Part shown: positions 1 to 64,000 of the stretch, in pieces | Layout: every line of letters begins with the position of its first letter | Position numbering within the stretch: the stretch's first letter is position 1 | Assembly: GCA_021813405.1 (NCBI GenBank) | Contig: JAKAKS010000022.1 | Coordinates: 186,001 to 250,000, forward strand | DNA length: 64,000 bases | Direction of reading: 5' to 3' | From: Nitrospirota bacterium | GTDB lineage: Bacteria > Nitrospirota > Thermodesulfovibrionia > Thermodesulfovibrionales > JdFR-88 | Made by a program: the position numbers and the translations under genes | Notes under the pieces: model-generated | What the model was told of the DNA's origin: nothing | Database searches by the model: none | What the model saw: the letters and a program-made list of their open reading frames with translations, nothing else

Positions 1-20
1 AGGAAAGGAGGCCAAATAAC

Positions 21-1997
21 ATGGAAAAAGAAACCTGTACGTTTTCATACTGCGCAAGGCCGGAAGTAGTTACCGTTGAGTCCGACATTCTCATCGTCGG
101 CGGCGGCATGTCCGCCTGCGGCGCGGCCTTTGAGGCCGTAAGATGGGCCGAGGCAGTCGAGAAGGCTGGCAAAGGCAAGCTCAAAATAACACTGGTGGAC
201 AAGGCTGCAATGGACCGCTCCGGCGCCGTTGCGATGGGTCTTTCCGCCATCAATACCTACATGGGCGAGAACGATCCCGCTGACTATGTCCGTTATGTCA
301 GGGGCGACCTGATGGGCATCATCAGGGAAGACATCGTTTATGACCTGGGCAGGCACGTTGACGATTCCGTTGAGACCTTTGAGGAATGGGGCCTCCCCAT
401 CTGGAAAAAAGACGCAGACGGCCATACCCTGGACGGTGCCGGCGGCGGCGCCAAACTGAAGGACGGCGGCAAGCCGGTCCGCTCCGGCAAGTGGCAGATC
501 ATGATCAATGGCGAGTCCTACAAGGTGCTGGTGGCCGAGGCCGCCAAGAAGGCCCTCGGGCTCGAAAACATCTATGAAAGGGTGTTCATAACCAAGTACA
601 TCCTCGACGAGAAAGAGGACAACAGGATTGCCGGCGCCATCGGCTTCTCTGTCAGGGAGAACAAGGTTTATCTCTTCAAGGCCAACGCCATCCTCTCTGG
701 CTGCGGCGGTGCGGTTAACGTATTCAGGCCGCGTTCGGTTGCCGAGGGCCAGGGCAGGGCTTGGTACCCCGTATGGAACTCCGGCAGCGGCTACGCCACC
801 GGCGCAATGGTCGGGGCCGAGATGACCATGATGGAAAACAGGTTTGTTCCGGCCAGGTTCAAGGACGGTTACGGCCCGGTTGGCGCATGGTTCCTGTTCT
901 TCAAGGCGAAAGCCACCAACGCTTTCGGCGAAGATTATTGCGCGGGCGAGAACTTCGAGGAGACCAAGAAGCTCTACAGCCCCTATGCCGAAAAACTTGG
1001 CACCTGCATTCGTAACCACATGATGATGATGGACATGAAGAGGGGCAAAGGCCCGATCCTCATGAACACTCACAACGCCATGGCCGAACTCGCAAAGACG
1101 ATGGACGCCAAGCAGATAAAGCACCTCGAGGCTGAGGCCTGGGAAGACTTCCTTGACATGTGCATCGGCCAGGCTGGCCTGTGGGCCGGTATGGATATCG
1201 AGCCGGACAAGGTACCTTCCGAGATCATGCCCACCGAGCCCTACCTCCTCGGCTCTCATGCCGGCTGCGCGGGCTTCTGGGTAAGCGGTCCGGACGACCT
1301 GGGCGCTCCTGCCGACTGGAGCTGGGGCTACAACAGGATGTCCACCGTCAAGGGTCTGTTCATGATGGGCGACATCTGCGGCGCCTCCGGCCACAAGTTC
1401 TCCTCCGGTTCCCATGCTGAAGGCCGTATTGCCGGTAAATCGGCCATCGCCTTCGTGCTGGACCACAAGGACTTCAAGCCGACCATAACCAAGCCGGCCG
1501 ACGAGATCACGGCCGAAATGTACCTGCCGTTCGAGGTGTACGAGAAGTACAAGAACCACTCGACGGCTCCTGAGATCAACCCCCACTACATTAAGCCGAA
1601 TATGGTCCAGAAGAGGCTCCAGAAGATCGCCGACGAGTACTTTGGCGGCGTTTCCACCTGGTATATGACCAGCAAGACCATGCTGGAAGAGGGCCTGAGG
1701 CAGCTCATGATGCTGAAGGAAGACGCTGCAAGGACCGCCGCTAAGGACCTGCACGAACTCCTCAGGGCTTGGGAGAACTACCACAGGATATGGGCCATCG
1801 AGACCCATGCCAGGCACATCCTCTTCAGGGAGGAGTCCAGGTACCCCGGCTACTACTACAGGGGCGACTATCTGGCCATCGATGACAAGAACTGGAAGTG
1901 CTTCGTCAACTCGAAGTACGACCCGAAGACCGGCCAGTGGTCTGTCTTCAAGAGGGACTACGTCCAGCTTGTGCCCGACGGAGGATCCGCTCACTAA
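21..1997 (+). CDS. aprA: Adenylylsulfate (APS) reductase alpha subunit AprA
   Basis: FAD subunit of dissimilatory APS reductase. It interconverts APS with sulfite and AMP in the cytoplasm and works as a heterodimer with the ferredoxin-like AprB. The N-terminal Rossmann FAD motif DILIVGGGMSACGAA lies near residues 22-36, and the 658-aa length is normal for the family. The start is fixed by AAAGGAGG about 8 nt upstream of the ATG. aprB normally lies directly upstream and would be just outside the window. A strong terminator follows at once, so no qmo genes are joined on the 3' side. The family serves both sulfate reducers and sulfur oxidisers; the direction used here cannot be told from this gene alone. 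Confidence 0.97.
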   Translation: MEKETCTFSYCARPEVVTVESDILIVGGGMSACGAAFEAVRWAEAVEKAGKGKLKITLVDKAAMDRSGAVAMGLSAINTYMGENDPADYVRYVRGDLMGIIREDIVYDLGRHVDDSVETFEEWGLPIWKKDADGHTLDGAGGGAKLKDGGKPVRSGKWQIMINGESYKVLVAEAAKKALGLENIYERVFITKYILDEKEDNRIAGAIGFSVRENKVYLFKANAILSGCGGAVNVFRPRSVAEGQGRAWYPVWNSGSGYATGAMVGAEMTMMENRFVPARFKDGYGPVGAWFLFFKAKATNAFGEDYCAGENFEETKKLYSPYAEKLGTCIRNHMMMMDMKRGKGPILMNTHNAMAELAKTMDAKQIKHLEAEAWEDFLDMCIGQAGLWAGMDIEPDKVPSEIMPTEPYLLGSHAGCAGFWVSGPDDLGAPADWSWGYNRMSTVKGLFMMGDICGASGHKFSSGSHAEGRIAGKSAIAFVLDHKDFKPTITKPADEITAEMYLPFEVYEKYKNHSTAPEINPHYIKPNMVQKRLQKIADEYFGGVSTWYMTSKTMLEEGLRQLMMLKEDAARTAAKDLHELLRAWENYHRIWAIETHARHILFREESRYPGYYYRGDYLAIDDKNWKCFVNSKYDPKTGQWSVFKRDYVQLVPDGGSAH

Positions 1998-2021
1998 TCC
2001 TGGCTGTTTGCGTTCGATCAC

Positions 2022-2051
2022 GGGGAGGCAGAAATGCCTCCCCGTTTTTTT
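2022..2051 (+). terminator. Rho-independent terminator of aprA
   Basis: A 9-bp perfect stem (GGGGAGGCA / TGCCTCCCC) closes a GAAA tetraloop and is followed by seven T. It starts 24 nt after the aprA stop codon. Confidence 0.95.
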
Positions 2052-2089
2052 ATTACTTTGCTCTTTCAGGCTACCCGATCCATCCTTTT

Positions 2090-2310
2090 CTTTTTATATG
2101 TTCCGTCCTTTCAGGAATTTTGCTTCATTTCCGGCAAGTTAGGCCCGGTTTTTTTGTTCCGGCTGTTCCATTTTCCATCTTCCCCGGAACAATATCAGAT
2201 ACAGTCTTTTCAAAAAGCGCCGGAGGGGCGCACCTATCCGCCGTCCCATTAATAACATTATTAACCATGAAATAGTACATATGACATATTTCATATTGAC
2301 AATGTCATGG
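2090..2310 (-). repeat. Dispersed intergenic repeat R1, copy A
   Basis: One of three related elements (others at 39573-39814 and 58822-59043). Read on the minus strand it has a dyad-rich block around TGACATTGTCAATATG, a boxA-like CGCTTTTTGAAAAG at 2205-2220, GGAAC units 9 nt apart (plus-strand GTTCC at 2156 and 2165), an A-rich stretch, and the common end GGAACATATAAAAAG. This copy is the most diverged: the third GGAAC unit is degenerate and the dyad block carries an extra inverted half. It lies just beyond the aprA terminator, convergent with aprA. I see no coding potential. Confidence 0.8.
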
Positions 2311-2649
2311 GCCCCTTTACTAGCAGGTAAGTACGGCGGAATGTACTATAATTTGAAAAGACGGAAGCGGGACTGGCATGGGACTGCTCAATAAGATGAG
2401 GATGAAGAAGGGCGCGTAAGGAAGAACGGCTCCGGATTTAGTAGCGGCATTTTAACGAAGGCCTGCATACCCGGATAATCAACTGCCTGATATCGGAACA
2501 TGTTGCGCGGCCCAGGCCTTTAGTTATCTAAGCGAGCCCGCTGCGCCACTACCTGCTTCCGAGTTGTCCTTTTCATCAAAATCCAGCTAAAAGACCACTA
2601 AAAAATCCCTTTTGCCCACAAGAAAGCCTGCCCATTTTTTAAGAGATGC
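2311..2649. other. Intergenic stretch downstream of uvrC, no gene seen
   Basis: This 339-nt gap lies between repeat R1-A and the 3' end of uvrC. It has one 13-codon open frame (ATG at 2379, MGLLNKMRMKKGA) without a convincing ribosome site, and no tRNA-like cloverleaf or terminator that I can support. It looks like degenerate sequence. Confidence 0.5.
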
Positions 2650-4515
2650 CTACATTTCCGTACCGGGACGCGCTAAAACCTTTTTAATCTCTTCGGCCAG
2701 TTGCGGGGTAACGCCTCTTATCTCGGTCAGTTTCTCAATTGGGGCTTCGCGCATTGCCTCTACGGAGCCGAAGTGCCTGAGCAGTTCAAGCCTTCTTTTT
2801 CTGCCTATCCCTTTTACAGACTCCAGCGGGGAAGCGAAAAGCCCCTTGCCGCGCAGCTTCCTGTGAAATGAGATTGCAAAGCGGTGCACTTCGTCGCGGA
2901 TGCGCTTAAGGAGCAGGGACGAGGGGCGTGCATCCTCTATTGCCAAGGGCTCCGGTAATTGAGGCGAGAATACGCGGTCCGGGTCCTTGGCGACGGATAT
3001 CGCCTCTGGAATATCCTGCCTGGCCAGCCCGGCAAGCGCCTTCTGCGCAGCCTCAAGCTGCCCTTTTCCGCCGTCAATCAGGATCAGGGCGGGCAGGGCG
3101 TTCAGCCCGTCCAGCACGCGCCGGACGGTCTCTTCCATCATCGCGTAATCGTCCATCCTGCCGGCAAAGGACTTCATGTTTACATGCCTGTAATTGTCTT
3201 TTACAAAACCTGTCTCCTCCCACCATATAAACGCGCCAACGGACTGCGCACCCTGAATTGTGGAAATGTCGAATGCGCCGATTGAAAACGGCCGCACTGA
3301 TTTGGTCTTCTGTTGCAGGGGCAGCCGTGCCTTCAATTCTTCAAGCGCGCCGGTTTCGGGCAGGGCCTTTCTGATGCGCATGGCCTCATCCGCATTTTTA
3401 AGCGCCATCTCCAGGAGTTCCCGTTTCTTCCCCTTCTGCGCACGAATTATTTGCGTGCGCCCGCCCCTTTTTGTTGAAAGCCATTTTTCAAAAGCTTCAG
3501 AGTCGTCAGGCATCTCCGGGACAAGCACCTCCGCTGGCGGGATTATCTCCTTGGAATAAAACATCTCGATGAATGCCGAAAGGAGCTCCTTGCCGCTTAC
3601 GCCCTCAATATCCTTCAGATAAAAATCCTTAGCGCCGATCATTGCTCCGTTTCTTATGAACAGGACAATTATAACCGCCTCCGCCTCGCGCCGGCTTACA
3701 TTTATTACATCTACGTCACCAAGTTCCGGGGAGACTATCTTCTGCTTTTCAAGGGCAAGGCTTACCGCCGCCAGCCGGTCTCTCACCTTTGCCGCCTCCT
3801 CGTACATCTGCTCTTGCGAAAGGGTGTACATCCTGCGCTCAAGCTCCCTCACCAGATCCCCTTTGCGTCCTTTAAGGAAAAGCTTAACCTCCTCCACGGC
3901 CTTAATGTACTGCTCATGCGAAATACCGCCTTTTTCTCCGGCGCAGGGCGCGGGGCATCTGCCCATCTGGTGCTGGATGCATGGGCGCATCACCTTATCC
4001 AGCTTGTAGCGGCAGGGCCTGATGCCAAAGTGCCTTCTTACAAACGCGAGGGTCTCCCACATCGCCCCGGCGGGTACGAATGGGCCAAAATAGATGGAAC
4101 CGTCCCGGACGATTCGCCTAACCACCTCCAGCCGGGGCCACTCCTCTTTCACCGTCAGTTTCAGGTAGGGATAGTTTTTATCGTCGCGGAAGATGACATT
4201 GAAATTGGGCCTGTGCTGCTTTATGAGGTTAGCCTCCAGCGCCAGCGCCTCCAGTTCCGTGTCCGTCACAATGTAAGAGAAATCCCTTACCCTGGCAACC
4301 ATAGCCCGCTTGCGGTCATCCAGACCGGCGCTCTTTTGGAAATAGCTCCGCAGTCTGTTTCTGAGGTTTTTGGCCTTGCCCACATAAAGGACTTTTTGCT
4401 TTTCGTCCTTGAAGATATAAATCCCGCTGGACAGGGGTACACCGGATAGTTTTTTTAAAAGGTCCGCCCAGGTTTTAGACGGGTTTTTTTCTTCTTCCAG
4501 GGAGGTCTCGTCCAC
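2650..4515 (-). CDS. uvrC: Excinuclease ABC subunit C
   Basis: UvrC makes the dual incisions of nucleotide excision repair after UvrAB marks the lesion. Domains in order: GIY-YIG nuclease near residues 30-60 (GIYIFKDEK, YVGKAKNLRNRL), UVR domain near 205-240 (EEAAKVRDRLAAV), RNase H-like second nuclease (FDISTIQGAQSVGAF, LILIDGGKGQLEAA), and C-terminal helix-hairpin-helix pair (GIGRKRRLELLRHFGS, LTEIRGVTPQLAEEI). The length of 621 aa is typical. It lies downstream of murA on the same strand with a gap of 38 nt, so the two may be co-transcribed. Confidence 0.97.
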   Translation of the reverse strand: MDETSLEEEKNPSKTWADLLKKLSGVPLSSGIYIFKDEKQKVLYVGKAKNLRNRLRSYFQKSAGLDDRKRAMVARVRDFSYIVTDTELEALALEANLIKQHRPNFNVIFRDDKNYPYLKLTVKEEWPRLEVVRRIVRDGSIYFGPFVPAGAMWETLAFVRRHFGIRPCRYKLDKVMRPCIQHQMGRCPAPCAGEKGGISHEQYIKAVEEVKLFLKGRKGDLVRELERRMYTLSQEQMYEEAAKVRDRLAAVSLALEKQKIVSPELGDVDVINVSRREAEAVIIVLFIRNGAMIGAKDFYLKDIEGVSGKELLSAFIEMFYSKEIIPPAEVLVPEMPDDSEAFEKWLSTKRGGRTQIIRAQKGKKRELLEMALKNADEAMRIRKALPETGALEELKARLPLQQKTKSVRPFSIGAFDISTIQGAQSVGAFIWWEETGFVKDNYRHVNMKSFAGRMDDYAMMEETVRRVLDGLNALPALILIDGGKGQLEAAQKALAGLARQDIPEAISVAKDPDRVFSPQLPEPLAIEDARPSSLLLKRIRDEVHRFAISFHRKLRGKGLFASPLESVKGIGRKRRLELLRHFGSVEAMREAPIEKLTEIRGVTPQLAEEIKKVLARPGTEM

Positions 4516-4553
4516 GTCTTTATTCTATTGTGAGCTGATGGAAATTAAAATGC

Positions 4554-5825
4554 TCAACCCTTCTGTTCGGGCACGCGCATTATTTGCGCACCAAGATGGC
4601 GGAGCTTTTTCTCCATCTTTTCGTATCCGCGGTCCAGGTGGTAGAGCCTGTGTATCTCGCTTTCGCCCTCGGCCGCAAGGGCAGCCAGCACCAGCGATGC
4701 GCTTGCCCGAAGGTCCGTGGCCATCACCTGCGCGCCCTTCAGTTTTTCCACGCCTGTCACGCTGGCCATTCCGCCCTGCAGCACTATCTGCGCGCCCATC
4801 CTCTGCAGCTCCGGCACGTGCATGAAACGGTTCTCAAAAACCGTTTCATTAATAATGCTTGTGCCGTTTGCAACGCACATGAGCGCCATGAACTGCGCCT
4901 GAACGTCCGTAGGGAAACCCGGATAGGGCATGGTGGTTATGTTTACAGAGGCGGGCCTGCCGGAGTTGCCGTTTGCTTTTACGCGCAGGCCGTCCGGCGT
5001 TTTGACGGCATCCACGCGGGTTTCACGCAGTTTGATCATGATTGCGTCCATGAAATCCGGGCGGGATGTCTTTATACTTACGTCGCCTCCGGTTATGGCA
5101 GAGGCGATAGCGAAAGTAGCGGCCTCTATCCTGTCGGGTATTACATCGTAATCATAAGGGCGAAGCTCATCCACGCCCTCTATTTCTATAAGGCTTCCGC
5201 CGGCGCCTTCTATCCTGGCCCCCATGCGGATAAGCGCTTCCGCCAGGTCTACAACTTCAGGCTCACGGGCGCAGTTTTCCAGTACCGTGGTGCCCTTTGC
5301 AAGCGCGGCCGCCATCATCAGGTTTTCCGTGCCCGTTACAGTTGGGACATCGAAATATATGGAAGCGCCATTCAGGCTTCTGGCCCTGGCCTTTACATAG
5401 CCTTCGGCAAGCTCTATCTCCGCGCCCATGCGTTCCAGCCCCATCAGGTGCAGGTTTATAGGGCGGGCGCCTATCGCGCAGCCGCCGGGAAGTGAGACCC
5501 TGGCCTGGCCATACCTGGCCACAAGCGGGCCCAGCACCAGCACAGAGGCGCGCATCGTCTTTACCAGTTCGTAAGGGGCGGTAAATTCGTTCAGCCCGGA
5601 AGTGTCCATATCGCAAACGGAATCGCGCAGGGAAAACCCGGCCCCCATCTTTTTTAGCAGGGAGCCCATTGTAAGCACGTCCCGCAGCTCCGGCACGCTG
5701 CGCAATACGCTTTTGCCTGCGGCAAGGATTGAGGCCGCCATCAGAGGCAAAGTGGCGTTTTTGGAGCCGCTTATATTTACCTCGCCGCGCAGCGGCACGC
5801 CTCCGGCGATCACCAGTTTTTCCAT
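4554..5825 (-). CDS. murA: UDP-N-acetylglucosamine 1-carboxyvinyltransferase
   Basis: First committed step of peptidoglycan synthesis: transfer of enolpyruvate from PEP to UDP-GlcNAc in the cytoplasm. The substrate-binding pair K22-N23 is in [13 protein letters not shown]. The catalytic cysteine is C116 in [15 protein letters not shown], so a fosfomycin-sensitive type is expected. The length of 423 aa is typical and the inside-out alpha/beta barrel pattern is intact. It is followed by uvrC on the same strand. Confidence 0.97.
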
Positions 5826-5900
5826 ATATTTAGGATAACATTTTCACGGACAAAGACAGGGGCCCGCAGAGACGAGCGCTCCGGGGCCCGGATGCGTCAA

Positions 5901-6335
5901 TTAAAGGCTTTTCATTAAAGGGACCATTATAGCTATCAGTATGCCCAGCATCCCCAATATAAGGCCTGCCAGTACAAGTATGCTTACGAATTTCCAGTAC
6001 GATTTCTGATACCTGACAGCATTCTCGATGGTCTGGGCGTCCATGGAACCGGCCAGGATATTTTTTAAAGCTCCTGAGTATTTGAAAAGGTAAACCGACG
6101 GGATCAGGACCAGGGGGATTTCTAACATATATATAAGGCCAAAAAATGGGGGCGCGGTATTGCCATGCGCATAGTTTCGAAAGAACGAAAGCCCAATCGT
6201 AATTATTATCGCAAAAATAAACATGAAACCCACACCGATAAAACCCAATATGGATAAAAACCTGGTCCATCCGGCCGTGGACCGGATATAGTCCCTGATG
6301 TTGCCCGGCATTTGCAAATTCGGATTTTCAAGCAT
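5901..6335 (-). CDS. Small membrane protein, DUF5362-like
   Basis: 144-aa hydrophobic protein with an N-terminal soluble stretch, then TM segments near residues 22-48 (FLSILGFIGVGFMFIFAI), 60-80 and 112-138. The layout of charged N-terminus, FLSILGFIGVGFM helix and a central soluble part with AQTIENAVRYQKSYWK resembles the DUF5362 family of unknown function; this match is from memory. It is likely in the inner membrane. It stands alone upstream of murA, with a 75-nt gap. Confidence 0.6.
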   Translation of the reverse strand: MLENPNLQMPGNIRDYIRSTAGWTRFLSILGFIGVGFMFIFAIIITIGLSFFRNYAHGNTAPPFFGLIYMLEIPLVLIPSVYLFKYSGALKNILAGSMDAQTIENAVRYQKSYWKFVSILVLAGLILGMLGILIAIMVPLMKSL

Positions 6336-6690
6336 GCTTTCCCTCCGGTTTATGTTTTGATTGCGCCAGTGCGGATATCAGAATATGGCAAGTCATTTCC
6401 ATTTGCCCCCTTTTTCTCAAACAGAAACGTGCATAAAGTTAACATAACGCCCGCCGGAAAACAATTGGAAAAGTTTGCGGCTGGTTGAAAATCACCCGAT
6501 AAAAGCGCATAGTATTCTGAAAATTGCCTTGCATAATGGAGGGTTTATGAAGGGGATTCTCTGCGCTGCCCGAATGGGTCCCATTTAAAAAGAAGCGTCA
6601 GCCGGAATTGACCGCCGGGCAGGGGGGCTCTAAAAATAAGAGTTTGGAGTGGCTGGCAAAAAATAAAATTTAGGTGAGGGTAAAGCCCAT
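6336..6690. other. Divergent intergenic region with possible 13-codon leader
   Basis: This 355-nt gap separates the minus-strand membrane protein from the plus-strand SDR gene and should hold both promoters. It contains a tiny ORF, ATG at 6547 to TAA at 6588 (MKGILCAARMGPI), preceded by GGAGG at a 4-nt spacing. Downstream of it is a small CTCT/AGAG hairpin. No repeat copy or recognisable riboswitch is seen. Confidence 0.45.
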
Positions 6691-7644
6691 ATGCCTGAAA
6701 AAGGAATCCATGCGGTAACCGGGGCGTTCGGGTTTTCGGGGAAGTACATAACCCGCAGGCTGCTTGATGCCGGGTGCGAGGTGCGCGCCCTTACGAACTC
6801 GCCTCAGCGCAAAAACCCGTTTGGCGGCAGGGTAAAGGCATATCCGTATGGTTTTGATAATCCCGATGAGCTGGCGGAATCACTTGATGGAGTTTCTGTA
6901 CTGTTCAATAATTATTGGGTAAGGTTTAACTGGAAGGCCAATGCAGGCGGTTTCAGTTATTGCCAGGCTGTTGAAAATACGTACAAGCTGTTTGAGGCTG
7001 CCAGCAGGGCCGGAGTAGAAAAAATAGTGCACATAAGCATAACCAATCCCTCGGAGGATTCCCCATTCGAATACTTCCGGGGTAAGGCAAAGCTGGAGCG
7101 CGCACTGATGGAAACGGGAATACCATACAGCATACTCAGGCCGGCCGTGCTCTTTGGCGCGGAGGATATTTTAATAAACAACATCGCCTGGTTTTTGCGC
7201 AGGTTCCCGGTTTTCGGCGTTTTTGGAGACGGGCAATACAGGCTTCAGCCGATTTACGTGGATGACCTTGCGGAACTGGCCGTCCGCGAGGCCGCACTAG
7301 ACGGCGATCACATAATAAACGCAATAGGCCCGGAGACGTTTATGTACCGGGGGCTGGCCGAAGTGATAGGCAGGATAATCGGAAAGCCCAGGCCGGTAAT
7401 CTCATTGCCGCCCATTCTCGGCTTTGCCGTTGGCGCGCTGATTGGAAAGATAATGGGTGACGTCGTTATAACCCGCGATGAGATAGGCGGCCTTATGGCC
7501 GGGCTCCTTTACACGGATTCAGCGCCAACCGGCAATACAAAATTAACTGACTGGGCCATGGCGCATTCAGATACAATAGGCACACATTACGCAAGTGAGC
7601 TGGCAAGAAGGAAAAACAGGGTGTCCGAATATGAAAAGCTATGA
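6691..7644 (+). CDS. NAD(P)-binding SDR / NmrA-like protein
   Basis: Atypical short-chain dehydrogenase-like protein (317 aa). The nucleotide-binding loop GAFGFSGK lies at residues 11-18, followed by a strand and REVRALTNSP-type turn typical of NmrA, NDUFA9 and related NAD(P)H-binding proteins. The C-terminal part (FGDGQYRLQPIYVDDLAELAV) matches the extended-SDR or NDUFA9-like pattern. The substrate is unknown. Its stop codon overlaps the start of the next gene by 14 nt, so the two are probably translationally coupled. Confidence 0.8.
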   Translation: MPEKGIHAVTGAFGFSGKYITRRLLDAGCEVRALTNSPQRKNPFGGRVKAYPYGFDNPDELAESLDGVSVLFNNYWVRFNWKANAGGFSYCQAVENTYKLFEAASRAGVEKIVHISITNPSEDSPFEYFRGKAKLERALMETGIPYSILRPAVLFGAEDILINNIAWFLRRFPVFGVFGDGQYRLQPIYVDDLAELAVREAALDGDHIINAIGPETFMYRGLAEVIGRIIGKPRPVISLPPILGFAVGALIGKIMGDVVITRDEIGGLMAGLLYTDSAPTGNTKLTDWAMAHSDTIGTHYASELARRKNRVSEYEKL

Positions 7645-7915
7645 CCATGAACAGCCACATGAAAAACAGGTTGAATACGTGCAGGTGCTCTTTACTTACA
7701 ATGCGGCGGACGTGGCGTTTATCAAATCACTTCTGGACGGTGAGGGTATCGCGTATTATTTCCTCGGCGAGGAATTCATGTACGTGCGCCCCTGGGTTGA
7801 GCCCGCCCGGCTGATGGTAGACAAGGAAGAGGCGGGCCAGGTCAGAGCGCTTTTAAAGGACGCCAATCTTTCGATTACGGCGCCAAACCGGAGCGGAAAA
7901 AAGAAGGAAGATTGA
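7631..7915 (+). CDS. DUF2007-like putative signal-transducing protein
   Basis: 94-aa protein. The region VQVLFTYNAADVAFIKSLLD, then GIAYYFLGEEF and PARLMVDKEEAGQVRALL, matches the DUF2007 fold, in which a gene product senses or moves ligands; its role is unknown. The start is set at the ATG at 7631, inside the end of the SDR gene; the longer frame from 7595 lies wholly within that gene. Downstream is the nitroreductase, 18 nt away. Confidence 0.7.
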   Translation: MKSYDHEQPHEKQVEYVQVLFTYNAADVAFIKSLLDGEGIAYYFLGEEFMYVRPWVEPARLMVDKEEAGQVRALLKDANLSITAPNRSGKKKED

Positions 7916-7933
7916 AATAAAGGAGGCCAAAAA

Positions 7934-8461
7934 ATGGAAAATGAAACCCTTGAAACCATTTACACAAGGAGAAGCGTTCGCAGCTACACGGGGGAGGCGG
8001 TGCCGCGTGAAACCCTGATGAAAATCCTCAGGGCCGGGATGTCGGCGCCTTCGGCCAGGAATATACAACCCTGGGCTTTTATCGTGGTGACAGACAGGGG
8101 CAAGCTGGACAGCCTGTGCGCAAAACTTCCTTATGCAAAGATGCTGGATAAGGCCGGGGCGGCAATTGTGGTGTGCGGCGTCCCGGAAAAGGATAAGGTT
8201 TATGGCGGAAAATACTGGGTGGAGGACTGTTCCGCCGCAACTGAAAACATCCTGCTTGCCTGCCACGCACTTGGCCTTGGGGCCGTGTGGACTGCGGCCC
8301 ATCCCAATGAGGACCGCGCCGCAACCGTAAGGGAAATATTAAATATCCCGGAATCAGTTATGCCCCTTAACGTAATCCCGATAGGCGTGCCAAAAGACAA
8401 GGGACACGTTATTGATAAATTCAGGGAAGAAAATATTCATTGGGAAGGTTGGCAAGGATAA
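7934..8461 (+). CDS. Nitroreductase family protein
   Basis: FMN-dependent NAD(P)H oxidoreductase of the nitroreductase fold (175 aa). The N-terminal FMN-phosphate motif is RRSVRSYTGEAVP, followed by APSARNIQPWAFIVV. The C-terminal G-rich loop ALGLGAVWTA also fits. AAGGAGG is 9 nt upstream of the ATG. The substrate cannot be told. It is the last gene of a likely three-gene unit and ends 1 nt from the stop codon of the convergent vsr gene, so the restriction island abuts it. Confidence 0.9.
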   Translation: MENETLETIYTRRSVRSYTGEAVPRETLMKILRAGMSAPSARNIQPWAFIVVTDRGKLDSLCAKLPYAKMLDKAGAAIVVCGVPEKDKVYGGKYWVEDCSAATENILLACHALGLGAVWTAAHPNEDRAATVREILNIPESVMPLNVIPIGVPKDKGHVIDKFREENIHWEGWQG

Positions 8462-8462
8462 T

Positions 8463-8870
8463 TTAATCCGCAAGGAACCCGGACAGCCGTTTTGAAAGCT
8501 TTTTTATGTCCTTGGTTTCACATTCCCAAACCACGCATGTTTGCCAGCCAAGCTTTTTAAGCTTGCGGCTGTTTTCCTTGTCACGATGTTTGTTCTTTGC
8601 CAGCTTCGGAGCCCAATAGTTTATCCGGGTCTTTGGAATATGAGAGTCGGTACAGCCCGGATGCTGGTGCCAGAAACAGCCTCGGATATCTATAATCTTG
8701 GTTAGACGGGAAAGCACGATATCGGGTTTGCCGGGGAGTTTGGAAACATGGAGCCTGTAACGATAGCCCATAGCGTGAACGATCCGCCGCACGATTAACT
8801 CAGGCGAAGTATCCTTGCTGCGAATCCGGCTCATATTTATAGAGCGGCGTTTAGGCGGGATTGTATCCAT
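8463..8870 (-). CDS. vsr: Very short patch repair endonuclease Vsr
   Basis: Nicks 5' of T:G mismatches made by deamination of 5-methylcytosine, protecting the sites methylated by the partner C5 methyltransferase. The hallmark GCFWHQHPGC is present, as are PDIVLS with the catalytic aspartate, the downstream TRINYW, and GWQTCVVWECE. The length of 135 aa is normal. It is the third gene of a minus-strand set: methyltransferase, HNH nuclease, vsr. Base composition looks more AT-rich than in the flanking housekeeping genes. Confidence 0.95.
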   Translation of the reverse strand: MDTIPPKRRSINMSRIRSKDTSPELIVRRIVHAMGYRYRLHVSKLPGKPDIVLSRLTKIIDIRGCFWHQHPGCTDSHIPKTRINYWAPKLAKNKHRDKENSRKLKKLGWQTCVVWECETKDIKKLSKRLSGFLAD

Positions 8871-8889
8871 AATTCAAATCCGAGTTAAA

Positions 8890-9492
8890 TTACTTTTGAT
8901 TATTAGACAGGATTTCAGCCGTCTGCTTCGGGAATTTCCGTGCAAGCCAACGTAGCACTTCAACCTGATCGGCACCTGTAGCTCGCCTTACCTGAATCAG
9001 CAATTTTTGAAGAGATGGCCGGTCAAGAGTAAGATTGCGCGCGCCTTCATTGCAGACCGAACATATTGCCCTGAGGTTTGCAGGGGCGTCACTGCCACCC
9101 ATTGATTTATCAACAATATGGCCGATCTGGAGCCGTGTCTTTCTTGAAGGATCAAACGGATGGGGTTCTCCAGCAACCGCTCCACACATCATGCAGGTAA
9201 AACCGTTACGGTCCAGAACAAAAGCGCGTGTCTCTTTTGATATGCCGCGCTCAAATGCAGGCAGAGGTTTGGAATCCAGCAATAAATATTGTCCTGGTTT
9301 TAAATCGCTCCGGTCGTTATGGGTAAGGATTTGATATCCTTCTTCAGTGCGGAGCTCCCGAACACGCCTTGCCCATTCACTGGCATTTCCTGAAGCTGCC
9401 TGGAGTTCTTTTGATTCCAGTATCCGTCCAATATTGGCAAGAAAATACGCCCGGAGTTTTGCGCGAGAGCCATTGCCATGTTTTAAAGCCAA
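8890..9492 (-). CDS. HNH restriction endonuclease (type II, predicted)
   Basis: 200-aa nuclease. The C-terminal half holds a zinc-supported HNH site: Cys100/Cys103 (CMMC), His125 in GHIVDKSMGGSD, then Cys144/Cys147 (CSVC). The N-terminal 80 residues (YFLANIGRILESKELQ, VRELRTEEGYQILTH) look like a winged-helix DNA-reading domain, a layout seen in type II HNH enzymes. It starts 4 nt after the methyltransferase stop, so it is very likely the cognate restriction enzyme. The recognition site cannot be read from sequence. Confidence 0.88.
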   Translation of the reverse strand: MALKHGNGSRAKLRAYFLANIGRILESKELQAASGNASEWARRVRELRTEEGYQILTHNDRSDLKPGQYLLLDSKPLPAFERGISKETRAFVLDRNGFTCMMCGAVAGEPHPFDPSRKTRLQIGHIVDKSMGGSDAPANLRAICSVCNEGARNLTLDRPSLQKLLIQVRRATGADQVEVLRWLARKFPKQTAEILSNNQK

Positions 9493-9496
9493 TTTT

Positions 9497-10558
9497 TTAA
9501 CCTGCTGCCTTTGCCAGATGTGGCGTACTGAGACATGCCTTTAATTGCCGGGCCATTGTACGCGCAAACGGCGGCGGAAAGGCATTGCCAACCTGACGGT
9601 ATGATTGTGTTTTTGGTCCGGCAAATTGCCAGTCATCAGGGAAGCCTTGAAGTCTGGCTACCATTCGGACTGTGAGCCGTGGCATTCCGGTTATTGGGAA
9701 GTCCTGGTTTGGTGCTTCATTTGCTATCGAAAGACCGTCCACGCGCAGTGACGCCCATGCTTTCCGTGCCCGCGTAGGCCCAAGATCCGGCCCGCCATGT
9801 TTATGTGAGCCTCCTACGACAGTCGGAGCGATCTCATTGGCTTGCTTTGCCCATGCCTTTGCGCCCCGCCATCCGTTTGCGGCCATCAAATCACCTAAAA
9901 TTTCTCCTACCGTTTTGGGCGGAAATTCAAAAGGCTGAGGCCATGAAAAATGTTCCGACAAAGCTTTTCGGACGGCAACGATAATAACCCTTGGGCGCAA
10001 TTGAGGAACGCCGAAATCGGAAGCGTTCATAAGCTTCCAGCCCGATTCATAACCGAGTTTAGCCAGCTCTTTGCGTATATAATTCCGGTAATCTTCAAAG
10101 ATGGCATCCAATATCCCGCGGACGTTTTCGATCATCACTGCCTTTGGCCGGATCTGGTCAATAAGACGGATTGCGGCCGGAAATAAGTTGCGCTCGTCAT
10201 TTTTCCCAAGTTGCTTGCCGGCAACGGAAAAAGGAGGGCAAGGAAGTCCGCCCGTGATAAGGTCTATTCCCTTAAAGGGCGAACCGTCAAACTCATTAAG
10301 ATCACATTCCTGCACATTCCAACGAGGACGGTTCAAACGAAGGGTGGCGCAAGCGTGTTTGTCAATTTCCACCAAACCTGCATGTTCGAAACCGGCTTGG
10401 TCGTATCCAAGCGCTTGTCCCCCAGCTCCCGCACAGAGTTCAAGGACTGTAAGCCCATTGCATTTGACCTCTTTAACAGGCGCTGTTGGCCAGGGATTTC
10501 CCGGGCCTGACGGCAAACCTGGCAACATTAATTTAATCTTTGAGTCCAGCTTCCTCAT
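9497..10558 (-). CDS. DNA (cytosine-5) methyltransferase
   Basis: C5-cytosine methylase of a type II restriction-modification system (353 aa). Motif I is LELCAGAGGQALG, motif IV is the catalytic PCPPFS loop, motif VI is ENVRGIL, motif VIII is QLRPRVIIV, motif IX is RLTVRMVARLQGFPDDW and motif X is QVGNAFPPPFA. The target-recognition domain lies between motifs VIII and IX. It heads the three-gene set with the HNH nuclease and vsr. It ends up 12 nt from the stop codon of the permease gene, which suggests insertion between nitroreductase and permease genes. Confidence 0.96.
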   Translation of the reverse strand: MRKLDSKIKLMLPGLPSGPGNPWPTAPVKEVKCNGLTVLELCAGAGGQALGYDQAGFEHAGLVEIDKHACATLRLNRPRWNVQECDLNEFDGSPFKGIDLITGGLPCPPFSVAGKQLGKNDERNLFPAAIRLIDQIRPKAVMIENVRGILDAIFEDYRNYIRKELAKLGYESGWKLMNASDFGVPQLRPRVIIVAVRKALSEHFSWPQPFEFPPKTVGEILGDLMAANGWRGAKAWAKQANEIAPTVVGGSHKHGGPDLGPTRARKAWASLRVDGLSIANEAPNQDFPITGMPRLTVRMVARLQGFPDDWQFAGPKTQSYRQVGNAFPPPFARTMARQLKACLSTPHLAKAAG

Positions 10559-10570
10559 CTATTTAAAATA

Positions 10571-12025
10571 TTATTTCTCCGCAACTCTTTTCAACTCCAG
10601 GCTTGCCCTTCTCATGCCGTAGCCGAAATAAATGAAAAAGCCGATTACAAGCCAAACCACAAGCCTTATCCAGGTGTCTTTGGGAAGGCCGGTCATAAGG
10701 TAAAAGCAGGAGATCATGCCAAGGATAGGGGTAACGGGGCCGCCGGGGGCCCTGAATGCCCTCTTCATCTCCGGATTGGTATACCTGAGCACCAGAACGC
10801 CGCCGCATACGATAACAAATGCAAGCAGCGTGCCGATGCTCACAAGCTCGCCCACTATGCCTATGGGCAGCAGCGCCGCCGCCACAGCGGTTATTACGCC
10901 GGTTATTATCGAGTTTATGTAAGGCGTTTTGAAACGGGGATGTATTTTGGATGTCCACGGGGGAAGCAGCCTGTCTTTGGCCATGGAGAAGAAAATCCTC
11001 GATTGCCCCAGAAGCAGAACCAGTATTGTGGAGGTAAGCCCCGCAATGGCACCAACCTTTAAAAGCGGGCCAAACCATTTTATGTTCATCGCATCCAGGG
11101 CCACGGCAAACGGGGCCGGCACGTTCAGCTTGTAATATGGCACGATGCCGGTTAGCACAAGGGCAACTACCACATAAAGTATGGTGCATATCAAAAGACT
11201 AAGGAGAATGCCGACAGGCATGTCCTTTTGCGGGTTCCTGGCCTCCTGGGCGCAGGTGGAAACGGCATCGAACCCTATATAGGCGAAAAATATCACCCCT
11301 GCCCCCCGCAAAACGCCGCTGTAGCCAAAGACGCCGAACTGCCCCTTGTTGGCCGGGACAAACGGGTGCCACAGCCCGGGGTTTATGAATTTCAGGCCGA
11401 TCAGAACGAAAAGAACTATGATGGCCACTTTTACAAAGACTATAAATGCGTTGAAGGTGGCTGATTCCTTTATTCCGATCACAAGGATGGCAGTTATGAA
11501 AACAATAAGAAGGGCAGCGGGCAGGTTAAACATGGCGCCGGTGGATATCCACTTGTTTACCAGCGCGTCATAATTATAAGGCGGATTTATAATGGCAGCA
11601 GGCGGATTGATCCCCAGGTCTTTCAGGAAGCTCACGAAGTAGCCGGACCAGCCGATGGCAACCGTGGTGGAACCAAGTGCGTATTCCAGAATAAGGTCCC
11701 AGCCTATTATCCAGGCTATGAACTGGCCCAGGGTTGCGTATGCGTATGAATAGGCGCTTCCCGCAATCGGCAGCATGGAGGCGAACTCCGCATAGCACAG
11801 GCCGGAAAAGACGCAGGCTATGGCTGAAAGGATAAAGGAAACGGCTATTGCCGGTCCGGCGTTCTCCGCCGCCGCATGGCCCGTAAGCACGAAGATGCCG
11901 GCCCCGATGATGGCGCCGATGCCCAGAAGCGTGAGGTTTACCGGCCCCAGGGTCCTCTTCAAGCCGCCTGTCTCGGCCTCCTCGCGTATGTCCATGATGG
12001 GTTTCCTGCTGAAAAGTCTTTTCAT
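10571..12025 (-). CDS. APC-family (cationic) amino acid permease
   Basis: Inner-membrane amino acid transporter of 484 aa with about 12 hydrophobic segments. The first helix has the unwound APC motif GIGAIIGAGIFVLTG. FAYIGFDAVSTCAQEARNP matches the helix-6 region of CAT/YfnA-like cationic amino acid permeases. The exact substrate is uncertain. It is a single gene, divergent from the GGDEF gene across a 220-nt gap. Confidence 0.92.
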   Translation of the reverse strand: MKRLFSRKPIMDIREEAETGGLKRTLGPVNLTLLGIGAIIGAGIFVLTGHAAAENAGPAIAVSFILSAIACVFSGLCYAEFASMLPIAGSAYSYAYATLGQFIAWIIGWDLILEYALGSTTVAIGWSGYFVSFLKDLGINPPAAIINPPYNYDALVNKWISTGAMFNLPAALLIVFITAILVIGIKESATFNAFIVFVKVAIIVLFVLIGLKFINPGLWHPFVPANKGQFGVFGYSGVLRGAGVIFFAYIGFDAVSTCAQEARNPQKDMPVGILLSLLICTILYVVVALVLTGIVPYYKLNVPAPFAVALDAMNIKWFGPLLKVGAIAGLTSTILVLLLGQSRIFFSMAKDRLLPPWTSKIHPRFKTPYINSIITGVITAVAAALLPIGIVGELVSIGTLLAFVIVCGGVLVLRYTNPEMKRAFRAPGGPVTPILGMISCFYLMTGLPKDTWIRLVVWLVIGFFIYFGYGMRRASLELKRVAEK

Positions 12026-12245
12026 TTGGAGCCCTTACTCCCTTTCTTCCCGCCTTACCCCAAAAAAAGCATCAGCTTTTTAAGGGCCCCGGCCTTGGGC
12101 AAATTCAGCATATCATACCGGAATCAAAGGTTTTTTAAAAGGACGGACTTCAGAAGGCGACGAGCCCGGGGAGGCTCCCCTGGCGCCTGCCTTGCACACT
12201 TGAAAAAAACCGTTCAAAGAAGCATATTACATATGGGGGGAAGTA

Positions 12246-13541
12246 TTGGAAACAAACAGCCAAAACAAACACAAGGAAGAAGATTTGAATACTGGCGGCT
12301 CCGCATCTGAGGGCGGCGAAGCGGGTCTGCTTTACCGCACCCTGTTTGAGCAATCACCGGACGGCATTGTTGTAATCGATACAGGCGGCACGGTGGTGCA
12401 GTTCAACGAAGCGGCCCATACCCAGATGGGATACACAAGGGAAGAGTTTGAAGGCATCCATTTATCCAGGCTAACCCTGTCGGGAAGCCGGGAAGAGATC
12501 CAGGCAAAAGCCAGGGATATAATCAAAGCAGGCAAGGCTGAGTTCAGGATAAAGCGCAAGACCAAACAAGGGGACATAAAGGATATCCATGTAATTACCC
12601 AAACGATAAACCTTTCCGGTAAGGCGTTTTTCCACAGCATCTGGCGCGATATTACGGAGCAGAAAAAAGCCGAGGAAGCGCTTTCCGAAAGCGAGGATAA
12701 ATACCGCGCACTGGTTGAAAGCACGGATGATTCAATCTACCTGGTGAACAGGGATTTCAAATACCTGTTTATGAACAAAAGGCACACTGCCCGGCTGGGA
12801 ATACTGGGAAATGAGTACGTTGGGCGCACTTATGGTGATTTCCATACGCCTGAGGAAACAAAGGCGTTCATAAAGGAGGCTGTAAAGGTTTTTGAAACCG
12901 GCGAATCCGCCCAGCATGAGTATAGAAGCGTAAGGGACGGCGGGTATTTTGTACAGACACTGAGCGCCGTTAAAGACAAGGCCGGCAAGACCGTAGCGGT
13001 TACAATAGTTTCAAAAGACATAACGGAACGCAAAAAAATGGAGGAGGAACTCCGGGTATTGTCGCTTACGGACGAACTTACCGGGCTTTACAACAGGCGG
13101 GGGTTCCGCCTGCTTACGGAGCAATACCTGAGGTTATGCAAACGCCGCAAGCAGGGGGCGTATATGCTGTATGCGGACGTGGACGGACTAAAGCGCATAA
13201 ACGACGTGTTCGGGCATCAGGCGGGCGATTCGGCGCTGATCGATACGGCCGAAATCCTGAAGACCACCTGCAGGATTTCCGATATTATCGCCCGTACCGG
13301 CGGGGACGAATTTGTGGTAATCCCGCTGGGCATTTCGATGGACGATGTCAAAAAGATTATCAGCCGGCTGGAAAAGAACCTCGCAATTCATAATTCGGAT
13401 AAAAGGCGCGGTTATGCATTGGCTATCAGTTTCGGCATTTCCTATTACGCCCCAGAGTCCGGTACGACACTGGATGAACTTGCGGAACAGGCCGAAAAAA
13501 TGATGTACGAACAGAAAAACAGCAAGCGCAAGGCCGGATAA
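12246..13541 (+). CDS. PAS-PAS-GGDEF diguanylate cyclase
   Basis: Synthesises c-di-GMP from two GTP. It has 431 aa and no membrane segment. PAS1 lies near residues 28-140 (LFEQSPDGIVVIDTGG ... WRDITEQ), PAS2 near 145-270 (ESTDDSIYLVNRDF ... SKDITERKKMEEEL), and GGDEF near 275-430. The active-site motif GGDEF at residues 355-359 is intact, and an I-site RISD sits five residues before it, so product inhibition is likely. The start is TTG, chosen because GGGGGGAAG is just upstream. No EAL domain follows. It can supply the ligand of the riboswitch at 48.6 kb. Confidence 0.93.
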   Translation: METNSQNKHKEEDLNTGGSASEGGEAGLLYRTLFEQSPDGIVVIDTGGTVVQFNEAAHTQMGYTREEFEGIHLSRLTLSGSREEIQAKARDIIKAGKAEFRIKRKTKQGDIKDIHVITQTINLSGKAFFHSIWRDITEQKKAEEALSESEDKYRALVESTDDSIYLVNRDFKYLFMNKRHTARLGILGNEYVGRTYGDFHTPEETKAFIKEAVKVFETGESAQHEYRSVRDGGYFVQTLSAVKDKAGKTVAVTIVSKDITERKKMEEELRVLSLTDELTGLYNRRGFRLLTEQYLRLCKRRKQGAYMLYADVDGLKRINDVFGHQAGDSALIDTAEILKTTCRISDIIARTGGDEFVVIPLGISMDDVKKIISRLEKNLAIHNSDKRRGYALAISFGISYYAPESGTTLDELAEQAEKMMYEQKNSKRKAG

Positions 13542-13555
13542 CAACCTGTCTTAAA

Positions 13556-14035
13556 TTAAGGGTTTTTTTTGTTTTTAAGCAGGCACACCGCCATCACGGC
13601 AACGCCTTCGCCCCGTCCGGCAAAGCCCATGCCTTCGTTTGTTTTGGGCTTGATATTTACAGGCGCGCCAATCACTGACGACAAAGCCTCTTTCATCGCG
13701 GGCAGATAAGGGGCGAGCTTCGGCTTTTCAAGTATTACCGCAGAGTCCACCGATTCAATGCTGAAACCTCTTTCAGACAGGTGCAAAACGGTTTTTTTAA
13801 GCAAGTCCATACTGGATGCATTTTTATAAGCCGGATCTGTGTCGGGAAAATGCTCTCCTATGTTTCCCTCACCCGCTGCCCCAAGCACGGCATCTATTAT
13901 TGCGTGGATAAGGGCGTCGCCATCGGAGTGGCCCAGAAGTCCTTTTTCAAAAGGGATATCGATGCCTCCAAGCATAAATTTCCTGCCGGGGACAAGCCGG
14001 TGGCTGTCGTATCCTATCCCGATTTTATCAGCCAA
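13556..14035 (-). CDS. ispF: 2-C-methyl-D-erythritol 2,4-cyclodiphosphate synthase
   Basis: MEP-pathway enzyme forming the cyclic diphosphate MEcPP (159 aa, homotrimer in the cytoplasm). The metal ligands are in GIGYDSHRLVPG and LLGHSDGDALIHA. FPDTDPAYKNASS and the C-terminal TNEGMGFAGRGEGVAVMA are family signatures. It overlaps ispD by 8 nt, so the two are translationally coupled. Confidence 0.97.
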   Translation of the reverse strand: MADKIGIGYDSHRLVPGRKFMLGGIDIPFEKGLLGHSDGDALIHAIIDAVLGAAGEGNIGEHFPDTDPAYKNASSMDLLKKTVLHLSERGFSIESVDSAVILEKPKLAPYLPAMKEALSSVIGAPVNIKPKTNEGMGFAGRGEGVAVMAVCLLKNKKNP

Positions 14036-14771
14036 GGGTGCCGGTTCCCAGGGGGCCAGCCAAAGCGGACCTGAAGAATTCTTTTGCCGTTACTATGTCT
14101 TCCGGCGTAGTCAGTTTTATGTTGCCGGGCTCGCCGGGGACAACCCGCACCTTTCCGCCAGCCGCCTCAATTAGCGCCGAATCGTCAGTAGAATAGAAGC
14201 CTTCCTTTGAAGCCCTCTCGTACGCGGCCTTTATCGCCTGGCACCGGAAAACCTGAGGCGTTTGCACGGCCACAAGCCTGCTGCGGTCCGGCGTGGAGAG
14301 CACAAACTGCCCGTTATCGGATGAGGCCACCTCTTTTATGGTGTCCCTTGGCATTATGCCTGGGATTACGCCGTCAAACGGGGGTTCGAGCGCTGCGATC
14401 AGCCGGCTTATAAATGCCGCTGCGGCAAAGGGGCGCGCCGCGTCATGGATAAGCACGATGCCGGCCTCCGCGGGCACAAGCGCAAGCGCGTTGCTTACAG
14501 AGTCCTGCCTTTCCTTGCCGCCCCGTGCTATACGCCTTATCTTGTTCAGGCCGCCGGAGCGGGCCATATCCAGCGTCTGTGCAATGCGCTCTGCTTTTAC
14601 GGCCGGGATTATCTCATCAATCTCAGGCACGCGCTCCAGGGCGCGAAGAGTCCAGAATAAAAGGGGTTTTCCCTCAAGCTCAAAAAAAGCTTTGTCCACC
14701 CCGGCCATTAGCCTGGTGCCGGAGCCCGCCGCGGGGACCAGCGCGATTATGCTTTGCCTTTGCACGGTCAA
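14028..14771 (-). CDS. ispD: 2-C-methyl-D-erythritol 4-phosphate cytidylyltransferase
   Basis: Transfers CMP from CTP to MEP in isoprenoid synthesis. The nucleotidyltransferase loop is VPAAGSGTRLMAGVDKAF, followed by LIHDAARPF and TPQVFR, all diagnostic. The length of 247 aa is slightly longer than usual because of a short C-terminal tail that overlaps ispF. It lies 3 nt downstream of the PIN-TRAM gene, forming a PIN-TRAM/ispD/ispF operon common in several phyla. Confidence 0.97.
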   Translation of the reverse strand: MTVQRQSIIALVPAAGSGTRLMAGVDKAFFELEGKPLLFWTLRALERVPEIDEIIPAVKAERIAQTLDMARSGGLNKIRRIARGGKERQDSVSNALALVPAEAGIVLIHDAARPFAAAAFISRLIAALEPPFDGVIPGIMPRDTIKEVASSDNGQFVLSTPDRSRLVAVQTPQVFRCQAIKAAYERASKEGFYSTDDSALIEAAGGKVRVVPGEPGNIKLTTPEDIVTAKEFFRSALAGPLGTGTLG

Positions 14772-14774
14772 CGG

Positions 14775-15782
14775 TTACCGGGCCGCCCTGGCCTCCTCCC
14801 GGTCAAATTCCTCTTTAGTCTTGGTGAATATCATCCGCCCGGCGGTAGTCTGAAGGACGCTTGTCACGCTTACCTCGGCATGCTTGCCGATGAGCTTCCT
14901 TCCATTATCAACCACCACCATTGTGCCGTCGTCCAGATAGGCCACACCCTGGTTGGACTCCTTGCCCTCCTTGATAATAAACACGCTCATAGTCTCGCCG
15001 GGCAACACCACCGGCTTAAGCACGTTGGCCAGCTCGTTTATGTTCAGCACCGATATTCCCTGAAGCTCCGCTACCTTGTTCAGGTTAAAGTCGTTTGTGA
15101 TTATCTTGGCCCCCATCACCTTTCCCAGGGCAACCAGCTTGGCGTCCACCTCTTTTATCTTGGGGAAATCCTCCTCGATAATCCTGATTGTGATATTGGC
15201 CATCTTCTGCATCCTGTGGAGGATATCAAGCCCACGCCTGCCCCTTGCCCTTTTAAGCGGGTCCGGGGAGTCGGCGATGTGTTGCAACTCATGAAGAATA
15301 AACTGCGGGGCTATGAATGCCCCCTCAATGAACCCAGATTCGCATATCTCGGCTATCCTGCCGTCTATTATCACGCTGGTATCCAGGATCTTCAGGTTCT
15401 GCTCCTGGACTTCGCCGCGGAATATCCGGAACAGCCCGGGTATAGTAAGGTTTTTGCCTCTTTTCAAGCCCAGGAAGAAACCTCCCCAACCAAGAAGCCC
15501 GGAAAGAAGAAAGATAAAAATTTCCCTTGCATCGACGGGCATAATGCCCAGCACCGGCAAAAGCAGCAGCCTTGCAAACAGCAGGCCCAGAAAAAGGCCA
15601 ATCAGCCCGCCTATTATGGTGCCAAGTGAAATCCTGCGCAAAAGGGCCTCTACAATGAAAGTAATAAAGCCAAGGGCAAGCCCGATTATGCCGCCCAGCG
15701 CCTGGTTTCCATATCCCTGGCCCAGAAACACGCCTGCCACTGTAAAAATCAGCACGACGGCTATTCTGAATATTGCGATCAT
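14775..15782 (-). CDS. Membrane PIN-TRAM domain protein (YacL family)
   Basis: 335 aa. Four hydrophobic segments occupy residues 1-105. A PIN-type RNase-like domain follows (KILDTSVIIDGRI with D134 and D140, E165 in FILHELQHIA, D231 in IITNDFNL). A C-terminal TRAM domain lies near residues 258-320 and is expected to bind RNA. This is the YacL architecture, proposed but not proven to be a membrane-bound nuclease. It starts 23 nt after htrA and precedes ispD. Confidence 0.93.
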   Translation of the reverse strand: MIAIFRIAVVLIFTVAGVFLGQGYGNQALGGIIGLALGFITFIVEALLRRISLGTIIGGLIGLFLGLLFARLLLLPVLGIMPVDAREIFIFLLSGLLGWGGFFLGLKRGKNLTIPGLFRIFRGEVQEQNLKILDTSVIIDGRIAEICESGFIEGAFIAPQFILHELQHIADSPDPLKRARGRRGLDILHRMQKMANITIRIIEEDFPKIKEVDAKLVALGKVMGAKIITNDFNLNKVAELQGISVLNINELANVLKPVVLPGETMSVFIIKEGKESNQGVAYLDDGTMVVVDNGRKLIGKHAEVSVTSVLQTTAGRMIFTKTKEEFDREEARAAR

Positions 15783-15805
15783 GAATAAATTCCCCCTCTT
15801 TCCGT

Positions 15806-17329
15806 TTACCGGCCCTGCTTTAATGTAGTATAAAAGCTCTTGCCCGCCCTGGATATAAGAAAAAGCACGGTCTTTTCATCAGCGGGAGTCCTTGCGGCCA
15901 GCCTTTTAAAATCGGAAATGTCCCTGACCGGCCTCTTCTCTATTTCTTCTATTATATCTCCGCGTTTAAGCCCGCTATCAAATGCCGGCGTGCCGTCCTG
16001 CACGACTATAATCACCACTCCCTTTAAATCAGGCCCAAGGCCAAGCTGCTTCGATATGTCGCCGGTGAGGTCCATTACCCCCAGCCCGGAAAATGCGCTC
16101 TCGTATTTCTGGCCGCCTGCCACGGCGTTTATCCTAACCGGCCCGGAATCCAGATCGCCTATACGCGCCCTGATGGAATACCGCATACCGTTTCTGATTA
16201 TGGTCATGCCCACCTCGGAGCCGGGGGTGGCCGCCGCTATCATGTTTTTTAATGAAGCAGGGTCTTTTACCGGCTTGCCGGCAAACCCGGTTATCACATC
16301 CCCCCTGCGCAATCCGGCCTGGGCCGCCGGTCCGCTTGCTGAAATATCGCTTACAAGCGCGCCATCCATGGACAGTTTATCACCGCCCTTTGTCTTGCCC
16401 GCCTCCTCGAATTTCTCGCTTAGATCTGGCGTCAGGTCCTGAAGGCTTACGCCAAGCCAGCCCCTCACTACCTTTCCCTGTTTTACAAGCTGGTCCATGA
16501 TAGAGCGCACCATATTGGCTGGCACGGCAAACCCAATTCCCTGATTTCCGCCGTCGCGCGAAAATATGGCGGTGTTTATCCCGATTACATCTCCGTTTTC
16601 ATCCACAAGCGGCCCTCCGGAATTCCCCGGATTTATCGCTGCGTCCGTTTGTATGAAATCCTCATAATCGGCAATGCCCACACTGGCCCTACCCACGGCG
16701 CTTATTATGCCCATGGTGACAGTGTGGCTAAGCCCGAAGGGGTTGCCGATGGCAAGCACAAACTCCCCGGGAGCGATGGCGTCGGAATCTCCCCATCTTA
16801 TCACCGGCAAGCCGCTGGCCTTTATCCTGAGGACGGCCATGTCGGTTTTCGGGTCCGCCCCCACCAGGGTTGCCGGGAAGCACCTTTTATCCAGAAGGCA
16901 TACTTTAATATCTTCCGAATCCGCTATCACATGATAATTTGTGATTATCAGGCCGTCCGGGGAGACCAGCACTCCGGACGCCATGCTCTGCTCGCCGGGT
17001 GCGGGGCCCCTGCTGTCAGAACCTGAATCAGAATCTGAGGAGGACGGCCCTGTATCCGCGCCGGCGCCCCGGCAGGAGATATTCACCACGGACGGCGACA
17101 CGGCAGCCACAACCCTGGCAAAACCGCTGTTTGGTATTATCGGGGGCGAAGGCATCCCGGCGCTTAATTTGTCCACTCCGGCGATGCGGACAGAACCAAG
17201 CAAGGACTTTAAAGTGCCGCCCTGATACAAGGCCGAGGCTACCCCGCCCAGGGCAAACCCTGCCAGAAGAAGCGCCAGCCAGGGGGAAAATATCTTCCCC
17301 AGGACCGGTCTGAAACCGGACTTTTTCAC
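15806..17329 (-). CDS. HtrA/DegP-type periplasmic serine protease
   Basis: 507 aa. An N-terminal signal or anchor helix (WLALLLAGFALGGVASAL) is followed by a trypsin-like domain with the triad H133 (ITNYHVIAD), D163 (KTDMAVLRI) and S237 (NPGNSGGPL). Two PDZ domains follow near residues 270-375 and 410-490. A low-complexity Ser/Asp linker (SSSDSDSGSDSRG) sits before the protease core, in the LA-loop position. It handles misfolded envelope proteins. It is the first gene of the run into the PIN-TRAM, ispD and ispF genes. Confidence 0.95.
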   Translation of the reverse strand: MKKSGFRPVLGKIFSPWLALLLAGFALGGVASALYQGGTLKSLLGSVRIAGVDKLSAGMPSPPIIPNSGFARVVAAVSPSVVNISCRGAGADTGPSSSDSDSGSDSRGPAPGEQSMASGVLVSPDGLIITNYHVIADSEDIKVCLLDKRCFPATLVGADPKTDMAVLRIKASGLPVIRWGDSDAIAPGEFVLAIGNPFGLSHTVTMGIISAVGRASVGIADYEDFIQTDAAINPGNSGGPLVDENGDVIGINTAIFSRDGGNQGIGFAVPANMVRSIMDQLVKQGKVVRGWLGVSLQDLTPDLSEKFEEAGKTKGGDKLSMDGALVSDISASGPAAQAGLRRGDVITGFAGKPVKDPASLKNMIAAATPGSEVGMTIIRNGMRYSIRARIGDLDSGPVRINAVAGGQKYESAFSGLGVMDLTGDISKQLGLGPDLKGVVIIVVQDGTPAFDSGLKRGDIIEEIEKRPVRDISDFKRLAARTPADEKTVLFLISRAGKSFYTTLKQGR

Positions 17330-17455
17330 CTCTTTATTATAATCCTGTATTTATAAGCCATGCAAATAATTACTAATTTCAGCGTTTTACAATCTGCTGG
17401 CTTCGCTTGCGCATGGGACATGTGCGCGGAGTTTTTTTGACGGCAGAAGAAATAA

Positions 17456-18082
17456 TCAGTCTATATTTTTTAAAATCCCGGCGGAGTTTTCCACGATAAG
17501 CAGTTTTTCCATGTTCTTCAAGGAGCGCTCATGGCCTTCCCTGTCCGGCGAGGAAACACAGTCTCTTATCACCACCGGATAAAACCCCCTGTTCGAGGCG
17601 TCTCTGGCAGAAGATTCGATGCCGATCTCGGTGGCTATCCCGGTAAATAGCAGGGTTGTTACGCCTTTTGCCCGCATCATGTTCTCGAAATTTGTCCCGA
17701 TGAATATGCTTGCAGCGGGTTTCTCCAGCAATATGGCGCCTTTCTCAGGCCGCACGGCATCGGCTATCTCCCGTTCTTTTGAACCCGGGGCCATGAATGA
17801 GGGCAACTGCTCCGGCTCCTTTACATTGAAGCGCCTCATCATGGCGTAGATGTGCCAGGAGGACCGGAAGGCAACCGGAGGCGGAGTAATAAGCGTATAT
17901 ACAACAGGCATTTTATTTCCCAGCCCTTTTAAGAGGGCCTTTAGATTATTCAGGAATTCTTCCTTATTGAATATCCTGTCTGCAAGCCCGTTTTGAACGT
18001 CCCATACTATAAGGCAGGAGTGTGAAGGCGCGATTATCTCCCTGAGATTTTCGTAAATTTGCACTCCGTTTGCTTCTTTCAT
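17456..18082 (-). CDS. Isochorismatase-fold protein lacking the catalytic cysteine
   Basis: 208 aa with the cysteine-hydrolase (isochorismatase-like) fold. The catalytic aspartate is in LIVWDVQNGLA and the lysine in LLEKPAASIFIGT. The nucleophile position in the TGxxTxxC signature reads TGIATEIGIESSARDA, with Gly where Cys is expected. I recall a subgroup with ATEIGIE, so this may be a real lineage trait rather than decay. Activity as an amidohydrolase is doubtful. It is single, 126 nt upstream of htrA on the same strand. Confidence 0.8.
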   Translation of the reverse strand: MKEANGVQIYENLREIIAPSHSCLIVWDVQNGLADRIFNKEEFLNNLKALLKGLGNKMPVVYTLITPPPVAFRSSWHIYAMMRRFNVKEPEQLPSFMAPGSKEREIADAVRPEKGAILLEKPAASIFIGTNFENMMRAKGVTTLLFTGIATEIGIESSARDASNRGFYPVVIRDCVSSPDREGHERSLKNMEKLLIVENSAGILKNID

Positions 18083-18134
18083 ATTCCTGGTGGCCCCCTT
18101 GAAATAATGATGTTGCGGCCCAGCATGATAGCAA

Positions 18135-18149
18135 CCGCCTTAAAGGCGG
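18135..18149. promoter_or_regulatory. Perfect 7-bp dyad in divergent promoter region
   Basis: CCGCCTT-A-AAGGCGG lies in the 148-nt gap between the isochorismatase-like gene (minus) and tkt (plus), just before a TTGACA at 18155. No -10 at proper spacing is evident, so its role as an operator is only a guess. Confidence 0.35.
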
Positions 18150-18230
18150 ACAAGTTGACATCCCTGCGAATTATGATAGCTCTATATAAAGGCTTTTAAA
18201 AGAAAAATTGAGTGATAACGGGAGGCCCTC

Positions 18231-20282
18231 ATGGATTTTGAGACCCTTTGCATAAATACCATCAGGATGCTGGCCGCTGATATGGTCCAGAAGGCCAACT
18301 CCGGCCATCCTGGCATGCCCATGGGGGCCGCACCCATGGCTTACGTGCTTTGGTCCAAGGCCATGAAATACAATCCTGCGGACCCTAAATGGCCCGACCG
18401 CGACAGGTTTCTTCTTTCCGCCGGGCATGGATCGGCGCTGCTTTATTCCATGCTCCACCTGACAGGCTACGATCTGCCGATGGAGCAGTTAAAAAATTTC
18501 AGGCAGTGGGGCAGCCAGACCCCCGGCCACCCCGAATACGGCAGAACCCCGGGCGTGGAATGCACTACCGGGCCTCTTGGGCAGGGTTTTGCAAACGGCG
18601 TGGGTATGGCCATTGCGGAGCGCCATCTTGCCGCCCGGTTCAACCAGCCGGGGCATGAGATAGTGGACCATTATACTTTTTCCATAGTGAGCGACGGCGA
18701 CATTATGGAGGGCATAGCCTCGGAAGCGGCCTCGCTTGCAGGGCAGTTCCGTTTGGGCAAGCTCATCTACCTTTATGACAATAACCATATTACACTTGCC
18801 GGAGAGACATCGCTTACGTTGTCTGAAGACGTGGGAAAAAGGTTTGAGGCATACGGCTGGCATTTCCAGGCGATAGAAGACGGCAACGACACCGGAGCAA
18901 TTTTAAAAGCGATAAACGCGGCCAAAGAAGAAAAGGACCGCCCGTCACTCATATCGGTGCGCACGCATATAGGATTTGGAAGCCCGCACAAGCAGGACAC
19001 ATTTGAGGTGCACGGCTCGCCTTTAGGTGAGGACGAATTGAAGGAGACCAAAAAGAATTTGGGGTGGCCCGTGGACAAGCCGTTTTATATTCCTGACGAG
19101 GTGCAGGATTATTTCAGAAAGGCAACAGAGCGCGGCAAGGCCGCCCAGGACGGCTGGGGAAAGGTGCTGGAATCATATGGCAAGGCATCCCCGGAGATGA
19201 AAAAACTTTGGGACCAGATGATGGGCGGAATGCTTTCCGCGGACTGGGAGCAAAAACTGCCGTCGTTCAAGGCAGGCGAGAAAGTGCCCACCCGCAAGGC
19301 AAACGGAAAGGCCATGAACGCCATTGCCGATTATGCCCCATTTTTAATCGGGGGTTCCGGCGACTTAAACCCTTCCACATTCACCCAGCTTGACGGCAAA
19401 GGCACGTTCGAGCCGCCGCGTGCGGGGGGCGAAAAAGTGCAGGGCTCCGTTGGGCCGTGGAGCTACGCTGGCCGCAACATTGCATATGGGGTAAGGGAGC
19501 ATGCGATGTGCGGGATCACAAGCGGGCTTGCCCTGCATGAAGGGCTTGTGCCCTACGCCAGCACGTTCCTTATATTTTCGGACTACGCCAGGGCCTCCAT
19601 CCGGCTTGCCTGCCTAATGGAGCTGAAGGTGATTTACGCATTCACGCACGATTCCGTTATGCTTGGGGAAGACGGTCCTACCCATCAGCCGATAGAGCAC
19701 CTGGCATCATTGAGGGCTATGCCCAATATGACCGTTATCCGCCCGGCCGACGCCAATGAGGCTGTGGAGGCATGGAAGGCCGCGCTCCTGCATGAAGGCG
19801 GGCCGGTAAGCCTTGTCCTTACAAGGCAAAAGCTGGATGTGATAGACCGCTCCAGATACGCCGCTGCTGACGGTCTGCACAAGGGGGCGTATATATTGGC
19901 CGGGGACGCGGAGGAAATCCCGGAAGTCATTTTAATAGCAACTGGCTCGGAGGTGAATCTGGCCCTGGCCGCATACAAAAAACTGGCCTCCGCGGGTGTG
20001 AAGGCAAGGGTTGTGAGCATGCCATGCTGGAATTATTTTGACAGCCAGCCGGATTCGTATAAAAACAAGGTGCTGCCGCCGGAAGTTACCGGGCGGGTGG
20101 CGATAGAGGCGGCTGCCACTCTGGACTGGTATAAGTACGTTGGGCTTGACGGAGCCGTTGTCGGCATAGACGGCTTCGGCGCGTCCGCGCCCGAAAAGGT
20201 GAACCTGGAAAAATTCGGCTTTACCGTGGACCACGTGCTCCATAAGGCAAAAGAGGTTATGGCCAGGAAAGTGGCTCATTAA
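18231..20282 (+). CDS. tkt: Transketolase
   Basis: Thiamine-diphosphate enzyme moving two-carbon units in the non-oxidative pentose phosphate pathway (683 aa, full length). N-terminal [20 protein letters not shown] and [13 protein letters not shown] bind substrate and cofactor. The ThDP motif reads SDGDIMEG ... [12 protein letters not shown]. The pyrimidine domain has [20 protein letters not shown], and the C-terminal domain is complete. GGGAGG lies close before the ATG. It is followed by tal after 44 nt, on the same strand. Confidence 0.97.
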
Positions 20283-20326
20283 GTATTCAGCAAGTATGTG
20301 CGTGAAAGTTGGAAAGGAGCGTTACA

Positions 20327-21469
20327 TTGGCAAACCCATTGGTTGAACTTACCCGGCAGGGGCAGAGCGTTTGGCTTGATTATCTCAGCAGGGACATGCT
20401 CAACTCCGGTGAGCTTAAAAGGCTGATAGATGAGGACGGCATTACAGGCGTAACATCCAACCCGTCCATTTTTGAGAAGGCTATTACGGGCGGCAGGGCG
20501 TATGACGGCATAATTCAGGGTTTGATAGCAAAGGGTATTACAGACCCCAAGGAGATGTTCATACAAATAGCGGCTGCTGATGTCGCGGACGCGGCAAAGC
20601 TCCTTCGGGGCGCATACGACAAAACAGGAGGCGCTGACGGATACGTAAGCATAGAGGTCTCCCCGGACCTGGCCTACAATGCCGAAGCCACCATTGCGGA
20701 GGCCAAAAGGCTTTTTTTGCTGACGGGCGGCGGCAATGTTTATGTTAAAGTCCCGGCCACAAAGCAAGGATTGCCGGCCATCAGAAAGCTTGTAAGTGAA
20801 GGACTGAACATAAATATAACCCTGCTTTTTGCGGTACAGAGATATCAGGAAGTAATGGACGCCTATTTAAGCGGACTGGAGGACAGGGTTTCCAAAGGTC
20901 TGCCGATAGATAAGATTACATCGGTGGCAAGCTTTTTTGTAAGCCGTGTGGACACGCTGGCAGACACGATGCTGGACCGTCTTTACCAGGAATCCGGCGT
21001 TTCCGGCAAGGAAGTGATCCGGGGCTTTTACGGCAAGGCGGCTGTTGCCAATGCAAAGATAGCCTATAAAAAATACCGTGAGGTATTTGAAAGCGACCGC
21101 TTCCTTTCAATAGAAGAGAAGGGTGGCCGGGTACAGAGGATACTTTGGGCCAGTACCAGCACAAAAAATCCGGATTACAGCGACATTAAATACGTTGAGG
21201 AGCTTGTCGCGCCGGACTCAGTAAACACCATGCCTGAAAACACGATAACGGCATTCAAGGACCATGGCAAGGTGCGAGTATCCATATTTGACGGCATGGA
21301 GGGCGCGCAGAGGATTGCGGACGAACTAAAGGACGCCGGAGTGGATATGGATTGTGTGACAGCGGAACTGGAGTCCGAAGGGGTGAAGCTCTTTTCGGAC
21401 TCGTATTTCTCCGTGCTTGAAAAGGTAGCCAGGAAGAAAGAGAGTTTGCTTAGCAAAGCGGGGAAATAA
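20327..21469 (+). CDS. tal: Transaldolase (long type)
   Basis: Moves three-carbon dihydroxyacetone units between sugar phosphates. The Schiff-base lysine is in NVYVKVPATKQG, and GITGVTSNPSIFEKAI is the N-terminal signature. The 380-aa length fits the long bacterial transaldolase type. The start is TTG at 20327: GGAAAGGAG ends 7 nt upstream, while the earlier TTG at 20309 precedes that ribosome site. The last codons form the left arm of the terminator. Its partners tkt (upstream) and gnd-pgl-zwf-rpiB (convergent) complete the pathway. Confidence 0.95.
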   Translation: MANPLVELTRQGQSVWLDYLSRDMLNSGELKRLIDEDGITGVTSNPSIFEKAITGGRAYDGIIQGLIAKGITDPKEMFIQIAAADVADAAKLLRGAYDKTGGADGYVSIEVSPDLAYNAEATIAEAKRLFLLTGGGNVYVKVPATKQGLPAIRKLVSEGLNINITLLFAVQRYQEVMDAYLSGLEDRVSKGLPIDKITSVASFFVSRVDTLADTMLDRLYQESGVSGKEVIRGFYGKAAVANAKIAYKKYREVFESDRFLSIEEKGGRVQRILWASTSTKNPDYSDIKYVEELVAPDSVNTMPENTITAFKDHGKVRVSIFDGMEGAQRIADELKDAGVDMDCVTAELESEGVKLFSDSYFSVLEKVARKKESLLSKAGK

Positions 21470-21489
21470 AAACCCCGCCTGATTTTTTT
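21458..21489 (+). terminator. Rho-independent terminator of tkt-tal
   Basis: The stem GCGGGG / CCCCGC spans the tal stop codon with a 9-nt A-rich loop, then a short spacer and seven T. It uses the final codons of tal. Confidence 0.8.
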
Positions 21490-21564
21490 GTATCAATTCC
21501 CCTCTTTAATCTATGCAGGTTTTTTCGTGCGGCGAAAACCGGCACCAGCGGCTTTCATCTTGCA

Positions 21565-21772
21565 GCGGCATTCGCCCATATCCTGATTTTTCTCATAAGC
21601 TTTACTTTTTCCCGCGGGCGGTGTTCGTCTGTGTTAGGGCGCGGTCTTATCCACCAGGTTCGCCGTGGTGCCGTGTACGGCTTACATTAATACGGCAAAC
21701 CATCACCGCTTGGCACCGGCAGATCCGCCGCGCCCACTTTGCTCAGCCGCCACGCGGTACCCGGTAAAATCA
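21565..21772 (+). repeat. Dispersed intergenic repeat R2, copy D
   Basis: This copy shares GCGGC-TTCGCC-ATAT, the G-rich GGCGGTGTTCGTCT with flanking CGCGG, and a C-rich tail (GCTTGGCACCGGCAG, TCCGCCGCGCCC, CTCA-CCGCCACGC) with copies at 29698-29940 and 59992-60168. It fills the gap between the convergent tal and gnd genes. The adjoining 21490-21564 and 21773-21837 show nothing else I recognise. Its nature, mobile remnant or structured RNA, is unknown. Confidence 0.65.
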
Positions 21773-21837
21773 AAGCCAGGCATGGGGGAGTGAAGAGAAT
21801 AATTACAACACATCCAAAACCGGAAGAGATTAAGGTC

Positions 21838-22767
21838 CTATTTCGCCGCTTTCCCGCCGTTGCCGGCCGCGGTTTTTATTGCATGGCCGCCAAACTGTTT
21901 CCTGAGCGCGGCCTCCAGCCTGAAGGCAAAATCGCTTTTCCCCCTGGATGTAAACCGGCTGAAAAGCGACGCGGCTATTACAGGCGTGGGCGTGCCGCTT
22001 TCAACCGCGTACTGGAGCGTCCATCGCCCTTCGCCTGAATCTTCAACATATCCTTCAACGCCGGCAAGCCTTCCGTCTTCCTCAAAAGCCCGCTGCGCAA
22101 GCTCCAGGAGCCAGGAGCGCACAACGCTTCCGGTATTCCAGAGCTTTGCGATGCCCGCGAAATCGAAATCCTTCGAATATTCCGAGGCCTCCAGAAGCGA
22201 GAATCCCTCCGCGTATGCGGACATCATGCCGTACTCGATCCCGTTATGCACCATCTTTACAAAATGCCCCGCGCCGGAAGGCCCGCAATGCAGATAACCG
22301 GCTGCCGGGGCAAGGGCCTTAAGATATGGCGAAAGCATGTCAAAGGCCTCCCTGGGCCCGCCAAGCATCATGCAATAGCCTTCTTCCAGCCCCCAGATGC
22401 CGCCGCTAACGCCGGCATCCACATAGTAAATTCCGGTGCCGGCAAGGTCGCGCGCCCGCCTAACGTCGTCTGTATAGTGGCTGTTGCCGCCGTCTACAAT
22501 GATATCGCCCTTTTCAAGCAGGCCCTTGAGTTTGGCGACAGTATCATCCACGGGTTTACCGGCAGGCAGCATTATCCACACAGCCCTTGGGGCTGCAAGC
22601 CCTTTTACAAGTTCCTCCAGGCTTGCCGCGCCTTTGGCGCCCGCTTCAGCCAGTGTCTTTATCTTGGGGGCGTTCCTGTCGAATACGGACACGCCAAGCC
22701 CGCCGCGCAGTATCCTCCTTGCCATATTGCCCCCCATTTTCCCAAGTCCGATTATGCCTAATTGCAT
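21838..22767 (-). CDS. gnd: 6-phosphogluconate dehydrogenase (decarboxylating), short form
   Basis: Oxidative decarboxylation of 6-phosphogluconate to ribulose 5-phosphate, giving NAD(P)H. The N-terminal Rossmann motif is GLGKMGGNMARRIL and DGGNSHYTDD binds substrate. The catalytic K-x-x-H-N is in GHFVKMVHNGIEYG. The length of 309 aa matches the short GndA-type enzyme, often NAD-linked, rather than the ~470-aa form. It is last in the rpiB-zwf-pgl-gnd unit, 14 nt after pgl. Confidence 0.95.
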   Translation of the reverse strand: MQLGIIGLGKMGGNMARRILRGGLGVSVFDRNAPKIKTLAEAGAKGAASLEELVKGLAAPRAVWIMLPAGKPVDDTVAKLKGLLEKGDIIVDGGNSHYTDDVRRARDLAGTGIYYVDAGVSGGIWGLEEGYCMMLGGPREAFDMLSPYLKALAPAAGYLHCGPSGAGHFVKMVHNGIEYGMMSAYAEGFSLLEASEYSKDFDFAGIAKLWNTGSVVRSWLLELAQRAFEEDGRLAGVEGYVEDSGEGRWTLQYAVESGTPTPVIAASLFSRFTSRGKSDFAFRLEAALRKQFGGHAIKTAAGNGGKAAK

Positions 22768-22781
22768 TTGATAGACCCTCC

Positions 22782-23564
22782 TTACCGCGGTAATATTGAA
22801 ACCTTTGCCTCAATAACAGAAGCCGCGTCCTTATCCGCATAGAAGACAAGTTCGCCTGTTTCCGGTTTTACAAGCGAGGCCGGCAGCGCAGCCTCCGGCG
22901 GCGCCGACAGCACTTCATAAAGGACCTCCGCTTTTTTGCCGCCGCTTACCAGGAATATTACTTGCCGCGCCCTGTTTATTGCCGCAAGGGTAAGCGTTAC
23001 CCGGTCATTTTTCTGCTTGCTGGAAACCGGGGCCACAAGCATGCCGGCTTCTTTGAAAACCGGGTTGTCTTTTCCCGGGAAAATGGAAGCGGTATGGCCG
23101 TCCTGGCCCATGCCCAAAAGCACAAGGTCAAAGCCGCCTTCTTCCATCACATTCCTGATCTGCCGTTCGTAATCCAGGGCGCTTTCCTCAAGAGACAGGG
23201 AGGTGTTTACCGCATGGATATTTCCGGAGAGGGCAGGCACATGGTCAAGCAGCAGGCGCCTGATCATGCCCATGTTGCTTTCCGGGTTGTCCGCCGGGAC
23301 ATGCCTTTCGTCCACCTGGAAGATATGCGTTTGCCCCCACACGGGATTGCCCTTCCCGGCCATCGCAAGCTCCCTGTAAAATCCCGCGGGCGTTTCTCCC
23401 CCGGAGAGCGCCGCCGTGAACGAGCCTTTCTCCCTGATGCGCTCTTTTGCCAGGCGCAGCCATCTGGCCGCAAGATCGCGCACCATTTTGCCGTAGCTGG
23501 CAAAGACCATCACGGACTTCCCGTTTATGTTCAGACTATGGCCGTTCCCCCGTTTGTTATCCAT
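22782..23564 (-). CDS. pgl: 6-phosphogluconolactonase (DevB type)
   Basis: Hydrolyses 6-phosphogluconolactone to 6-phosphogluconate (260 aa). Family signatures are LSGGETPAGFYREL, HIFQVDERHVPADNPESN and LLGMGQDGHTASIFPG. Its start lies 34 nt inside the end of zwf, so the two are translationally coupled in pathway order. Confidence 0.95.
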   Translation of the reverse strand: MDNKRGNGHSLNINGKSVMVFASYGKMVRDLAARWLRLAKERIREKGSFTAALSGGETPAGFYRELAMAGKGNPVWGQTHIFQVDERHVPADNPESNMGMIRRLLLDHVPALSGNIHAVNTSLSLEESALDYERQIRNVMEEGGFDLVLLGMGQDGHTASIFPGKDNPVFKEAGMLVAPVSSKQKNDRVTLTLAAINRARQVIFLVSGGKKAEVLYEVLSAPPEAALPASLVKPETGELVFYADKDAASVIEAKVSILPR

Positions 23565-25099
23565 TTTCTGTTGTCCCTTGCCAGAAGTTCCATTGCTGCC
23601 TGGGGGCCCCAGGAGCCCGCCTTGTAATTTGGGAAATCATCGGGAGGGGTTTCTTCCCACGTCTTGATAATCGGGTCCACAACATCCCACATCGCCTCTA
23701 CCGAATCCTGCCGCACAAAGAGGCTCTGGTCCCCCCTTATAACATCCAGCAGCAGCCTCTCATAAGGGGGCTGGAAGCTGGTCTTGAAGACCTGTGGATA
23801 GCTGAAGACCATGTTTGTGTAATATATCTGGTTTTCCGAGTATGGATATTTTACGCCAAACCGCATCGATATGCGCTCATCGGGCTGGATGGAAAAGGTG
23901 AGTATGTTTGGCTCCATGGTGTCGCACTTCTTGCCGAAAAGCCTTAGGGGGCGCTGTTTGAACTGTATGCATATCTCGGTCACCCTTTTCCTCAGCCGCT
24001 TGCCGGTGCGCACATAAAAAGGCACGCCGGCCCACCGCAGGTTGTCCACGTAGAATTTGGCCGCAAAGAATGTGGGCGTAACGGAGTCCCGCGCAACTCC
24101 CGTTTCGTGCCTGTACCCCGGGACGGCGGCGCCTTTTACCTTGCCGGGGGCGTACTGTCCGCGGACAGCACATTTCCGGATATAACTTTTCCCGCACGGG
24201 TGGATTGCGCGGAACACCTTTGTCTTCTCGTCCCTTACAAAATCCGCCCTGAAACTCACCGGCGGTTCCATCGCAATCAGCGCCAGAAGCTGAAGCACGT
24301 GGTTCTGCACCATGTCCCTTACAACGCCCGTCTCCTCGTAAAACGGCCCCCTGCGTTCTATCCCTATCTCCTCGGCCGCGGTTATCTGCACGTTGTCCAC
24401 GAAATTGCCGTTCCATATCTGCTCGAATATCACGTTTACGAACCTGAAGAACATGATATTCTGAACGGGTTCCTTGCTAAGGTAATGGTCTATCCTGTAT
24501 ATCTGGCTCTCATCGAATGCGGACGTAAGCACCGTGTTCAGTTCATGCGCCGATTCCAGGTCCCGCCCGAAGGGCTTTTCCACAACCACCCTGGTTGAAA
24601 ATTCCCCTCTGGCCAGATTGTGGGCCTTTAATTTTTCCACTATCAGCGGCATTACACTTGGGGGCACGGCCATATAAAAAATGACGCTTTTCTTCTTGCC
24701 CGCCGCGCCCTTATGGCCTGAATCCCGGAGCCGCTGTTTCAGCGTTTCATACCCGGCATCGTCCTCAAAGCCGGCCGCATGGTAAAAAAGGTGCTTTTCG
24801 AAATCCTGCCATTTGGCTTTATTAAAGCGCTCATCGAACTTGCGGACGGCCTTGCCCATGAACTCCCTGTATCCGGTATCGCTGTACTCAGGCATGCCCG
24901 CGGCAAGTATGGAAAAATCCGCAGGCATTTCGCCGCCCGCAAATATCTGAAGCAGCGAGGGCATCAGTTTTATCTGCGCCAGATTGCCCGCCCCGCCAAA
25001 GATTATCATGGTGAAAGGCCCCACCCTGCCGGCCTTTCCTGGTGTTTCCATATCGCAGCTAAGCAGGTGCTTGCTCTCGACTATCTCCCGAATCAACAT
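23531..25099 (-). CDS. zwf: Glucose-6-phosphate 1-dehydrogenase
   Basis: Entry enzyme of the oxidative pentose phosphate pathway (522 aa). RVVVEKPFGRDLESAHELN and the active-site RIDHYLSKEPVQNIMFFRF are complete. The nucleotide loop reads IFGGAGNLAQIKLMPSL, where most relatives have GASGDLAKRKL, so the loop is slightly atypical. The first 25 residues are an extension; an internal start is possible, but the ATG overlaps the rpiB stop (ATGTTGA), which supports coupling. It overlaps rpiB by 7 nt and pgl by 34 nt. Confidence 0.95.
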   Translation of the reverse strand: MLIREIVESKHLLSCDMETPGKAGRVGPFTMIIFGGAGNLAQIKLMPSLLQIFAGGEMPADFSILAAGMPEYSDTGYREFMGKAVRKFDERFNKAKWQDFEKHLFYHAAGFEDDAGYETLKQRLRDSGHKGAAGKKKSVIFYMAVPPSVMPLIVEKLKAHNLARGEFSTRVVVEKPFGRDLESAHELNTVLTSAFDESQIYRIDHYLSKEPVQNIMFFRFVNVIFEQIWNGNFVDNVQITAAEEIGIERRGPFYEETGVVRDMVQNHVLQLLALIAMEPPVSFRADFVRDEKTKVFRAIHPCGKSYIRKCAVRGQYAPGKVKGAAVPGYRHETGVARDSVTPTFFAAKFYVDNLRWAGVPFYVRTGKRLRKRVTEICIQFKQRPLRLFGKKCDTMEPNILTFSIQPDERISMRFGVKYPYSENQIYYTNMVFSYPQVFKTSFQPPYERLLLDVIRGDQSLFVRQDSVEAMWDVVDPIIKTWEETPPDDFPNYKAGSWGPQAAMELLARDNRKWITNGGTAIV

Positions 25100-25575
25100 T
25101 GTTTTTTTTCAGCGCCCTCCGTTTCCATATACCTGGCCTCGATTTTTTCAATCTCGTCCAGCCTCCTTAAATGCCTTTCAGCTCCGGAAAATTTAGCTTC
25201 CACAAACCTTATGGCCAGCTCCTTTGCAAGCTCTTCCCCAACAACCCTCTGGCCCAAGCATAACACGTTTATATTATCGTCTTCGACCCCCTGATGGGCG
25301 GAAAATATATCATGGCAAAGGGCCGCGCGCACGCCTGGGAACTTGTTGGCCGCAACCGACGCGCCCACGCCGCTTCCGCATACCAGTATTCCACGCTCCG
25401 CCCTTTTCTCCAGTATCTGCCGGGCCACAAGGGCCGAGAATTCCGGATAATCATCGCCGGGCTCCAGCCTGTGCGCGCCTACGTCCGTCACCTTGTGCCC
25501 TTTTTTCCCCAGGAAATTCTTCAGGACTTCCTTGAGGGCAAACCCGCCGTGGTCCGCGCCGATTGCTATTTTCAT
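25093..25575 (-). CDS. rpiB: Ribose-5-phosphate isomerase B
   Basis: Interconverts ribose 5-phosphate and ribulose 5-phosphate. It has 160 aa. IGADHGGFALKE at the N-terminus, GILVCGSGVGASVAANK with the catalytic cysteine, and ALCHDIFSAHQGVEDDNINVLCLG are RpiB signatures. It heads the rpiB-zwf-pgl-gnd unit. The C-terminal tail after residue 145 is longer than in short RpiB proteins. Confidence 0.96.
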   Translation of the reverse strand: MKIAIGADHGGFALKEVLKNFLGKKGHKVTDVGAHRLEPGDDYPEFSALVARQILEKRAERGILVCGSGVGASVAANKFPGVRAALCHDIFSAHQGVEDDNINVLCLGQRVVGEELAKELAIRFVEAKFSGAERHLRRLDEIEKIEARYMETEGAEKKQC

Positions 25576-25796
25576 GTAATCCTCCGGTTTTTACGGATTC
25601 CTTTTTTAGGGTTTGTATGATTCTATCACCGGGCATATGGGTGTCAAGAAACGGCGGAAGCAAACCACGGAGCATCTGGCCTTCTGAAGATATAGCTCTT
25701 GACTTCATGCAATCGCGGAGATATATTGTTTACAACCTAAGCGTGCAATGGGCGGGCCGCGGGAAAACACAGAAAATTCACAGGGAGGGTAAGCGC

Positions 25797-27869
25797 ATGA
25801 AGGCATTGAAGTGGACGGTAGTCTCATTTTTCGGGCTGTTGGCCGCACTGGTTATTTTCAGTTTTGCAGGCTGCGGCGGCGGCAGCGGAACGGCATCGCC
25901 GGCGGCGGGCGGCGCATCGGTAAGCGGTTTGGTTGCCGACGGAGCTGTGGCCAACGCCACTGTTACGGCATACAACGATATTGGACTTACAAACCAGATA
26001 GGTTCCGGCTCTACAGATGCAAGTGGCAATTTTTCATTTAACCTGGCTGTGACCCCGGTGCCGTCAATCTTGTACCTGAGGGCCACAGGCGGCATAGACC
26101 TGAGCACCGGTTTGCCCGCGCCCACGATGGTGTTTGCAGGTGTTACCAATGGCGCCGGCATTAATATAACCCCGCTTACAGACTCTGTTTACCAGTTAAG
26201 CCTTTCCGTTGGGCTCAATAACGCGATAACAACCATTTCAGGCCAGCTTGGCGTTACCAACAGCGAGATATACGGCGGCGTTTCAAACCCGGCCACAGCC
26301 GCGGCCGTAAACACGGTGGCTGCCTCCGGCTCGATGGCGGCTACGCTCCCGGACGGTAAATACTACCTTACAGCCATCCATTTCGACGGGCATGAAATAG
26401 CAAATCCCAATCACAGCTTCAGCGGCATCGCGGACATTCTTAATAACAATACAGCAGTGATGGCTTTAACTGTTTCCGGCGGGGTGGTAACAGGCACAAC
26501 ACCCAATGGAAGCGGCGGTACAGAAACTGTTTCGGGAAGGGTGAGCGGCAACGCGGTGGTTCTTATAATAAACAGCAGCACAGGCGAGAATATCCATGTG
26601 GCCGGGACCATAGGCCGGCTTGGCGGAATCACCGGCACGTTTTTAGATATCGACCCTAATTCCACCACGCCTTTGCGTCCGGGCGTTTTCGCCGCTTCGG
26701 CTGTCCCGCAGGGCGTAAACGCCACAATGTTTGCAAACGCAGTAGGCGCGGCCTATGCCGGGCCGTTCAATTTTATAGCCAGGGGCCTCTTTGGCGGCCA
26801 TAACCTTATCTGGGGCGCGGAGCCGAAGCAGCCACTGCCCCACACGGCCGGCGGCTCGTTTACGCCTGCCATGTTTGCGGTAAACTCGGATGACGGCTCC
26901 GGCATAAATCCGGGCGCCAACACGCTTACAGGCGCGTTTGGCAACATGGTTTCCAGCAACGGCTTGCCTACAGCCCTGGCAGTGATGGAATATACCACCG
27001 CAGGCGGAGATAACGTATTCATAGTGCAGCCCGTAGGCAGCAGGAGCGGCATCTGGCTTTCCGCAGACCCCACAAACAGCAACGAGGCGGACGAAATAGG
27101 CGACTTCTCAGGCACCCTGCCAGGAAGCGTAGGCTCTCTGGCTGCCAGCAGCTATAACATCTATGTTGCGTCGATTGATCCCGGCAGGCTTGGCCAGGCC
27201 AGGGACGCGGTATTAAACGAAATGGCCATGAACAATTCCGTTGGCGTGGCTGATTTCAGCGGATGCACCGGCACAGGATATTGCACAAGCGCTACCGGCT
27301 TTGGCGTTGGCGGCGGCAATGAGCTTGGCGTATTTGCCGGGGACGTGCTTGGCATGAAGAAGGATGACGACAACATATGGGACGGCGCCGAGCCTGATGA
27401 GCATATAAGGCTGTTGCATTTCTTTGGCAGCGGGGCGTTTGCCGGGGCCGAGGAGCGCCCGGTGAACGCATCCATGGTTAACGGCGGGGCCATGAGCGGC
27501 ATAGGGAATTACCCATCGTCTTTCGTCGGGATAGCCGTGCCCTCGGGAAGCACGGCGCCGGGTTTTTCAGGCACGCTCAACTTTCTGGCCAGAAGCCTTT
27601 ATACGATGGATGGCGTTTACGATTCCGCCTGGGGCAGCATCACCATTTCCGGGGGCGGCGGGTCGATTGCCTTTACATCTTCATCCGGCAGCACCGGCAC
27701 GGCGGCATTAACGGCCATCAACACAAACGGTATTTACCATCTTTCCTTTGCAAGCGGCAATGGCACGGTAGATATCTTCTGGCCCGTTGGCGGGCGGCTG
27801 GCCCTTTTCTTCGAGGCTGACGGCAGCGGCACAATAGGCAGAATAGGTGAGGCCTATCTGACGCAGTAG
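25797..27869 (+). CDS. Large secreted lipoprotein with internal repeats
   Basis: 690-aa lipoprotein. An N-terminal helix ends in the lipobox FSFAGC, followed by a Gly/Ser linker and a carboxypeptidase-regulatory-like or Big-type beta domain (VSGLVADGAVANATVTAYN). The rest is beta-rich, Gly/Ala/Ser-rich and partly repeated: YAGPFNFIARGLF and FSGTLNFLARSLY match, as do IVQPVGSRSGIWLSAD and IFWPVGGRLALFFEAD. The start is the ATG at 25797, after GGGAGGG; earlier codons in frame belong to the intergenic region. The function is unknown and it is probably surface or outer-membrane anchored. Confidence 0.8.
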   Translation: MKALKWTVVSFFGLLAALVIFSFAGCGGGSGTASPAAGGASVSGLVADGAVANATVTAYNDIGLTNQIGSGSTDASGNFSFNLAVTPVPSILYLRATGGIDLSTGLPAPTMVFAGVTNGAGINITPLTDSVYQLSLSVGLNNAITTISGQLGVTNSEIYGGVSNPATAAAVNTVAASGSMAATLPDGKYYLTAIHFDGHEIANPNHSFSGIADILNNNTAVMALTVSGGVVTGTTPNGSGGTETVSGRVSGNAVVLIINSSTGENIHVAGTIGRLGGITGTFLDIDPNSTTPLRPGVFAASAVPQGVNATMFANAVGAAYAGPFNFIARGLFGGHNLIWGAEPKQPLPHTAGGSFTPAMFAVNSDDGSGINPGANTLTGAFGNMVSSNGLPTALAVMEYTTAGGDNVFIVQPVGSRSGIWLSADPTNSNEADEIGDFSGTLPGSVGSLAASSYNIYVASIDPGRLGQARDAVLNEMAMNNSVGVADFSGCTGTGYCTSATGFGVGGGNELGVFAGDVLGMKKDDDNIWDGAEPDEHIRLLHFFGSGAFAGAEERPVNASMVNGGAMSGIGNYPSSFVGIAVPSGSTAPGFSGTLNFLARSLYTMDGVYDSAWGSITISGGGGSIAFTSSSGSTGTAALTAINTNGIYHLSFASGNGTVDIFWPVGGRLALFFEADGSGTIGRIGEAYLTQ

Positions 27870-27894
27870 CCTCCGCATTGCGGAAACCACAATC

Positions 27895-27925
27895 GGGGGG
27901 GCGCGCCATGCGTCCCCCTTTTTTT
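27895..27925 (+). terminator. Rho-independent terminator of the 25.8-kb lipoprotein gene
   Basis: A GC-rich hairpin (GGGGG ... CGC / GCG ... CCCCC) followed by seven T, beginning 25 nt after the stop codon. Confidence 0.85.
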
Positions 27926-27974
27926 CGCCGGCAACGGGCTGCGCATTGGCGAAAAACCGCGGTAAAATGTGGGC

Positions 27975-28427
27975 ATGAAGAAGATTTGCGGCATTGCACT
28001 CATGTTTTTTCTGCTTTTGTCCTGCGCGGCAAACCAGCTTGAAACGCGCCATACAGACTACGCGAAACCGATAGAAGGCGATACCCTATACACGGATCTT
28101 TTCTGTGGCGGGGCGCACCCGCCTGGGCCGGAATCCATCGTTATACTGTATCCCGAAAACGGCCCGTATAAAATAGTGCCCTCGTCCAAAGACGTGGGCT
28201 ACACAAAAAAAGAGCACCTGAAACCCGCGGAGGCCCTTTTGCTGGCTTATGATTACCTGGGTTATAAAAAACATCCGGAACGGCTTCAGATGAGGACGAT
28301 CAAGGACAGAAGAGGCACGCTGGCCGGATATGACCTGCGCCCGCCATTTTATACCACCTACGGCCAGCCCGGCGATATTATAGACGCGAAATATTATCTG
28401 AAGGGAAACGGGATTGTGGAGGCCTGA
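27975..28427 (+). CDS. Small lipoprotein, function unknown
   Basis: 150-aa protein. The first 20 residues form a short signal ending in a lipobox LLLSC. The mature part has few recognisable motifs; repeated aromatic and proline residues (PPFYTTYGQPGDI) suggest a compact beta domain. The ATG at 27975 is chosen over a GTG two codons earlier. It is not in an obvious operon. The family is not recognised. Confidence 0.65.
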   Translation: MKKICGIALMFFLLLSCAANQLETRHTDYAKPIEGDTLYTDLFCGGAHPPGPESIVILYPENGPYKIVPSSKDVGYTKKEHLKPAEALLLAYDYLGYKKHPERLQMRTIKDRRGTLAGYDLRPPFYTTYGQPGDIIDAKYYLKGNGIVEA

Positions 28428-28498
28428 ATATCCTTTCCCATTCCCGTTCCGCAAGGCAGCTATTGAGACCGGCGCGGCAGCGCCATAAGGCCGCCGCG

Positions 28499-29449
28499 CT
28501 ACGGGACCACCAGCACTATTTTCCCACGCACATGGCCGGCCTGGCTCAACTCATGGGCCCTGCCAGCTTCTGAGAGGGGCATAACGGCGTCCAGATGCGG
28601 TTTAATCCGGCCGTCGTCTATCATGCTTGCCAGGCGGGTAAGCTGTTCGGAATCCGGGTGCACCAGTATCGAAGTTGCCCTCACATCATGCTGGGCCGCC
28701 TGCTCTTTTGACGGCGCGCCAACTATCGACACCAGGATGCCGTCTTTCTTCAGAACCTTCCAGGAGCGCTCCTGAACATCGCCGCCCAATGTGTCAAGCA
28801 CTACGTCGGCATCTTTTACGATTTCATCGAAGCGCCTGGCATTATAATCGATGGCCTCATCGGCACCAAGGCCGTGCAGGAACTCCAAATTTCCGGCCGA
28901 GGCCGTGCCGATCACTTTTGCTCCCTTCCATTTGGCCAGCTGCACCGCCATGTGGCCCACGCCGCCAGCGGCGGCATGTATCAGGACGGTCTGCCCCTTG
29001 ATAAGCCCGGCTGTATCGAAGAGGGCCTGCCATGCAGTCAACGTGGCAAGTGGAACGGCCGCTGCATTAATAAAATCCAGGGTGGCAGGTTTTTTTGCGA
29101 AGTAGGAGGCCTTTGCCGCTACGAACTGGGCGTACGCCCCGGACTGTCTTAAGTCCAATAAACCAAACACCTGGTCCCCGGCCTGCAACCCCATTGCGTT
29201 TGCGCCTTTTTTTTCAATTATTCCGGCAACGTCCCATCCCGGTATAAGCGGAAGCTGGTGGTGCAGCCAGTTTTTGGCAAGTCCTTTGCGCACCTTCCAG
29301 TCCACAGGGTTTACCGCAGCCGCGTATACCCTTACCAGCACCTCGTCATCCTTAATAGACGGCACCGGAACGTCTTCGTATCTAAGTACTTCCGGCCCTC
29401 CATAATCATGCAGCCGGACCGCTTTCATAACCGCTGTTGCAACGGGCAT
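28499..29449 (-). CDS. NADP-dependent quinone oxidoreductase-like MDR protein
   Basis: Medium-chain dehydrogenase/reductase of the zinc-independent quinone oxidoreductase type (316 aa). MKAVRLHDYGGPEVLRYEDVP opens the GroES-like domain; VLIHAAAGGVGHMAVQLAKWKGA is the Rossmann nucleotide loop. The catalytic zinc ligands of alcohol dehydrogenases are absent. GAGGAGG lies 8 nt before the ATG. It is a single gene whose upstream region contains repeat R2 copy E. The substrate is unknown. Confidence 0.9.
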   Translation of the reverse strand: MPVATAVMKAVRLHDYGGPEVLRYEDVPVPSIKDDEVLVRVYAAAVNPVDWKVRKGLAKNWLHHQLPLIPGWDVAGIIEKKGANAMGLQAGDQVFGLLDLRQSGAYAQFVAAKASYFAKKPATLDFINAAAVPLATLTAWQALFDTAGLIKGQTVLIHAAAGGVGHMAVQLAKWKGAKVIGTASAGNLEFLHGLGADEAIDYNARRFDEIVKDADVVLDTLGGDVQERSWKVLKKDGILVSIVGAPSKEQAAQHDVRATSILVHPDSEQLTRLASMIDDGRIKPHLDAVMPLSEAGRAHELSQAGHVRGKIVLVVP

Positions 29450-29593
29450 GACGAAATCCTCCTCGTTTTTTTACATTCTATCTCTATCGGGGCGGCCCTG
29501 GAAGGGTTTTTTGCTGCATGTGGTTTTAATGCGTTCATGCTTGCTTCTGGTGTGGTTGCTTCAAAAAGTGGCGCTCTTGCGGATGGGGATTCC

Positions 29594-29617
29594 GGCGGCC
29601 CTTTCAAGAGGGCCGCC
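29594..29617. other. Strong hairpin within intergenic region 29450-29697
   Basis: A perfect 9-bp stem (GGCGGCCCT / AGGGCCGCC) with a 6-nt loop, followed by TTGTTT. It lies 145 nt upstream of the quinone oxidoreductase-like gene. As a plus-strand terminator it has no gene to serve, so it may be part of the repeat landscape. The rest of 29450-29697 shows no gene. Confidence 0.5.
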
Positions 29618-29697
29618 TTGTTTGTAAGCGCGGTTTTATATTTAGGCTTTACCGGGTTTCCTGTGTGTAGGGGTGAAGCGGCCCTGGCTGTTTATTT

Positions 29698-29940
29698 GCG
29701 GCGTTCGCCGATATGCCTGAATCTTAATAGCCGGGTTTTATTTTTTTCGCGGGGCGGTGTTCGTCTCCGTTTGGGCCGCGTCTCACGTTATACAAGCCTT
29801 GCGGCATTACCCGCGCCGGAGCTGTTTCTGGTAAGGCACTTGCAGACGCACGCACGCGCGGCCCACTGCGCTCACTAACCGCTCCCGCATTGCCAGGTAC
29901 TTCAAAGGCAAACCCAAACGGCTAATAAAGGGCCCTTTTT
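29698..29940 (+). repeat. Dispersed intergenic repeat R2, copy E
   Basis: The longest R2 copy. The 5' half matches the 21.6-kb copy (GCGGCGTTCGCCGATATGCC, then TCGCGGGGCGGTGTTCGTCT). The 3' half matches the 60.0-kb copy (GCTCCC, CCAGGTACTTCAAAGGC, CGGCTAATAAAGGGCCC). It thus bridges the other two and shows they are one family. No ORF is shared. Confidence 0.65.
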
Positions 29941-29969
29941 ACCCGCAGGGAAGCCTGAAGAGCCTATAT

Positions 29970-30668
29970 TTACTCCCGAGGCCTGGCGCGCCGCCCTGTT
30001 TTCTTTTTTACAGAAGATTTTTTTGCGCCATTTCCGTTGCCTGCTATTTTCACGTCGCCAGTCACCTTTGGGGCGGGGAATTTCTGGGCCTGCCTCTCCA
30101 CAAAAGAATGATATGCGTTGGGGTATTTATAATGCTCTTTCCTGTAATACGCGATCAGTTTTTTTACGAGGACGGCCGGGTTTTTGTCGTAAAGCACGCG
30201 CGCCCCAGTCTCTTTTTTAATCACCTTGATGATGTTTCTTATCTCGGAGGTTATGCCGCCGGTGCCCATTACAACGCCTATCAGCTTGCCTTCATCATAG
30301 GCTATGGAAAATTCGCCCAGCGTTCCGGACCTGCCCCCGATTATTACAACAATATCGGAGCTCCTTATATTTACTACTTCACGCCCCATCAGTCCGCTTC
30401 CGGTGAATATTAGCAAGTCGTGAAAATCCACGGGGGAGCGGTATTTGTTGATGTGCTCCCATTTGCTGAGCCCCGGCGATATGCCAACCACCAGGCCGCC
30501 CGCCTCGCTGGCCCCTTTTGCCGCCTCGAAGGGCAGGCCGGGACAGGCGCCGGTCACGGTGATGCAATCGTGCCCGGCTATTGCGCGGCCAAGGTCGTAA
30601 GCCGTTTTTAACTGCTTGTCGCTGAAATGATTTATTGCCGCGCCCATAACGCCTATTTTCAGTTTCAT
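29970..30668 (-). CDS. LOG/TIGR00725-like Rossmann-fold protein
   Basis: 232-aa protein of the SLOG superfamily. The nucleotide-binding loop GGRSGTLGEFSIAYDEGK stands where LOG proteins have PGGxGTxxE. The N-terminal IGVMGAAINHFSD and DCITVTGACPGLPFEAAKGA fit the TIGR00725 branch, described as molybdenum cofactor carrier or LOG-like. A basic low-complexity C-terminal tail (KKSSVKKKTGRRARPRE) may bind nucleic acid. The ATG at 30668 has GAGAGG upstream; an ATG 33 nt further up is also possible. The true substrate is unknown. Confidence 0.75.
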   Translation of the reverse strand: MKLKIGVMGAAINHFSDKQLKTAYDLGRAIAGHDCITVTGACPGLPFEAAKGASEAGGLVVGISPGLSKWEHINKYRSPVDFHDLLIFTGSGLMGREVVNIRSSDIVVIIGGRSGTLGEFSIAYDEGKLIGVVMGTGGITSEIRNIIKVIKKETGARVLYDKNPAVLVKKLIAYYRKEHYKYPNAYHSFVERQAQKFPAPKVTGDVKIAGNGNGAKKSSVKKKTGRRARPRE

Positions 30669-30835
30669 TCTGCTGGCCTCTCGTTTAAAAAATTTCCTCA
30701 TATATTAACGTGAAGGCGTATTTTTATTCATCCTTTGCAAAGGCCCTTGCGCTGGAGGGCGCAATTGAGATAGATTTAAATTTGTGTTTGAGGATGCCAT
30801 GATGATAACCCCGCCGCACTTGAAAGGATTTTTTA

Positions 30836-33508
30836 ATGAATAACAGGCTTCAAAAAACGGCTTTGCTATTATTGGCTCTGGTACTTGTGGCCGCATTTGC
30901 GCCGGCCAGGCCCGCAGGCGCGCAGGAGGTGCTCCGGGCCAGGCTGCATAACGGCCTTAGGGTGATAATCGTGCGCAACCCGCTTGTGCCCGTGGTTTCA
31001 ACTGTTGTCAATTACCTTGTGGGGGCCGACGAGACCCCGCCCGGATTCCCCGGCATGGCGCACGCGCAGGAGCATATGATGTTCCGCGGCAGCCCAGGGC
31101 TTTCAGCGGACCAGCTTGCGCGCATTTCCGCGGAGATGGGCGGCGACTTCGATGCGGACACCCAGCAGAACGTCACCCAGTATTTCTTCACCGTGCCCGC
31201 TGACGACCTGGACCTGGCGCTGCATATAGAATCCATCCGGATGAGGGGCGTGCTGGACAGCGACAAGCTTTGGGACAAGGAAAGGGGCGCGATAGAACAG
31301 GAAGTTGCGTCGGACCTCTCCAACCCGGAATACGTATATTACAAAGATCTGCTGAAGATACTTTTTGCGGGTACTTCATATGAGCGCGATGCGCTGGGCA
31401 CCCGCCCTTCTTTTAACAAGACCACCGGAGCAATGCTCAAGAAGTTTCATGACAAGTGGTATGCGCCAAATAACGCCGTGCTGGTAATCTGTGGCGATAT
31501 AAATGTTAAAAGCACTCTTAAAGAAGTAAAAAAACTTTTTGGCGGCATACCGGCCAGGAAACTCCCGGAGAGAAATATAAATATAGCCCTGAAACCGGTC
31601 AAGCCAACTTCTCTTAATTTAAAGACGGACCGGCCCTACGGACAGGTGTCGATTGCGTTCAGGATGCCTGGTTACGACAGCCCGGACTTTGCGGCCTCCG
31701 TTATCCTGTCTGATGCGCTCAGCAGCCAGCGGTGGGACCTTTACAGGCTGGTGGCTCACGGCAAGGCGCTGTTTACATATTTTGCGGTGGACCCGCTTTC
31801 AAAGGCCGGCCTGGGGTATGTAGTTGCGGGCTTTCCCGCCGGGGCCGACAGCGCCAAACTTATGGCCGAAATGAAGAGCGCCCTTGCCGGGGCGATAAAA
31901 AACGGCGTCCCTGCGGACCTGGTGGAGGCGGCCAAACTCCATGAAATTACCGATGCGGAGTTCGATAAGAACTCCGTAAACGGGCTTGCCATGAGCTGGT
32001 CGCAGGCGGTGGCGGTGGAGGGGCGGCACTCCCCCGACGACGATATAAACGCTATCCGGAAGGTCACCGTGGCGGACGTAAACCGCGTGGCCGCCAAGTA
32101 CCTGGACCTGGCCCACTCGGTTCAGGCCGTGCTTACACCCGAAGTTTCAGGAAAGCCTGTGGCGTCGCATGGGTTTGGCGGAAAGGAGTCCTTTGCGCCC
32201 GGCAAGCCTGCCAAGGTGAAGCTGCCCGGATGGGCAAAAAAGGCCATCGGCCGCCTGGTTATCCCGCATTCCGCGCTTAATCCGGTTGTAAGCGTATTGC
32301 CAAACGGGATTCGCCTTGTGGTGCAGCCGGAGGCCATCAGCAACACCGTAAGCGTTTACGGGCGGATAAAGAGCAATTCCGACATGCAATCGCCGAAAGG
32401 CCAGAAGGGGGTGGCCCGCGTCCTTTCGCAACTGTTTTCATACGGCACCAAAAATTTGTCCAGGGTGGCCTTCCAGAAGGCGCTGGATGATATAGGCGCC
32501 GAAGAGTCCGCCGGGACGGATTTTGGCTTAAAGACGGTCCCCGGCAAATTTGACCGCGGCGTGCAATTGCTTGCAGACAATGAGCTTAACCCGGCATTGC
32601 CGGAAAGCGCGTTTGAGATTGTGCGCAGGCAGGCGGCCGCCTCCGCCGCTGGCGAACTGCAGAGCCCGGACCACCTTGCCGGGCAGGCCCTGAAGGCCGG
32701 TCTTTTCCCAAAAACGGACCCCAGCCTGCGGCAGGACACACCCAAGGCGATATCCGCACTGACAATTAACGAAGTAAAAAAATATTATTCAAGCGTGTTC
32801 AGGCCGGACATGGCCACCATTGTTGTAATAGGCAAGATAACGCCGGAAGATGCCAAGAAAGTAATAAGCAAGTATTTTGGGAACTGGCAGGCATCAGGCA
32901 GGAAGCCGGACACGGACCTGCCCGCGGTCCCCAACAATAAACCGGCATTCCTGGCTGTTCCCGACGCCAGCCGCGTTCAGGACAACGTCACCATGGCGCT
33001 TGCCATGCGGCTTACACGCAAGTCCCCGGATTACTACCCCCTGGAGCTTGGCAATAGCGTGCTTGGAGGCTCGTTCTATGCAACCAGGCTTTATAAGGAT
33101 TTAAGGGAAAACACCGGGCTTGTTTATTATGTGGGCTCGCAACTGGAAGCCGGGAAAAACAGGTCCGTCTATTTTGTCTATTTCGCCTGCGATCCGGACA
33201 AGGTGGGCAGGGCAGCGGCCATCGTCAGGCGGGATTTGCGGCAGATGGGCAGAAAGGACGTGCCGCCTGCCGAGCTCAGGCAGGCAAAGGCAATACTGCT
33301 CAGGAGGATTACACTGGCGGAGTCCAGCGTGGACCGGATTGCAGCAGGCATACTGGACCGGCTTACAAACGGTCTGCCTGTTGACGAGCCCGTGCGCGCC
33401 GCAAAAAAATATCTGAAACTGAAGGGCCCAGCAATCAGAAAAGCCTTTGCAATCTGGATACACCCGGATGATATGGTGCAGGTGGTAAAAGGCCCGCAGC
33501 CAAAATGA
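30836..33508 (+). CDS. M16-family zinc protease (pitrilysin-like), secreted
   Basis: 890-aa M16 peptidase with a signal peptide (LLLALVLVAAFAPARPAGAQ). The inverted zinc motif HxxEH is H76-AQ-E79-H80, with the third ligand near E156 (GAIEQEVASD). Four M16 domains can be traced: two in the N-terminal half (active) and two in the C-terminal half (GIRLVVQPEAISNTVSVYG onward), which lacks HxxEH as expected. It degrades peptides in the periplasm and ends with a strong terminator. Confidence 0.93.
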   Translation: MNNRLQKTALLLLALVLVAAFAPARPAGAQEVLRARLHNGLRVIIVRNPLVPVVSTVVNYLVGADETPPGFPGMAHAQEHMMFRGSPGLSADQLARISAEMGGDFDADTQQNVTQYFFTVPADDLDLALHIESIRMRGVLDSDKLWDKERGAIEQEVASDLSNPEYVYYKDLLKILFAGTSYERDALGTRPSFNKTTGAMLKKFHDKWYAPNNAVLVICGDINVKSTLKEVKKLFGGIPARKLPERNINIALKPVKPTSLNLKTDRPYGQVSIAFRMPGYDSPDFAASVILSDALSSQRWDLYRLVAHGKALFTYFAVDPLSKAGLGYVVAGFPAGADSAKLMAEMKSALAGAIKNGVPADLVEAAKLHEITDAEFDKNSVNGLAMSWSQAVAVEGRHSPDDDINAIRKVTVADVNRVAAKYLDLAHSVQAVLTPEVSGKPVASHGFGGKESFAPGKPAKVKLPGWAKKAIGRLVIPHSALNPVVSVLPNGIRLVVQPEAISNTVSVYGRIKSNSDMQSPKGQKGVARVLSQLFSYGTKNLSRVAFQKALDDIGAEESAGTDFGLKTVPGKFDRGVQLLADNELNPALPESAFEIVRRQAAASAAGELQSPDHLAGQALKAGLFPKTDPSLRQDTPKAISALTINEVKKYYSSVFRPDMATIVVIGKITPEDAKKVISKYFGNWQASGRKPDTDLPAVPNNKPAFLAVPDASRVQDNVTMALAMRLTRKSPDYYPLELGNSVLGGSFYATRLYKDLRENTGLVYYVGSQLEAGKNRSVYFVYFACDPDKVGRAAAIVRRDLRQMGRKDVPPAELRQAKAILLRRITLAESSVDRIAAGILDRLTNGLPVDEPVRAAKKYLKLKGPAIRKAFAIWIHPDDMVQVVKGPQPK

Positions 33509-33537
33509 AAAAGCCCTGAAGGAAAACCAGGCAGGAT

Positions 33538-33571
33538 AAGGCGCAAGGGAAATTTTCCCTTGCGCCTTTTT
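33538..33571 (+). terminator. Rho-independent terminator of the M16 protease gene
   Basis: GGCGCAAGGGAA pairs with TTCCCTTGCGCC (stem 11-12 bp), flanked by AA on the left and TTTTT on the right, beginning about 30 nt after the stop codon. Confidence 0.9.
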
Positions 33572-33658
33572 CTTTTAATTTTTTCTTTTTTGGGTTGCAG
33601 GCTGGTATTGTTGGTTCAAGGAAAAGGCGATATACTGGAAACAAGAAGGGGACCCAGT

Positions 33659-34321
33659 ATGAGCAGACCATCCAACCCCGCCAAGCCTGTTTTTTTCCTT
33701 TCCGCCGTGCTGATTATGCAGATGTTTTTTTTTGCAGCCAGCCCCGGCAAGCAGGCCGGAAACGGCTTTTCCGCCGACATGATAGCCAATGTGACTGGCG
33801 GCAGGGAAATCCTTGGTAAGGTTTACATAAGCGGGGAGAACTCAAGAATTGAAAGCGACGGCATTGTAACCATAACAAGAACGCGGGAAAAGCTTGCGTG
33901 GATATTGCTGCCCTCCTTCAAGGTTTACCTGGAACACCCGATTACGCCGGAAATGTCTCCCTCAATAGAAAAATTCCCCGGCGAAACGGCGAGAGTTTTC
34001 CTTGGAGAAGAGAACGTGGACGGCAGGCAGGCGAAAAAATACAAAATAACATTCCATGTAAAGAACAGGCAGCAGGTGGTCTATTGCTGGGTGGACGACC
34101 AATTTGGCGCACCCATAAAGACCGTAAGTGAAAAAGGGGACTGGAGCGTGGAGTATAAAAACATAAAACCCGGCGAACAGCCAAACGCGCTTTTTGAACT
34201 TCCACGCGGGTACAGAAAACTTATTTTCAACCGGCGCCCATCCAAGGAACCGCCGGAGATCAGCAGCCCAGGCGGCAAAAAAAGCATGACCATGACAGTT
34301 CAGCCCGTGCGGACATCATAA
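33659..34321 (+). CDS. Secreted LolA/DUF4412-like protein
   Basis: 220-aa exported protein. An N-terminal hydrophobic helix (PVFFLSAVLIMQMFFFAAS) acts as signal. The mature part is beta-rich (ADMIANVTGGREILGKVYIS, KLAWILLPSFKVYLEH, YCWVDDQFGAPIKTVSEKG), a pattern shared with DUF4412 and outer-membrane lipoprotein-sorting proteins. The ATG at 33659 is chosen because upstream codons in frame run into the M16 terminator. The function is unknown, possibly envelope lipid or lipoprotein handling. Confidence 0.7.
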   Translation: MSRPSNPAKPVFFLSAVLIMQMFFFAASPGKQAGNGFSADMIANVTGGREILGKVYISGENSRIESDGIVTITRTREKLAWILLPSFKVYLEHPITPEMSPSIEKFPGETARVFLGEENVDGRQAKKYKITFHVKNRQQVVYCWVDDQFGAPIKTVSEKGDWSVEYKNIKPGEQPNALFELPRGYRKLIFNRRPSKEPPEISSPGGKKSMTMTVQPVRTS

Positions 34322-34470
34322 AAGTCTTAACGTTATGGGACGGCATACAAACTGACCGCGCAAAATCCGGATTTAACAGGGCCGGTTTTAAAACGGGTCC
34401 CGTTGCCTTGCTTACTTTCAGCCCCGGTGATAGGCTATTCCTACATTACGCATAATGGAGGTCTGTTAAG

Positions 34471-34854
34471 ATGAAGAAATACGCACATATTTTTTTAATG
34501 GCAGCGCTTGTCTTGTTCTTTTCATCCGCAATGGCGGCAGCCGCCGGCCCGCCGTCCATGCCAATCATGCCCGGGCAGATGTTGCCGTCGCAGCCAGGAA
34601 TGCCGAATTTTCAGGACACGCTTGGCAAACTGATAATGCTGCAACAGAAGATATCGGACCTGGTTTCAAATCCTCAAATCCCTACGGATTCCATGCAGCT
34701 CTCCGGAATAATGACCGAGATATCCCAGGAACTCGGTGAATTGGCAGGCATCATGCAAAAGGGCGCCATCCCGCCGGCGGGAGACCTTGCCAACCTGAAT
34801 ATTAAAATAGACCAGACGAACCAGAAGCTTTTGTTTATCACGGGAGGCAGATAA
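34471..34854 (+). CDS. Small secreted helical protein
   Basis: 127 aa with a clear signal peptide (IFLMAALVLFFSSAMAAAAG). It continues with a Pro/Met-rich segment (PPSMPIMPGQMLPSQPGMP) and then two amphipathic helices (LGKLIMLQQKISDLV, IMTEISQELGELAGIM). AATGGAGG precedes the ATG. The family is not recognised. It is monocistronic, bounded by a large inverted repeat shared with convergent groEL. Confidence 0.65.
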   Translation: MKKYAHIFLMAALVLFFSSAMAAAAGPPSMPIMPGQMLPSQPGMPNFQDTLGKLIMLQQKISDLVSNPQIPTDSMQLSGIMTEISQELGELAGIMQKGAIPPAGDLANLNIKIDQTNQKLLFITGGR

Positions 34855-34876
34855 GCCACACAGGCCAGGGAAACAG

Positions 34877-34917
34877 ATAACGTCAAAGGGGGGCTTTTGC
34901 CCCCCCTTTGACGTTAT
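34877..34917. terminator. 17-bp perfect inverted repeat between convergent genes
   Basis: ATAACGTCAAAGGGGGG pairs perfectly with CCCCCCTTTGACGTTAT over a 7-nt loop. It lies between the secreted protein gene and groEL. There is no long T tract on either strand, so it is best described as a bidirectional hairpin with terminator-like position. Confidence 0.65.
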
Positions 34918-34940
34918 ACTACCGCTGATGCGGTTTGTTT

Positions 34941-36864
<1,924 letters not shown>

Positions 36865-36899
36865 AAATCTCCTCTCCTTTCAATTAAGTTGCCTGGTTG

Positions 36900-36926
36900 T
36901 TAGCACTCTATTTAGATGAGTGCCAA
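36900..36926 (-). promoter_or_regulatory. CIRCE operator (HrcA site) for groESL
   Basis: TTAGCACTC-N9-GAGTGCCAA matches the CIRCE consensus TTAGCACTC-N9-GAGTGCTAA with one mismatch. It sits 35 nt upstream of groES, inside the 5' leader and just downstream of the promoter. HrcA repression of groESL is the expected control. Confidence 0.95.
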
Positions 36927-36937
36927 AGACAGTCATA

Positions 36938-36966
36938 ATTATCCGATAAGATGAGGCGCTGGGCAA
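36938..36966 (-). promoter_or_regulatory. Sigma-70-type promoter of groESL
   Basis: On the minus strand the -35 TTGCCC (36966-36961) and -10 GATAAT (36943-36938) are 17 bp apart. The start site would fall at about 36931, directly beside the CIRCE operator, which fits repression by HrcA. Confidence 0.75.
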
Positions 36967-36990
36967 GCCAATTTATAGTTAAATTTAGGT

Positions 36991-37026
36991 AAAATACGGG
37001 CATTTTAGCCATATTTGCCCGTTTTT
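36991..37026. terminator. Hairpin terminator, probably of the zinc-ribbon regulator
   Basis: The stem ACGGGCA / TGCCCGT (36996-37002 and 37016-37022) is flanked by T runs on both strands. On the minus strand it ends the transcript of the gene stopping at 37142; it also shields that region from the groES promoter area. Confidence 0.6.
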
Positions 37027-37065
37027 CTTACAATTTCCCATTTTTACATTATTTATAAAAAAATC

Positions 37066-37143
37066 AGAACTTATTCTCAAAATATACGTCGCTGCGAAGA
37101 AGGGAAGAAGCCTGGAAGACAAGGAAAATTTGAGATAAGTTCT
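37066..37143. repeat. 78-bp inverted-repeat element overlapping a stop codon
   Basis: Left arm AGAACTTATTCTCAAA (37066-37081) and right arm ATTTGAGATAAGTTCT (37128-37143) are inverted repeats with one inserted base. Between them are 46 nt with no gene. The right arm supplies part of the TAG stop codon of the zinc-ribbon response regulator. The layout resembles a very small MITE or a stem-loop repeat. Confidence 0.6.
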
Positions 37144-38218
37144 AGGCGAGACCGAGAGCTTTTTTCCTGCTCTCGATGAAATTGTCCATGGCTTCCTGGA
37201 AGAAATCGCCCCGGTTTCTGATTTCCTGCGGGATGCGGTTTTCATAGAGCTTTTTGCCTTCCCTCAGTTCCGAGGCGAATATTACGGCAAAATTATTGTT
37301 GCGAATTGAGGAATCCACCTTATCCGGGCTGTATAGGTTTATATCGGCCATGATAGTGCGGGCAAGCCTCTTGGCCCTGGCCAAGAACTGGTCTTCTACG
37401 ATGCCGCCGGTTTTTTCAGGCTGTGCAGACGGCTGCGCCGCAGCTGGTTGGGTAGTACCAGCCGCCTCCAAAGCGGGGTTTGCAGCTTGCAAACCCGCAT
37501 CTGTTCTGGCGGCATCGCCACATGCAGGCTTTCTGTGCTCCGGTTTTGCGGGTTCGGGCGCGGCTTGCTCAGGTTCGGGCTGGGGGCGCGCAGGTTCAGT
37601 CCGCACAGGCTCCTGGGGTTTTTCTGTTTCAGATGGCCCGGCTGGCTGGCTGCCATTACCGCTTAAAACCTTCAGCTTGCCCGGAAGCAGACTTTCTATC
37701 TCATGCTCATCTAGGTAATCATCAGCGCCATGCAACGAAGCGGGCTCCCGCCTGTAACGCCTCTCGTCGTAAACAGAGCTTAAAAGGACGGCCTTGACCC
37801 CCCTGAGTTCCGGCCTCTCCTGCACCCGCTTAATAAGCTCAAACCCGTATATTCTTGGCAGGGCCACATCGGCCATAATGATAAACGGAAGCTCTTTCAT
37901 GGCCTTAACAAGGGCGTCCACACCATCAAGGGCAGTAATGGCCAGGTATCCTTCACTTTCGATAACGGATTGTATTCTGCCCGCTATTGCAGGGTCCGCA
38001 TGGGCCACCAGTATCTTTTTTCTATTCAGAGCGGCCGGGGTTGGAGACGGGCGCACCGGCGCCTGCGGCTTTGGGGCTGGGGCCTGCCCCGTCTGGGCCG
38101 GTTTCCTTACCAGCAGCAGCACGCCGCACTTTGGGCACTTGAACTTGGTGCCCTGAGGGGCAATTTTCTCATCAGGTATGTTAAGCCGGACCTTGCACTT
38201 GGGGCAGCCTACTACCAA
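37142..38218 (-). CDS. Zinc-ribbon response regulator-like protein
   Basis: 358 aa. It opens with an MJ0042-type zinc ribbon (C5, C8, C28, C31: CPKC ... CPKC), then a Pro/Ala linker, then a receiver domain near residues 67-185 with phospho-acceptor D117 (IIMADVALP). A long Pro/Glu/Ala-rich linker (about 205-280) and a C-terminal helical domain (ARTIMADINLYSPDKVDS) follow. The output is unknown. The start is TTG with GGAGGAG before it, and it overlaps the rhomboid gene by 7 nt. Confidence 0.85.
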   Translation of the reverse strand: MVVGCPKCKVRLNIPDEKIAPQGTKFKCPKCGVLLLVRKPAQTGQAPAPKPQAPVRPSPTPAALNRKKILVAHADPAIAGRIQSVIESEGYLAITALDGVDALVKAMKELPFIIMADVALPRIYGFELIKRVQERPELRGVKAVLLSSVYDERRYRREPASLHGADDYLDEHEIESLLPGKLKVLSGNGSQPAGPSETEKPQEPVRTEPARPQPEPEQAAPEPAKPEHRKPACGDAARTDAGLQAANPALEAAGTTQPAAAQPSAQPEKTGGIVEDQFLARAKRLARTIMADINLYSPDKVDSSIRNNNFAVIFASELREGKKLYENRIPQEIRNRGDFFQEAMDNFIESRKKALGLA

Positions 38219-38883
38219 GACCTTCTCCTCCCTGCCGGAATCCAGAGCTTTACGGTAAACAAGCCGAACAAAAAGCCCCCGATATGGGCAAAGTATGCTA
38301 TCCCTCCACCAGGGCCAAGCCGGCTAAAGATTCCGCTTGCAAATTGTATAATAGCCCAAAAACCTATAACAATTAAAGCAGGCAGCCTTATTACCTGAAC
38401 AAAAAACCCCAAAAACAATATTGTATAAACCTGGGCGCGAGGAAAGAGCAGCAGGTAAGCCCCCAGCACACCCGATATCGCGCCGCTGGCCCCCACCATC
38501 GGCAGCCCGGAATCCGGAACCGCTATGGCGTTGGCGTAAGCCGCAATTACCCCGGCTATTAAATAAAACACAAGGAACCTTAAATGTCCCATCCTGTCTT
38601 CTATGTTTGTGCCGAATATCCACAGATAAAGCATGTTGCCCGCGATATGGAGGAAGCCGCCATGGATGAACATGGAGGTGAATATGGAGGTAATGGGGCC
38701 TACAGGCTGGGCTGAGGAGAGGGTGACAAGGTTATAAGGGATCGCGCCGTAATTGTTTGCTATCCACTGGATTCCTTTGGATGCGTTCAGCTCGATTATA
38801 AAAACAATTACGTTTGCCGCTATCAGCAGCCAGGTGACAAAAGGCGTGGTGACTCTGGGGTTGTCTGCCTTGTACGGGATCAA
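38212..38883 (-). CDS. Rhomboid-family intramembrane serine protease
   Basis: 223 aa with six predicted TM helices. The catalytic dyad is S133 in GASGAISG and H200 in FAHIGGFLFG. HIAGNMLYLWIFG is the conserved helix-2 motif. A short loop near residues 150-170 is typical of this bacterial group. It overlaps both neighbours slightly (DUF523 upstream by 4 nt, zinc-ribbon regulator downstream by 7 nt), so the three form one operon. Confidence 0.95.
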   Translation of the reverse strand: MIPYKADNPRVTTPFVTWLLIAANVIVFIIELNASKGIQWIANNYGAIPYNLVTLSSAQPVGPITSIFTSMFIHGGFLHIAGNMLYLWIFGTNIEDRMGHLRFLVFYLIAGVIAAYANAIAVPDSGLPMVGASGAISGVLGAYLLLFPRAQVYTILFLGFFVQVIRLPALIVIGFWAIIQFASGIFSRLGPGGGIAYFAHIGGFLFGLFTVKLWIPAGRRRSW

Positions 38884-39356
38884 GTGTTTTTGTTTTCCGG
38901 GTGCGGCTGGGGTTCCAGTGGCAGCGGGATGATACCCTCACGCAGCAACAATTCGGCCGTAACACCGGTACCGCTTATCTTCCGCCCTCCTGAATGTACA
39001 TAACCCGTGCCGCAGGATGGGCTGCCGTCTTTCAATATGGCCTCAGCGGCCCCATACAGGCGGGCTATTCTTAAGACTTCCTGCGCGCCTTTTAAAAGGG
39101 CCTGTGCATAGGGCTGGCTGCCGGCTTCCGGGATATTTCTTAAGCGGATAACACCGGGCTTGCCCGCAAGGGCGTCCTTTCCGTCACCAAAGGCAAACTC
39201 TACCGGCTCACGGGGTATTGAAAGCCCGCCAAGCTGCTCCGGGCATACCGGGATTGCCTTGCCGGCAAGCACAAGATTGCGGACCCGCTCATCCAGGCAG
39301 TCCGTGCCGTCATATCTGGTTTTAAATCCCGCAAGGCATGCGCTTACTATATACAT
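38880..39356 (-). CDS. DUF523 family protein
   Basis: 158 aa. The N-terminal VSACLAGFKTRYDG, then PVCPEQLGGLSIPREPVE, and AILKDGSPSCGTGYVHSG are the invariant DUF523 cysteine motifs (three cysteine-bearing blocks). The function is unknown; the cysteines suggest metal or sulfur chemistry. It is first in the DUF523-rhomboid-zinc-ribbon operon. Its upstream region 39357-39572 carries no gene. Confidence 0.9.
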   Translation of the reverse strand: MYIVSACLAGFKTRYDGTDCLDERVRNLVLAGKAIPVCPEQLGGLSIPREPVEFAFGDGKDALAGKPGVIRLRNIPEAGSQPYAQALLKGAQEVLRIARLYGAAEAILKDGSPSCGTGYVHSGGRKISGTGVTAELLLREGIIPLPLEPQPHPENKNT

Positions 39357-39572
39357 AGGCAGATTATATCACGGGGGTTTGGCAGGGATTGGAAGAATTG
39401 ATGATGTGAATTTTTTTATTGCGGGCACAGCGCGGCGATATCATCGTTGCCTGGTCATTCCGGCTTGCCCGGAATATCAGGAGCTGCCCGCGGCAACAGT
39501 TCCCGGGGTGAGCCAGCCCCAGGCGCAATGCCACCTCCCAAATAACATGAAACGCTCTCCATGTGGCCATAA

Positions 39573-39814
39573 CCATGACATCTGTCATATGGACAATGTC
39601 ATGCCTGCCCGGGTTAAGGTATGGCGGCGGGAAGGCCGCCAGGGCTGCGGAGTTTCAGCCCGGCCCCCGGCCGTGCTCTTTGAAAAAACAAAACGGAGTT
39701 CCGGTTGCCGCTAAAATTCAGGCCGGAACAGCTGGAACAAACGGAACAGAAATTTGGCCGCAACTCATTGAAAACAAAAAGAAATCCAAAAAAAACCGGA
39801 ACATATAAAAAAAA
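39573..39814 (+). repeat. Dispersed intergenic repeat R1, copy C
   Basis: In plus orientation: dyad CATGACATCTGTCATATG followed by GACAATGTCATG, then CCGGGTTA and GGCGGC, GC-rich hairpin sequence (GCGGCGGGAAGGCCGCC), boxA-like TGCTCTTTGAAAA at 39674-39686, GGAAC at 39725, 39734 and 39743 (exact 9-nt pitch), AAAACAAAAAGAAATCC, and GGAACATATAAAAAAAA at the end. It lies 28 nt beyond the fur stop codon, pointing toward it. Conservation with the 58.8-kb copy is clear block by block. Confidence 0.85.
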
Positions 39815-39841
39815 GGGGCTGCAACGGGGGGCCTGTGGTGG

Positions 39842-40297
39842 TCAGCTTTTCTTTTTTTTCAGGCAGGAGGGGCAGAGGCCAAACAGGTCCATCTTGTGCC
39901 CTTCCAGGGCAAACCCGTAACGGGCGGCCAGTTTCTCCTGGAGCTTTTCGATCTCCTCGTCCACAACCTCTATGGCCTTGCCGCAGCTTACGCAAATAAG
40001 ATGGTCGTGGTGGGCATGGCCATATTTATGCTCGTACCTGGAATACCCGTCGCCAAAGTCCACCTGGTTTGCAAGCCCGGCCTCCTTCAGGAGCTTAAGC
40101 ACCCTGTAAACGGTGGCACGGCCAATGGAGGGGTATTTTGTCTTTACGATGGAGTAAAGTTCCTCTGGCGAAAGATGGCCCTCTTTCTTCAGGAAAACAT
40201 CCAGTATGTGCATCCGCTGGCTGGTCATCTTGAACCCTTTGGCCGCGATGAAATCGTGGAATATATCGCCGGCAGGCCTTCCAGCGTCCTGGCCCAT
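39842..40297 (-). CDS. Fur-family metal-dependent regulator
   Basis: 151-aa repressor. A winged-helix domain (KMTSQRMHILDVFL ... ATVYRVLKLLKEAGL) is followed by the dimerisation domain with HAHHDHLICVSCG and two zinc-binding CxxC pairs (C102/C105, C142/C145). Whether it is Fur, Zur or PerR cannot be decided from sequence; its place behind a CDF transporter favours a divalent-metal sensor. It begins at the nucleotide after the CopD-like stop codon. Confidence 0.92.
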   Translation of the reverse strand: MGQDAGRPAGDIFHDFIAAKGFKMTSQRMHILDVFLKKEGHLSPEELYSIVKTKYPSIGRATVYRVLKLLKEAGLANQVDFGDGYSRYEHKYGHAHHDHLICVSCGKAIEVVDEEIEKLQEKLAARYGFALEGHKMDLFGLCPSCLKKKKS

Positions 40298-40768
40298 CTA
40301 CAGGCTTCCTCCGTGCCCCTGCCATACACCTGCAAACACCGCAAGAAGGCTGATGCCCAGCACCACCCAGTGGAATGCCGCCAGAAACTTAAACACCTTG
40401 GCGGAATCGAAGCGGTCCGGCTTGCCGAATAATTTTTTGAAGATCCTTTTTTCAAACAGGAGCACCAGAAGATAAAAAAACCAGGCGAAAAGCATTATGG
40501 ACACGCCTATGGTCTGCCTGGTAAAAAGGATGCGGTCCATTCCAAGCATATGCAGCAGCCAGAACCCGGTTATGCCCGACAGCGCAATATAAATCCGCGC
40601 ATGCCTGGCAAAGCGGTGCTCCACTCTCTGAAAAAGAAGCACCTGCTCCAGCGAATCCCCGGTAGTTGCGATGATGGGGAATATGATCAAAGTAACAAAG
40701 GCCACCCCGCCTATCCAAAGCAATATGGTTACTACGTGAACGGCAATAAGAAGCGCGGTCCAGTTCAT
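40298..40768 (-). CDS. CopD-like four-helix membrane protein
   Basis: 156 aa with four TM helices (residues about 4-30, 55-75, 82-105, 130-150). The first helix has HVVTILLWIGGVAFVTLIIFP with a conserved histidine near its start, a pattern of CopD/DUF4149-type membrane proteins. It lies between the CDF transporter (9-nt gap) and fur, so a role in metal or heme handling is inferred only from context. Confidence 0.7.
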   Translation of the reverse strand: MNWTALLIAVHVVTILLWIGGVAFVTLIIFPIIATTGDSLEQVLLFQRVEHRFARHARIYIALSGITGFWLLHMLGMDRILFTRQTIGVSIMLFAWFFYLLVLLFEKRIFKKLFGKPDRFDSAKVFKFLAAFHWVVLGISLLAVFAGVWQGHGGSL

Positions 40769-40777
40769 TATTCCCCC

Positions 40778-41710
40778 CTAGTCCGGATGCTCATGTTCCT
40801 CTTCATCATGATGTTCATGCCCTTCTTCAACCTCGCAGAAGATGCCCCGCCCCTCGCACCCAGCGCATTGAAATTCAAGCGTGGCATGGCCCACGCCCAT
40901 TGCGGCGAGCCGGGACTTGATTCTATGGCTGATTTCCTGGAGTTTGCTGAGCTTTTCGTCCTGCACCCAGATGTGCGCCGAAAAAAAGACGCTGCCCCTG
41001 GTAAGCGACCACAGATGAACGTCGTGCACGCCCATTACGCCGGACATGGAGCATATCTCCTTTGCCAAATCATGCACGCTGATGCCCCTGGGCGAGAGTT
41101 CCAGGAAAATACCTGCGGACTCGGCTACAACCCGCAGGCCTCCAACCAGTATTATACAACCGATGACAAAGCTGATTGCCGGGTCCGCATAGGCCCAGCC
41201 GGTAAAGATTATTATAAGGCTGGAGGCCAGGACCCCCGCAGAGGACAGGAGATCGCCAATAACATGCATCCATGCGCTGCGGATGTTCAGATCGTGATGG
41301 CCATGCCTGAGGAGCATGGCCATTGCGGAGTTTGCAGCCATGCCCAGAACGGCCACGCCAAGCATTACGCCGGCCTTCACATGCGGCGGGGCGGCTAGCC
41401 TTCTATACCCTTCATAAAAGATGAGGAAAGATATGGCAAACAGGGCAAGCCCGTTTATTATGGCCGCCAGCAGGCCAACCCTGTGGTAGCCGAAGGTGGC
41501 CCTGTGGTCCGGGCTGCGGGTGCTTATGCGCGCAGCCATCAGGCTCATGCCCAGGGCAAATACGTCCGTGAACATGTGGCCGGCATCGGAGAGCAGGGCC
41601 AGGCTGTTTGAAAAGAATCCCCCGGCCGCAACTGCCAGCATCACAACGCAGGTTATCAGCAGGCTTATCCCGAGGCGGCCTTCATTGTGGTGGTTGTGGT
41701 TGTGCGCCAT
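40778..41710 (-). CDS. Cation diffusion facilitator (Zn2+/Co2+ efflux)
   Basis: 310 aa, six TM helices. The N-terminus is histidine-rich (HNHNHH). Metal site A is in SDAGHMFTD (D42? H45, D49) and its partner in MHVIGDLLSS. A His/Glu-rich C-terminal tail (EEGHEHHDEEEHEH) follows the cytoplasmic domain. It exports divalent metal in exchange for protons. The operon is cdf, copD-like, fur. Confidence 0.93.
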   Translation of the reverse strand: MAHNHNHHNEGRLGISLLITCVVMLAVAAGGFFSNSLALLSDAGHMFTDVFALGMSLMAARISTRSPDHRATFGYHRVGLLAAIINGLALFAISFLIFYEGYRRLAAPPHVKAGVMLGVAVLGMAANSAMAMLLRHGHHDLNIRSAWMHVIGDLLSSAGVLASSLIIIFTGWAYADPAISFVIGCIILVGGLRVVAESAGIFLELSPRGISVHDLAKEICSMSGVMGVHDVHLWSLTRGSVFFSAHIWVQDEKLSKLQEISHRIKSRLAAMGVGHATLEFQCAGCEGRGIFCEVEEGHEHHDEEEHEHPD

Positions 41711-41758
41711 GGTAATTTAAATTATCACATAAAAAGGCGGGGGATTTCTAAACAGGGT

Positions 41759-42781
41759 TTAGGCCAGGGCCCGGAAGAAGCCAGGATGAGCGGAGGTGTT
41801 GAATATGAAAACCTCCACTATTGCGGGGTCGAACTGTATCCCTGAGTACCGGGTGAGCTCGTTCAATGCCTTTTCATGGGTGCCGCCGCTCCGGTAAGGC
41901 CGGTTGGAGACGATTGCGTCGTACGTGTCTCCTATCGATATTATCCTGGAGTAAAGCGGGATTTTCTCCCCGGCCAGGCCGTGCGGATAGCCAGAACCGT
42001 TAAAATTTTCGTGATGATGGAGGATTGATGGCAGTATGGACTCGAATTGCTTCAGGGGCTTGAGTATCTCCACCCCCTTGCCGGGATGGTCCCGCACAAT
42101 CTCTAGTTCGCTGGCGTTCAGGGCGCCCTCCTTGGCCAGGATGAAATCGCTTATGCCTATCTTGCCGATGTCGTGGAGCATGGCAGCGGTCTTAAGCTCG
42201 TCCAGGGAATGGACGTCCATTCCCATGCCAACCCCGATCAGTTCAACGCACTTCTTTACGCGCTGGCAATGTCCGAATGTACCGGTGTCCCGCTTCTCCA
42301 TCGCCTGCGCAAGCGTGCTCAAGACGGAAAAATAAACGCCCCCCAGCTCTTTTATCTTTTCGTCCAGTCTGAACTCCAGTTCCAGGAGCATCCGCTGCCG
42401 CTCCCTCTCGTTTTCAATCTTGTGCCTTATGCGCTCGATGCATTTTATCAGGTCTGCCGTTGAAAAGGGTTTTTTAATGAACTCGGCCCCTGCCCTGAGC
42501 GCCCGGATCTCCAGTTCCTGGCTGACCTGGCCGGTTATTATTATGAAGTGGGCGGAAGGATATGCTGGGGCAAGGCGGCTCATCAGCTCCACGCCGCTGG
42601 TCTCCCTGAGGCATTGGTCCAGGAATATTATTTCAAAGTTTACCCTGGATAAAAGGTCGAGGGCTTCCCAGGTGTTCGAGGCTGTTTGGACATCATAGCC
42701 GGATTCATTGAGCATGGCCGCAAACACTTCGCGGATGACTTGCTCGTCGTCAATAAGCAATATCTTCAAAGACTGGTCCAT
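41759..42781 (-). CDS. Response regulator with HD-GYP domain (c-di-GMP phosphodiesterase)
   Basis: 340 aa. The receiver domain (residues 1-120) has acceptor D55 (IIFLDQCL) and K104 (KKPF). The HD-GYP domain (about 145-335) has the metal pair H203-D204 in LHDIGKIG, HHHENFNGSGYPHGL with the GYP motif, and PLYSRIISIGDTYDAI. It hydrolyses c-di-GMP when activated by a kinase. It is third in the 43.4-41.8 kb minus-strand set and may be controlled by the CRP-like site at its head. Confidence 0.94.
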   Translation of the reverse strand: MDQSLKILLIDDEQVIREVFAAMLNESGYDVQTASNTWEALDLLSRVNFEIIFLDQCLRETSGVELMSRLAPAYPSAHFIIITGQVSQELEIRALRAGAEFIKKPFSTADLIKCIERIRHKIENERERQRMLLELEFRLDEKIKELGGVYFSVLSTLAQAMEKRDTGTFGHCQRVKKCVELIGVGMGMDVHSLDELKTAAMLHDIGKIGISDFILAKEGALNASELEIVRDHPGKGVEILKPLKQFESILPSILHHHENFNGSGYPHGLAGEKIPLYSRIISIGDTYDAIVSNRPYRSGGTHEKALNELTRYSGIQFDPAIVEVFIFNTSAHPGFFRALA

Positions 42782-42818
42782 TAGCTCCTAGGCGGCAGGC
42801 CTTGTCCCCAATTCAGTT

Positions 42819-43169
42819 TCAGGCAAGGATGCCCATCTCCCGTTTAAGGGCCGGAATGGCAAACGGCTTGAAAAGGCAGCCAGCCGCGCCAAACCTTATG
42901 GCCTCCTCCACCTGGCTTGCCCCGGCATTGCCAGAGATGGTTAGCACCCTGGTCTGGGGTGCAAGCTTTTTTATTATACGCAGGGCTCCGATCCCGTCCA
43001 GTCCCGGCAAATTGATGTCCAGAAGGACAAAATCAGCGGGCCTGTCGATGAAGCCCAGCACAGCGTCGATCCCGTTGCTGGCCAGTTCCACTTCATCGCC
43101 GTCCTCGGAGAGCTCCCTGGAAAGCATGAACCCGAAATTTTTCTCGTCCTCGGCTATAAGTATCCTCAT
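42819..43169 (-). CDS. Single-domain response regulator
   Basis: 116-aa receiver-only protein. The acidic pair is EDE (7-9), the acceptor D51 in LLDINLPGLDG, and K105 in FKPFAI. It has no output domain, so it probably acts by protein contact or as a phosphate relay. The gap to the HD-GYP regulator downstream is 37 nt, and to the small coiled protein upstream 29 nt. Confidence 0.93.
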   Translation of the reverse strand: MRILIAEDEKNFGFMLSRELSEDGDEVELASNGIDAVLGFIDRPADFVLLDINLPGLDGIGALRIIKKLAPQTRVLTISGNAGASQVEEAIRFGAAGCLFKPFAIPALKREMGILA

Positions 43170-43198
43170 GGTTTATCGCTCCCCCCGGCCCCGGCTTT

Positions 43199-43432
43199 TT
43201 ATCCTCGTCTGCCTGTTGCTTTGGGTACGGCAGAAACGGCAGAAGAGGCCTGTTCGTATCTTCTGCGGGCTTCCCTAAGTTTTTCCTGCATGGTCGACAA
43301 TAACTGTAACGCTTCGCCTCTTTCTGCCTCCGGCAGATTTTGTATGCGGGCAAAGCCGGCATTCACCCGGCTAGAGGCATCCTCGATTTCTGTTATGTCT
43401 GTTATCTTTTCAGCGCCTTCGAAATTTATCAC
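43199..43432 (-). CDS. Small helical protein, function unknown
   Basis: 77 aa. The central part (EAERGEALQLLSTMQEKLREARRRYEQASS) is a strong amphipathic helix that may form a coiled coil. It starts with GTG, and GAGGAGG lies 7 nt upstream, supporting a real gene. No family is recognised. It precedes the receiver-only and HD-GYP regulators on the same strand and is likely co-transcribed, so it could be a partner of them. Confidence 0.6.
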   Translation of the reverse strand: MINFEGAEKITDITEIEDASSRVNAGFARIQNLPEAERGEALQLLSTMQEKLREARRRYEQASSAVSAVPKATGRRG

Positions 43433-43448
43433 CTGATAACCTCCTCAA

Positions 43449-43470
43449 GCTTGTGACTATTATCACAAGC
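43449..43470. promoter_or_regulatory. CRP/FNR-type palindrome before the regulator set
   Basis: TTGTGA-CTATTA-TCACAA is an exact match to the CRP core TGTGA-N6-TCACA, extended by one pair (GC) on each side to 8-bp arms. It lies 2 nt upstream of the ribosome site of the 77-aa gene, so it may act as an operator or as an mRNA hairpin. No CRP gene is in the window. Confidence 0.6.
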
Positions 43471-43582
43471 AAATCCGGTGCCTTGAAATAAGACTTTAAA
43501 AATCGCAAGTTTACAGAAATCTGGACAAAGCGTATCCGGAAAAACGCCCGGAGCTTAGGGCATAATGCCCGAAGTGATTGAG

Positions 43583-45397
43583 TTAGAGGCTTATTTTTAT
43601 GGTGAAATCAGTACCTCGGCCTTCTGCGGAGTCGAAGTAAATCTCCCCTCCGTTTCTGGCCACTATCTTCTTTGCAATAGAAAGGCCAAGCCCGGTTCCG
43701 CCTTTGCCGGTCTTGGTAGTGAAAAATGGGGTGAATATTTTGTCGCGGATGGCCTCCGGTATGCCGGGGCCTATATCTGAAATCATTATAAAGACCGAAT
43801 TGTCACTGGCCCATGTCCTGAATTTGAGAGAGCCTTTTGGGCCCATGGCGTCAAGTGCGTTTGTAATAAGAATAAGGAGTATCTGCTTTAAATCCCCCGC
43901 ACCCAGGACTGCGTGCGGCAAATCCGCTTGATATTGCTTGTGCACCTCAACCCCCTTAAGCCTCCCCTGAAGGCCGATGAGTTCCAGGGCTTTGTCGATT
44001 GTGTCATTTATATTAACAGGGCCCTTTTCAAAAGTCCGCAGGCCGGTAAACGAGAGCGCCTCGCCCGTTATCGATTTGCACCTCTTTACCTCTTCTTCGA
44101 TTATCCTTAGATACCGGCTGAAGAGTTCCGGATCGAATTTCTCCTTTCGCATCCTTTCAAGCAGCGCCTCCGCGCAACCGCCTATGGAGGCAAGCGGGTT
44201 ATTTATCTCGTGGGCCATGCCTGAGGCTATCTGGCCAAGGGCGGCCAGGCGTTCCGTGAAAATCAGCTGCATCTGGTTTTCACGTTCCTCAGAGATGTCC
44301 TTCATTATATGTATGGAGCCCGCCACCCCGTCTTCTGAAAACAGCGGGAATGTGCGGATCAGAAAGAGCCTGCCCAGGATTGGCTCATACAGTTCTTCGG
44401 AGTGGGACAGGCCGTCCTTCAGGGTCATTGTATGCGGGCATCCCTGAACAGGCTGGTCTGTTGCATGCAACAGCTCGTAGCATTTGCATCCAATAATCCT
44501 GTTTGGATCGCCGCCGAAGCAGTCAAGAAATTTCCTGTTTGCCTTTATGATCCGGAAATCCTTGTCATGAATTGATATCATGTCAGTTATGCTGTCGAAT
44601 GTTTCCTGCCAGTGCTGCTTGGACTCCGCAATTTTCCTTAGAAACTCGTCTTTTTCCCTGTCCCTTTCCTCGATGGATTCAAGCATATCGTTCAAACGGC
44701 CTTCCAGCATGGTAATTTCATCGCCGCCTTCAACCGTTATCTTCTGTCCGAAATCCCCCTCTTTTATCTTTTTTACCTTCTCCATAATCCCGCCAAGACG
44801 CCTGCTAACTAGTTTATTTCCGATAAAGAAAAGCGAGAGCGATATCGAGGAAATTATGCCCACGCTGAAAAAGACGATAGTCCATAACTCATGGCTCATG
44901 TGCCTTTTCATGATTTTCGGATCGAAATCTATGACCAGGACGCCGTTATATTTGTACAAGTCGCCATGGCATATATGGCATTGCGGCTTGTTTTTCACTG
45001 TGGCCACCCACCTGTAAACATTTTCATTGCCAAGCAGAATGCCGTGCTGTTCCGCATGGCATCTGGGGCACCCGGGATGTCCGTAGGCAAATCTCAGCCC
45101 AAGCGCGCGCTGGTCCGTTGCGGCCCTGGCAATACCTTCCCTGTTAAGAAGCACCACATCCTTTACCGGAGCAACCTTTGCAACGGACCGCACGGAGTCC
45201 TTTAGTACCTGAAGGTCCTGCGAGAGCATTGCCCGCTCTATCCTGCTGGTCATGAACCGGCCGGCGGTAGAGCCTATGGCCTCATAAGCGTAAAGGTGGT
45301 CTGCCCGGTCCAGATTGAAATAAAAATAGGTGGAGATTCCACCCATTACAAATATTACCGGCAGGACGTAAAAAGCCAGCTTGCGCCCGATCTTCAC
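43583..45397 (-). CDS. Di-heme (c-type) periplasmic sensor histidine kinase
   Basis: 604 aa. TM1 lies near residues 10-28. The periplasmic domain (about 30-165) carries two CxxCH heme-attachment motifs: CPRCH at 110-114 and CHICH at 140-144. TM2 lies near 172-195. Then come HAMP (about 196-250), a PAS domain (265-375) that contains GCKCYELLHATDQPVQGCPH, the phospho-acceptor H396 (MAHEINNPL), and a complete ATPase domain (N, G1, G2 boxes). A redox, gas or quinone-linked signal read by the hemes is inferred. It overlaps the NtrC-type gene by 4 nt. Confidence 0.93.
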   Translation of the reverse strand: MKIGRKLAFYVLPVIFVMGGISTYFYFNLDRADHLYAYEAIGSTAGRFMTSRIERAMLSQDLQVLKDSVRSVAKVAPVKDVVLLNREGIARAATDQRALGLRFAYGHPGCPRCHAEQHGILLGNENVYRWVATVKNKPQCHICHGDLYKYNGVLVIDFDPKIMKRHMSHELWTIVFFSVGIISSISLSLFFIGNKLVSRRLGGIMEKVKKIKEGDFGQKITVEGGDEITMLEGRLNDMLESIEERDREKDEFLRKIAESKQHWQETFDSITDMISIHDKDFRIIKANRKFLDCFGGDPNRIIGCKCYELLHATDQPVQGCPHTMTLKDGLSHSEELYEPILGRLFLIRTFPLFSEDGVAGSIHIMKDISEERENQMQLIFTERLAALGQIASGMAHEINNPLASIGGCAEALLERMRKEKFDPELFSRYLRIIEEEVKRCKSITGEALSFTGLRTFEKGPVNINDTIDKALELIGLQGRLKGVEVHKQYQADLPHAVLGAGDLKQILLILITNALDAMGPKGSLKFRTWASDNSVFIMISDIGPGIPEAIRDKIFTPFFTTKTGKGGTGLGLSIAKKIVARNGGEIYFDSAEGRGTDFTIKISL

Positions 45398-46728
45398 ATT
45401 TTTATACCGTATTGGATTATTTTTCTGTACAGCGTCTTGGGGTCTATTCCCAGAGCGATAGCGGCCCTGCCCCTGTGCCCGCCACTCTCACGCAGCACCT
45501 TCATTATGTGTGTCTTTTCCACTTCGTTTAATTTCAGGCCTCCGCTTCCCTCATTTGCGCCGCCAAGGATATCAGCAGGCAGATCGTCCCTGTTCACAAC
45601 ATCCCCGGGCGAAAGCAGGAGCGCCCTCTGGACCACGTTTTTAAGTTCCCTTATATTGCCGGGCCAGCCGTACCTGCATAATGCGTCTATTGCCCCGCCA
45701 GAGAATGACTTGTGCTTGTGGGCAGGGTCCATCTGGCGGAAATGCTCAACCAGAACCGGGGTATCCAGAGGCCTTTCCCGAAGCGGTGGAATACGCAGTG
45801 AAAGCGCACCTATCCTGTAATAGAGGTCTGCACGGAACCTACCGGCTGCTACATCGGCCTGCAGATCCCGGTTTGTGGCCGACAGGAATTTAAGGCTGAC
45901 CTTGATCTCCCTGGTACCGCCAAGTCTGAAAAAGGAATTCTCCTCTATGGCCCTCAGCAGCTTGGATTGCAGTTCCATCGGCATTTCCGCTATTTCATCC
46001 AGAAACAGGGTGCCTTCATTTGCAAGCTCCATCATGCCTGGTTTTTTCTGGACAGCCCCGGTAAATGCGCCCTTTTCATGACCGAACAGTTCGCTTTCCA
46101 GCATACTGGATGGTATAGCGCCGCAGTTGATTGCAATAAAGGCCTTTTCCGGGTTCGGCCCCCATTCGTGGATGGCCCTGGCAATCAACTCCTTCCCGGT
46201 GCCGCTTTCGCCATATATAAGCACCGGAAGCGGTGAACTCGCCAGTTTGGCCGCATTTGCAAGCACCTCGTCCATTACAGGGCTAGCCGTTACGATCCGG
46301 CGGGACTCGTTTTGCATCCTGATTTGTGCTTTAAGGGAAACATTTTCGGCTCGCAGAAGCCTTTTTTCATGGGCCTTCCTGATTATGGCCTTTAGTTCCT
46401 CGAGCTTGAAGGGTTTTTCAATAAAATCGTATGCCCCCAGTCTCATGGCTTCAACGGCGGATGCCACTGTGCCATGCCCCGTCATTATGACGACCTCTAT
46501 GGGAAAGTTCATCGAGGACACTTTCCGCAATATGTCCAACCCGTTTGCGTCAGGAAGATTTAAGTCCAGAAGAAGCACGTCATATCCATCCAGGCTGTGC
46601 GCGTTGGACTCCCGGCCCAGCCCTTCGGCAGAGCGGACCGCCATTCCCTCATCCCGGAGCTCGCTTTCAAGGATGTCCCGGAAATTCCGGTCGTCTTCTA
46701 TAATAAATACGTGCGGAGCGGGAGACAT
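45394..46728 (-). CDS. NtrC-family sigma-54-dependent response regulator
   Basis: 444 aa. Receiver D55 (LLLDLNLP), Walker A GESGTGKE at 173-180, the sigma-54 contact loop GAFTGA at 220-225, Walker B TLFLDEIAEMP, and a C-terminal Fis-type HTH (GHRGRAAIALGIDPKTLYRKI). All functional parts are present. It lies between two kinases: the PAS kinase upstream (6-nt gap) and the di-heme kinase downstream (4-nt overlap); either or both may phosphorylate it. Confidence 0.96.
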   Translation of the reverse strand: MSPAPHVFIIEDDRNFRDILESELRDEGMAVRSAEGLGRESNAHSLDGYDVLLLDLNLPDANGLDILRKVSSMNFPIEVVIMTGHGTVASAVEAMRLGAYDFIEKPFKLEELKAIIRKAHEKRLLRAENVSLKAQIRMQNESRRIVTASPVMDEVLANAAKLASSPLPVLIYGESGTGKELIARAIHEWGPNPEKAFIAINCGAIPSSMLESELFGHEKGAFTGAVQKKPGMMELANEGTLFLDEIAEMPMELQSKLLRAIEENSFFRLGGTREIKVSLKFLSATNRDLQADVAAGRFRADLYYRIGALSLRIPPLRERPLDTPVLVEHFRQMDPAHKHKSFSGGAIDALCRYGWPGNIRELKNVVQRALLLSPGDVVNRDDLPADILGGANEGSGGLKLNEVEKTHIMKVLRESGGHRGRAAIALGIDPKTLYRKIIQYGIKM

Positions 46729-46734
46729 ATAATA

Positions 46735-48441
46735 TCAGACTTCCTTCCCGGCCGCGGCCGCTTCTTGCGGGGCTGGCCCGGTTTCACCGGATGGCAAAAT
46801 CATCTCTACAGTGGTCCCCTGGTTCAACCGGCTGTTTATGTGAATGTTGCCGCCCATTTTAAGCATCATCTTTCTGGCTATCACCAGGCCCAGTCCGGTC
46901 CCATGAGACTTGCTGGTGAAAAACGGCTTGAATAGGTCATTCAGCGCCTGCAATCCCATGCCGGCCCCATTATCAGACACCCTGATTGTTGCATCCGCGC
47001 CTGTCCTGGCCACTTCTATTCTTATCCGGTTGCCTGACTTGGGAGAATTAAACGCATCCATGGCATTTGTGATTACGTTAATAAGGACCTGTTGAAGGGC
47101 CCTTGAATCCGCCATTATGCTGCCAGCATCTGACGACACCTCAATAGACATTGAAATGGATTTCCGTGACAGGTCCTCGGATACAAGCTCCAGGAAATCC
47201 CGCAGAAAAGATCTGATGTTTATTTCCCGGATATCCAGATTTTCATATATATTAAACCCTTTCAGCGCCCTAAGCAGATACTCGATCCTGGCAAGCTCCC
47301 TGGATATAAGGCCAGTCTGTTTCCTGATATCATCCTTGGAATAAGTGTCCAGCCTTGAATCCAGCACACCTAATGTGGTTTTTATTGAGTTCACCGGATT
47401 GCCAAGTTCATGCCGTATTCCGGAAAATATATATCCGATATTATTCATTACGTTTACCGCCTCGGCCACCGACTCCAGGCGGACCTTCTCCGTAATATCA
47501 CGGCAATTCAGAACAATGGCGCTTACAACAGGGTCCTCCGTGCGGTTCAGGGCTATGGCCTCCAAGAATTTATGCGGGCCGCCGGGATTTTTAATCCGTA
47601 GCTGCCTGGCGGATTTTGTCTCAACCAGGCACTCGTCCACAAGGCTCTGAAATACCCCCTGATCTTCTTCAGCAAGGACCTCCAGAAAATTTTTACCGAT
47701 CAGCTTTTCTGATTCGCGCCCAAATATGTTGTAGGCCGAGGCGCTCAAATAGTCCACATTGCCATTACGATCCAGCAGGACGATGCCATCCGATGAATTC
47801 TGGATCAGAGACCGGAAACGCCGCTCGCTTTTCGCAAGTGTTTCCTGCTCGGCCATCTCCAGTTCCAGCTTTTGTCTTTCGTCCTTGTATTTTAATAATA
47901 AAAGACCAATCGTGATCCCGCTTAATAAAAGGAAGACAGCCGCCCCGGTTCTGGCCTGTCTATTGGCCCTGGCCCCCAGCCCGGTATAATACTGGTCCGC
48001 TTCCAAATGGGCCTGCTGGAGGGAATCAAAAAGGCCCTGAGCTGTGTGTGAATAGGCTTTGGCTTTACCGGTCGCCCCTGAATTGATGGAGGCCATCTCC
48101 TGATTTACCGCGGATTCGTACAAGTAATAATGCTTTTTTAAGTTGGCTGCGACCCTACCCGGCCCCCAATCTGAAATCTTCTGGATATCGCGGTGTATTT
48201 CAGATTCTGCCTGGGCAAGATTTTCATTTCTCCCGGTGGGCAGATGCATCGCCGGGTCTCCCGTCAATTCCGTAATTCTCATAGCATTCAGGTATTCGGA
48301 GAATCGGGTTATTAAAAGTTCGGCCCTGTAGGCCCGTCCGGCCCTGGCCTGAAGATATGAGATGCCCGCCCCAGTTCCCAGCGCTACCAGGATGCCCAGA
48401 GCAAGGGCAAGCCATCCGGAGTTGTTTAACTTCGGGCCCAT
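46735..48441 (-). CDS. Membrane PAS sensor histidine kinase
   Basis: 568 aa. TM1 lies near residues 10-30, with a helical periplasmic domain (about 31-160) rich in heptad patterns, and TM2 near 167-184. PAS is near 205-320, the acceptor H344 is in IRHELGNPVNSI, and the ATPase domain is complete (NVITNAMDAF, SDNGAGMG, GTGLGLVIARKM). The periplasmic part resembles four-helix sensor domains but no family is certain. It is the first gene of the kinase-NtrC-kinase set. Confidence 0.92.
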   Translation of the reverse strand: MGPKLNNSGWLALALGILVALGTGAGISYLQARAGRAYRAELLITRFSEYLNAMRITELTGDPAMHLPTGRNENLAQAESEIHRDIQKISDWGPGRVAANLKKHYYLYESAVNQEMASINSGATGKAKAYSHTAQGLFDSLQQAHLEADQYYTGLGARANRQARTGAAVFLLLSGITIGLLLLKYKDERQKLELEMAEQETLAKSERRFRSLIQNSSDGIVLLDRNGNVDYLSASAYNIFGRESEKLIGKNFLEVLAEEDQGVFQSLVDECLVETKSARQLRIKNPGGPHKFLEAIALNRTEDPVVSAIVLNCRDITEKVRLESVAEAVNVMNNIGYIFSGIRHELGNPVNSIKTTLGVLDSRLDTYSKDDIRKQTGLISRELARIEYLLRALKGFNIYENLDIREINIRSFLRDFLELVSEDLSRKSISMSIEVSSDAGSIMADSRALQQVLINVITNAMDAFNSPKSGNRIRIEVARTGADATIRVSDNGAGMGLQALNDLFKPFFTSKSHGTGLGLVIARKMMLKMGGNIHINSRLNQGTTVEMILPSGETGPAPQEAAAAGKEV

Positions 48442-48565
48442 GGAACGAGCTTAGTATACCGCCCCCTGATTGCAATTATCAAATGAACATGTGCTGACAG
48501 GACGCTTGCAAAAAAAGGCTTGACAAGATTTTGCATCGTGATAGGCTGGAATCAGAGATAAGGAA

Positions 48566-48654
48566 CTGCCACCCTATAAAATGGCAAAATGCAGGTAACT
48601 GCATGACGCAAAGCCACCTTTCTGAAAAGAAAGAGGAGCTGCTGGGAGTGGCAG
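48566..48654 (+). ncRNA. Cyclic di-GMP-I (GEMM-I) type riboswitch aptamer
   Basis: P1 pairs CTGCCAC (48566-48572) with GTGGCAG (48648-48654). Inside, GGCAAA (48583-48588) precedes a 6-bp hairpin with GTAA (GNRA) tetraloop, then GACGCAAAGCCAC (48605 on), the strongest GEMM-I signature, and a second hairpin (CCTTTCT-GAAA-AGAAAG) that would hold the tetraloop receptor. Ligand specificity (c-di-GMP or cGAMP) cannot be settled by eye. It precedes a terminator and a sensor kinase gene. Confidence 0.88.
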
Positions 48655-48670
48655 CAAATATAATGGAAAA

Positions 48671-48693
48671 AACCCGCATCCAGCGGGTTTTTT
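48671..48693 (+). terminator. Riboswitch expression-platform terminator
   Basis: AACCCGC-ATCCA-GCGGGTT followed by a T run, 16 nt after the aptamer. It stands before any plausible start of the kinase gene, so it is the likely transcription-control switch. Confidence 0.88.
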
Positions 48694-48713
48694 CTTGGGC
48701 TTCCGAAAACTGC

Positions 48714-50684
48714 ATGCCCGCAAACACTAAGATACTCATACGCCCGTCTATAGAGCTGATGGGCCGATTCAGGTATCGCCAGAAGATGGCCGCCCTCGGG
48801 TTTTTCCTTCTCATCCCGCTTGCCGTTTTTCTCCTTCTATTGGTGTCCCGGATAAATTACAGGCTAACGCTTGAGAGGTCCAAGGGTGACGGCCTTGTTT
48901 ATGTAAGCCATTTGTTAAAGCTGCTTCAGGATGTACAGCAGCACAGGGGGCTTTCCGCGGCATACTTAAGCGGGGGCAAGGGTTTCAAGCGGCTTTTGTA
49001 CGAAAAGGAGCAGGCCGTACAACAAGATATAAAAGAGCTGGATGCCGTTGATAAGCTCTATGGCAAAAAATTTGGCTCCTCTGCCGGATGGAGACAGATC
49101 AAGCAAAAATGGCAGAACCTGCTTTCATCCGGCCATGCAGCCTCAGGCATAACGGGGCTTCAGGGCGGCAATGGTTATAACAATGGAGCTTCAGCCAGCA
49201 TCGAGGCCCACACAGATATGATCAATAACATCCTCTCACTCATCTCCAACATAACAGGCTCTTCCGGGCTTGTGTTAGGGGTACGCAGAGATAGTTTTTA
49301 CCTTGTGGACGCAGTCTCGGACAAACTGCCCCTAGCCTTTGAAAATGCCGGACGGATCAGGGCACTGGGGCTCAATATACTTATAACTGGCGCAACCGTT
49401 AAACGGCAAAGGGCCGAGGCCGCCGTTTTTTCCAGCCTTGTACGATTGTCACTGAACCGGGTACAGGAAGACCTTAGGCGGGCCATAGATGCAAACCCCC
49501 GGATCGGGCCAGACCTCGAACCATTCACGGCTGGGCTTGCAAGCACCGCAGACCAATTTGATGTGATATCACAGGAGCTTTCGGGCGGCCGTGTGCCTGC
49601 TGCCGCATCACAATTCTATAGCGCCATGACAAACACAATCAATTCGGGATACCTTCTGGCCAGCCAGGTTATGATGGTCCTGGGCAAAATGACCGCAATA
49701 AGCCAAACCAGGCTTGCCGCTGAGAGGGATGTATTGGTTATAGCCGCTTTAATGTCTTTCCTGTTTATTTTTTACATGTACCTGGGCACGTCCATATCCA
49801 TACTGGACTCTCTTAATGCGCTTGTAGCCGCTTCAAGGCGGATGGCCTTGGGGGACCTGGATGCAAGAGTGCCCGTAAGCACAAGGGACGAGATGGCGCT
49901 TGTAGCCGCCAGTTTTAACGATATGGCCGGTAACCTTAAGGAGCAGACAGAAACCTTAAGGGCTAAAACAGACCAATTGCAGGAAAGCAATCTGGAGCTG
50001 GACCGTTTTGCCTCCATCGCCTCGCATGACCTGCAGGAACCACTTATTGCGCTTGCAAGCAATCTGAAACTTTTGGAGCGCAGGATGCGCGGTGCGGACC
50101 AGGACGCCAAGGTGCTCCTGGAAGACTCCCTGTTGGTGGCCGGAAGAATGCAGAACCTGGTCAGAAATCTACTTCAATATTCCAGAGCGGGGTCGAGGGC
50201 CGGGGACAAGGCGGCATCTTTTGAAAAAATTGAATCCATGGCTACGCTTCGCTCCGCTCTTGTTTCTTTAAGCGCACTGATAGGGGAATCCGGGGCCCTG
50301 GTCACTTATGGGGAACTGCCGGCTGTTCCGGCAGACCCCGTGCAGTTATCACAGCTTTTTCAAAACCTTATAAGCAATGCGATAAAATTCCGCGGGCAAG
50401 CCCCTCCCGAAGTGTACATTTCAGCGGAAAAAAGCAGCGGGGAATGGGTGTTTTCTGTAAAAGACAACGGCAAAGGCATTGCGCCTGAGCATACCGGCAG
50501 GATATTTGAAATGTTCTTCAGGGAGCCCGGAGGCGGGCAGGTGCGGGGCTCCGGCATCGGACTTGCCACCTGCAAAAAAATAGTGGAGCGGCATGGAGGC
50601 CGGATATGGGTGGAGTCTGTGCCAGGAGAGGGCTCGGTCTTCCGTTTTACCATCCCGGAGATAATCCGCAAAACAAATCCCTAG
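48714..50684 (+). CDS. NIT-like sensor histidine kinase under riboswitch control
   Basis: 656 aa. TM1 lies near residues 25-45. The large periplasmic domain has LQDVQQHRGLSAAYLSG, the helix motif of nitrate/nitrite-sensing (NIT)-type domains. TM2 follows near 340-355, then HAMP, a short coiled coil, acceptor H438 in SHDLQEPLIAL, and an ATPase domain of the phytochrome-kinase-like type. The reading frame runs back to 48531, but that stretch holds the riboswitch and terminator, so the start must be downstream; ATG at 48714 is the first candidate, and ATGs at 48759 and 48786 are alternatives. The ribosome site is weak. Confidence 0.85.
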   Translation: MPANTKILIRPSIELMGRFRYRQKMAALGFFLLIPLAVFLLLLVSRINYRLTLERSKGDGLVYVSHLLKLLQDVQQHRGLSAAYLSGGKGFKRLLYEKEQAVQQDIKELDAVDKLYGKKFGSSAGWRQIKQKWQNLLSSGHAASGITGLQGGNGYNNGASASIEAHTDMINNILSLISNITGSSGLVLGVRRDSFYLVDAVSDKLPLAFENAGRIRALGLNILITGATVKRQRAEAAVFSSLVRLSLNRVQEDLRRAIDANPRIGPDLEPFTAGLASTADQFDVISQELSGGRVPAAASQFYSAMTNTINSGYLLASQVMMVLGKMTAISQTRLAAERDVLVIAALMSFLFIFYMYLGTSISILDSLNALVAASRRMALGDLDARVPVSTRDEMALVAASFNDMAGNLKEQTETLRAKTDQLQESNLELDRFASIASHDLQEPLIALASNLKLLERRMRGADQDAKVLLEDSLLVAGRMQNLVRNLLQYSRAGSRAGDKAASFEKIESMATLRSALVSLSALIGESGALVTYGELPAVPADPVQLSQLFQNLISNAIKFRGQAPPEVYISAEKSSGEWVFSVKDNGKGIAPEHTGRIFEMFFREPGGGQVRGSGIGLATCKKIVERHGGRIWVESVPGEGSVFRFTIPEIIRKTNP

Positions 50685-50843
50685 CATACCCTGCCATATT
50701 TCCCCGATGCAATTGCCTGTTGCAATCAGTCTTTTTGAAGGGTATACTGATTTCTATGCAATCAGAAGTTGTGTCAACCCGGCAAAAAACCGCTAATCAA
50801 TGCAGAATATTACAATCTACAATAGAAAGGGAAGGGGCATGCC

Positions 50844-51863
50844 GTGAATATTCATCATTTAAAAGTATTCTGCTCGGTCTATAAAAACAGGAGTTTCTCC
50901 AGGGCCTCGGAAGAGATGTATCTCAGCCAGCCTACAGTAAGCGACCATATAAAGACCCTGGAAGAGACCCTCGGCGCAAGGCTTTTTGACAGGCTGGGAA
51001 GGAGCATCGCGCCCACGCCGGAATCCAACCTGCTTTATCCCAGGGCCATAGAAATAATAGAAAAATTCAATTCGCTGAAGGGCGAAGTTTTCGAAGCGAC
51101 GGATGCGCCTGCAGGTGAGATCCTGGTTGGCGCAAGCTCAGTACCGGGCACCTATTTTCTGCCCAGAGCGGCGGCGGACTTCAAAAAACTTTATCCGGGG
51201 ATTTCAGTGAAGGTAGTTGCCAGAAACTCAAAGGAGATTGCCGGAATGATTGCCGGAAACGAGCTGCCCTTGGGCATAGTAAGCGGCATCTGGGAGCGCA
51301 AGTGCCTTAAGTTCATGCCGCTTGCTGATGACGAACTGGTCTTTGCGGGTTCCTGCGATTTCGAAACAAAGGGGTTGGCTACCCCTGAGGCGCTCTCGGC
51401 TTTGCCGTTTGTTTTGCGCGAGGAGGGGTCCGGAACAAGAAAAGAAATGGAGGCGGCGCTTTCCACGCTGGGAATACCGGTTCCCAGACTTAAGATTACG
51501 GGGACTTTTGAATCGCTGCCCTCCGTGCTTGAGGCCGTAAAGTCCGGACTGGGGATTAGCGCATTCTGGAGGACTTCCATATCTGATGAATTAAAGAGAG
51601 GAGTTCTCGCCCAAATAAAAGTGAAAGGGTTCAAGGCTGAACATAAGTTCCATATAATCTGCCACAGGAAAAAAACTGTCCCGCGGCCGGCGCAGATGTT
51701 TATCGAGCATTTAAGCATGCTGATAGAAACCAGGGGGCCAGCGAAGGAAAAGGCACGAGGGTTCAGCTTCAAACGGGAGATGCTTAAGGAAATTCAGGGG
51801 ACATCGTTTACTGCTGAGGAGCTGAGAAATCCGTCCGAAAAAGACCCTTATGTTAAAATTTAA
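50844..51863 (+). CDS. LysR-family regulator (selenium-metabolism type)
   Basis: 339 aa. The N-terminal winged HTH (residues 1-60: SRASEEMYLSQPTVSDHIKTLEE) is followed by the effector domain (GEILVGASSVPGTYFLPRAAADF). It resembles the LysR group annotated as selenium metabolism-associated, often next to yedF-like genes; that assignment is from memory. The start is GTG after GAAAGGGAAGGGG. It overlaps the TusA-like gene at its stop codon region and they are likely co-transcribed. Confidence 0.88.
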   Translation: MNIHHLKVFCSVYKNRSFSRASEEMYLSQPTVSDHIKTLEETLGARLFDRLGRSIAPTPESNLLYPRAIEIIEKFNSLKGEVFEATDAPAGEILVGASSVPGTYFLPRAAADFKKLYPGISVKVVARNSKEIAGMIAGNELPLGIVSGIWERKCLKFMPLADDELVFAGSCDFETKGLATPEALSALPFVLREEGSGTRKEMEAALSTLGIPVPRLKITGTFESLPSVLEAVKSGLGISAFWRTSISDELKRGVLAQIKVKGFKAEHKFHIICHRKKTVPRPAQMFIEHLSMLIETRGPAKEKARGFSFKREMLKEIQGTSFTAEELRNPSEKDPYVKI

Positions 51864-51864
51864 C

Positions 51865-52092
51865 ATGATACTGGATGTAAGAGGCCTGCCGCGGAGGGAT
51901 GCTTTTATCAGGGTCCGGGATGGCCTGAAAGAAATGAACGATACGGAACTCATAACTGTGATCGAATCATCAGAACCTGATGCCAAAAAGATGAGAAGCT
52001 TTCTTGAGATGTCCGGAATGCCCAGCAGAATATACCAGGAAAATGACCACTGGGCCGTTGCTTCAACGTGCGGGAAATGCCGCTGCGTCTGA
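51865..52092 (+). CDS. TusA/YedF-like protein without the catalytic cysteine
   Basis: 75 aa. ILDVRGLPRRDAFIRVRDGLKEM matches the TusA/SirA fold, but where TusA has CPxP this protein reads PRRD, so the sulfur-carrying cysteine is missing. The C-terminus ends in a tight cysteine cluster, CGKCRC, instead. The ATG at 51865 follows the LysR stop by 1 nt; one at 51850 is also possible. With the selenium-type LysR it may act in selenium or sulfur handling, which is inference. After TGA the frame stays open for five codons. Confidence 0.65.
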   Translation: MILDVRGLPRRDAFIRVRDGLKEMNDTELITVIESSEPDAKKMRSFLEMSGMPSRIYQENDHWAVASTCGKCRCV

Positions 52093-52106
52093 CAGGAATT
52101 GGCCCG

Positions 52107-52555
52107 CTAGTGCACAGGGATATGCGTACCTTTCCGGACAAGCCTGGGGAGATTCGCACATAGGGCCTTGCCAGAGCGAAGCTCTCTAAATATTTTGACC
52201 TCCTTAACGAACTTGCCTATGTTCCATCCGGGGAATCCGGTTTCCCAAAGCTCCTCATGCCTTTGGACAAGGGCCAACCCCGATTTCAGCAGTTTTGCCG
52301 CTCCAGTCTCCTCCTCCCTGATTAAATGATGGAACGCCGCCGCTATTTTGATCATCCCCTGGAATAATCCTTCCCGCCGTTGTCCTCTTCGGCCCGCCAG
52401 AGCTTTTCCCAGCTTTCGTGGGCATCAAAATACAAGCCTTTATTGAATTTCTCCACGTCCCCATCTGCGCTGCCCATACCCGGATTATACTGTGCAAACC
52501 ACCCGGCAAAAATCCGGCGGCAAAATTCTGCACTTGCGTTCCCTTTACGTTTCAA
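52107..52555 (-). pseudogene. DUF309 gene split by a frame change
   Basis: The first frame (52352-52555) carries [20 protein letters not shown], the DUF309 start, and stops at KDYSRG. The second (52107-52355) continues with MIKIAAAFHHLIREEETGA, the rest of DUF309. The two meet at GGATGATC, an ATGA stop-start overlap. A single-base shift would restore one protein. It is either a frameshift, a sequencing error, or a translationally coupled split; the first is most likely. The likely start of the first part is ATG at 52477. Confidence 0.7.
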
Positions 52556-52593
52556 ATAAAATAGTAAGACTATTAAAAAGGAGGAGTCTCGAG

Positions 52594-52806
52594 TTGAAGC
52601 AGGGCATACATCCCGATTACAAAGAAGTCAAAGTAACTTGCGCCTGCGGCGAGGTCTTCACGACCAGATCCACGCTGGATGAGATACGCGTGGACATCTG
52701 TTCCAAATGCCATCCGTTCTTCACCGGCAAACAGAAGATCGTGGACGCCGAGGGCCGTGTGGAGAAATTTAAAAAGAAATACGAAAGAAAAAAGAAAGAG
52801 AGCTAA
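52594..52806 (+). CDS. rpmE: 50S ribosomal protein L31 (zinc-ribbon type)
   Basis: 70-aa L31 of the C+ type. Cysteines in TCACGEVF and [13 protein letters not shown] form the zinc site. The start is TTG, with AAGGAGG about 9 nt upstream; in-frame codons before it are intergenic. It is the first gene of the run rpmE-DUF1385-prfA-prmC that is common in several phyla. Confidence 0.96.
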
Positions 52807-52823
52807 ATTTTCTTTCCATTTCA

Positions 52824-52861
52824 GGGGCCGCCCCGTATATTTGCGCGTGGTGGCCCCTTTT
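52824..52861 (+). terminator. Terminator after rpmE
   Basis: GGGGCCGCC pairs with GGTGGCCCC (one G-T), then TTTT. The loop is 16 nt. It separates rpmE from the DUF1385 gene. Confidence 0.65.
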
Positions 52862-52913
52862 GCGCTCCGCAAAGGGAAACAAATTTGAGATTCAAATTTG
52901 AGAGTTGAGAAGA

Positions 52914-53816
52914 ATGGAAAAGCACCAGGCAAGTAATGATTTAAAAGGCATTGGCGGGCAGGCTGTTATAGAAGGCGTCATGTTCAAGTCCAAGAAGGGC
53001 TGGTCCGTTGCCGTAAGAGACCCCGCAGGCGTCATCCACCTGAAAACAGAACCCCTTAAGCCGCACAGGTTGGAAAAAACACCCTTGTTCCGGGGTTTTT
53101 TCATCCTCTTCTATACGCTTTTGCTGGGCATAAAGGCATTGGAGTTCTCCGCGCAGATATCGGGCGGCAAAAAAGAAGGGGATGGCGAAAAACCCATATC
53201 GCCTATTATGATGGCGGGCACGCTTTTAGTTTCTGTGGGGGCGGCGCTTGTGCTGTTTCTGTTCGTGCCGCTTTTGATAGCCAAGCTTGTTGGCTTTCTG
53301 ATTGCGCCGGTGGCGGCCAGCAGCCTTCTGTTTAATGTGGCCGACGGCATTTCCAGGGCGGCCATATTCCTTCTGTATGTTTGGGTAATAGGCTTATGGA
53401 AGGAAACCGGAAGAATTTTTGAATACCACGGGGCGGAGCATAAAGTGATACACGCCTTCGAAGACGGCGGACTGGACATGGAAAATATAATCAAGGCCAG
53501 CCCCCGCCATCCCAGGTGCGGTACAAGCTTTCTGCTGATAGTGATGGCGCTTAGCATTATTGTCTTCTCCTTCATCCCGCAGCACTGGCCGCTGTACTTC
53601 AAGTTCCTTTCAAGGCTGGTCCTTATACCTTTGGTAGCCGGCCTGTCTTACGAGGTGCTGAAGCTCTCTGCCAAATTTGAGAAAAACCCGTTTATGCGCC
53701 TGATGGTCCTGCCGGGGCTTGCCCTCCAGAAGCTTACCACCAGGGAGCCAGACCAAAGCCAGATAGAAGTATCTCTTAAGGCGCTGGAAGGCGTAATGAC
53801 CTTAGAGGAATCTTGA
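52914..53816 (+). CDS. DUF1385 membrane protein
   Basis: 300 aa. The conserved [15 protein letters not shown] is near the N-terminus, with [17 protein letters not shown] and [16 protein letters not shown] in the middle, both DUF1385 hallmarks. Four or five TM helices. Its function is unknown, but it is nearly always beside prfA and prmC. The ATG at 52914 is preferred to a TTG three codons upstream. It ends 1 nt before prfA. Confidence 0.93.
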
Positions 53817-53817
53817 A

Positions 53818-54942
53818 ATGGACTTGCTTGAAAAATTAAAGAACGTAAAAGACAGATACGCGGAGCTTACCGGGGAGCTTGCCAATCCGGAGATCATCTC
53901 CAACCGGGAGCTTTATATGAGGCTTGCACGCGAACAGGCGGAGCTTGCCGGCCTTATCGATGAAATAGCAAAATACGAAAAACTCATCTCGGATATGGAG
54001 CAGGACGAGGAGATGCTTGGCTCCGGCGATCCTGAGATCGAAGAGATGGCCAGGGCGGAACTGGAAGAGCTTAAAAAACTCCGGCCGGAAGTGGAAAAGA
54101 AACTTACCCTTATGCTCATCCCCCCCGACCCCCGGGACGAAAGAAACGTAATACTGGAGATCAGGGCAGGCACAGGCGGGGACGAGGCGGCCCTGTTCGC
54201 GGCAAACCTGTTCAGGATGTATTCAAAATACGCGGAACTCAAACGCTGGAAGGTGGAGACCATAGACACCAGCGCCACCGGGCTTGGCGGGATAAAGGAA
54301 GTTATAGCCTCCGTGCAGGGCAAGGGCGCGTACAGCAGGCTCAAGTACGAAAGCGGCGTGCACAGGGTGCAGCGAGTTCCGGCCACGGAGGCGTCGGGGC
54401 GCATCCACACATCCGCCGCAACAGTAGCTGTGCTGCCAGAAGCGGAAGATGTGGACATAAAGATCGAGGAGAAGGATTTAAGAGTGGACACGTTCTGCGC
54501 CTCTGGCCCAGGCGGCCAGGGCGTCAACACAACATATTCGGCCGTAAGGATTGTGCACGTGCCCACCGGGCTTATCGTCCAGTGCCAGGATGAGCGCTCC
54601 CAGATAAAGAACCGGGAAAAGGCGATGAAGGTGCTCCGGGCCAGGCTTTACGAGGTTGAGCAGGAACGGCTTGAAAAGGAAAGGGCGCTTGAAAGAAAAA
54701 CAATGGTTGGCACCGGGGACCGCAGCCAGCGAATAAGGACCTACAACTTCCCGCAAAACAGGATTTCGGACCACAGGATCGGGGTTACCCTGTATAAGCT
54801 GGACCGGTTCATGGAAGGCGAAATGGATGAAATGGTGGACGCCCTTACAACCCACTTTCAGACGGAGCGGCTGAAGGAGATGTCACATGCCGAAGCCGCC
54901 GGAGACGGCAAAAGGAAGGAAGCCGCAGAAAAGCCGGAATAA
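53818..54942 (+). CDS. prfA: Peptide chain release factor 1
   Basis: Reads UAA and UAG stop codons. The anticodon-like tripeptide PAT is in [10 protein letters not shown], and the catalytic GGQ lies at about residues 232-234 ([15 protein letters not shown]). The length of 374 aa includes a slightly long C-terminal tail. Its stop codon overlaps the prmC start (TAATG). PrmC methylates the GGQ glutamine. Confidence 0.98.
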
Positions 54943-55796
54943 TGCAAGCTCACGAGGCCCTGAAGAAAGCGGTAACCACCCTCTCCGGGGCGGGTATCGC
55001 AACTCCCGAACGTGAGGCCTCCGCGATACTAAAAGACGGGCTGGGCATCAACAGTCTGGCTGTGTTTAAAGACGACCCCACTCTGGCCCCCGGCCAGGAA
55101 GAAAAGCTGGAAGAGATACTTAAAAGGAGGGTTGCCCGTGAGCCTCTTCAATACATACTTGGGTTTGTGTGGTTCTACGGCATCAAGATAGAGGTGGGCC
55201 CCGGCGCGCTCATACCCCGCCCCGAAACCGAGCTTGTGGTGGAAGAAGTGGTGAAAGGGGTTTTCCCCAAAACAGAGGCCGTAAGCATACTGGACCTCTG
55301 CACGGGAAGCGGGGCGATAGCAATAGCCCTCTCGCTGAACCTGCCCGGTGCGGATGTAACCGGTACGGACATCTCGGACAATGCCCTGCTGTGGGCAGGG
55401 AAAAATATGGCGGCAAATTTCGACTCGGCCTCGCCGCACAAAATCCGGTTCCTTAAAGGCGACCTGTTCGCCCCGGTTGGAGATTCCAGGTTCGATATCA
55501 TTACCGCCAACCCGCCTTACATAAGGGAAGATGTAATTGAAACGCTCCCCCCGGAGATATGCTGCTGGGAGCCCCGCATGGCCTTAAGCGGAGGGGCGGA
55601 AGGGCTGGACGTGGTAAAAAGAATAATCGCAGGCGCGGCGGGGCATCTGCGCCCTGATGGGCGCCTGATAATGGAAATTGCCGGCGGCACCGACATTGCC
55701 GCCCTGGACAGAATGGCCATTGAGGCCGGCCTGCGGCCCGAAAAAGTAATAAAAGATTATTCCGGCTGGGACCGGGTTTACATTGCCCGCACATGA
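54942..55796 (+). CDS. prmC: Release factor glutamine methyltransferase
   Basis: SAM-dependent enzyme that methylates the GGQ glutamine of RF1 and RF2 (284 aa). The N-terminal helical domain is followed by SAM motif ILDLCTGSGAIAIALS and the catalytic NPPY at about residues 190-193 (ANPPYIRED). It overlaps prfA by 1 nt, so translation is coupled to its substrate. Confidence 0.97.
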   Translation: MQAHEALKKAVTTLSGAGIATPEREASAILKDGLGINSLAVFKDDPTLAPGQEEKLEEILKRRVAREPLQYILGFVWFYGIKIEVGPGALIPRPETELVVEEVVKGVFPKTEAVSILDLCTGSGAIAIALSLNLPGADVTGTDISDNALLWAGKNMAANFDSASPHKIRFLKGDLFAPVGDSRFDIITANPPYIREDVIETLPPEICCWEPRMALSGGAEGLDVVKRIIAGAAGHLRPDGRLIMEIAGGTDIAALDRMAIEAGLRPEKVIKDYSGWDRVYIART

Positions 55797-55836
55797 ATGT
55801 TGAAATGTTGGCGTTCTATCCGATAAACTTTAACTC

Positions 55837-56307
55837 ATGGAAAAATTCCCTATAACGCCGGAAGGCTACAAAAAGATGCAGGAGGAACTGGACCGCCTCA
55901 TAAAGGTGGACAGGCCCCGCAACATACAGGATATCGCCGAGGCCAGGGCCCACGGGGACCTGTCTGAAAATGCCGAATACTCTGCGGCAAAGGAAAGACA
56001 GTCCTTCATAGAGGGCAGGATAATGGATTTAAAAACCAAGATCGCGATGGCCCAGGTTATAGACACTTCCAGAGTCAACCAGAGCAAGGCCGCCTTCGGG
56101 GCGAAGGTGAAGGTGCTGGATACCGAAAGCGACAACGAATATCTATTCATGCTCGTAAGCACCGAGGAGGCCGACGCCAAAAGCGGCAAGATATCCATCA
56201 GCTCTCCCGTTGGCAGGGCCCTGATAGGCAGGGAAGTGGGAGACGTGGTCTCCATAAAGGTGCCCGCCAGGACAATCGAATACGAAATCCTTGAGATCAG
56301 CTTCTAG
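55837..56307 (+). CDS. greA: Transcription elongation factor GreA
   Basis: Rescues backtracked RNA polymerase by transcript cleavage. N-terminal coiled coil (TPEGYKKMQEELDRLI), the acidic tip ARAHGDLSENAEYSAAKERQ, and C-terminal FKBP-like domain (SPVGRALIGREVGD). 156 aa, typical. It overlaps pyrK by 17 nt. Confidence 0.97.
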   Translation: MEKFPITPEGYKKMQEELDRLIKVDRPRNIQDIAEARAHGDLSENAEYSAAKERQSFIEGRIMDLKTKIAMAQVIDTSRVNQSKAAFGAKVKVLDTESDNEYLFMLVSTEEADAKSGKISISSPVGRALIGREVGDVVSIKVPARTIEYEILEISF

Positions 56308-57100
56308 CGGAAACGCGGCGGCCCCTGTCATACCCGTCCATAGCAGGGCGCAGGTCCGCTCCAACAGGCAATTAAACCCGGCACATTATCTCGTTACAGT
56401 AAAGCCTGAAAAGGAAATACCCATGCCAATGCCAGGCCAGTTCTTCATGGTGGGGCTGCCCGGCAGGCTGGACCCGCTTCTAAAAAGACCTTTCGGGTTG
56501 TTCCGTCACGAAGACGGACTGTTAAGCTTCATGTACAGGGTGCGCGGAAAGGGCACGCTTATAATGAGCGGGCTTGTACCCGGAGACACCGTGGAAATAC
56601 TTGGGCCACTTGGAAATCATTACCCCTTGCCGGAGGGGAAATACCGCATAAGAAAACCACTGCTTGTGGCCGGCGGCACCGGGGTTGCCTCTCTGCTTCC
56701 GCTTCTTCGCGAATTGAAGAAAAATTCCATATTCGTGTACGGCGGCAGAAACAGGGACGAGCTTCTGTGCATTGACGAAGTGCGCGGGCTTGCCGGGGAG
56801 TTTATCGCCGCCACGCAAGACGGTTCAGAAGGCGTGCGGGGCACGGCAGTGGATGTTGTGACAGACCTTATTCGCGGCAGGGACAAAGACGGCTTTCTGC
56901 TCTATGCGTGCGGGCCTGCCGGGATGCTTAAGTCGCTTCAGGGGCTTGGCCTTCAGGGGTATTGCGCCATGGAGGAGAACATGGCCTGCGGCACAGGGGT
57001 ATGCCTGGGCTGCGCCGTGAAGACCAGCACCGGCTACAAAAGGGCATGCACCGAAGGGCCGGTGTTCGATATAAACGAGGTGGTATTTGAGCGGTTCTGA
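56291..57100 (+). CDS. pyrK: Dihydroorotate dehydrogenase electron-transfer subunit PyrK
   Basis: FAD and 2Fe-2S subunit that passes electrons from dihydroorotate to NAD. The beta-barrel FAD domain has GQFFMVGLP and RPFGLFRH, the nucleotide domain VAGGTGVASLLPLL. Cysteines in ENMACGTGVCLGCAVKT and KRACTEG ligate the cluster. The start is TTG at 56291 inside greA; the first ~25 residues look non-conserved, so a later start is possible. It overlaps pyrD by 14 nt. Confidence 0.93.
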   Translation: MRSASSGNAAAPVIPVHSRAQVRSNRQLNPAHYLVTVKPEKEIPMPMPGQFFMVGLPGRLDPLLKRPFGLFRHEDGLLSFMYRVRGKGTLIMSGLVPGDTVEILGPLGNHYPLPEGKYRIRKPLLVAGGTGVASLLPLLRELKKNSIFVYGGRNRDELLCIDEVRGLAGEFIAATQDGSEGVRGTAVDVVTDLIRGRDKDGFLLYACGPAGMLKSLQGLGLQGYCAMEENMACGTGVCLGCAVKTSTGYKRACTEGPVFDINEVVFERF

Positions 57101-58022
57101 GCTGAATCTTTCCGTAAATATCGGGCAAAAATTGCCCCTTAAAAATCCGGTGATGACCGCATCGGGCACTTGCGGGTACGGCGCTGAGGTTGCCCGGTTC
57201 TACGAACCGGCGAGGCTGGGCGCACTTGTACTGAAGGGAATATCCCTTACCCCATGGCCCGGAAACCCCTGCCCAAGGATTACCGAGACCGCCTGCGGGA
57301 TGATAAATTCCATAGGGCTCCAGAATGTGGGGCTGAAGGCATTCATAAAAGAGAAGCTGCCCGTTGCAAAAGCACTTGGCAGCCCCATAATAGCCAACAT
57401 CCTGGGCGGCTCCGCCGGCGAGTACGTAAAGATAGCCCGTGCGCTGGAAGAGGCCGGCGTGGACGGGATAGAGCTGAATGTTTCATGCCCCAACGTGAAA
57501 AAAGGCGGTATCGCATTCGGGCTGGATTTAAAATCCTTCACCAAACTTATAAAGGCCGTACGCAAGGACATTAGCGGCCCGGCTATTATCGTGAAACTTT
57601 CCCCCGGCGCCCAGCCGATAGAGGCATTTGCCCGCGCCGCGCAGGAAGAAGGGGCGGACGCCGTCTCGCTGATAAACACTGTACCTGCCATGGCCATAGA
57701 CGCGGACTCCAGAAGGCCGCTCATCCGGAACATCGTGGGCGGACTTTCCGGCCCTGCAATAAAACCCATAGCACTGTGGCTTGTATATAAGACTTCCAAG
57801 GCCGTAACCATACCGGTAATAGGCATTGGCGGCATCAGGACCGGCCGGGACGCAATCGAGTTCATATTGGCCGGGGCAAGCGCCGTGCAGGTAGGCACGG
57901 CCTCCTTTGTGGACCCTGCCGCACCGGTGCGCGTGCTGGAAGGCATTGAAGGCTACATGCGGGAAAAGGGGATAAAAGACATATCGGCCCTTGTGGGCGG
58001 GCTTGTCACGGGATGCTCATAA
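57087..58022 (+). CDS. pyrD: Dihydroorotate dehydrogenase (class 1B catalytic subunit)
   Basis: FMN TIM-barrel enzyme of pyrimidine synthesis (311 aa). The catalytic cysteine is in ELNVSCPNVKKGG, with the N-terminal NPVMTASGTCGYG and C-terminal GIGGIRTGRDAIEFILAGASAVQVG phosphate-binding block. The start is TTG with ACGAGG upstream. Partner of pyrK, NAD-linked type 1B. It overlaps the SAM-hydrolase gene by 10 nt. Confidence 0.97.
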   Translation: MSGSELNLSVNIGQKLPLKNPVMTASGTCGYGAEVARFYEPARLGALVLKGISLTPWPGNPCPRITETACGMINSIGLQNVGLKAFIKEKLPVAKALGSPIIANILGGSAGEYVKIARALEEAGVDGIELNVSCPNVKKGGIAFGLDLKSFTKLIKAVRKDISGPAIIVKLSPGAQPIEAFARAAQEEGADAVSLINTVPAMAIDADSRRPLIRNIVGGLSGPAIKPIALWLVYKTSKAVTIPVIGIGGIRTGRDAIEFILAGASAVQVGTASFVDPAAPVRVLEGIEGYMREKGIKDISALVGGLVTGCS

Positions 58023-58810
58023 CCCTTACAACCGACTTCGGGAACAAAGACGGTTTCCCCGCCCAGATGAAGGGCGTGATACTGGGGATGAACCCCGATG
58101 CCCGCATAATAGACATAACCCATCAGATTGCGCCCTGGAACATAGCCGGGGGTTCGTACATACTTAAGACCTGCTGCCGCTACTTCCCGCACGGCACTAT
58201 CCATGTGGCCGTGGTGGACCCCGGTGTAGGCTCCGGCAGGAGAAGGCTGGTTCTTAGGTCCGGCGGGTGGATATTCATAGGGCCGGACAACGGCCTTTTT
58301 TCCCCGTTTCTTAAAGGCGCCGACGAGATAAGGGAAATCACAAACCCGTCGCTTATCCTGCCGTCGCTTCTGGAGTCCGGCCACCATAGCACATTTGAGG
58401 GAAGAGACGTGTTTGCGCCCGCCGCGGGCTGGCTTTCCGCCGACAGGAAGATGCCCATGGCCGAGTTTGGCCCGGAGGTTACAGACCCGGTTATCATCAA
58501 GAATATACATGGCCTCATTTCCTCGGACGGAAGCTTTATAACCGGCGAGGTCCTGCACATAGACCGGTTTGGCAACTGCATAACAAACATTTCCGGCGAG
58601 CAACTGAAAAACAATACCGGGCTGGCCGCAAGCGTTGAGGCGGCCGGGCGCCGGTTTGGGCTGGCAAGGTTCTATGCGGAGGTTTCGGATGCAGCCCCCC
58701 ATGCACTTCTTAATTCCGAAGGGTTTCTGGAAATATTCTTTTTCAAGGGCAACGCCGCCGTAACGCTTGGGTTAAAACCAGGAGACCCTGTAAGAGTAGT
58801 TTTTGCCTGA
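58013..58810 (+). CDS. SAM hydroxide adenosyltransferase (DUF62) family
   Basis: 265 aa of the family that includes SAM-dependent fluorinases and chlorinases; most members hydrolyse SAM to adenosine and methionine with water or hydroxide. TTDFGNKDGFPAQMKGVIL and VAVVDPGVGSGRRRLVLRSG are the catalytic blocks, and DRFGNCITNIS the C-terminal one. It ends the operon; repeat R1 copy B follows 12 nt later. Confidence 0.93.
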   Translation: MLITLTTDFGNKDGFPAQMKGVILGMNPDARIIDITHQIAPWNIAGGSYILKTCCRYFPHGTIHVAVVDPGVGSGRRRLVLRSGGWIFIGPDNGLFSPFLKGADEIREITNPSLILPSLLESGHHSTFEGRDVFAPAAGWLSADRKMPMAEFGPEVTDPVIIKNIHGLISSDGSFITGEVLHIDRFGNCITNISGEQLKNNTGLAASVEAAGRRFGLARFYAEVSDAAPHALLNSEGFLEIFFFKGNAAVTLGLKPGDPVRVVFA

Positions 58811-58821
58811 TTTCGGCTTTT

Positions 58822-59043
58822 CTTTTTATATGTTCCATCCGTTCCGGGATTTCCTTTTGTTTTTAGCCAGTTGGGCCTGATTTTTTTTGTTCCGTATGTT
58901 CCATCCGTTCCGGACTGCCTGGAATCATTTTTAGCAGACCATCTTTTCAAAGAGCATGAAACCCGCGCAACAAGGAGGGGCCCCTCATATGCCGCCCCAT
59001 CATAACCCGGCACACCATGACATTGTCAATATGACATATGTCA
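58822..59043 (-). repeat. Dispersed intergenic repeat R1, copy B
   Basis: Read on the minus strand: GACATATGTCATATTGAC, AATGTCATG, CCGGGTTA-G and GGCGGC, boxA-like TGCTCTTTGAAAA (near 58955), three GGAAC units (plus-strand GTTCC at 58889, 58898, 58907, exact 9-nt pitch), AAAACAAAAGGAAATCC, two further units at 58832 and 58841, and GGAACATATAAAAAG. It starts 12 nt beyond the DUF62-family stop codon. Best preserved copy. 59044-59229 to its right has no gene. Confidence 0.85.
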
Positions 59044-59229
59044 CCCTGATTCACCATCAAGGAAAATAAAAAACCCCCGTTTGTCCCGCAGGGATGCGGT
59101 GTTAGAATAAACCAAGGAGTTTTTTCCGCAAGGCGGCAGCGGAAGTTCATGAAGAGCAATGGCAGCCACTTGTGGCTTGAAATAAAAGCTGTTTTGCCGG
59201 AATATATTTAAAAACGAAAGGCCCCTTAA

Positions 59230-59985
59230 ATGACAAAACGGCTTAAATGGGAAATTGTTATCGGCTTACTGCTGATAGCGCTGTCTGCAATCCTTTTTTT
59301 TGCGCAGGCCATTATATTTCACAGGACAAGAGACACTTTCTTTCACCTCTTGCAGAACCTTGCCTTTCTTCCCATAGAGGTCCTGCTGGTTACGATAATA
59401 CTGGACCGGCTGCTTGCCTTCAGGGAAAAACAGGATGTAATGCGGAAGATCAATATGGTGATAGGCACGTTTTTCAACGAGGCTGGCACGGACCTCCTGG
59501 TCTTTTTCCTCGGGTTCGGGCCTTTGCCCGCCCCCATCAGCAATGAACTGCACACCTCAGACGCATGGGACAACAGCCGGTTTGCCATGGCAATAAACAT
59601 ATTAAGGGCGCATAAGTACCATGTTGACGTGGGGCCGGAGAAGCTGGAAAGCCTGAAGCACTTCCTGCTGGGCAAGAGGGAAGCTCTTTTAACTATGCTG
59701 GAGAACCCGGCCCTTGTGGAACACGACTCCTTTACGGACGCGCTTCTTGCCGTTTTCCATGTGGCTGACGAACTCAGCCACAGAAAAAGCATGTCCGGCC
59801 TGCCTGAAAGCGATTACATGCACCTGGCCGGGGACATCCAAAGGGCTTATCACCTGCTGGTGCTTGAATGGCTCTACTACATGAAGCACCTTAAAAAGGA
59901 ATATCCTTATCTTTTCTCGCTTGCGGTCAGGACAAACCCGTTTGACGCCAGCGCGTCCGTGATTGTAAGACAACAGAATAAATAA
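59230..59985 (+). CDS. Membrane protein of unknown function between repeats R1 and R2
   Basis: 251 aa. Two N-terminal TM helices (about residues 8-30 and 38-60), then a helical cytoplasmic domain with no recognised motif (RAHKYHVDVGPEKLESLKHFLLGKRE, DALLAVFHVADELSHRKSMSG). It is flanked by R1 copy B on the left and R2 copy F on the right. The start is ATG with weak ribosome site. The family is not recognised. Confidence 0.7.
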   Translation: MTKRLKWEIVIGLLLIALSAILFFAQAIIFHRTRDTFFHLLQNLAFLPIEVLLVTIILDRLLAFREKQDVMRKINMVIGTFFNEAGTDLLVFFLGFGPLPAPISNELHTSDAWDNSRFAMAINILRAHKYHVDVGPEKLESLKHFLLGKREALLTMLENPALVEHDSFTDALLAVFHVADELSHRKSMSGLPESDYMHLAGDIQRAYHLLVLEWLYYMKHLKKEYPYLFSLAVRTNPFDASASVIVRQQNK

Positions 59986-59991
59986 AACTCT

Positions 59992-60168
59992 GCTTGACAC
60001 CGGCAGGTCCGCCGCGCCCGCTCCGCTCAACCGCCACGCTCCCCCAGGTACGTCAATGGCTGCAAATCCAGAAAGCAAAAGGGATATGGGGTTCGCTATT
60101 CGGCTCACGCTTTCTCTGAAAGTAAAAGCTATAAGAAACAGACCGGGCTAATAAAAAAATCGCCCTTT
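59992..60168 (+). repeat. Dispersed intergenic repeat R2, copy F
   Basis: The 3' part only: GCTTGACACCGGCAGG, TCCGCCGCGCCC, GCTCAACCGCCACGC (as in the 21.7-kb copy), then CCAGGTACGTCAATGGC and CGGGCTAATAAA (as in the 29.9-kb copy). It begins 6 nt after the stop codon of the unknown membrane protein gene. Confidence 0.65.
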
Positions 60169-60193
60169 CATCTCAATTCTTTTAATATATTGA

Positions 60194-61369
60194 ATGAAAT
60201 GCGATGTTCTTATTATCGGGGCCGGGGCGGCGGGGCTGATGTGTGCGTCCGAAGCCGCCAGGCGCGGCCGGCGGGTGATAATCCTGGAGCATGGCAAGCC
60301 CGGCAGAAAAGTGCTTGTCTCCGGCGGGGGGCGGGCCAACTTCACTAACCTTAATGTATCGGCTGAAAATTACCTTTCGGGAAACCCCCACTTTCCGAAA
60401 TCCGCGCTGGCGGGATTTCCGCCTTCCGCTATCATCCAGTCCCTTGAAAGTCACGGCGTGCAGTCCCATGAAGAGGAAAGCGGAAAAATGTTTTTAGACG
60501 GGCGGGCCCGGCAGCTTCTGGATTTACTGGTGAAGCAATGCAAGGACAACGGCGCGGCCATAATTACGGGTGTTAAAATAGGCGGCGCAAGAAAAAAGGC
60601 CGGGCGGTTTTCCGTAAACATTGAAGATGGACAGTTTGATTCTGAATCGCTGGTGGTGGCAACCGGCGGGCTTTCTTATCCGGAGCTGGGGGCCACAAAT
60701 CTTGGCTTAAAAATAGCGGAGCGGTTCGGGCTGCGGACCACGCCGGTAAGGCCTGCCCTTGTGCCCTTTATATTCAACCCGGAGGACATGAAGAGATACG
60801 GCGAATTAAGCGGCATATCCTTGGAGGCTGTAATCCGATTTGAAAGCAAGGGGAGGAAAAAACTTGTGAGCGGGGAGACGCTTTTTACCCATAAAGGGTT
60901 GAGCGGCCCGGCCATTTTGCAGGCCTCCTTATATTGGACTGGCGGCGGGCTTTCGATAGACCTTTTACCCGGCATGGATTTAAAAAATATGCTGGCAAAA
61001 GACAGGGCGCAAAACACCCGGATGCATAATTACCTCTCCGGCCTGCTGCCCCGCCGGCTGGCCACGAAATGGTGCGAGCTGTTTTTAAATTCAATGCCTC
61101 TGAATCAATATCCGGCCAAGAGGCTTGAAAAGGCCGCCGATGAACTGCATAACTGGGCCATTCAGCCCTCAGGCACCGAAGGATACAAAACGGCCGAGGT
61201 GACGGCGGGCGGCGTGGACACCAAAGAACTTTCCTCCAGGACGATGGAGAGCGTGAAGGTGCCGGGCCTTTTTTTTGCCGGGGAAGTGATGGATGTAACG
61301 GGCCAGCTTGGCGGATTCAATCTGCACTGGGCATGGGCGTCCGGCTTCGCGGCGGGCAGAAATGCATAA
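60194..61369 (+). CDS. YhiN/HI0933-like FAD-dependent flavoprotein
   Basis: 391 aa. The N-terminal Rossmann FAD site is LIIGAGAAGLMCASEAARRG, with VLVSGGGRANFTN after it, the pattern of the HI0933/YhiN flavoproteins (aminoacetone oxidase-like). The C-terminal AGEVMDVTGQLGGFNLHWAWASGF closes the FAD fold. The biological substrate is not known. It overlaps maf by 8 nt. Confidence 0.9.
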   Translation: MKCDVLIIGAGAAGLMCASEAARRGRRVIILEHGKPGRKVLVSGGGRANFTNLNVSAENYLSGNPHFPKSALAGFPPSAIIQSLESHGVQSHEEESGKMFLDGRARQLLDLLVKQCKDNGAAIITGVKIGGARKKAGRFSVNIEDGQFDSESLVVATGGLSYPELGATNLGLKIAERFGLRTTPVRPALVPFIFNPEDMKRYGELSGISLEAVIRFESKGRKKLVSGETLFTHKGLSGPAILQASLYWTGGGLSIDLLPGMDLKNMLAKDRAQNTRMHNYLSGLLPRRLATKWCELFLNSMPLNQYPAKRLEKAADELHNWAIQPSGTEGYKTAEVTAGGVDTKELSSRTMESVKVPGLFFAGEVMDVTGQLGGFNLHWAWASGFAAGRNA

Positions 61370-61970
61370 GGCGCAAAACAGGGGGAAAAAGATAATACTT
61401 GCTTCCGCTTCGGAAAGAAGGAGGGAGATTCTGGGATTGACGGGGCTGCGGTTTTCCGTGGAGGAAAGCGGCGTGGAGGAAACGATGCACGCCGGCATGC
61501 CGCCTCAAAGGCTTGCCCGCCTGCTTTCCAGGCAGAAGGCAACTGCCGTTGCGGAAAGGAGGAAAGGCAAGGACGCTTTAATAATCGCGGCGGACACGTT
61601 CATGGTAATTGACGGCAGGTATCTTGGCAAGGCAAACGATGCCGCAGAGGCCAGGGCGATGCTGCGGGCCTTGAGTGGAAGGCGGCATATCGTTGTGACC
61701 GGCTATACCGTGGTGGATTCGGCAACCGGCAGGCGGGTTTCCGCGGCCTGCGAAACGAAGGTCTGGTTCAGACGGCTTGGCCAGGGCGAGATAGAGGGCT
61801 ATATAAAAACAGGCGAGCCAATAGGCAAGGCCGGGGCGTACGCAATACAGGGGCTTGGCTCTATTTTTATCAGGAAGATAGAAGGGGACTTTTTTAACGT
61901 GGTGGGCCTGCCTTTAGGCCAGCTTGCCATAACACTGAAAAAATTCGGCTTGAGCCCGTTTAAAGCCTGA
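61362..61970 (+). CDS. maf: Maf-like nucleotide pyrophosphatase
   Basis: 202 aa. The N-terminal IILASASERRREIL is the Maf signature, followed by the acidic AADTFMVIDG and GKAGAYAIQGLGSIFI. The family hydrolyses non-canonical or dTTP/UTP-type nucleoside triphosphates. ATG at 61362 is chosen; an upstream start would lie inside the flavoprotein gene. Confidence 0.93.
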   Translation: MHKAQNRGKKIILASASERRREILGLTGLRFSVEESGVEETMHAGMPPQRLARLLSRQKATAVAERRKGKDALIIAADTFMVIDGRYLGKANDAAEARAMLRALSGRRHIVVTGYTVVDSATGRRVSAACETKVWFRRLGQGEIEGYIKTGEPIGKAGAYAIQGLGSIFIRKIEGDFFNVVGLPLGQLAITLKKFGLSPFKA

Positions 61971-62011
61971 TTATCACTGGCGGCCCGCACAAAAGCTGAT
62001 ACAATCTGGAT

Positions 62012-62425
62012 ATGAAAAGGTATGTTCTTTTTGCAAGTCTGCTTGCCGTACCGTTTTTAAATGCCGCATGCCATCATTTTTCGTATCAGCCACAGACCCC
62101 TGTATATTCCGAGCACAAATACCTGGCCCCCTTGCCGGCCGGGCTTGTTATAGGCAAGGCGCCGCTTATTGAAAAAGGCGCGCCTCCGGAAGAGATAAAA
62201 AAGTCTCTTTCGCCCTTGCCGCCGCTTTTGCTCCAGACCGGCAGGCCGGTATACTTTTATAACGGCCTTTATTATTATTTGTGGCAGAAAAGGTGGTATT
62301 TCAGCCGGACAAGGACAGGGCCGTGGTATGAGCTGCAGGTGGAATTCTATCCTAAGGAAACCGTTCTGGTGCCTGCGGGCATAAACGCCCCGGTGATGCC
62401 GTTGAAGTCTTCCATAAGGCCTTAA
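62012..62425 (+). CDS. Small lipoprotein, aromatic-rich
   Basis: 137 aa with a signal and lipobox FLNAAC. The mature part has YFYNGLYYYLWQKRWYFSRT and GPWYELQV, an aromatic pattern seen in some outer-membrane or periplasmic small proteins. No family is certain. It is convergent with the CusA-type gene, only 2 nt away. Confidence 0.65.
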   Translation: MKRYVLFASLLAVPFLNAACHHFSYQPQTPVYSEHKYLAPLPAGLVIGKAPLIEKGAPPEEIKKSLSPLPPLLLQTGRPVYFYNGLYYYLWQKRWYFSRTRTGPWYELQVEFYPKETVLVPAGINAPVMPLKSSIRP

Positions 62426-62427
62426 AA

Positions 62428-64000
62428 TCAGGGTTTTTGGTTCAGACTGCATACAATTGCGGTCTGTTTGTCATCGCACTGCGGCTTGCCAAGCCCCCGC
62501 CCGCGCCAGAACGTGTAAATAACCGGGTAGATTATAAGCTCAAGGATAGTTGATGTGACCACGCCGCCTATCATGGGCGCGGCTATGCGCTTCATAACGT
62601 CGGAGCCCGCCCCGTGGCTGAACATCACTGGTATAAGCCCGGCAAGTATCACGCTTACGGTCATTACCTTTGGCCTTATTCTTTTTACTGCGCCGTTCAT
62701 AACGGCCTCCCGCAGGTCCGCCATGCTGTTCATAAGCCCCTTTTCAAACCTTTCCTTATACGCAAGCTCCAGATACAGGAGCATCACTACGCCTGTTTCC
62801 GCATCCAGGCCGGCCAGGGCTATAAGGCCCACCCATACGGCCGTGCTCATGTTGTAGTGCAGCAGGTATAAAAACCAGAACGAGCCTACCAGCGAAAAGG
62901 GCACTGCCAAAAGGACTATAAAAGATTTGACCACGGATTTTGTGTTAAGGAAGATCAGCACAAAAATGATCAGGGCCGTAAGCGGAATTACCAGCTTCAG
63001 CCTGCTGGCCGTCTCCTGCATGTACTGGTATTCGCCGCTCCACTCAAGCCTGTACCCGGCAGGCAGTACAAGCGGCTTCAGCCTTGCCTGAAGCTCCTTT
63101 ACAAACCCGCCGGTGTTGCCGCCCCCATAATCTATGTAAACGTATGAAACGGGAAATCCGGCCTCGCTTTTAATCATGGAGGGGCCCTTTACGAATTTGA
63201 AATCCGCAAGCTCCCCAAGGGGCACCTGGGCAACGGGCGGGTTGGCATAGCCGCCTGCCGGGGCCATTCCGGGAACTGTAAAGCCAGCCTGCCCCGGCAG
63301 TGACGTTCCGGGTATGCCTGTAGCTCCGGCCTCCATTGCGCCCTGAAGCGGCATGGCCACCGGCACCAGAACGTGTTTCAATTTGTTCAGGTCATCGCGC
63401 AGTCCGCGCTTGTACCTTACGTCCACGGGATAACGCTCCCGCCCCTCAATAGTTGTTGTAAGGTCCTCTCCGCCTATGGCGGACTGGATTATGTCCTGCA
63501 CGTCCACAACCGAAAGCCCGTACCTGGCGGCTGCGGCGCGGTCCACTGTTATATCCAGGAAATAGCCGGAACTTGCCCTCTCCGCATATACGCTTCGCAA
63601 GCCGGGCGCGCCCGTAAGCAGGGCCTCTATCTCCTGCCCGATGGAGTCTATTACGTTTAAGTCCGGGCCAAGTATTTTTATGCCCACCGGCGTTTTGATA
63701 CCGGTTGCAAGCATGTCTATCCGTGTTTTTATAGGCATTGTAAAATCGTTAGAGGTGCCGGGTATCTGCAGCCTGTTGTTCATCTGGTCCTCAAGCTTCT
63801 CAAGGGTCATCCCCTTGGGCCACTGGTTTTCTGGCTTCAAGTTCACAATGGTTTCAAACATCTCTATCGGGGCCGGATCGGTGGCCGTATCGGCCCTGCC
63901 GGCCTTGCCGAAAACAGTGGTTACCTCCGGGAATTCCTTTAATATCCTGTCCTGCAACTGAAGGAGCCTGGAGGAAACCCCTATGGACGCCCCAGGCAGC
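62428..64000 (-). CDS. cusA: CusA/CzcA-type heavy-metal RND efflux pump, C-terminal half (runs off edge)
   Basis: About 523 codons of a ~1040-aa inner-membrane pump; the start lies beyond the right edge. The frame stays open to position 64000. KAGRADTATDPAPIEMFETIVNLKP matches the CusA porter domain. The TM region has LTALIIFVLIFLNTKSVVK, LAGLDAETGVVMLLYLELAYKE and VILAGLIPVMFSHGAGSDVMKRIAAPMIGG. It exports Cu+/Ag+ or divalent metal with CusB-type partners outside this window. Confidence 0.93.
   Translation of the reverse strand, partial: LPGASIGVSSRLLQLQDRILKEFPEVTTVFGKAGRADTATDPAPIEMFETIVNLKPENQWPKGMTLEKLEDQMNNRLQIPGTSNDFTMPIKTRIDMLATGIKTPVGIKILGPDLNVIDSIGQEIEALLTGAPGLRSVYAERASSGYFLDITVDRAAAARYGLSVVDVQDIIQSAIGGEDLTTTIEGRERYPVDVRYKRGLRDDLNKLKHVLVPVAMPLQGAMEAGATGIPGTSLPGQAGFTVPGMAPAGGYANPPVAQVPLGELADFKFVKGPSMIKSEAGFPVSYVYIDYGGGNTGGFVKELQARLKPLVLPAGYRLEWSGEYQYMQETASRLKLVIPLTALIIFVLIFLNTKSVVKSFIVLLAVPFSLVGSFWFLYLLHYNMSTAVWVGLIALAGLDAETGVVMLLYLELAYKERFEKGLMNSMADLREAVMNGAVKRIRPKVMTVSVILAGLIPVMFSHGAGSDVMKRIAAPMIGGVVTSTILELIIYPVIYTFWRGRGLGKPQCDDKQTAIVCSLNQKP

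Follow-up and report, generated by a model that had tools for sequence, protein, structure and literature searches.

Control of a two-component system by a c-di-GMP riboswitch is already known from C. difficile, where the cmrRST system, which includes a sensor kinase, is activated by the class II riboswitch Cdi-2-2; its operon also encodes two response regulators and contains an invertible switch (PMC8844915). Among class I (GEMM-I) riboswitches, Cd1 (Cdi-1-3) of the C. difficile flgB operon consists of an aptamer followed by an intrinsic terminator and acts as an OFF switch over flagellar genes (PMC6366702). The GEMM-Ib riboswitches of Geobacter are cGAMP-selective ON switches with A at position 20 and have cytochrome, pilus and polysaccharide targets (PMC6456294), and in O. 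alaskensis a class I aptamer precedes the regulator gene norR (PMC11124144). Our literature search, outside whose coverage several key target lists lie, found no report of a class I riboswitch preceding a kinase.

The locus described here lies in a 64-kb stretch of DNA from a member of the Nitrospirota, referred to below as the window. Like cmrRST, it places a c-di-GMP riboswitch over a system with a sensor kinase, but the riboswitch is of class I, is predicted to be an OFF switch, and the kinase has no response regulator nearby in its own direction of transcription. As in Cd1, an intrinsic terminator follows a GEMM-I aptamer, whereas the target here is a sensor kinase and the switching is predicted; with the Geobacter riboswitches it shares clan and fold, but it carries G at position 20. 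Building on elements established by computation (the aptamer, its closing helix P1, the terminator, an antiterminator pairing exclusive of these, the identity of the kinase and the conservation of the locus), we consider it probable that this class I c-di-GMP riboswitch turns off, at the transcriptional level, the gene for a membrane sensor histidine kinase, with the ligand, switching direction, transcript start and physiological consequence (less sensor at high c-di-GMP) as its predicted components.

Aptamer and leader architecture

A cmscan search of the whole window against all 4227 Rfam families, to which the E-value refers, returned a single match above gathering, to c-di-GMP-I (RF01051) at 48573-48646 on the forward strand (58.9 bits, E 5.9e-9; gathering score 35). 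The alignment spans the full model (1-87), and the RNA itself is an ordinary member of the c-di-GMP-I class, with a GUAA tetraloop capping P2. Helix P1 is outside the Rfam model and was therefore assessed by folding. Both the minimum-energy and the centroid structures of 48566-48693 contain P1, P2, P3 and the terminator, with P1 formed between 48566-48576 and 48643-48654 as 7 bp plus 4 bp around a bulged A; its outer helix pairs CUGCCAC (48566-48572) with GUGGCAG (48648-48654). The folding energy of the leader is -54.2 kcal/mol (z -6.3), a value reached by none of 200 dinucleotide shuffles.

The intrinsic terminator, CCCGC-AUCCA-GCGGG followed by UUUUUU(C), occupies 48673-48693 (+; hairpin 48673-48687, then the U-run), and its stem including the A/U extension amounts to -17.3 kcal/mol. 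It begins 66 nt past the CGCAAAGC core, outside the aptamer, is separated from P1 by an unpaired A-rich linker, and lies in the interval from the aptamer to the kinase gene, which contains no other gene. Together, P1 and the terminator stretch the element to about 48566-48694, matching the span marked by the first-pass annotation, whose GEMM-I aptamer, downstream terminator and NIT-like kinase were all recovered by the covariance-model, folding and Pfam analyses. Upstream, a weak promoter-like site at 48521-48548 (+), read from the sequence, combines a perfect -35 (TTGACA) with a poor -10 (TAGGCT, 3/6); it did not pass the consensus scan and is unchanged in the sister species. The transcript may start near this site.

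The target kinase and its neighbourhood

The gene following the terminator (48714..50684, +) encodes a sensor histidine kinase of 656 aa with NIT (PF08376, E 7.7e-7), HAMP, HisKA and HATPase_c domains, all above Pfam cut-offs, and the translation carries an H-box (SHDLQEPL) and ATP-binding boxes. Its start codon is a predicted one, since the open frame extends back through the aptamer to 48531. For most of the distant homologs the alignment starts at kinase residues 4-9, counting from 48714, and homolog N-termini resemble the kinase from the region of 48714 onward, which makes 48714 the best choice of start.

A LysR-family regulator (Pfam; 50844..51863, +) may be the second gene of the kinase transcript; scanning of 50600-50900 identified no terminator-like site and one weak promoter-like site. 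No response regulator is encoded near the kinase in its own transcript direction. The divergent strand encodes two further kinases, an NtrC-type regulator, a single REC protein and a REC-HD-GYP protein, of which the single REC protein could, by proximity, be the partner of the riboswitch-linked kinase. One kinase of this divergent signalling cluster, a HAMP-PAS histidine kinase at 43583-45397 (-), has two CxxCH haem-binding motifs (CPRCH and CHICH) in its sensor part, which suggests a cytochrome-type redox sensor kinase. The GGDEF and HD-GYP proteins that the first-pass annotation had listed in the window are indeed present, at 12204-13541 (+) and, as the REC-HD-GYP protein, at 41759-42781 (-); lying ~35 kb and ~6 kb from the riboswitch, respectively, they are not part of the riboswitch element.

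Probable expression platform and direction of switching

In the minimum-energy fold the aptamer and the terminator are compatible with each other, and that fold by itself thus provides no switch. An unbiased duplex search of the 3' part of the aptamer against the terminator identified a 12-bp antiterminator (8 + 4 bp with one A-A mismatch) between CUGCUGGG-A-GUGG (48639-48651, +) and CCGC-A-UCCAGCGG (48674-48686, +), with a duplex energy of -19.3 to -21.4 kcal/mol. Against the value of -21.4, shuffles averaged -13.1 kcal/mol, and 31 in 5000 did equally well. The 5' strand covers the aptamer core CUGC and the P1 3' strand, and the 3' strand covers both terminator arms, so that the antiterminator is mutually exclusive with P1, with the conserved CUGC of the aptamer core and with the terminator; ligand binding should therefore cause termination. 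With the antiterminator formed, the P1 5' strand is free to pair with the G20-G21 segment (48567-48571/48582-48586), an alternative pairing that masks G20/G21 and thus hides the ligand site. An initial hand-drawn antiterminator (48638-48646 with 48673-48684) was in the wrong register, lay 16 kcal/mol above the P1 state and was rejected.

We propose this newly described 12-bp pairing as the probable expression platform of the riboswitch. At low c-di-GMP, 48639-48651 would pair with 48674-48686, the terminator could not form and the kinase would be transcribed. At high c-di-GMP, the ligand would lock the aptamer and P1 and sequester the antiterminator strand, upon which the terminator would form and kinase production would stop, the net effect being less sensor kinase when c-di-GMP is high. 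The loci of the order form two groups, with the terminator starting either within the aptamer or beyond P1, and the present locus belongs to the latter; among the beyond-P1 loci, it (z -3.5) and its sister (-3.9) account for two of the three strongest antiterminator scores, the other being L096 (-3.8).

An OFF switch is in keeping with C. difficile, where all seven class I switches that are functional are OFF terminator switches, although the direction of GEMM-I switching is not transferable between species (PMC6366702). The same aptamer and target could instead form an ON switch in which the ligand prevents termination and raises kinase expression, as in the Geobacter GEMM-Ib riboswitches, described as ligand-stabilised antiterminators (PMC6456294), or in Bc2 of B. 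thuringiensis, a class I ON switch; many loci of the order also have a terminator starting within the aptamer, as ON switches should. We regard an ON switch as unlikely here. P1 formation cannot block a terminator that starts, as here, well beyond P1 and has no strand in common with the aptamer, and the one strong alternative pairing, the antiterminator, needs an open aptamer.

The energetics bear on whether the leader switches at all. By nearest-neighbour folding, to which kinetics are external, the antiterminator loses to P1 plus terminator by 2.8-15 kcal/mol at all lengths, its state lying 2.8 kcal/mol above the P1 state with the transcript extended to 48684 and 15 kcal/mol above it at full length. 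As the P1 and terminator structure is favoured even without ligand, the direction of switching is one that we infer. Under this model the leader might, absent kinetic effects, terminate regardless of ligand; an OFF switch would require either kinetic access to the apo state or a contribution from pausing and tertiary effects that lie beyond the model.

Conservation in a sister species

These energies also leave room for a second alternative, namely a genuine aptamer with a degenerate or constitutively terminating switch, a remnant with hardly any influence on the kinase. P1 and the terminator are already present in the predicted apo fold, and some C. difficile c-di-GMP riboswitches are non-functional (PMC6366702). 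Comparison with a sister species of the same genus (MAG Nitrospirae DBS2-1.bin64), which keeps the kinase (96% identical), the aptamer (locus L007, likewise of the G20 type) and the terminator with an unchanged hairpin, makes such decay improbable. The 104-nt aptamer and P1 region is identical in the two species, although the third positions of the kinase codons differ by 7.6%. Across the 142-nt leader (48553-48694) the two species differ by a single substitution (48664) and one inserted base (48661), each in the unpaired linker, whereas divergence is 6.3% just upstream of the promoter, 8.8% in the gap between kinase and LysR genes and 10.5% in the 19 nt after the terminator. A rate of 7.6% over 142 nt predicts ~11 changes where two are seen, counts which suggest that the leader is under constraint. 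Furthermore, a constitutive terminator would silence the kinase, yet the kinase is conserved. Both antiterminator strands are identical in the only ortholog, leaving no covariation to read.

A scan of genome contigs recovered the sister MAG only, and RF01051 matched none of 14 loci in the class encoding homologs of the NIT region (24-32% identity over the sensor region). Among the sampled genomes, the link between riboswitch and kinase thus arose within the genus or was kept only there.

Ligand

The aptamer has G at position 20 (UGGCAAA in the RF01051 alignment) in place of the A20 that is the hallmark of cGAMP-binding GEMM-Ib. In the Gmet_0970 riboswitch the substitution A20G switches selectivity from cGAMP to c-di-GMP (PMC6456294), and the predicted ligand here is therefore c-di-GMP rather than cGAMP. 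All six GEMM-I aptamers of the genome carry G20. The genome encodes 14 GGDEF domains, 12 with a readable motif, of which 11 have the canonical Asp and one has Ser, a GAF-GGDEF protein with the motif GHLIGS (L199, 520-2016; G000:C31:31255-31725). Ser at this position, equivalent to PleD D344, is the Hypr (cGAMP-type) signature, and cGAMP may therefore also be made in this organism. That 3',3'-cGAMP is the natural ligand is nonetheless very improbable, for while the GHLIGS protein and the A20-type aptamers (AGCAAA) of other genomes of the order speak for it, the uniform G20 and the other 11 readable GGDEF domains speak against it.

GEMM riboswitch targets in the Nitrospirota

RF01051 was detected in 67 of the 150 genomes sampled from the order and in 175 of the 396 from the phylum. 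Downstream targets were surveyed in 179 regions (119 from the order and 60 further ones from the phylum), most with at least 3 kb downstream; because of truncation at contig ends in some regions and overlap between a few, the target count is approximate. Profile searches of these regions revealed sense-strand kinase targets only in the sister ortholog and at L222, while the kinases at L062, L105, L144 and L156 lie on the strand opposite the riboswitch and hence are not targets. At L222 (202-1525; genome G199, same class but another family), a c-di-GMP-I-GGC aptamer (RF03167) lies directly before a PAS-HisKA_3-HATPase_c kinase, recovered with the HATPase HMM. Like the locus in the window, it has a GEMM-clan aptamer directly before a kinase, but its aptamer belongs to a variant family and its kinase has an unrelated architecture, which indicates an independent association.

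Other GEMM targets in the phylum are surface or secreted proteins with fn3, PKD or Lcl_C domains, multihaem cytochromes, sigma-70 factors, and PilZ, HD-GYP and GGDEF-EAL proteins. One GEMM-I aptamer of the window's own genome lies before a PAS/HD-GYP-type protein (L161, 554-2332), so that one target here is c-di-GMP metabolism itself. GEMM-I aptamers precede sigma-70-family factors in several genera of the order (L093, 481-1809; L096, 482-1402; L102, 1775-3139; L117, 483-1829), through which c-di-GMP might reach global transcription. An odd, metabolic-looking target is an AIR-synthase-related protein (AIRS/AIRS_C; L227, 190-1448), preceded by a GEMM-I aptamer and terminator.

The first-pass annotation had regarded a kinase as an unusual target, which holds for GEMM-I within this phylum, while cmrRST provides a class II precedent. 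Its interpretation that the riboswitch controls the kinase is supported, at the level of sequence, by the covariance-model match, G20, the placement of the terminator and conservation in the sister species. More tentatively, the OFF switch may set the amount of kinase such that c-di-GMP gates sensitivity to the external signal sensed by NIT, and, taken with L222, kinases could constitute a recurrent, unreported class of GEMM targets in the Nitrospirota.

The RNA itself is unremarkable, and cmrRST is a class II precedent. What sets this locus apart is its rare target: GEMM riboswitches of this phylum stand mostly before surface or secreted proteins, multihaem cytochromes, sigma factors and c-di-GMP proteins. 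If an OFF switch does operate here, it would constitute a direct RNA link from the level of c-di-GMP to the quantity of a two-component sensor, and would add a level of gating between the two most common signalling systems of bacteria.

Follow-up and report, generated by a model that had tools for sequence, protein, structure and literature searches.

The element at positions 58822-59043 of the window, the whole 64,000-nucleotide stretch analysed here, raises the question of what a short intergenic sequence made of ordered conserved blocks does, and how it comes to be repeated. The first-pass annotation, which called it R1, had placed two more copies in the window and proposed either a structured RNA or a small non-autonomous mobile element. 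All three copies were inspected and found at the places described, and they share their blocks in the order described. From the 5′ end these are an array of TGACAT palindromes with a promoter, a GC hairpin, the block TGCTCTTTGAAAA, a variable middle, clustered GAACA boxes and an A-rich end.

Copy 3, the copy in question, is of type A (TGGAACA class) and occupies 58816-59043 on the minus strand. Its operator array TGACATATGTCATATTGACAATGTCATG (59016-59043, minus strand) contains the −35-like hexamer TTGACA (59029-59024, minus strand), which is followed after 19 nt by a −10-like TATGAT (58999-59004, minus strand). Further along the same strand lie the block TGCTCTTTGAAAA, identified below as a boxA (58944-58956), three GAACA boxes with a 9-nt period (CGGAACG, TGGAACA and CGGAACA; 58888-58912), and the terminal boxes CGGAACG and TGGAACA with the A-rich end TATAAAAAGAAAA (58818-58846). 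Copy 2, also of type A, runs from 39576 to 39816 on the plus strand, with operator array TGACATCTGTCATATGGACAATGTCATG (39576-39603), boxA TGCTCTTTGAAAA (39674-39686), three GAACA boxes with the same period (CGGAACA, TGGAACA and CGGAACA; 39724-39748), and a terminal CGGAACA box with the A-rich end (39797-39816), all on the plus strand. Copy 1, again of type A, lies at 2084-2309 on the minus strand (2090-2310 as first described). It has operator array CATGACATTGTCAATATGAAATATGTCATATGTACTATTTCATG (2266-2309), TGTACT as −35-like site, a degenerate boxA CGCTTTTTGAAAA (2207-2219), the GAACA boxes TGGAACA and CGGAACA (2155-2170), and a terminal CGGAACA box with the A-rich end TATAAAAAGAAAAGG (2084-2105), all on the minus strand. 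The 5′ dyad that had been described is present, but is really a longer array, whose consensus from 95 elements reads CATGACATnAACTTCATGACATATGTCATATGGACAATGTCATG, then four free bases, then GCCGGGTTATGATGGCG. The block given as CCGGGTTA is likewise present and belongs to a promoter-like core, GCCGGGTTATGATGG, and the repeated GGAAC units are boxes of the TGGAACA type, alongside which there is a second class, TTGAACA.

Used as a BLAST query against the same genome, one copy of R1 gave 62 matching pieces, derived from about 35-40 copies. Profile searches brought the count to 64 elements in 1.28 Mb of this genome's sequence, a sample enriched for copies, from which we estimate about 80-110 copies per genome. 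The expectation that more copies would be found was therefore borne out, whereas the figure of hundreds per genome was too high. The host genome is a Nitrospirota MAG with a close relative, DBS2-1.bin64, to which it is about 95% identical across aligned flanks. The type A pattern had 33 further matches in that relative; elsewhere in GTDB it matched only two single unrelated contigs, and in IMG/VR none. A pattern for the type B 3′ block gave 50 matches across four genomes, and the reversed pattern gave 0. ORF-less relatives of R1 are also present in two other genera (G002 and G006), one element in G002 having TTGCTCTTTGAAAACG. R1 had no match in Rfam at the gathering threshold, and a search with one copy at E<=1 gave just a sub-threshold lncRNA match. 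The elements are exclusively intergenic, and the four arrangements of flanking genes were seen 15, 12, 11 and 11 times, indicating no preference. The R1 family comprises dozens of small intergenic elements within one group of Nitrospirota.

Several other elements were observed in the window or beside R1 copies. A c-di-GMP-I riboswitch aptamer (Rfam RF01051) lies at 48573-48646 of the window on the plus strand. Another family of dispersed repeats, R2, which contains GCGGTGTTCGTCT, occurs at 29636-29972 and 21601-21647 of the window and at two other loci (L037, 6508-6808; L306, about 5680-6010); two R2 copies are inserted just beyond the 3′ end of an R1, with junction overlaps of 5 and about 10 nt. 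Inspection by eye showed that many R1 elements (among them L033, L036, L040, L054 and L062) share an upstream module, GAAGGGGTACACCGCATCCCGCCAAAG...GGTGTACCAAACACC, between −130 and −20, often beside leftward genes, for instance those of a reverse transcriptase or a RelE/HigB-like toxin. A HigBA-like toxin-antitoxin segment has opposite orientations relative to R1 in the two sister species (L061, 12490-13271, versus L173 in G001). One short type B element is located directly 5′ of an ORF that reads as a XerC-type recombinase (L151, 6368-6550). A recombinase near another R1 (L141) appears from its sequence to be an ordinary XerC-like protein, and an integron or XerC site was rejected as an explanation.

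The 5′ half of R1 has the features of a promoter followed by a leader of rRNA type. An xxGACA hexamer is separated from a TATGAT-like site by a 19-nt gap in 62 of 86 elements. In the host 16S leader, TTGACA-17-TAAACT is followed by CGTTCTTTGAAAAG, which identifies the TGCTCTTTGAAAA block of R1 as a boxA; in one copy (L065) the boxA is identical to the host rrn leader CGTTCTTTGAAAAG over 14 nt. At <=2 mismatches, boxA was found in 60 of 92 elements but in 15 of 4,600 shuffled windows and none of the 92 3′ flanks, which excludes chance occurrence, and in many orthologous pairs both copies have the same boxA. A recognisable boxA is absent from about a third of elements, a point that we count against the reading preferred below. 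Directly 5′ of boxA is the GC hairpin (mean z −0.93 relative to dinucleotide shuffles, 51 leaders). The suggestion of a structured RNA therefore holds for the hairpin of these 51 leaders but not for the 3′ block, where RNAalifold detected no conserved pair in 33 aligned sequences.

In rRNA operons, boxA protects the untranslated transcript from Rho. At the place in the leader where boxA stands in ORF-less copies, the two intact ORF-containing copies of R1 in this genome carry a ribosome-binding site, and this fits a role for boxA in shielding an untranslated transcript from Rho. Outside rRNA operons, boxA can also function in other leaders, for example those of suhB and a toxin-antitoxin gene, where it can repress (PMC5725501). 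A promoter of its own, a boxA leader of rrn type and a leader hairpin would also suit a set of host regulatory loci, in which each R1 would be a small ncRNA gene controlled by the HTH protein described below together with a factor acting at the TGACAT array, and kept because either its RNA or its promoter is useful to the cell. The boxes are kept at fixed orthologous loci and one form of the protein, HTH2, is under strong purifying selection, as such loci would predict. However, R1 has no fixed neighbour or orientation, its 3′ half is devoid of conserved RNA structure, copies have been lost with no visible replacement, and the sets of copies vary across genera. We consider host ncRNA loci somewhat unlikely.

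The 3′ block contains two or three boxes at a 9-nt period, separated by about 50 nt from a terminal box, which the A-rich end follows. Boxes are TGGAACA (or CGGAACA) in type A and TTGAACA in type B. When the base before GAAC was compared between terminal and upstream boxes, 126 cases were G-G, 67 were T-T and 8 were discordant, so that 193 of 201 agree within the copy. The boxes are mainly direct repeats; many type A copies also have a central inverted box, TGTTCCA. Two candidate functions for the block were rejected. A Csr/Rsm sponge, suggested by the GGA motifs, does not accommodate boxes that co-vary between TGGAACA and TTGAACA, since type B has no GGA. A coding sequence (MEQMEQ...) is contradicted by the A-run after the boxes, which varies in length and breaks the frame, and by the boxes in other genera, which stand beyond the stop codon.

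Longer copies of R1 carry an ORF for an HTH protein between the R1 promoter and the R1 boxes. Two of these are in this genome (L042 and L063) and two in the sister species (L215 and L222). The ORF is 140-180 aa long with the HTH motif YREIAEALDIGIASVHRIAKE. Searches of Pfam, PHROGs and NCBIfam gave no family above cut-off, and no HUH/Y1 match was obtained in these databases or in PDB. All genomes found to encode the protein belong to this order; of those sampled, it was present in 8 of 177 from the order and 8 of 396 from the phylum. In G002, G006, G011 and G085 (another family) the genes for its homologues share this promoter core and are followed, beyond the stop codon, by GAACA repeats. A first structure model was poor (pLDDT 51); an alignment-based model (pLDDT 61) predicts an all-helical HTH plus a helical hairpin, and had no significant match in PDB. 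A phage or plasmid origin was rejected after searches that gave 0 matches. The dN/dS ratio was 0.08 for HTH2 and 0.41 for HTH1, the latter with 3 changes in a 118-residue core. ORF-containing and ORF-less copies thus share one architecture, and most R1 elements have lost the HTH gene while keeping its promoter and probable binding sites.

The type of HTH protein is linked to the type of box. The gene with an Arg-type helix (VH-R-I) lies in a type A (TGGAACA) element and genes with Asn-type helices (VH-N-I) in TTGAACA elements, while Lys and Thr helix types accompany (A/C/G)TGAAC. The two genomes that have an Arg-type HTH contain 43 and 51 arrays of TGGAACANNTGGAACA, which are at control level in 12 relatives, and TGGAACA arrays were confined to the genus with the Arg-type HTH. 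These sequence patterns suggest that the HTH protein binds the GAACA boxes. As only one independent Arg-type HTH is known, the relation between helix and base rests on few lineages. A further point against the preferred reading is the lack of type specificity in the 5′ array, which means that the element's two ends are not both linked to the HTH protein.

Co-variation of protein helix and boxes would equally be expected of a pure DNA site, the boxes serving a nucleoid-associated or segregation-type HTH protein and the promoter and boxA being leftovers of the parent gene. Such a site would also account for GAACA boxes in either orientation, as with the mid-copy TGTTCCA, and for the missing RNA pairing. 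It would have no need of boxA and the hairpin, yet both are conserved in ORF-less copies, boxA being unchanged in many orthologue pairs, and two parallel box systems per genome would be odd for a housekeeping function. This explanation is improbable in our view.

Selection on the boxes was evident from 22 orthologous pairs of R1 in two species, one pair broken by an insertion being excluded from the comparison. GAACA boxes were identical at 393 of 406 positions (96.8%), compared with about 88.8% for the rest of the element. The boxes have thus changed by about 3% and the remainder by about 11%, indicating that fixed R1 copies are under selection. Most comparable copies have been inherited in place between the sister species, and copies that have stayed in place since the species split with their boxes kept are not dead. 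Dead relics, that is, internally deleted and decaying copies of the HTH gene, would explain why both ends are common to ORF-containing and ORF-less copies and why some copies, such as L056 and L251, are clearly degenerate. They would not be expected to contain boxes and a terminal motif evolving about 2-4 times more slowly than the remainder of the same copies, nor to have a boxA that is absent from intact ORF-containing copies. We regard this explanation as highly unlikely.

Three ORF-less copies in G006 are 88-94% alike in unrelated flanks, indicating that whole units were copied. These copies, the ORF-less relatives in two other genera, and the promoter and 3′ boxes common to the longer HTH-encoding copies agree with the proposal of a small non-autonomous mobile element. 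Against it, R1 has no terminal inverted repeats and is mostly inherited in place, no transposase domain was found in or near the elements, and no target-site duplication was seen at the sister-species presence/absence sites examined, which included no clean recent insertion. In this genome a deletion has removed most of one copy, of which an operator remnant is left (L200/L299), and a 363-nt presence/absence segment exceeds R1 in size (L204/L305). About half of informative orthologous pairs lose synteny no more than about 110 nt from the 5′ end of R1, or at its first bases, and none does so at the 3′ end. At L049 the break at the 5′ edge is an insertion. An inversion between R1 copies, suggested by L108, was rejected, since the left flank of L049 and L208, a contig that terminates in the same motif, indicate that sequence was inserted at the 5′ edge. 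In L208 (G001 C181), the sister species has about 2 kb of extra DNA separating the orthologous left flank from the 5′ edge of the R1 copy L108.

The reading that we prefer, with a probability of about one in two, is that R1 elements are ORF-less satellites of an HTH-encoding element, their transcription following an rrn-like antiterminator and the HTH protein binding them in trans. On this view R1 elements are the members without an ORF, the majority of a small element family, and a sequence-specific HTH protein is encoded by the rare full-length ones. An R1 probably forms a short transcription unit with its own regulated promoter (the TGACAT palindrome array and 19-bp spacer), and its rrn-type leader of hairpin and boxA would recruit NusB/S10 and keep RNA polymerase on the untranslated transcript. 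The cluster of GAACA boxes at the 3′ end would be bound in trans by the cognate protein from full-length copies, the base before GAAC being matched to the recognition helix (G for Arg; T for Asn and also for Lys or Thr). In this division between autonomous element and satellite, full-length copies would provide the HTH protein and ORF-less copies the promoter and boxes. Protein bound at the 3′ boxes may define where the unit ends, so that a recombinase of the host or of foreign origin can copy it, may protect the unit, and perhaps stops the boxA-modified polymerase. The broader proposal of a new kind of selfish or regulatory system, in which an HTH protein acts with dispersed, transcribed satellites protected by antitermination, and the box-bound protein ends the unit or directs copying with no transposase of its own, seems to us unlikely.

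The nearest analogue of R1 is the REPIN-RAYT system, in which dispersed, vertically transmitted repeats are paired with a matched protein (PMC8049555). Like it, R1 is intergenic, present in dozens of copies and vertically inherited, and is linked to a few genes that encode a protein matched to the repeat type and that themselves carry the repeat at their locus (PMC8049555). Unlike it, R1 has as partner an HTH protein with no match to the HUH tyrosine transposase (RAYT), and has a promoter and boxA; it lacks REP palindromes in inverted, hairpin-forming pairs, its 3′ block showing no consensus pairing and its GAACA boxes being mainly direct repeats. R1 resembles MITEs in being short, non-autonomous and intergenic, with the ends of longer gene-carrying relatives, but its 5′ TGACAT array and 3′ GGAACATATAAAAA are not mutual inverted repeats, and its full-length relatives encode only the HTH protein and no transposase. 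Because R1 departs from both in these defining features, we place it among dispersed repeat-protein systems. As in rrn-type boxA leaders (PMC5725501), a hairpin and then TGCTCTTTGAAAA, the host rrn boxA, come early in the putative transcript; in contrast to those leaders, the boxA of R1 is in dispersed repeats and not in a single gene or rRNA operon, and what follows is short and untranslated. In R1 a dispersed intergenic repeat is linked to a cognate DNA-binding protein of matching specificity, and a repeat family carries an antitermination signal of the rRNA type. If this is confirmed, it would offer a compact test of how repeats persist and spread with no transposase, and of non-rRNA roles of boxA outside well-studied bacteria.
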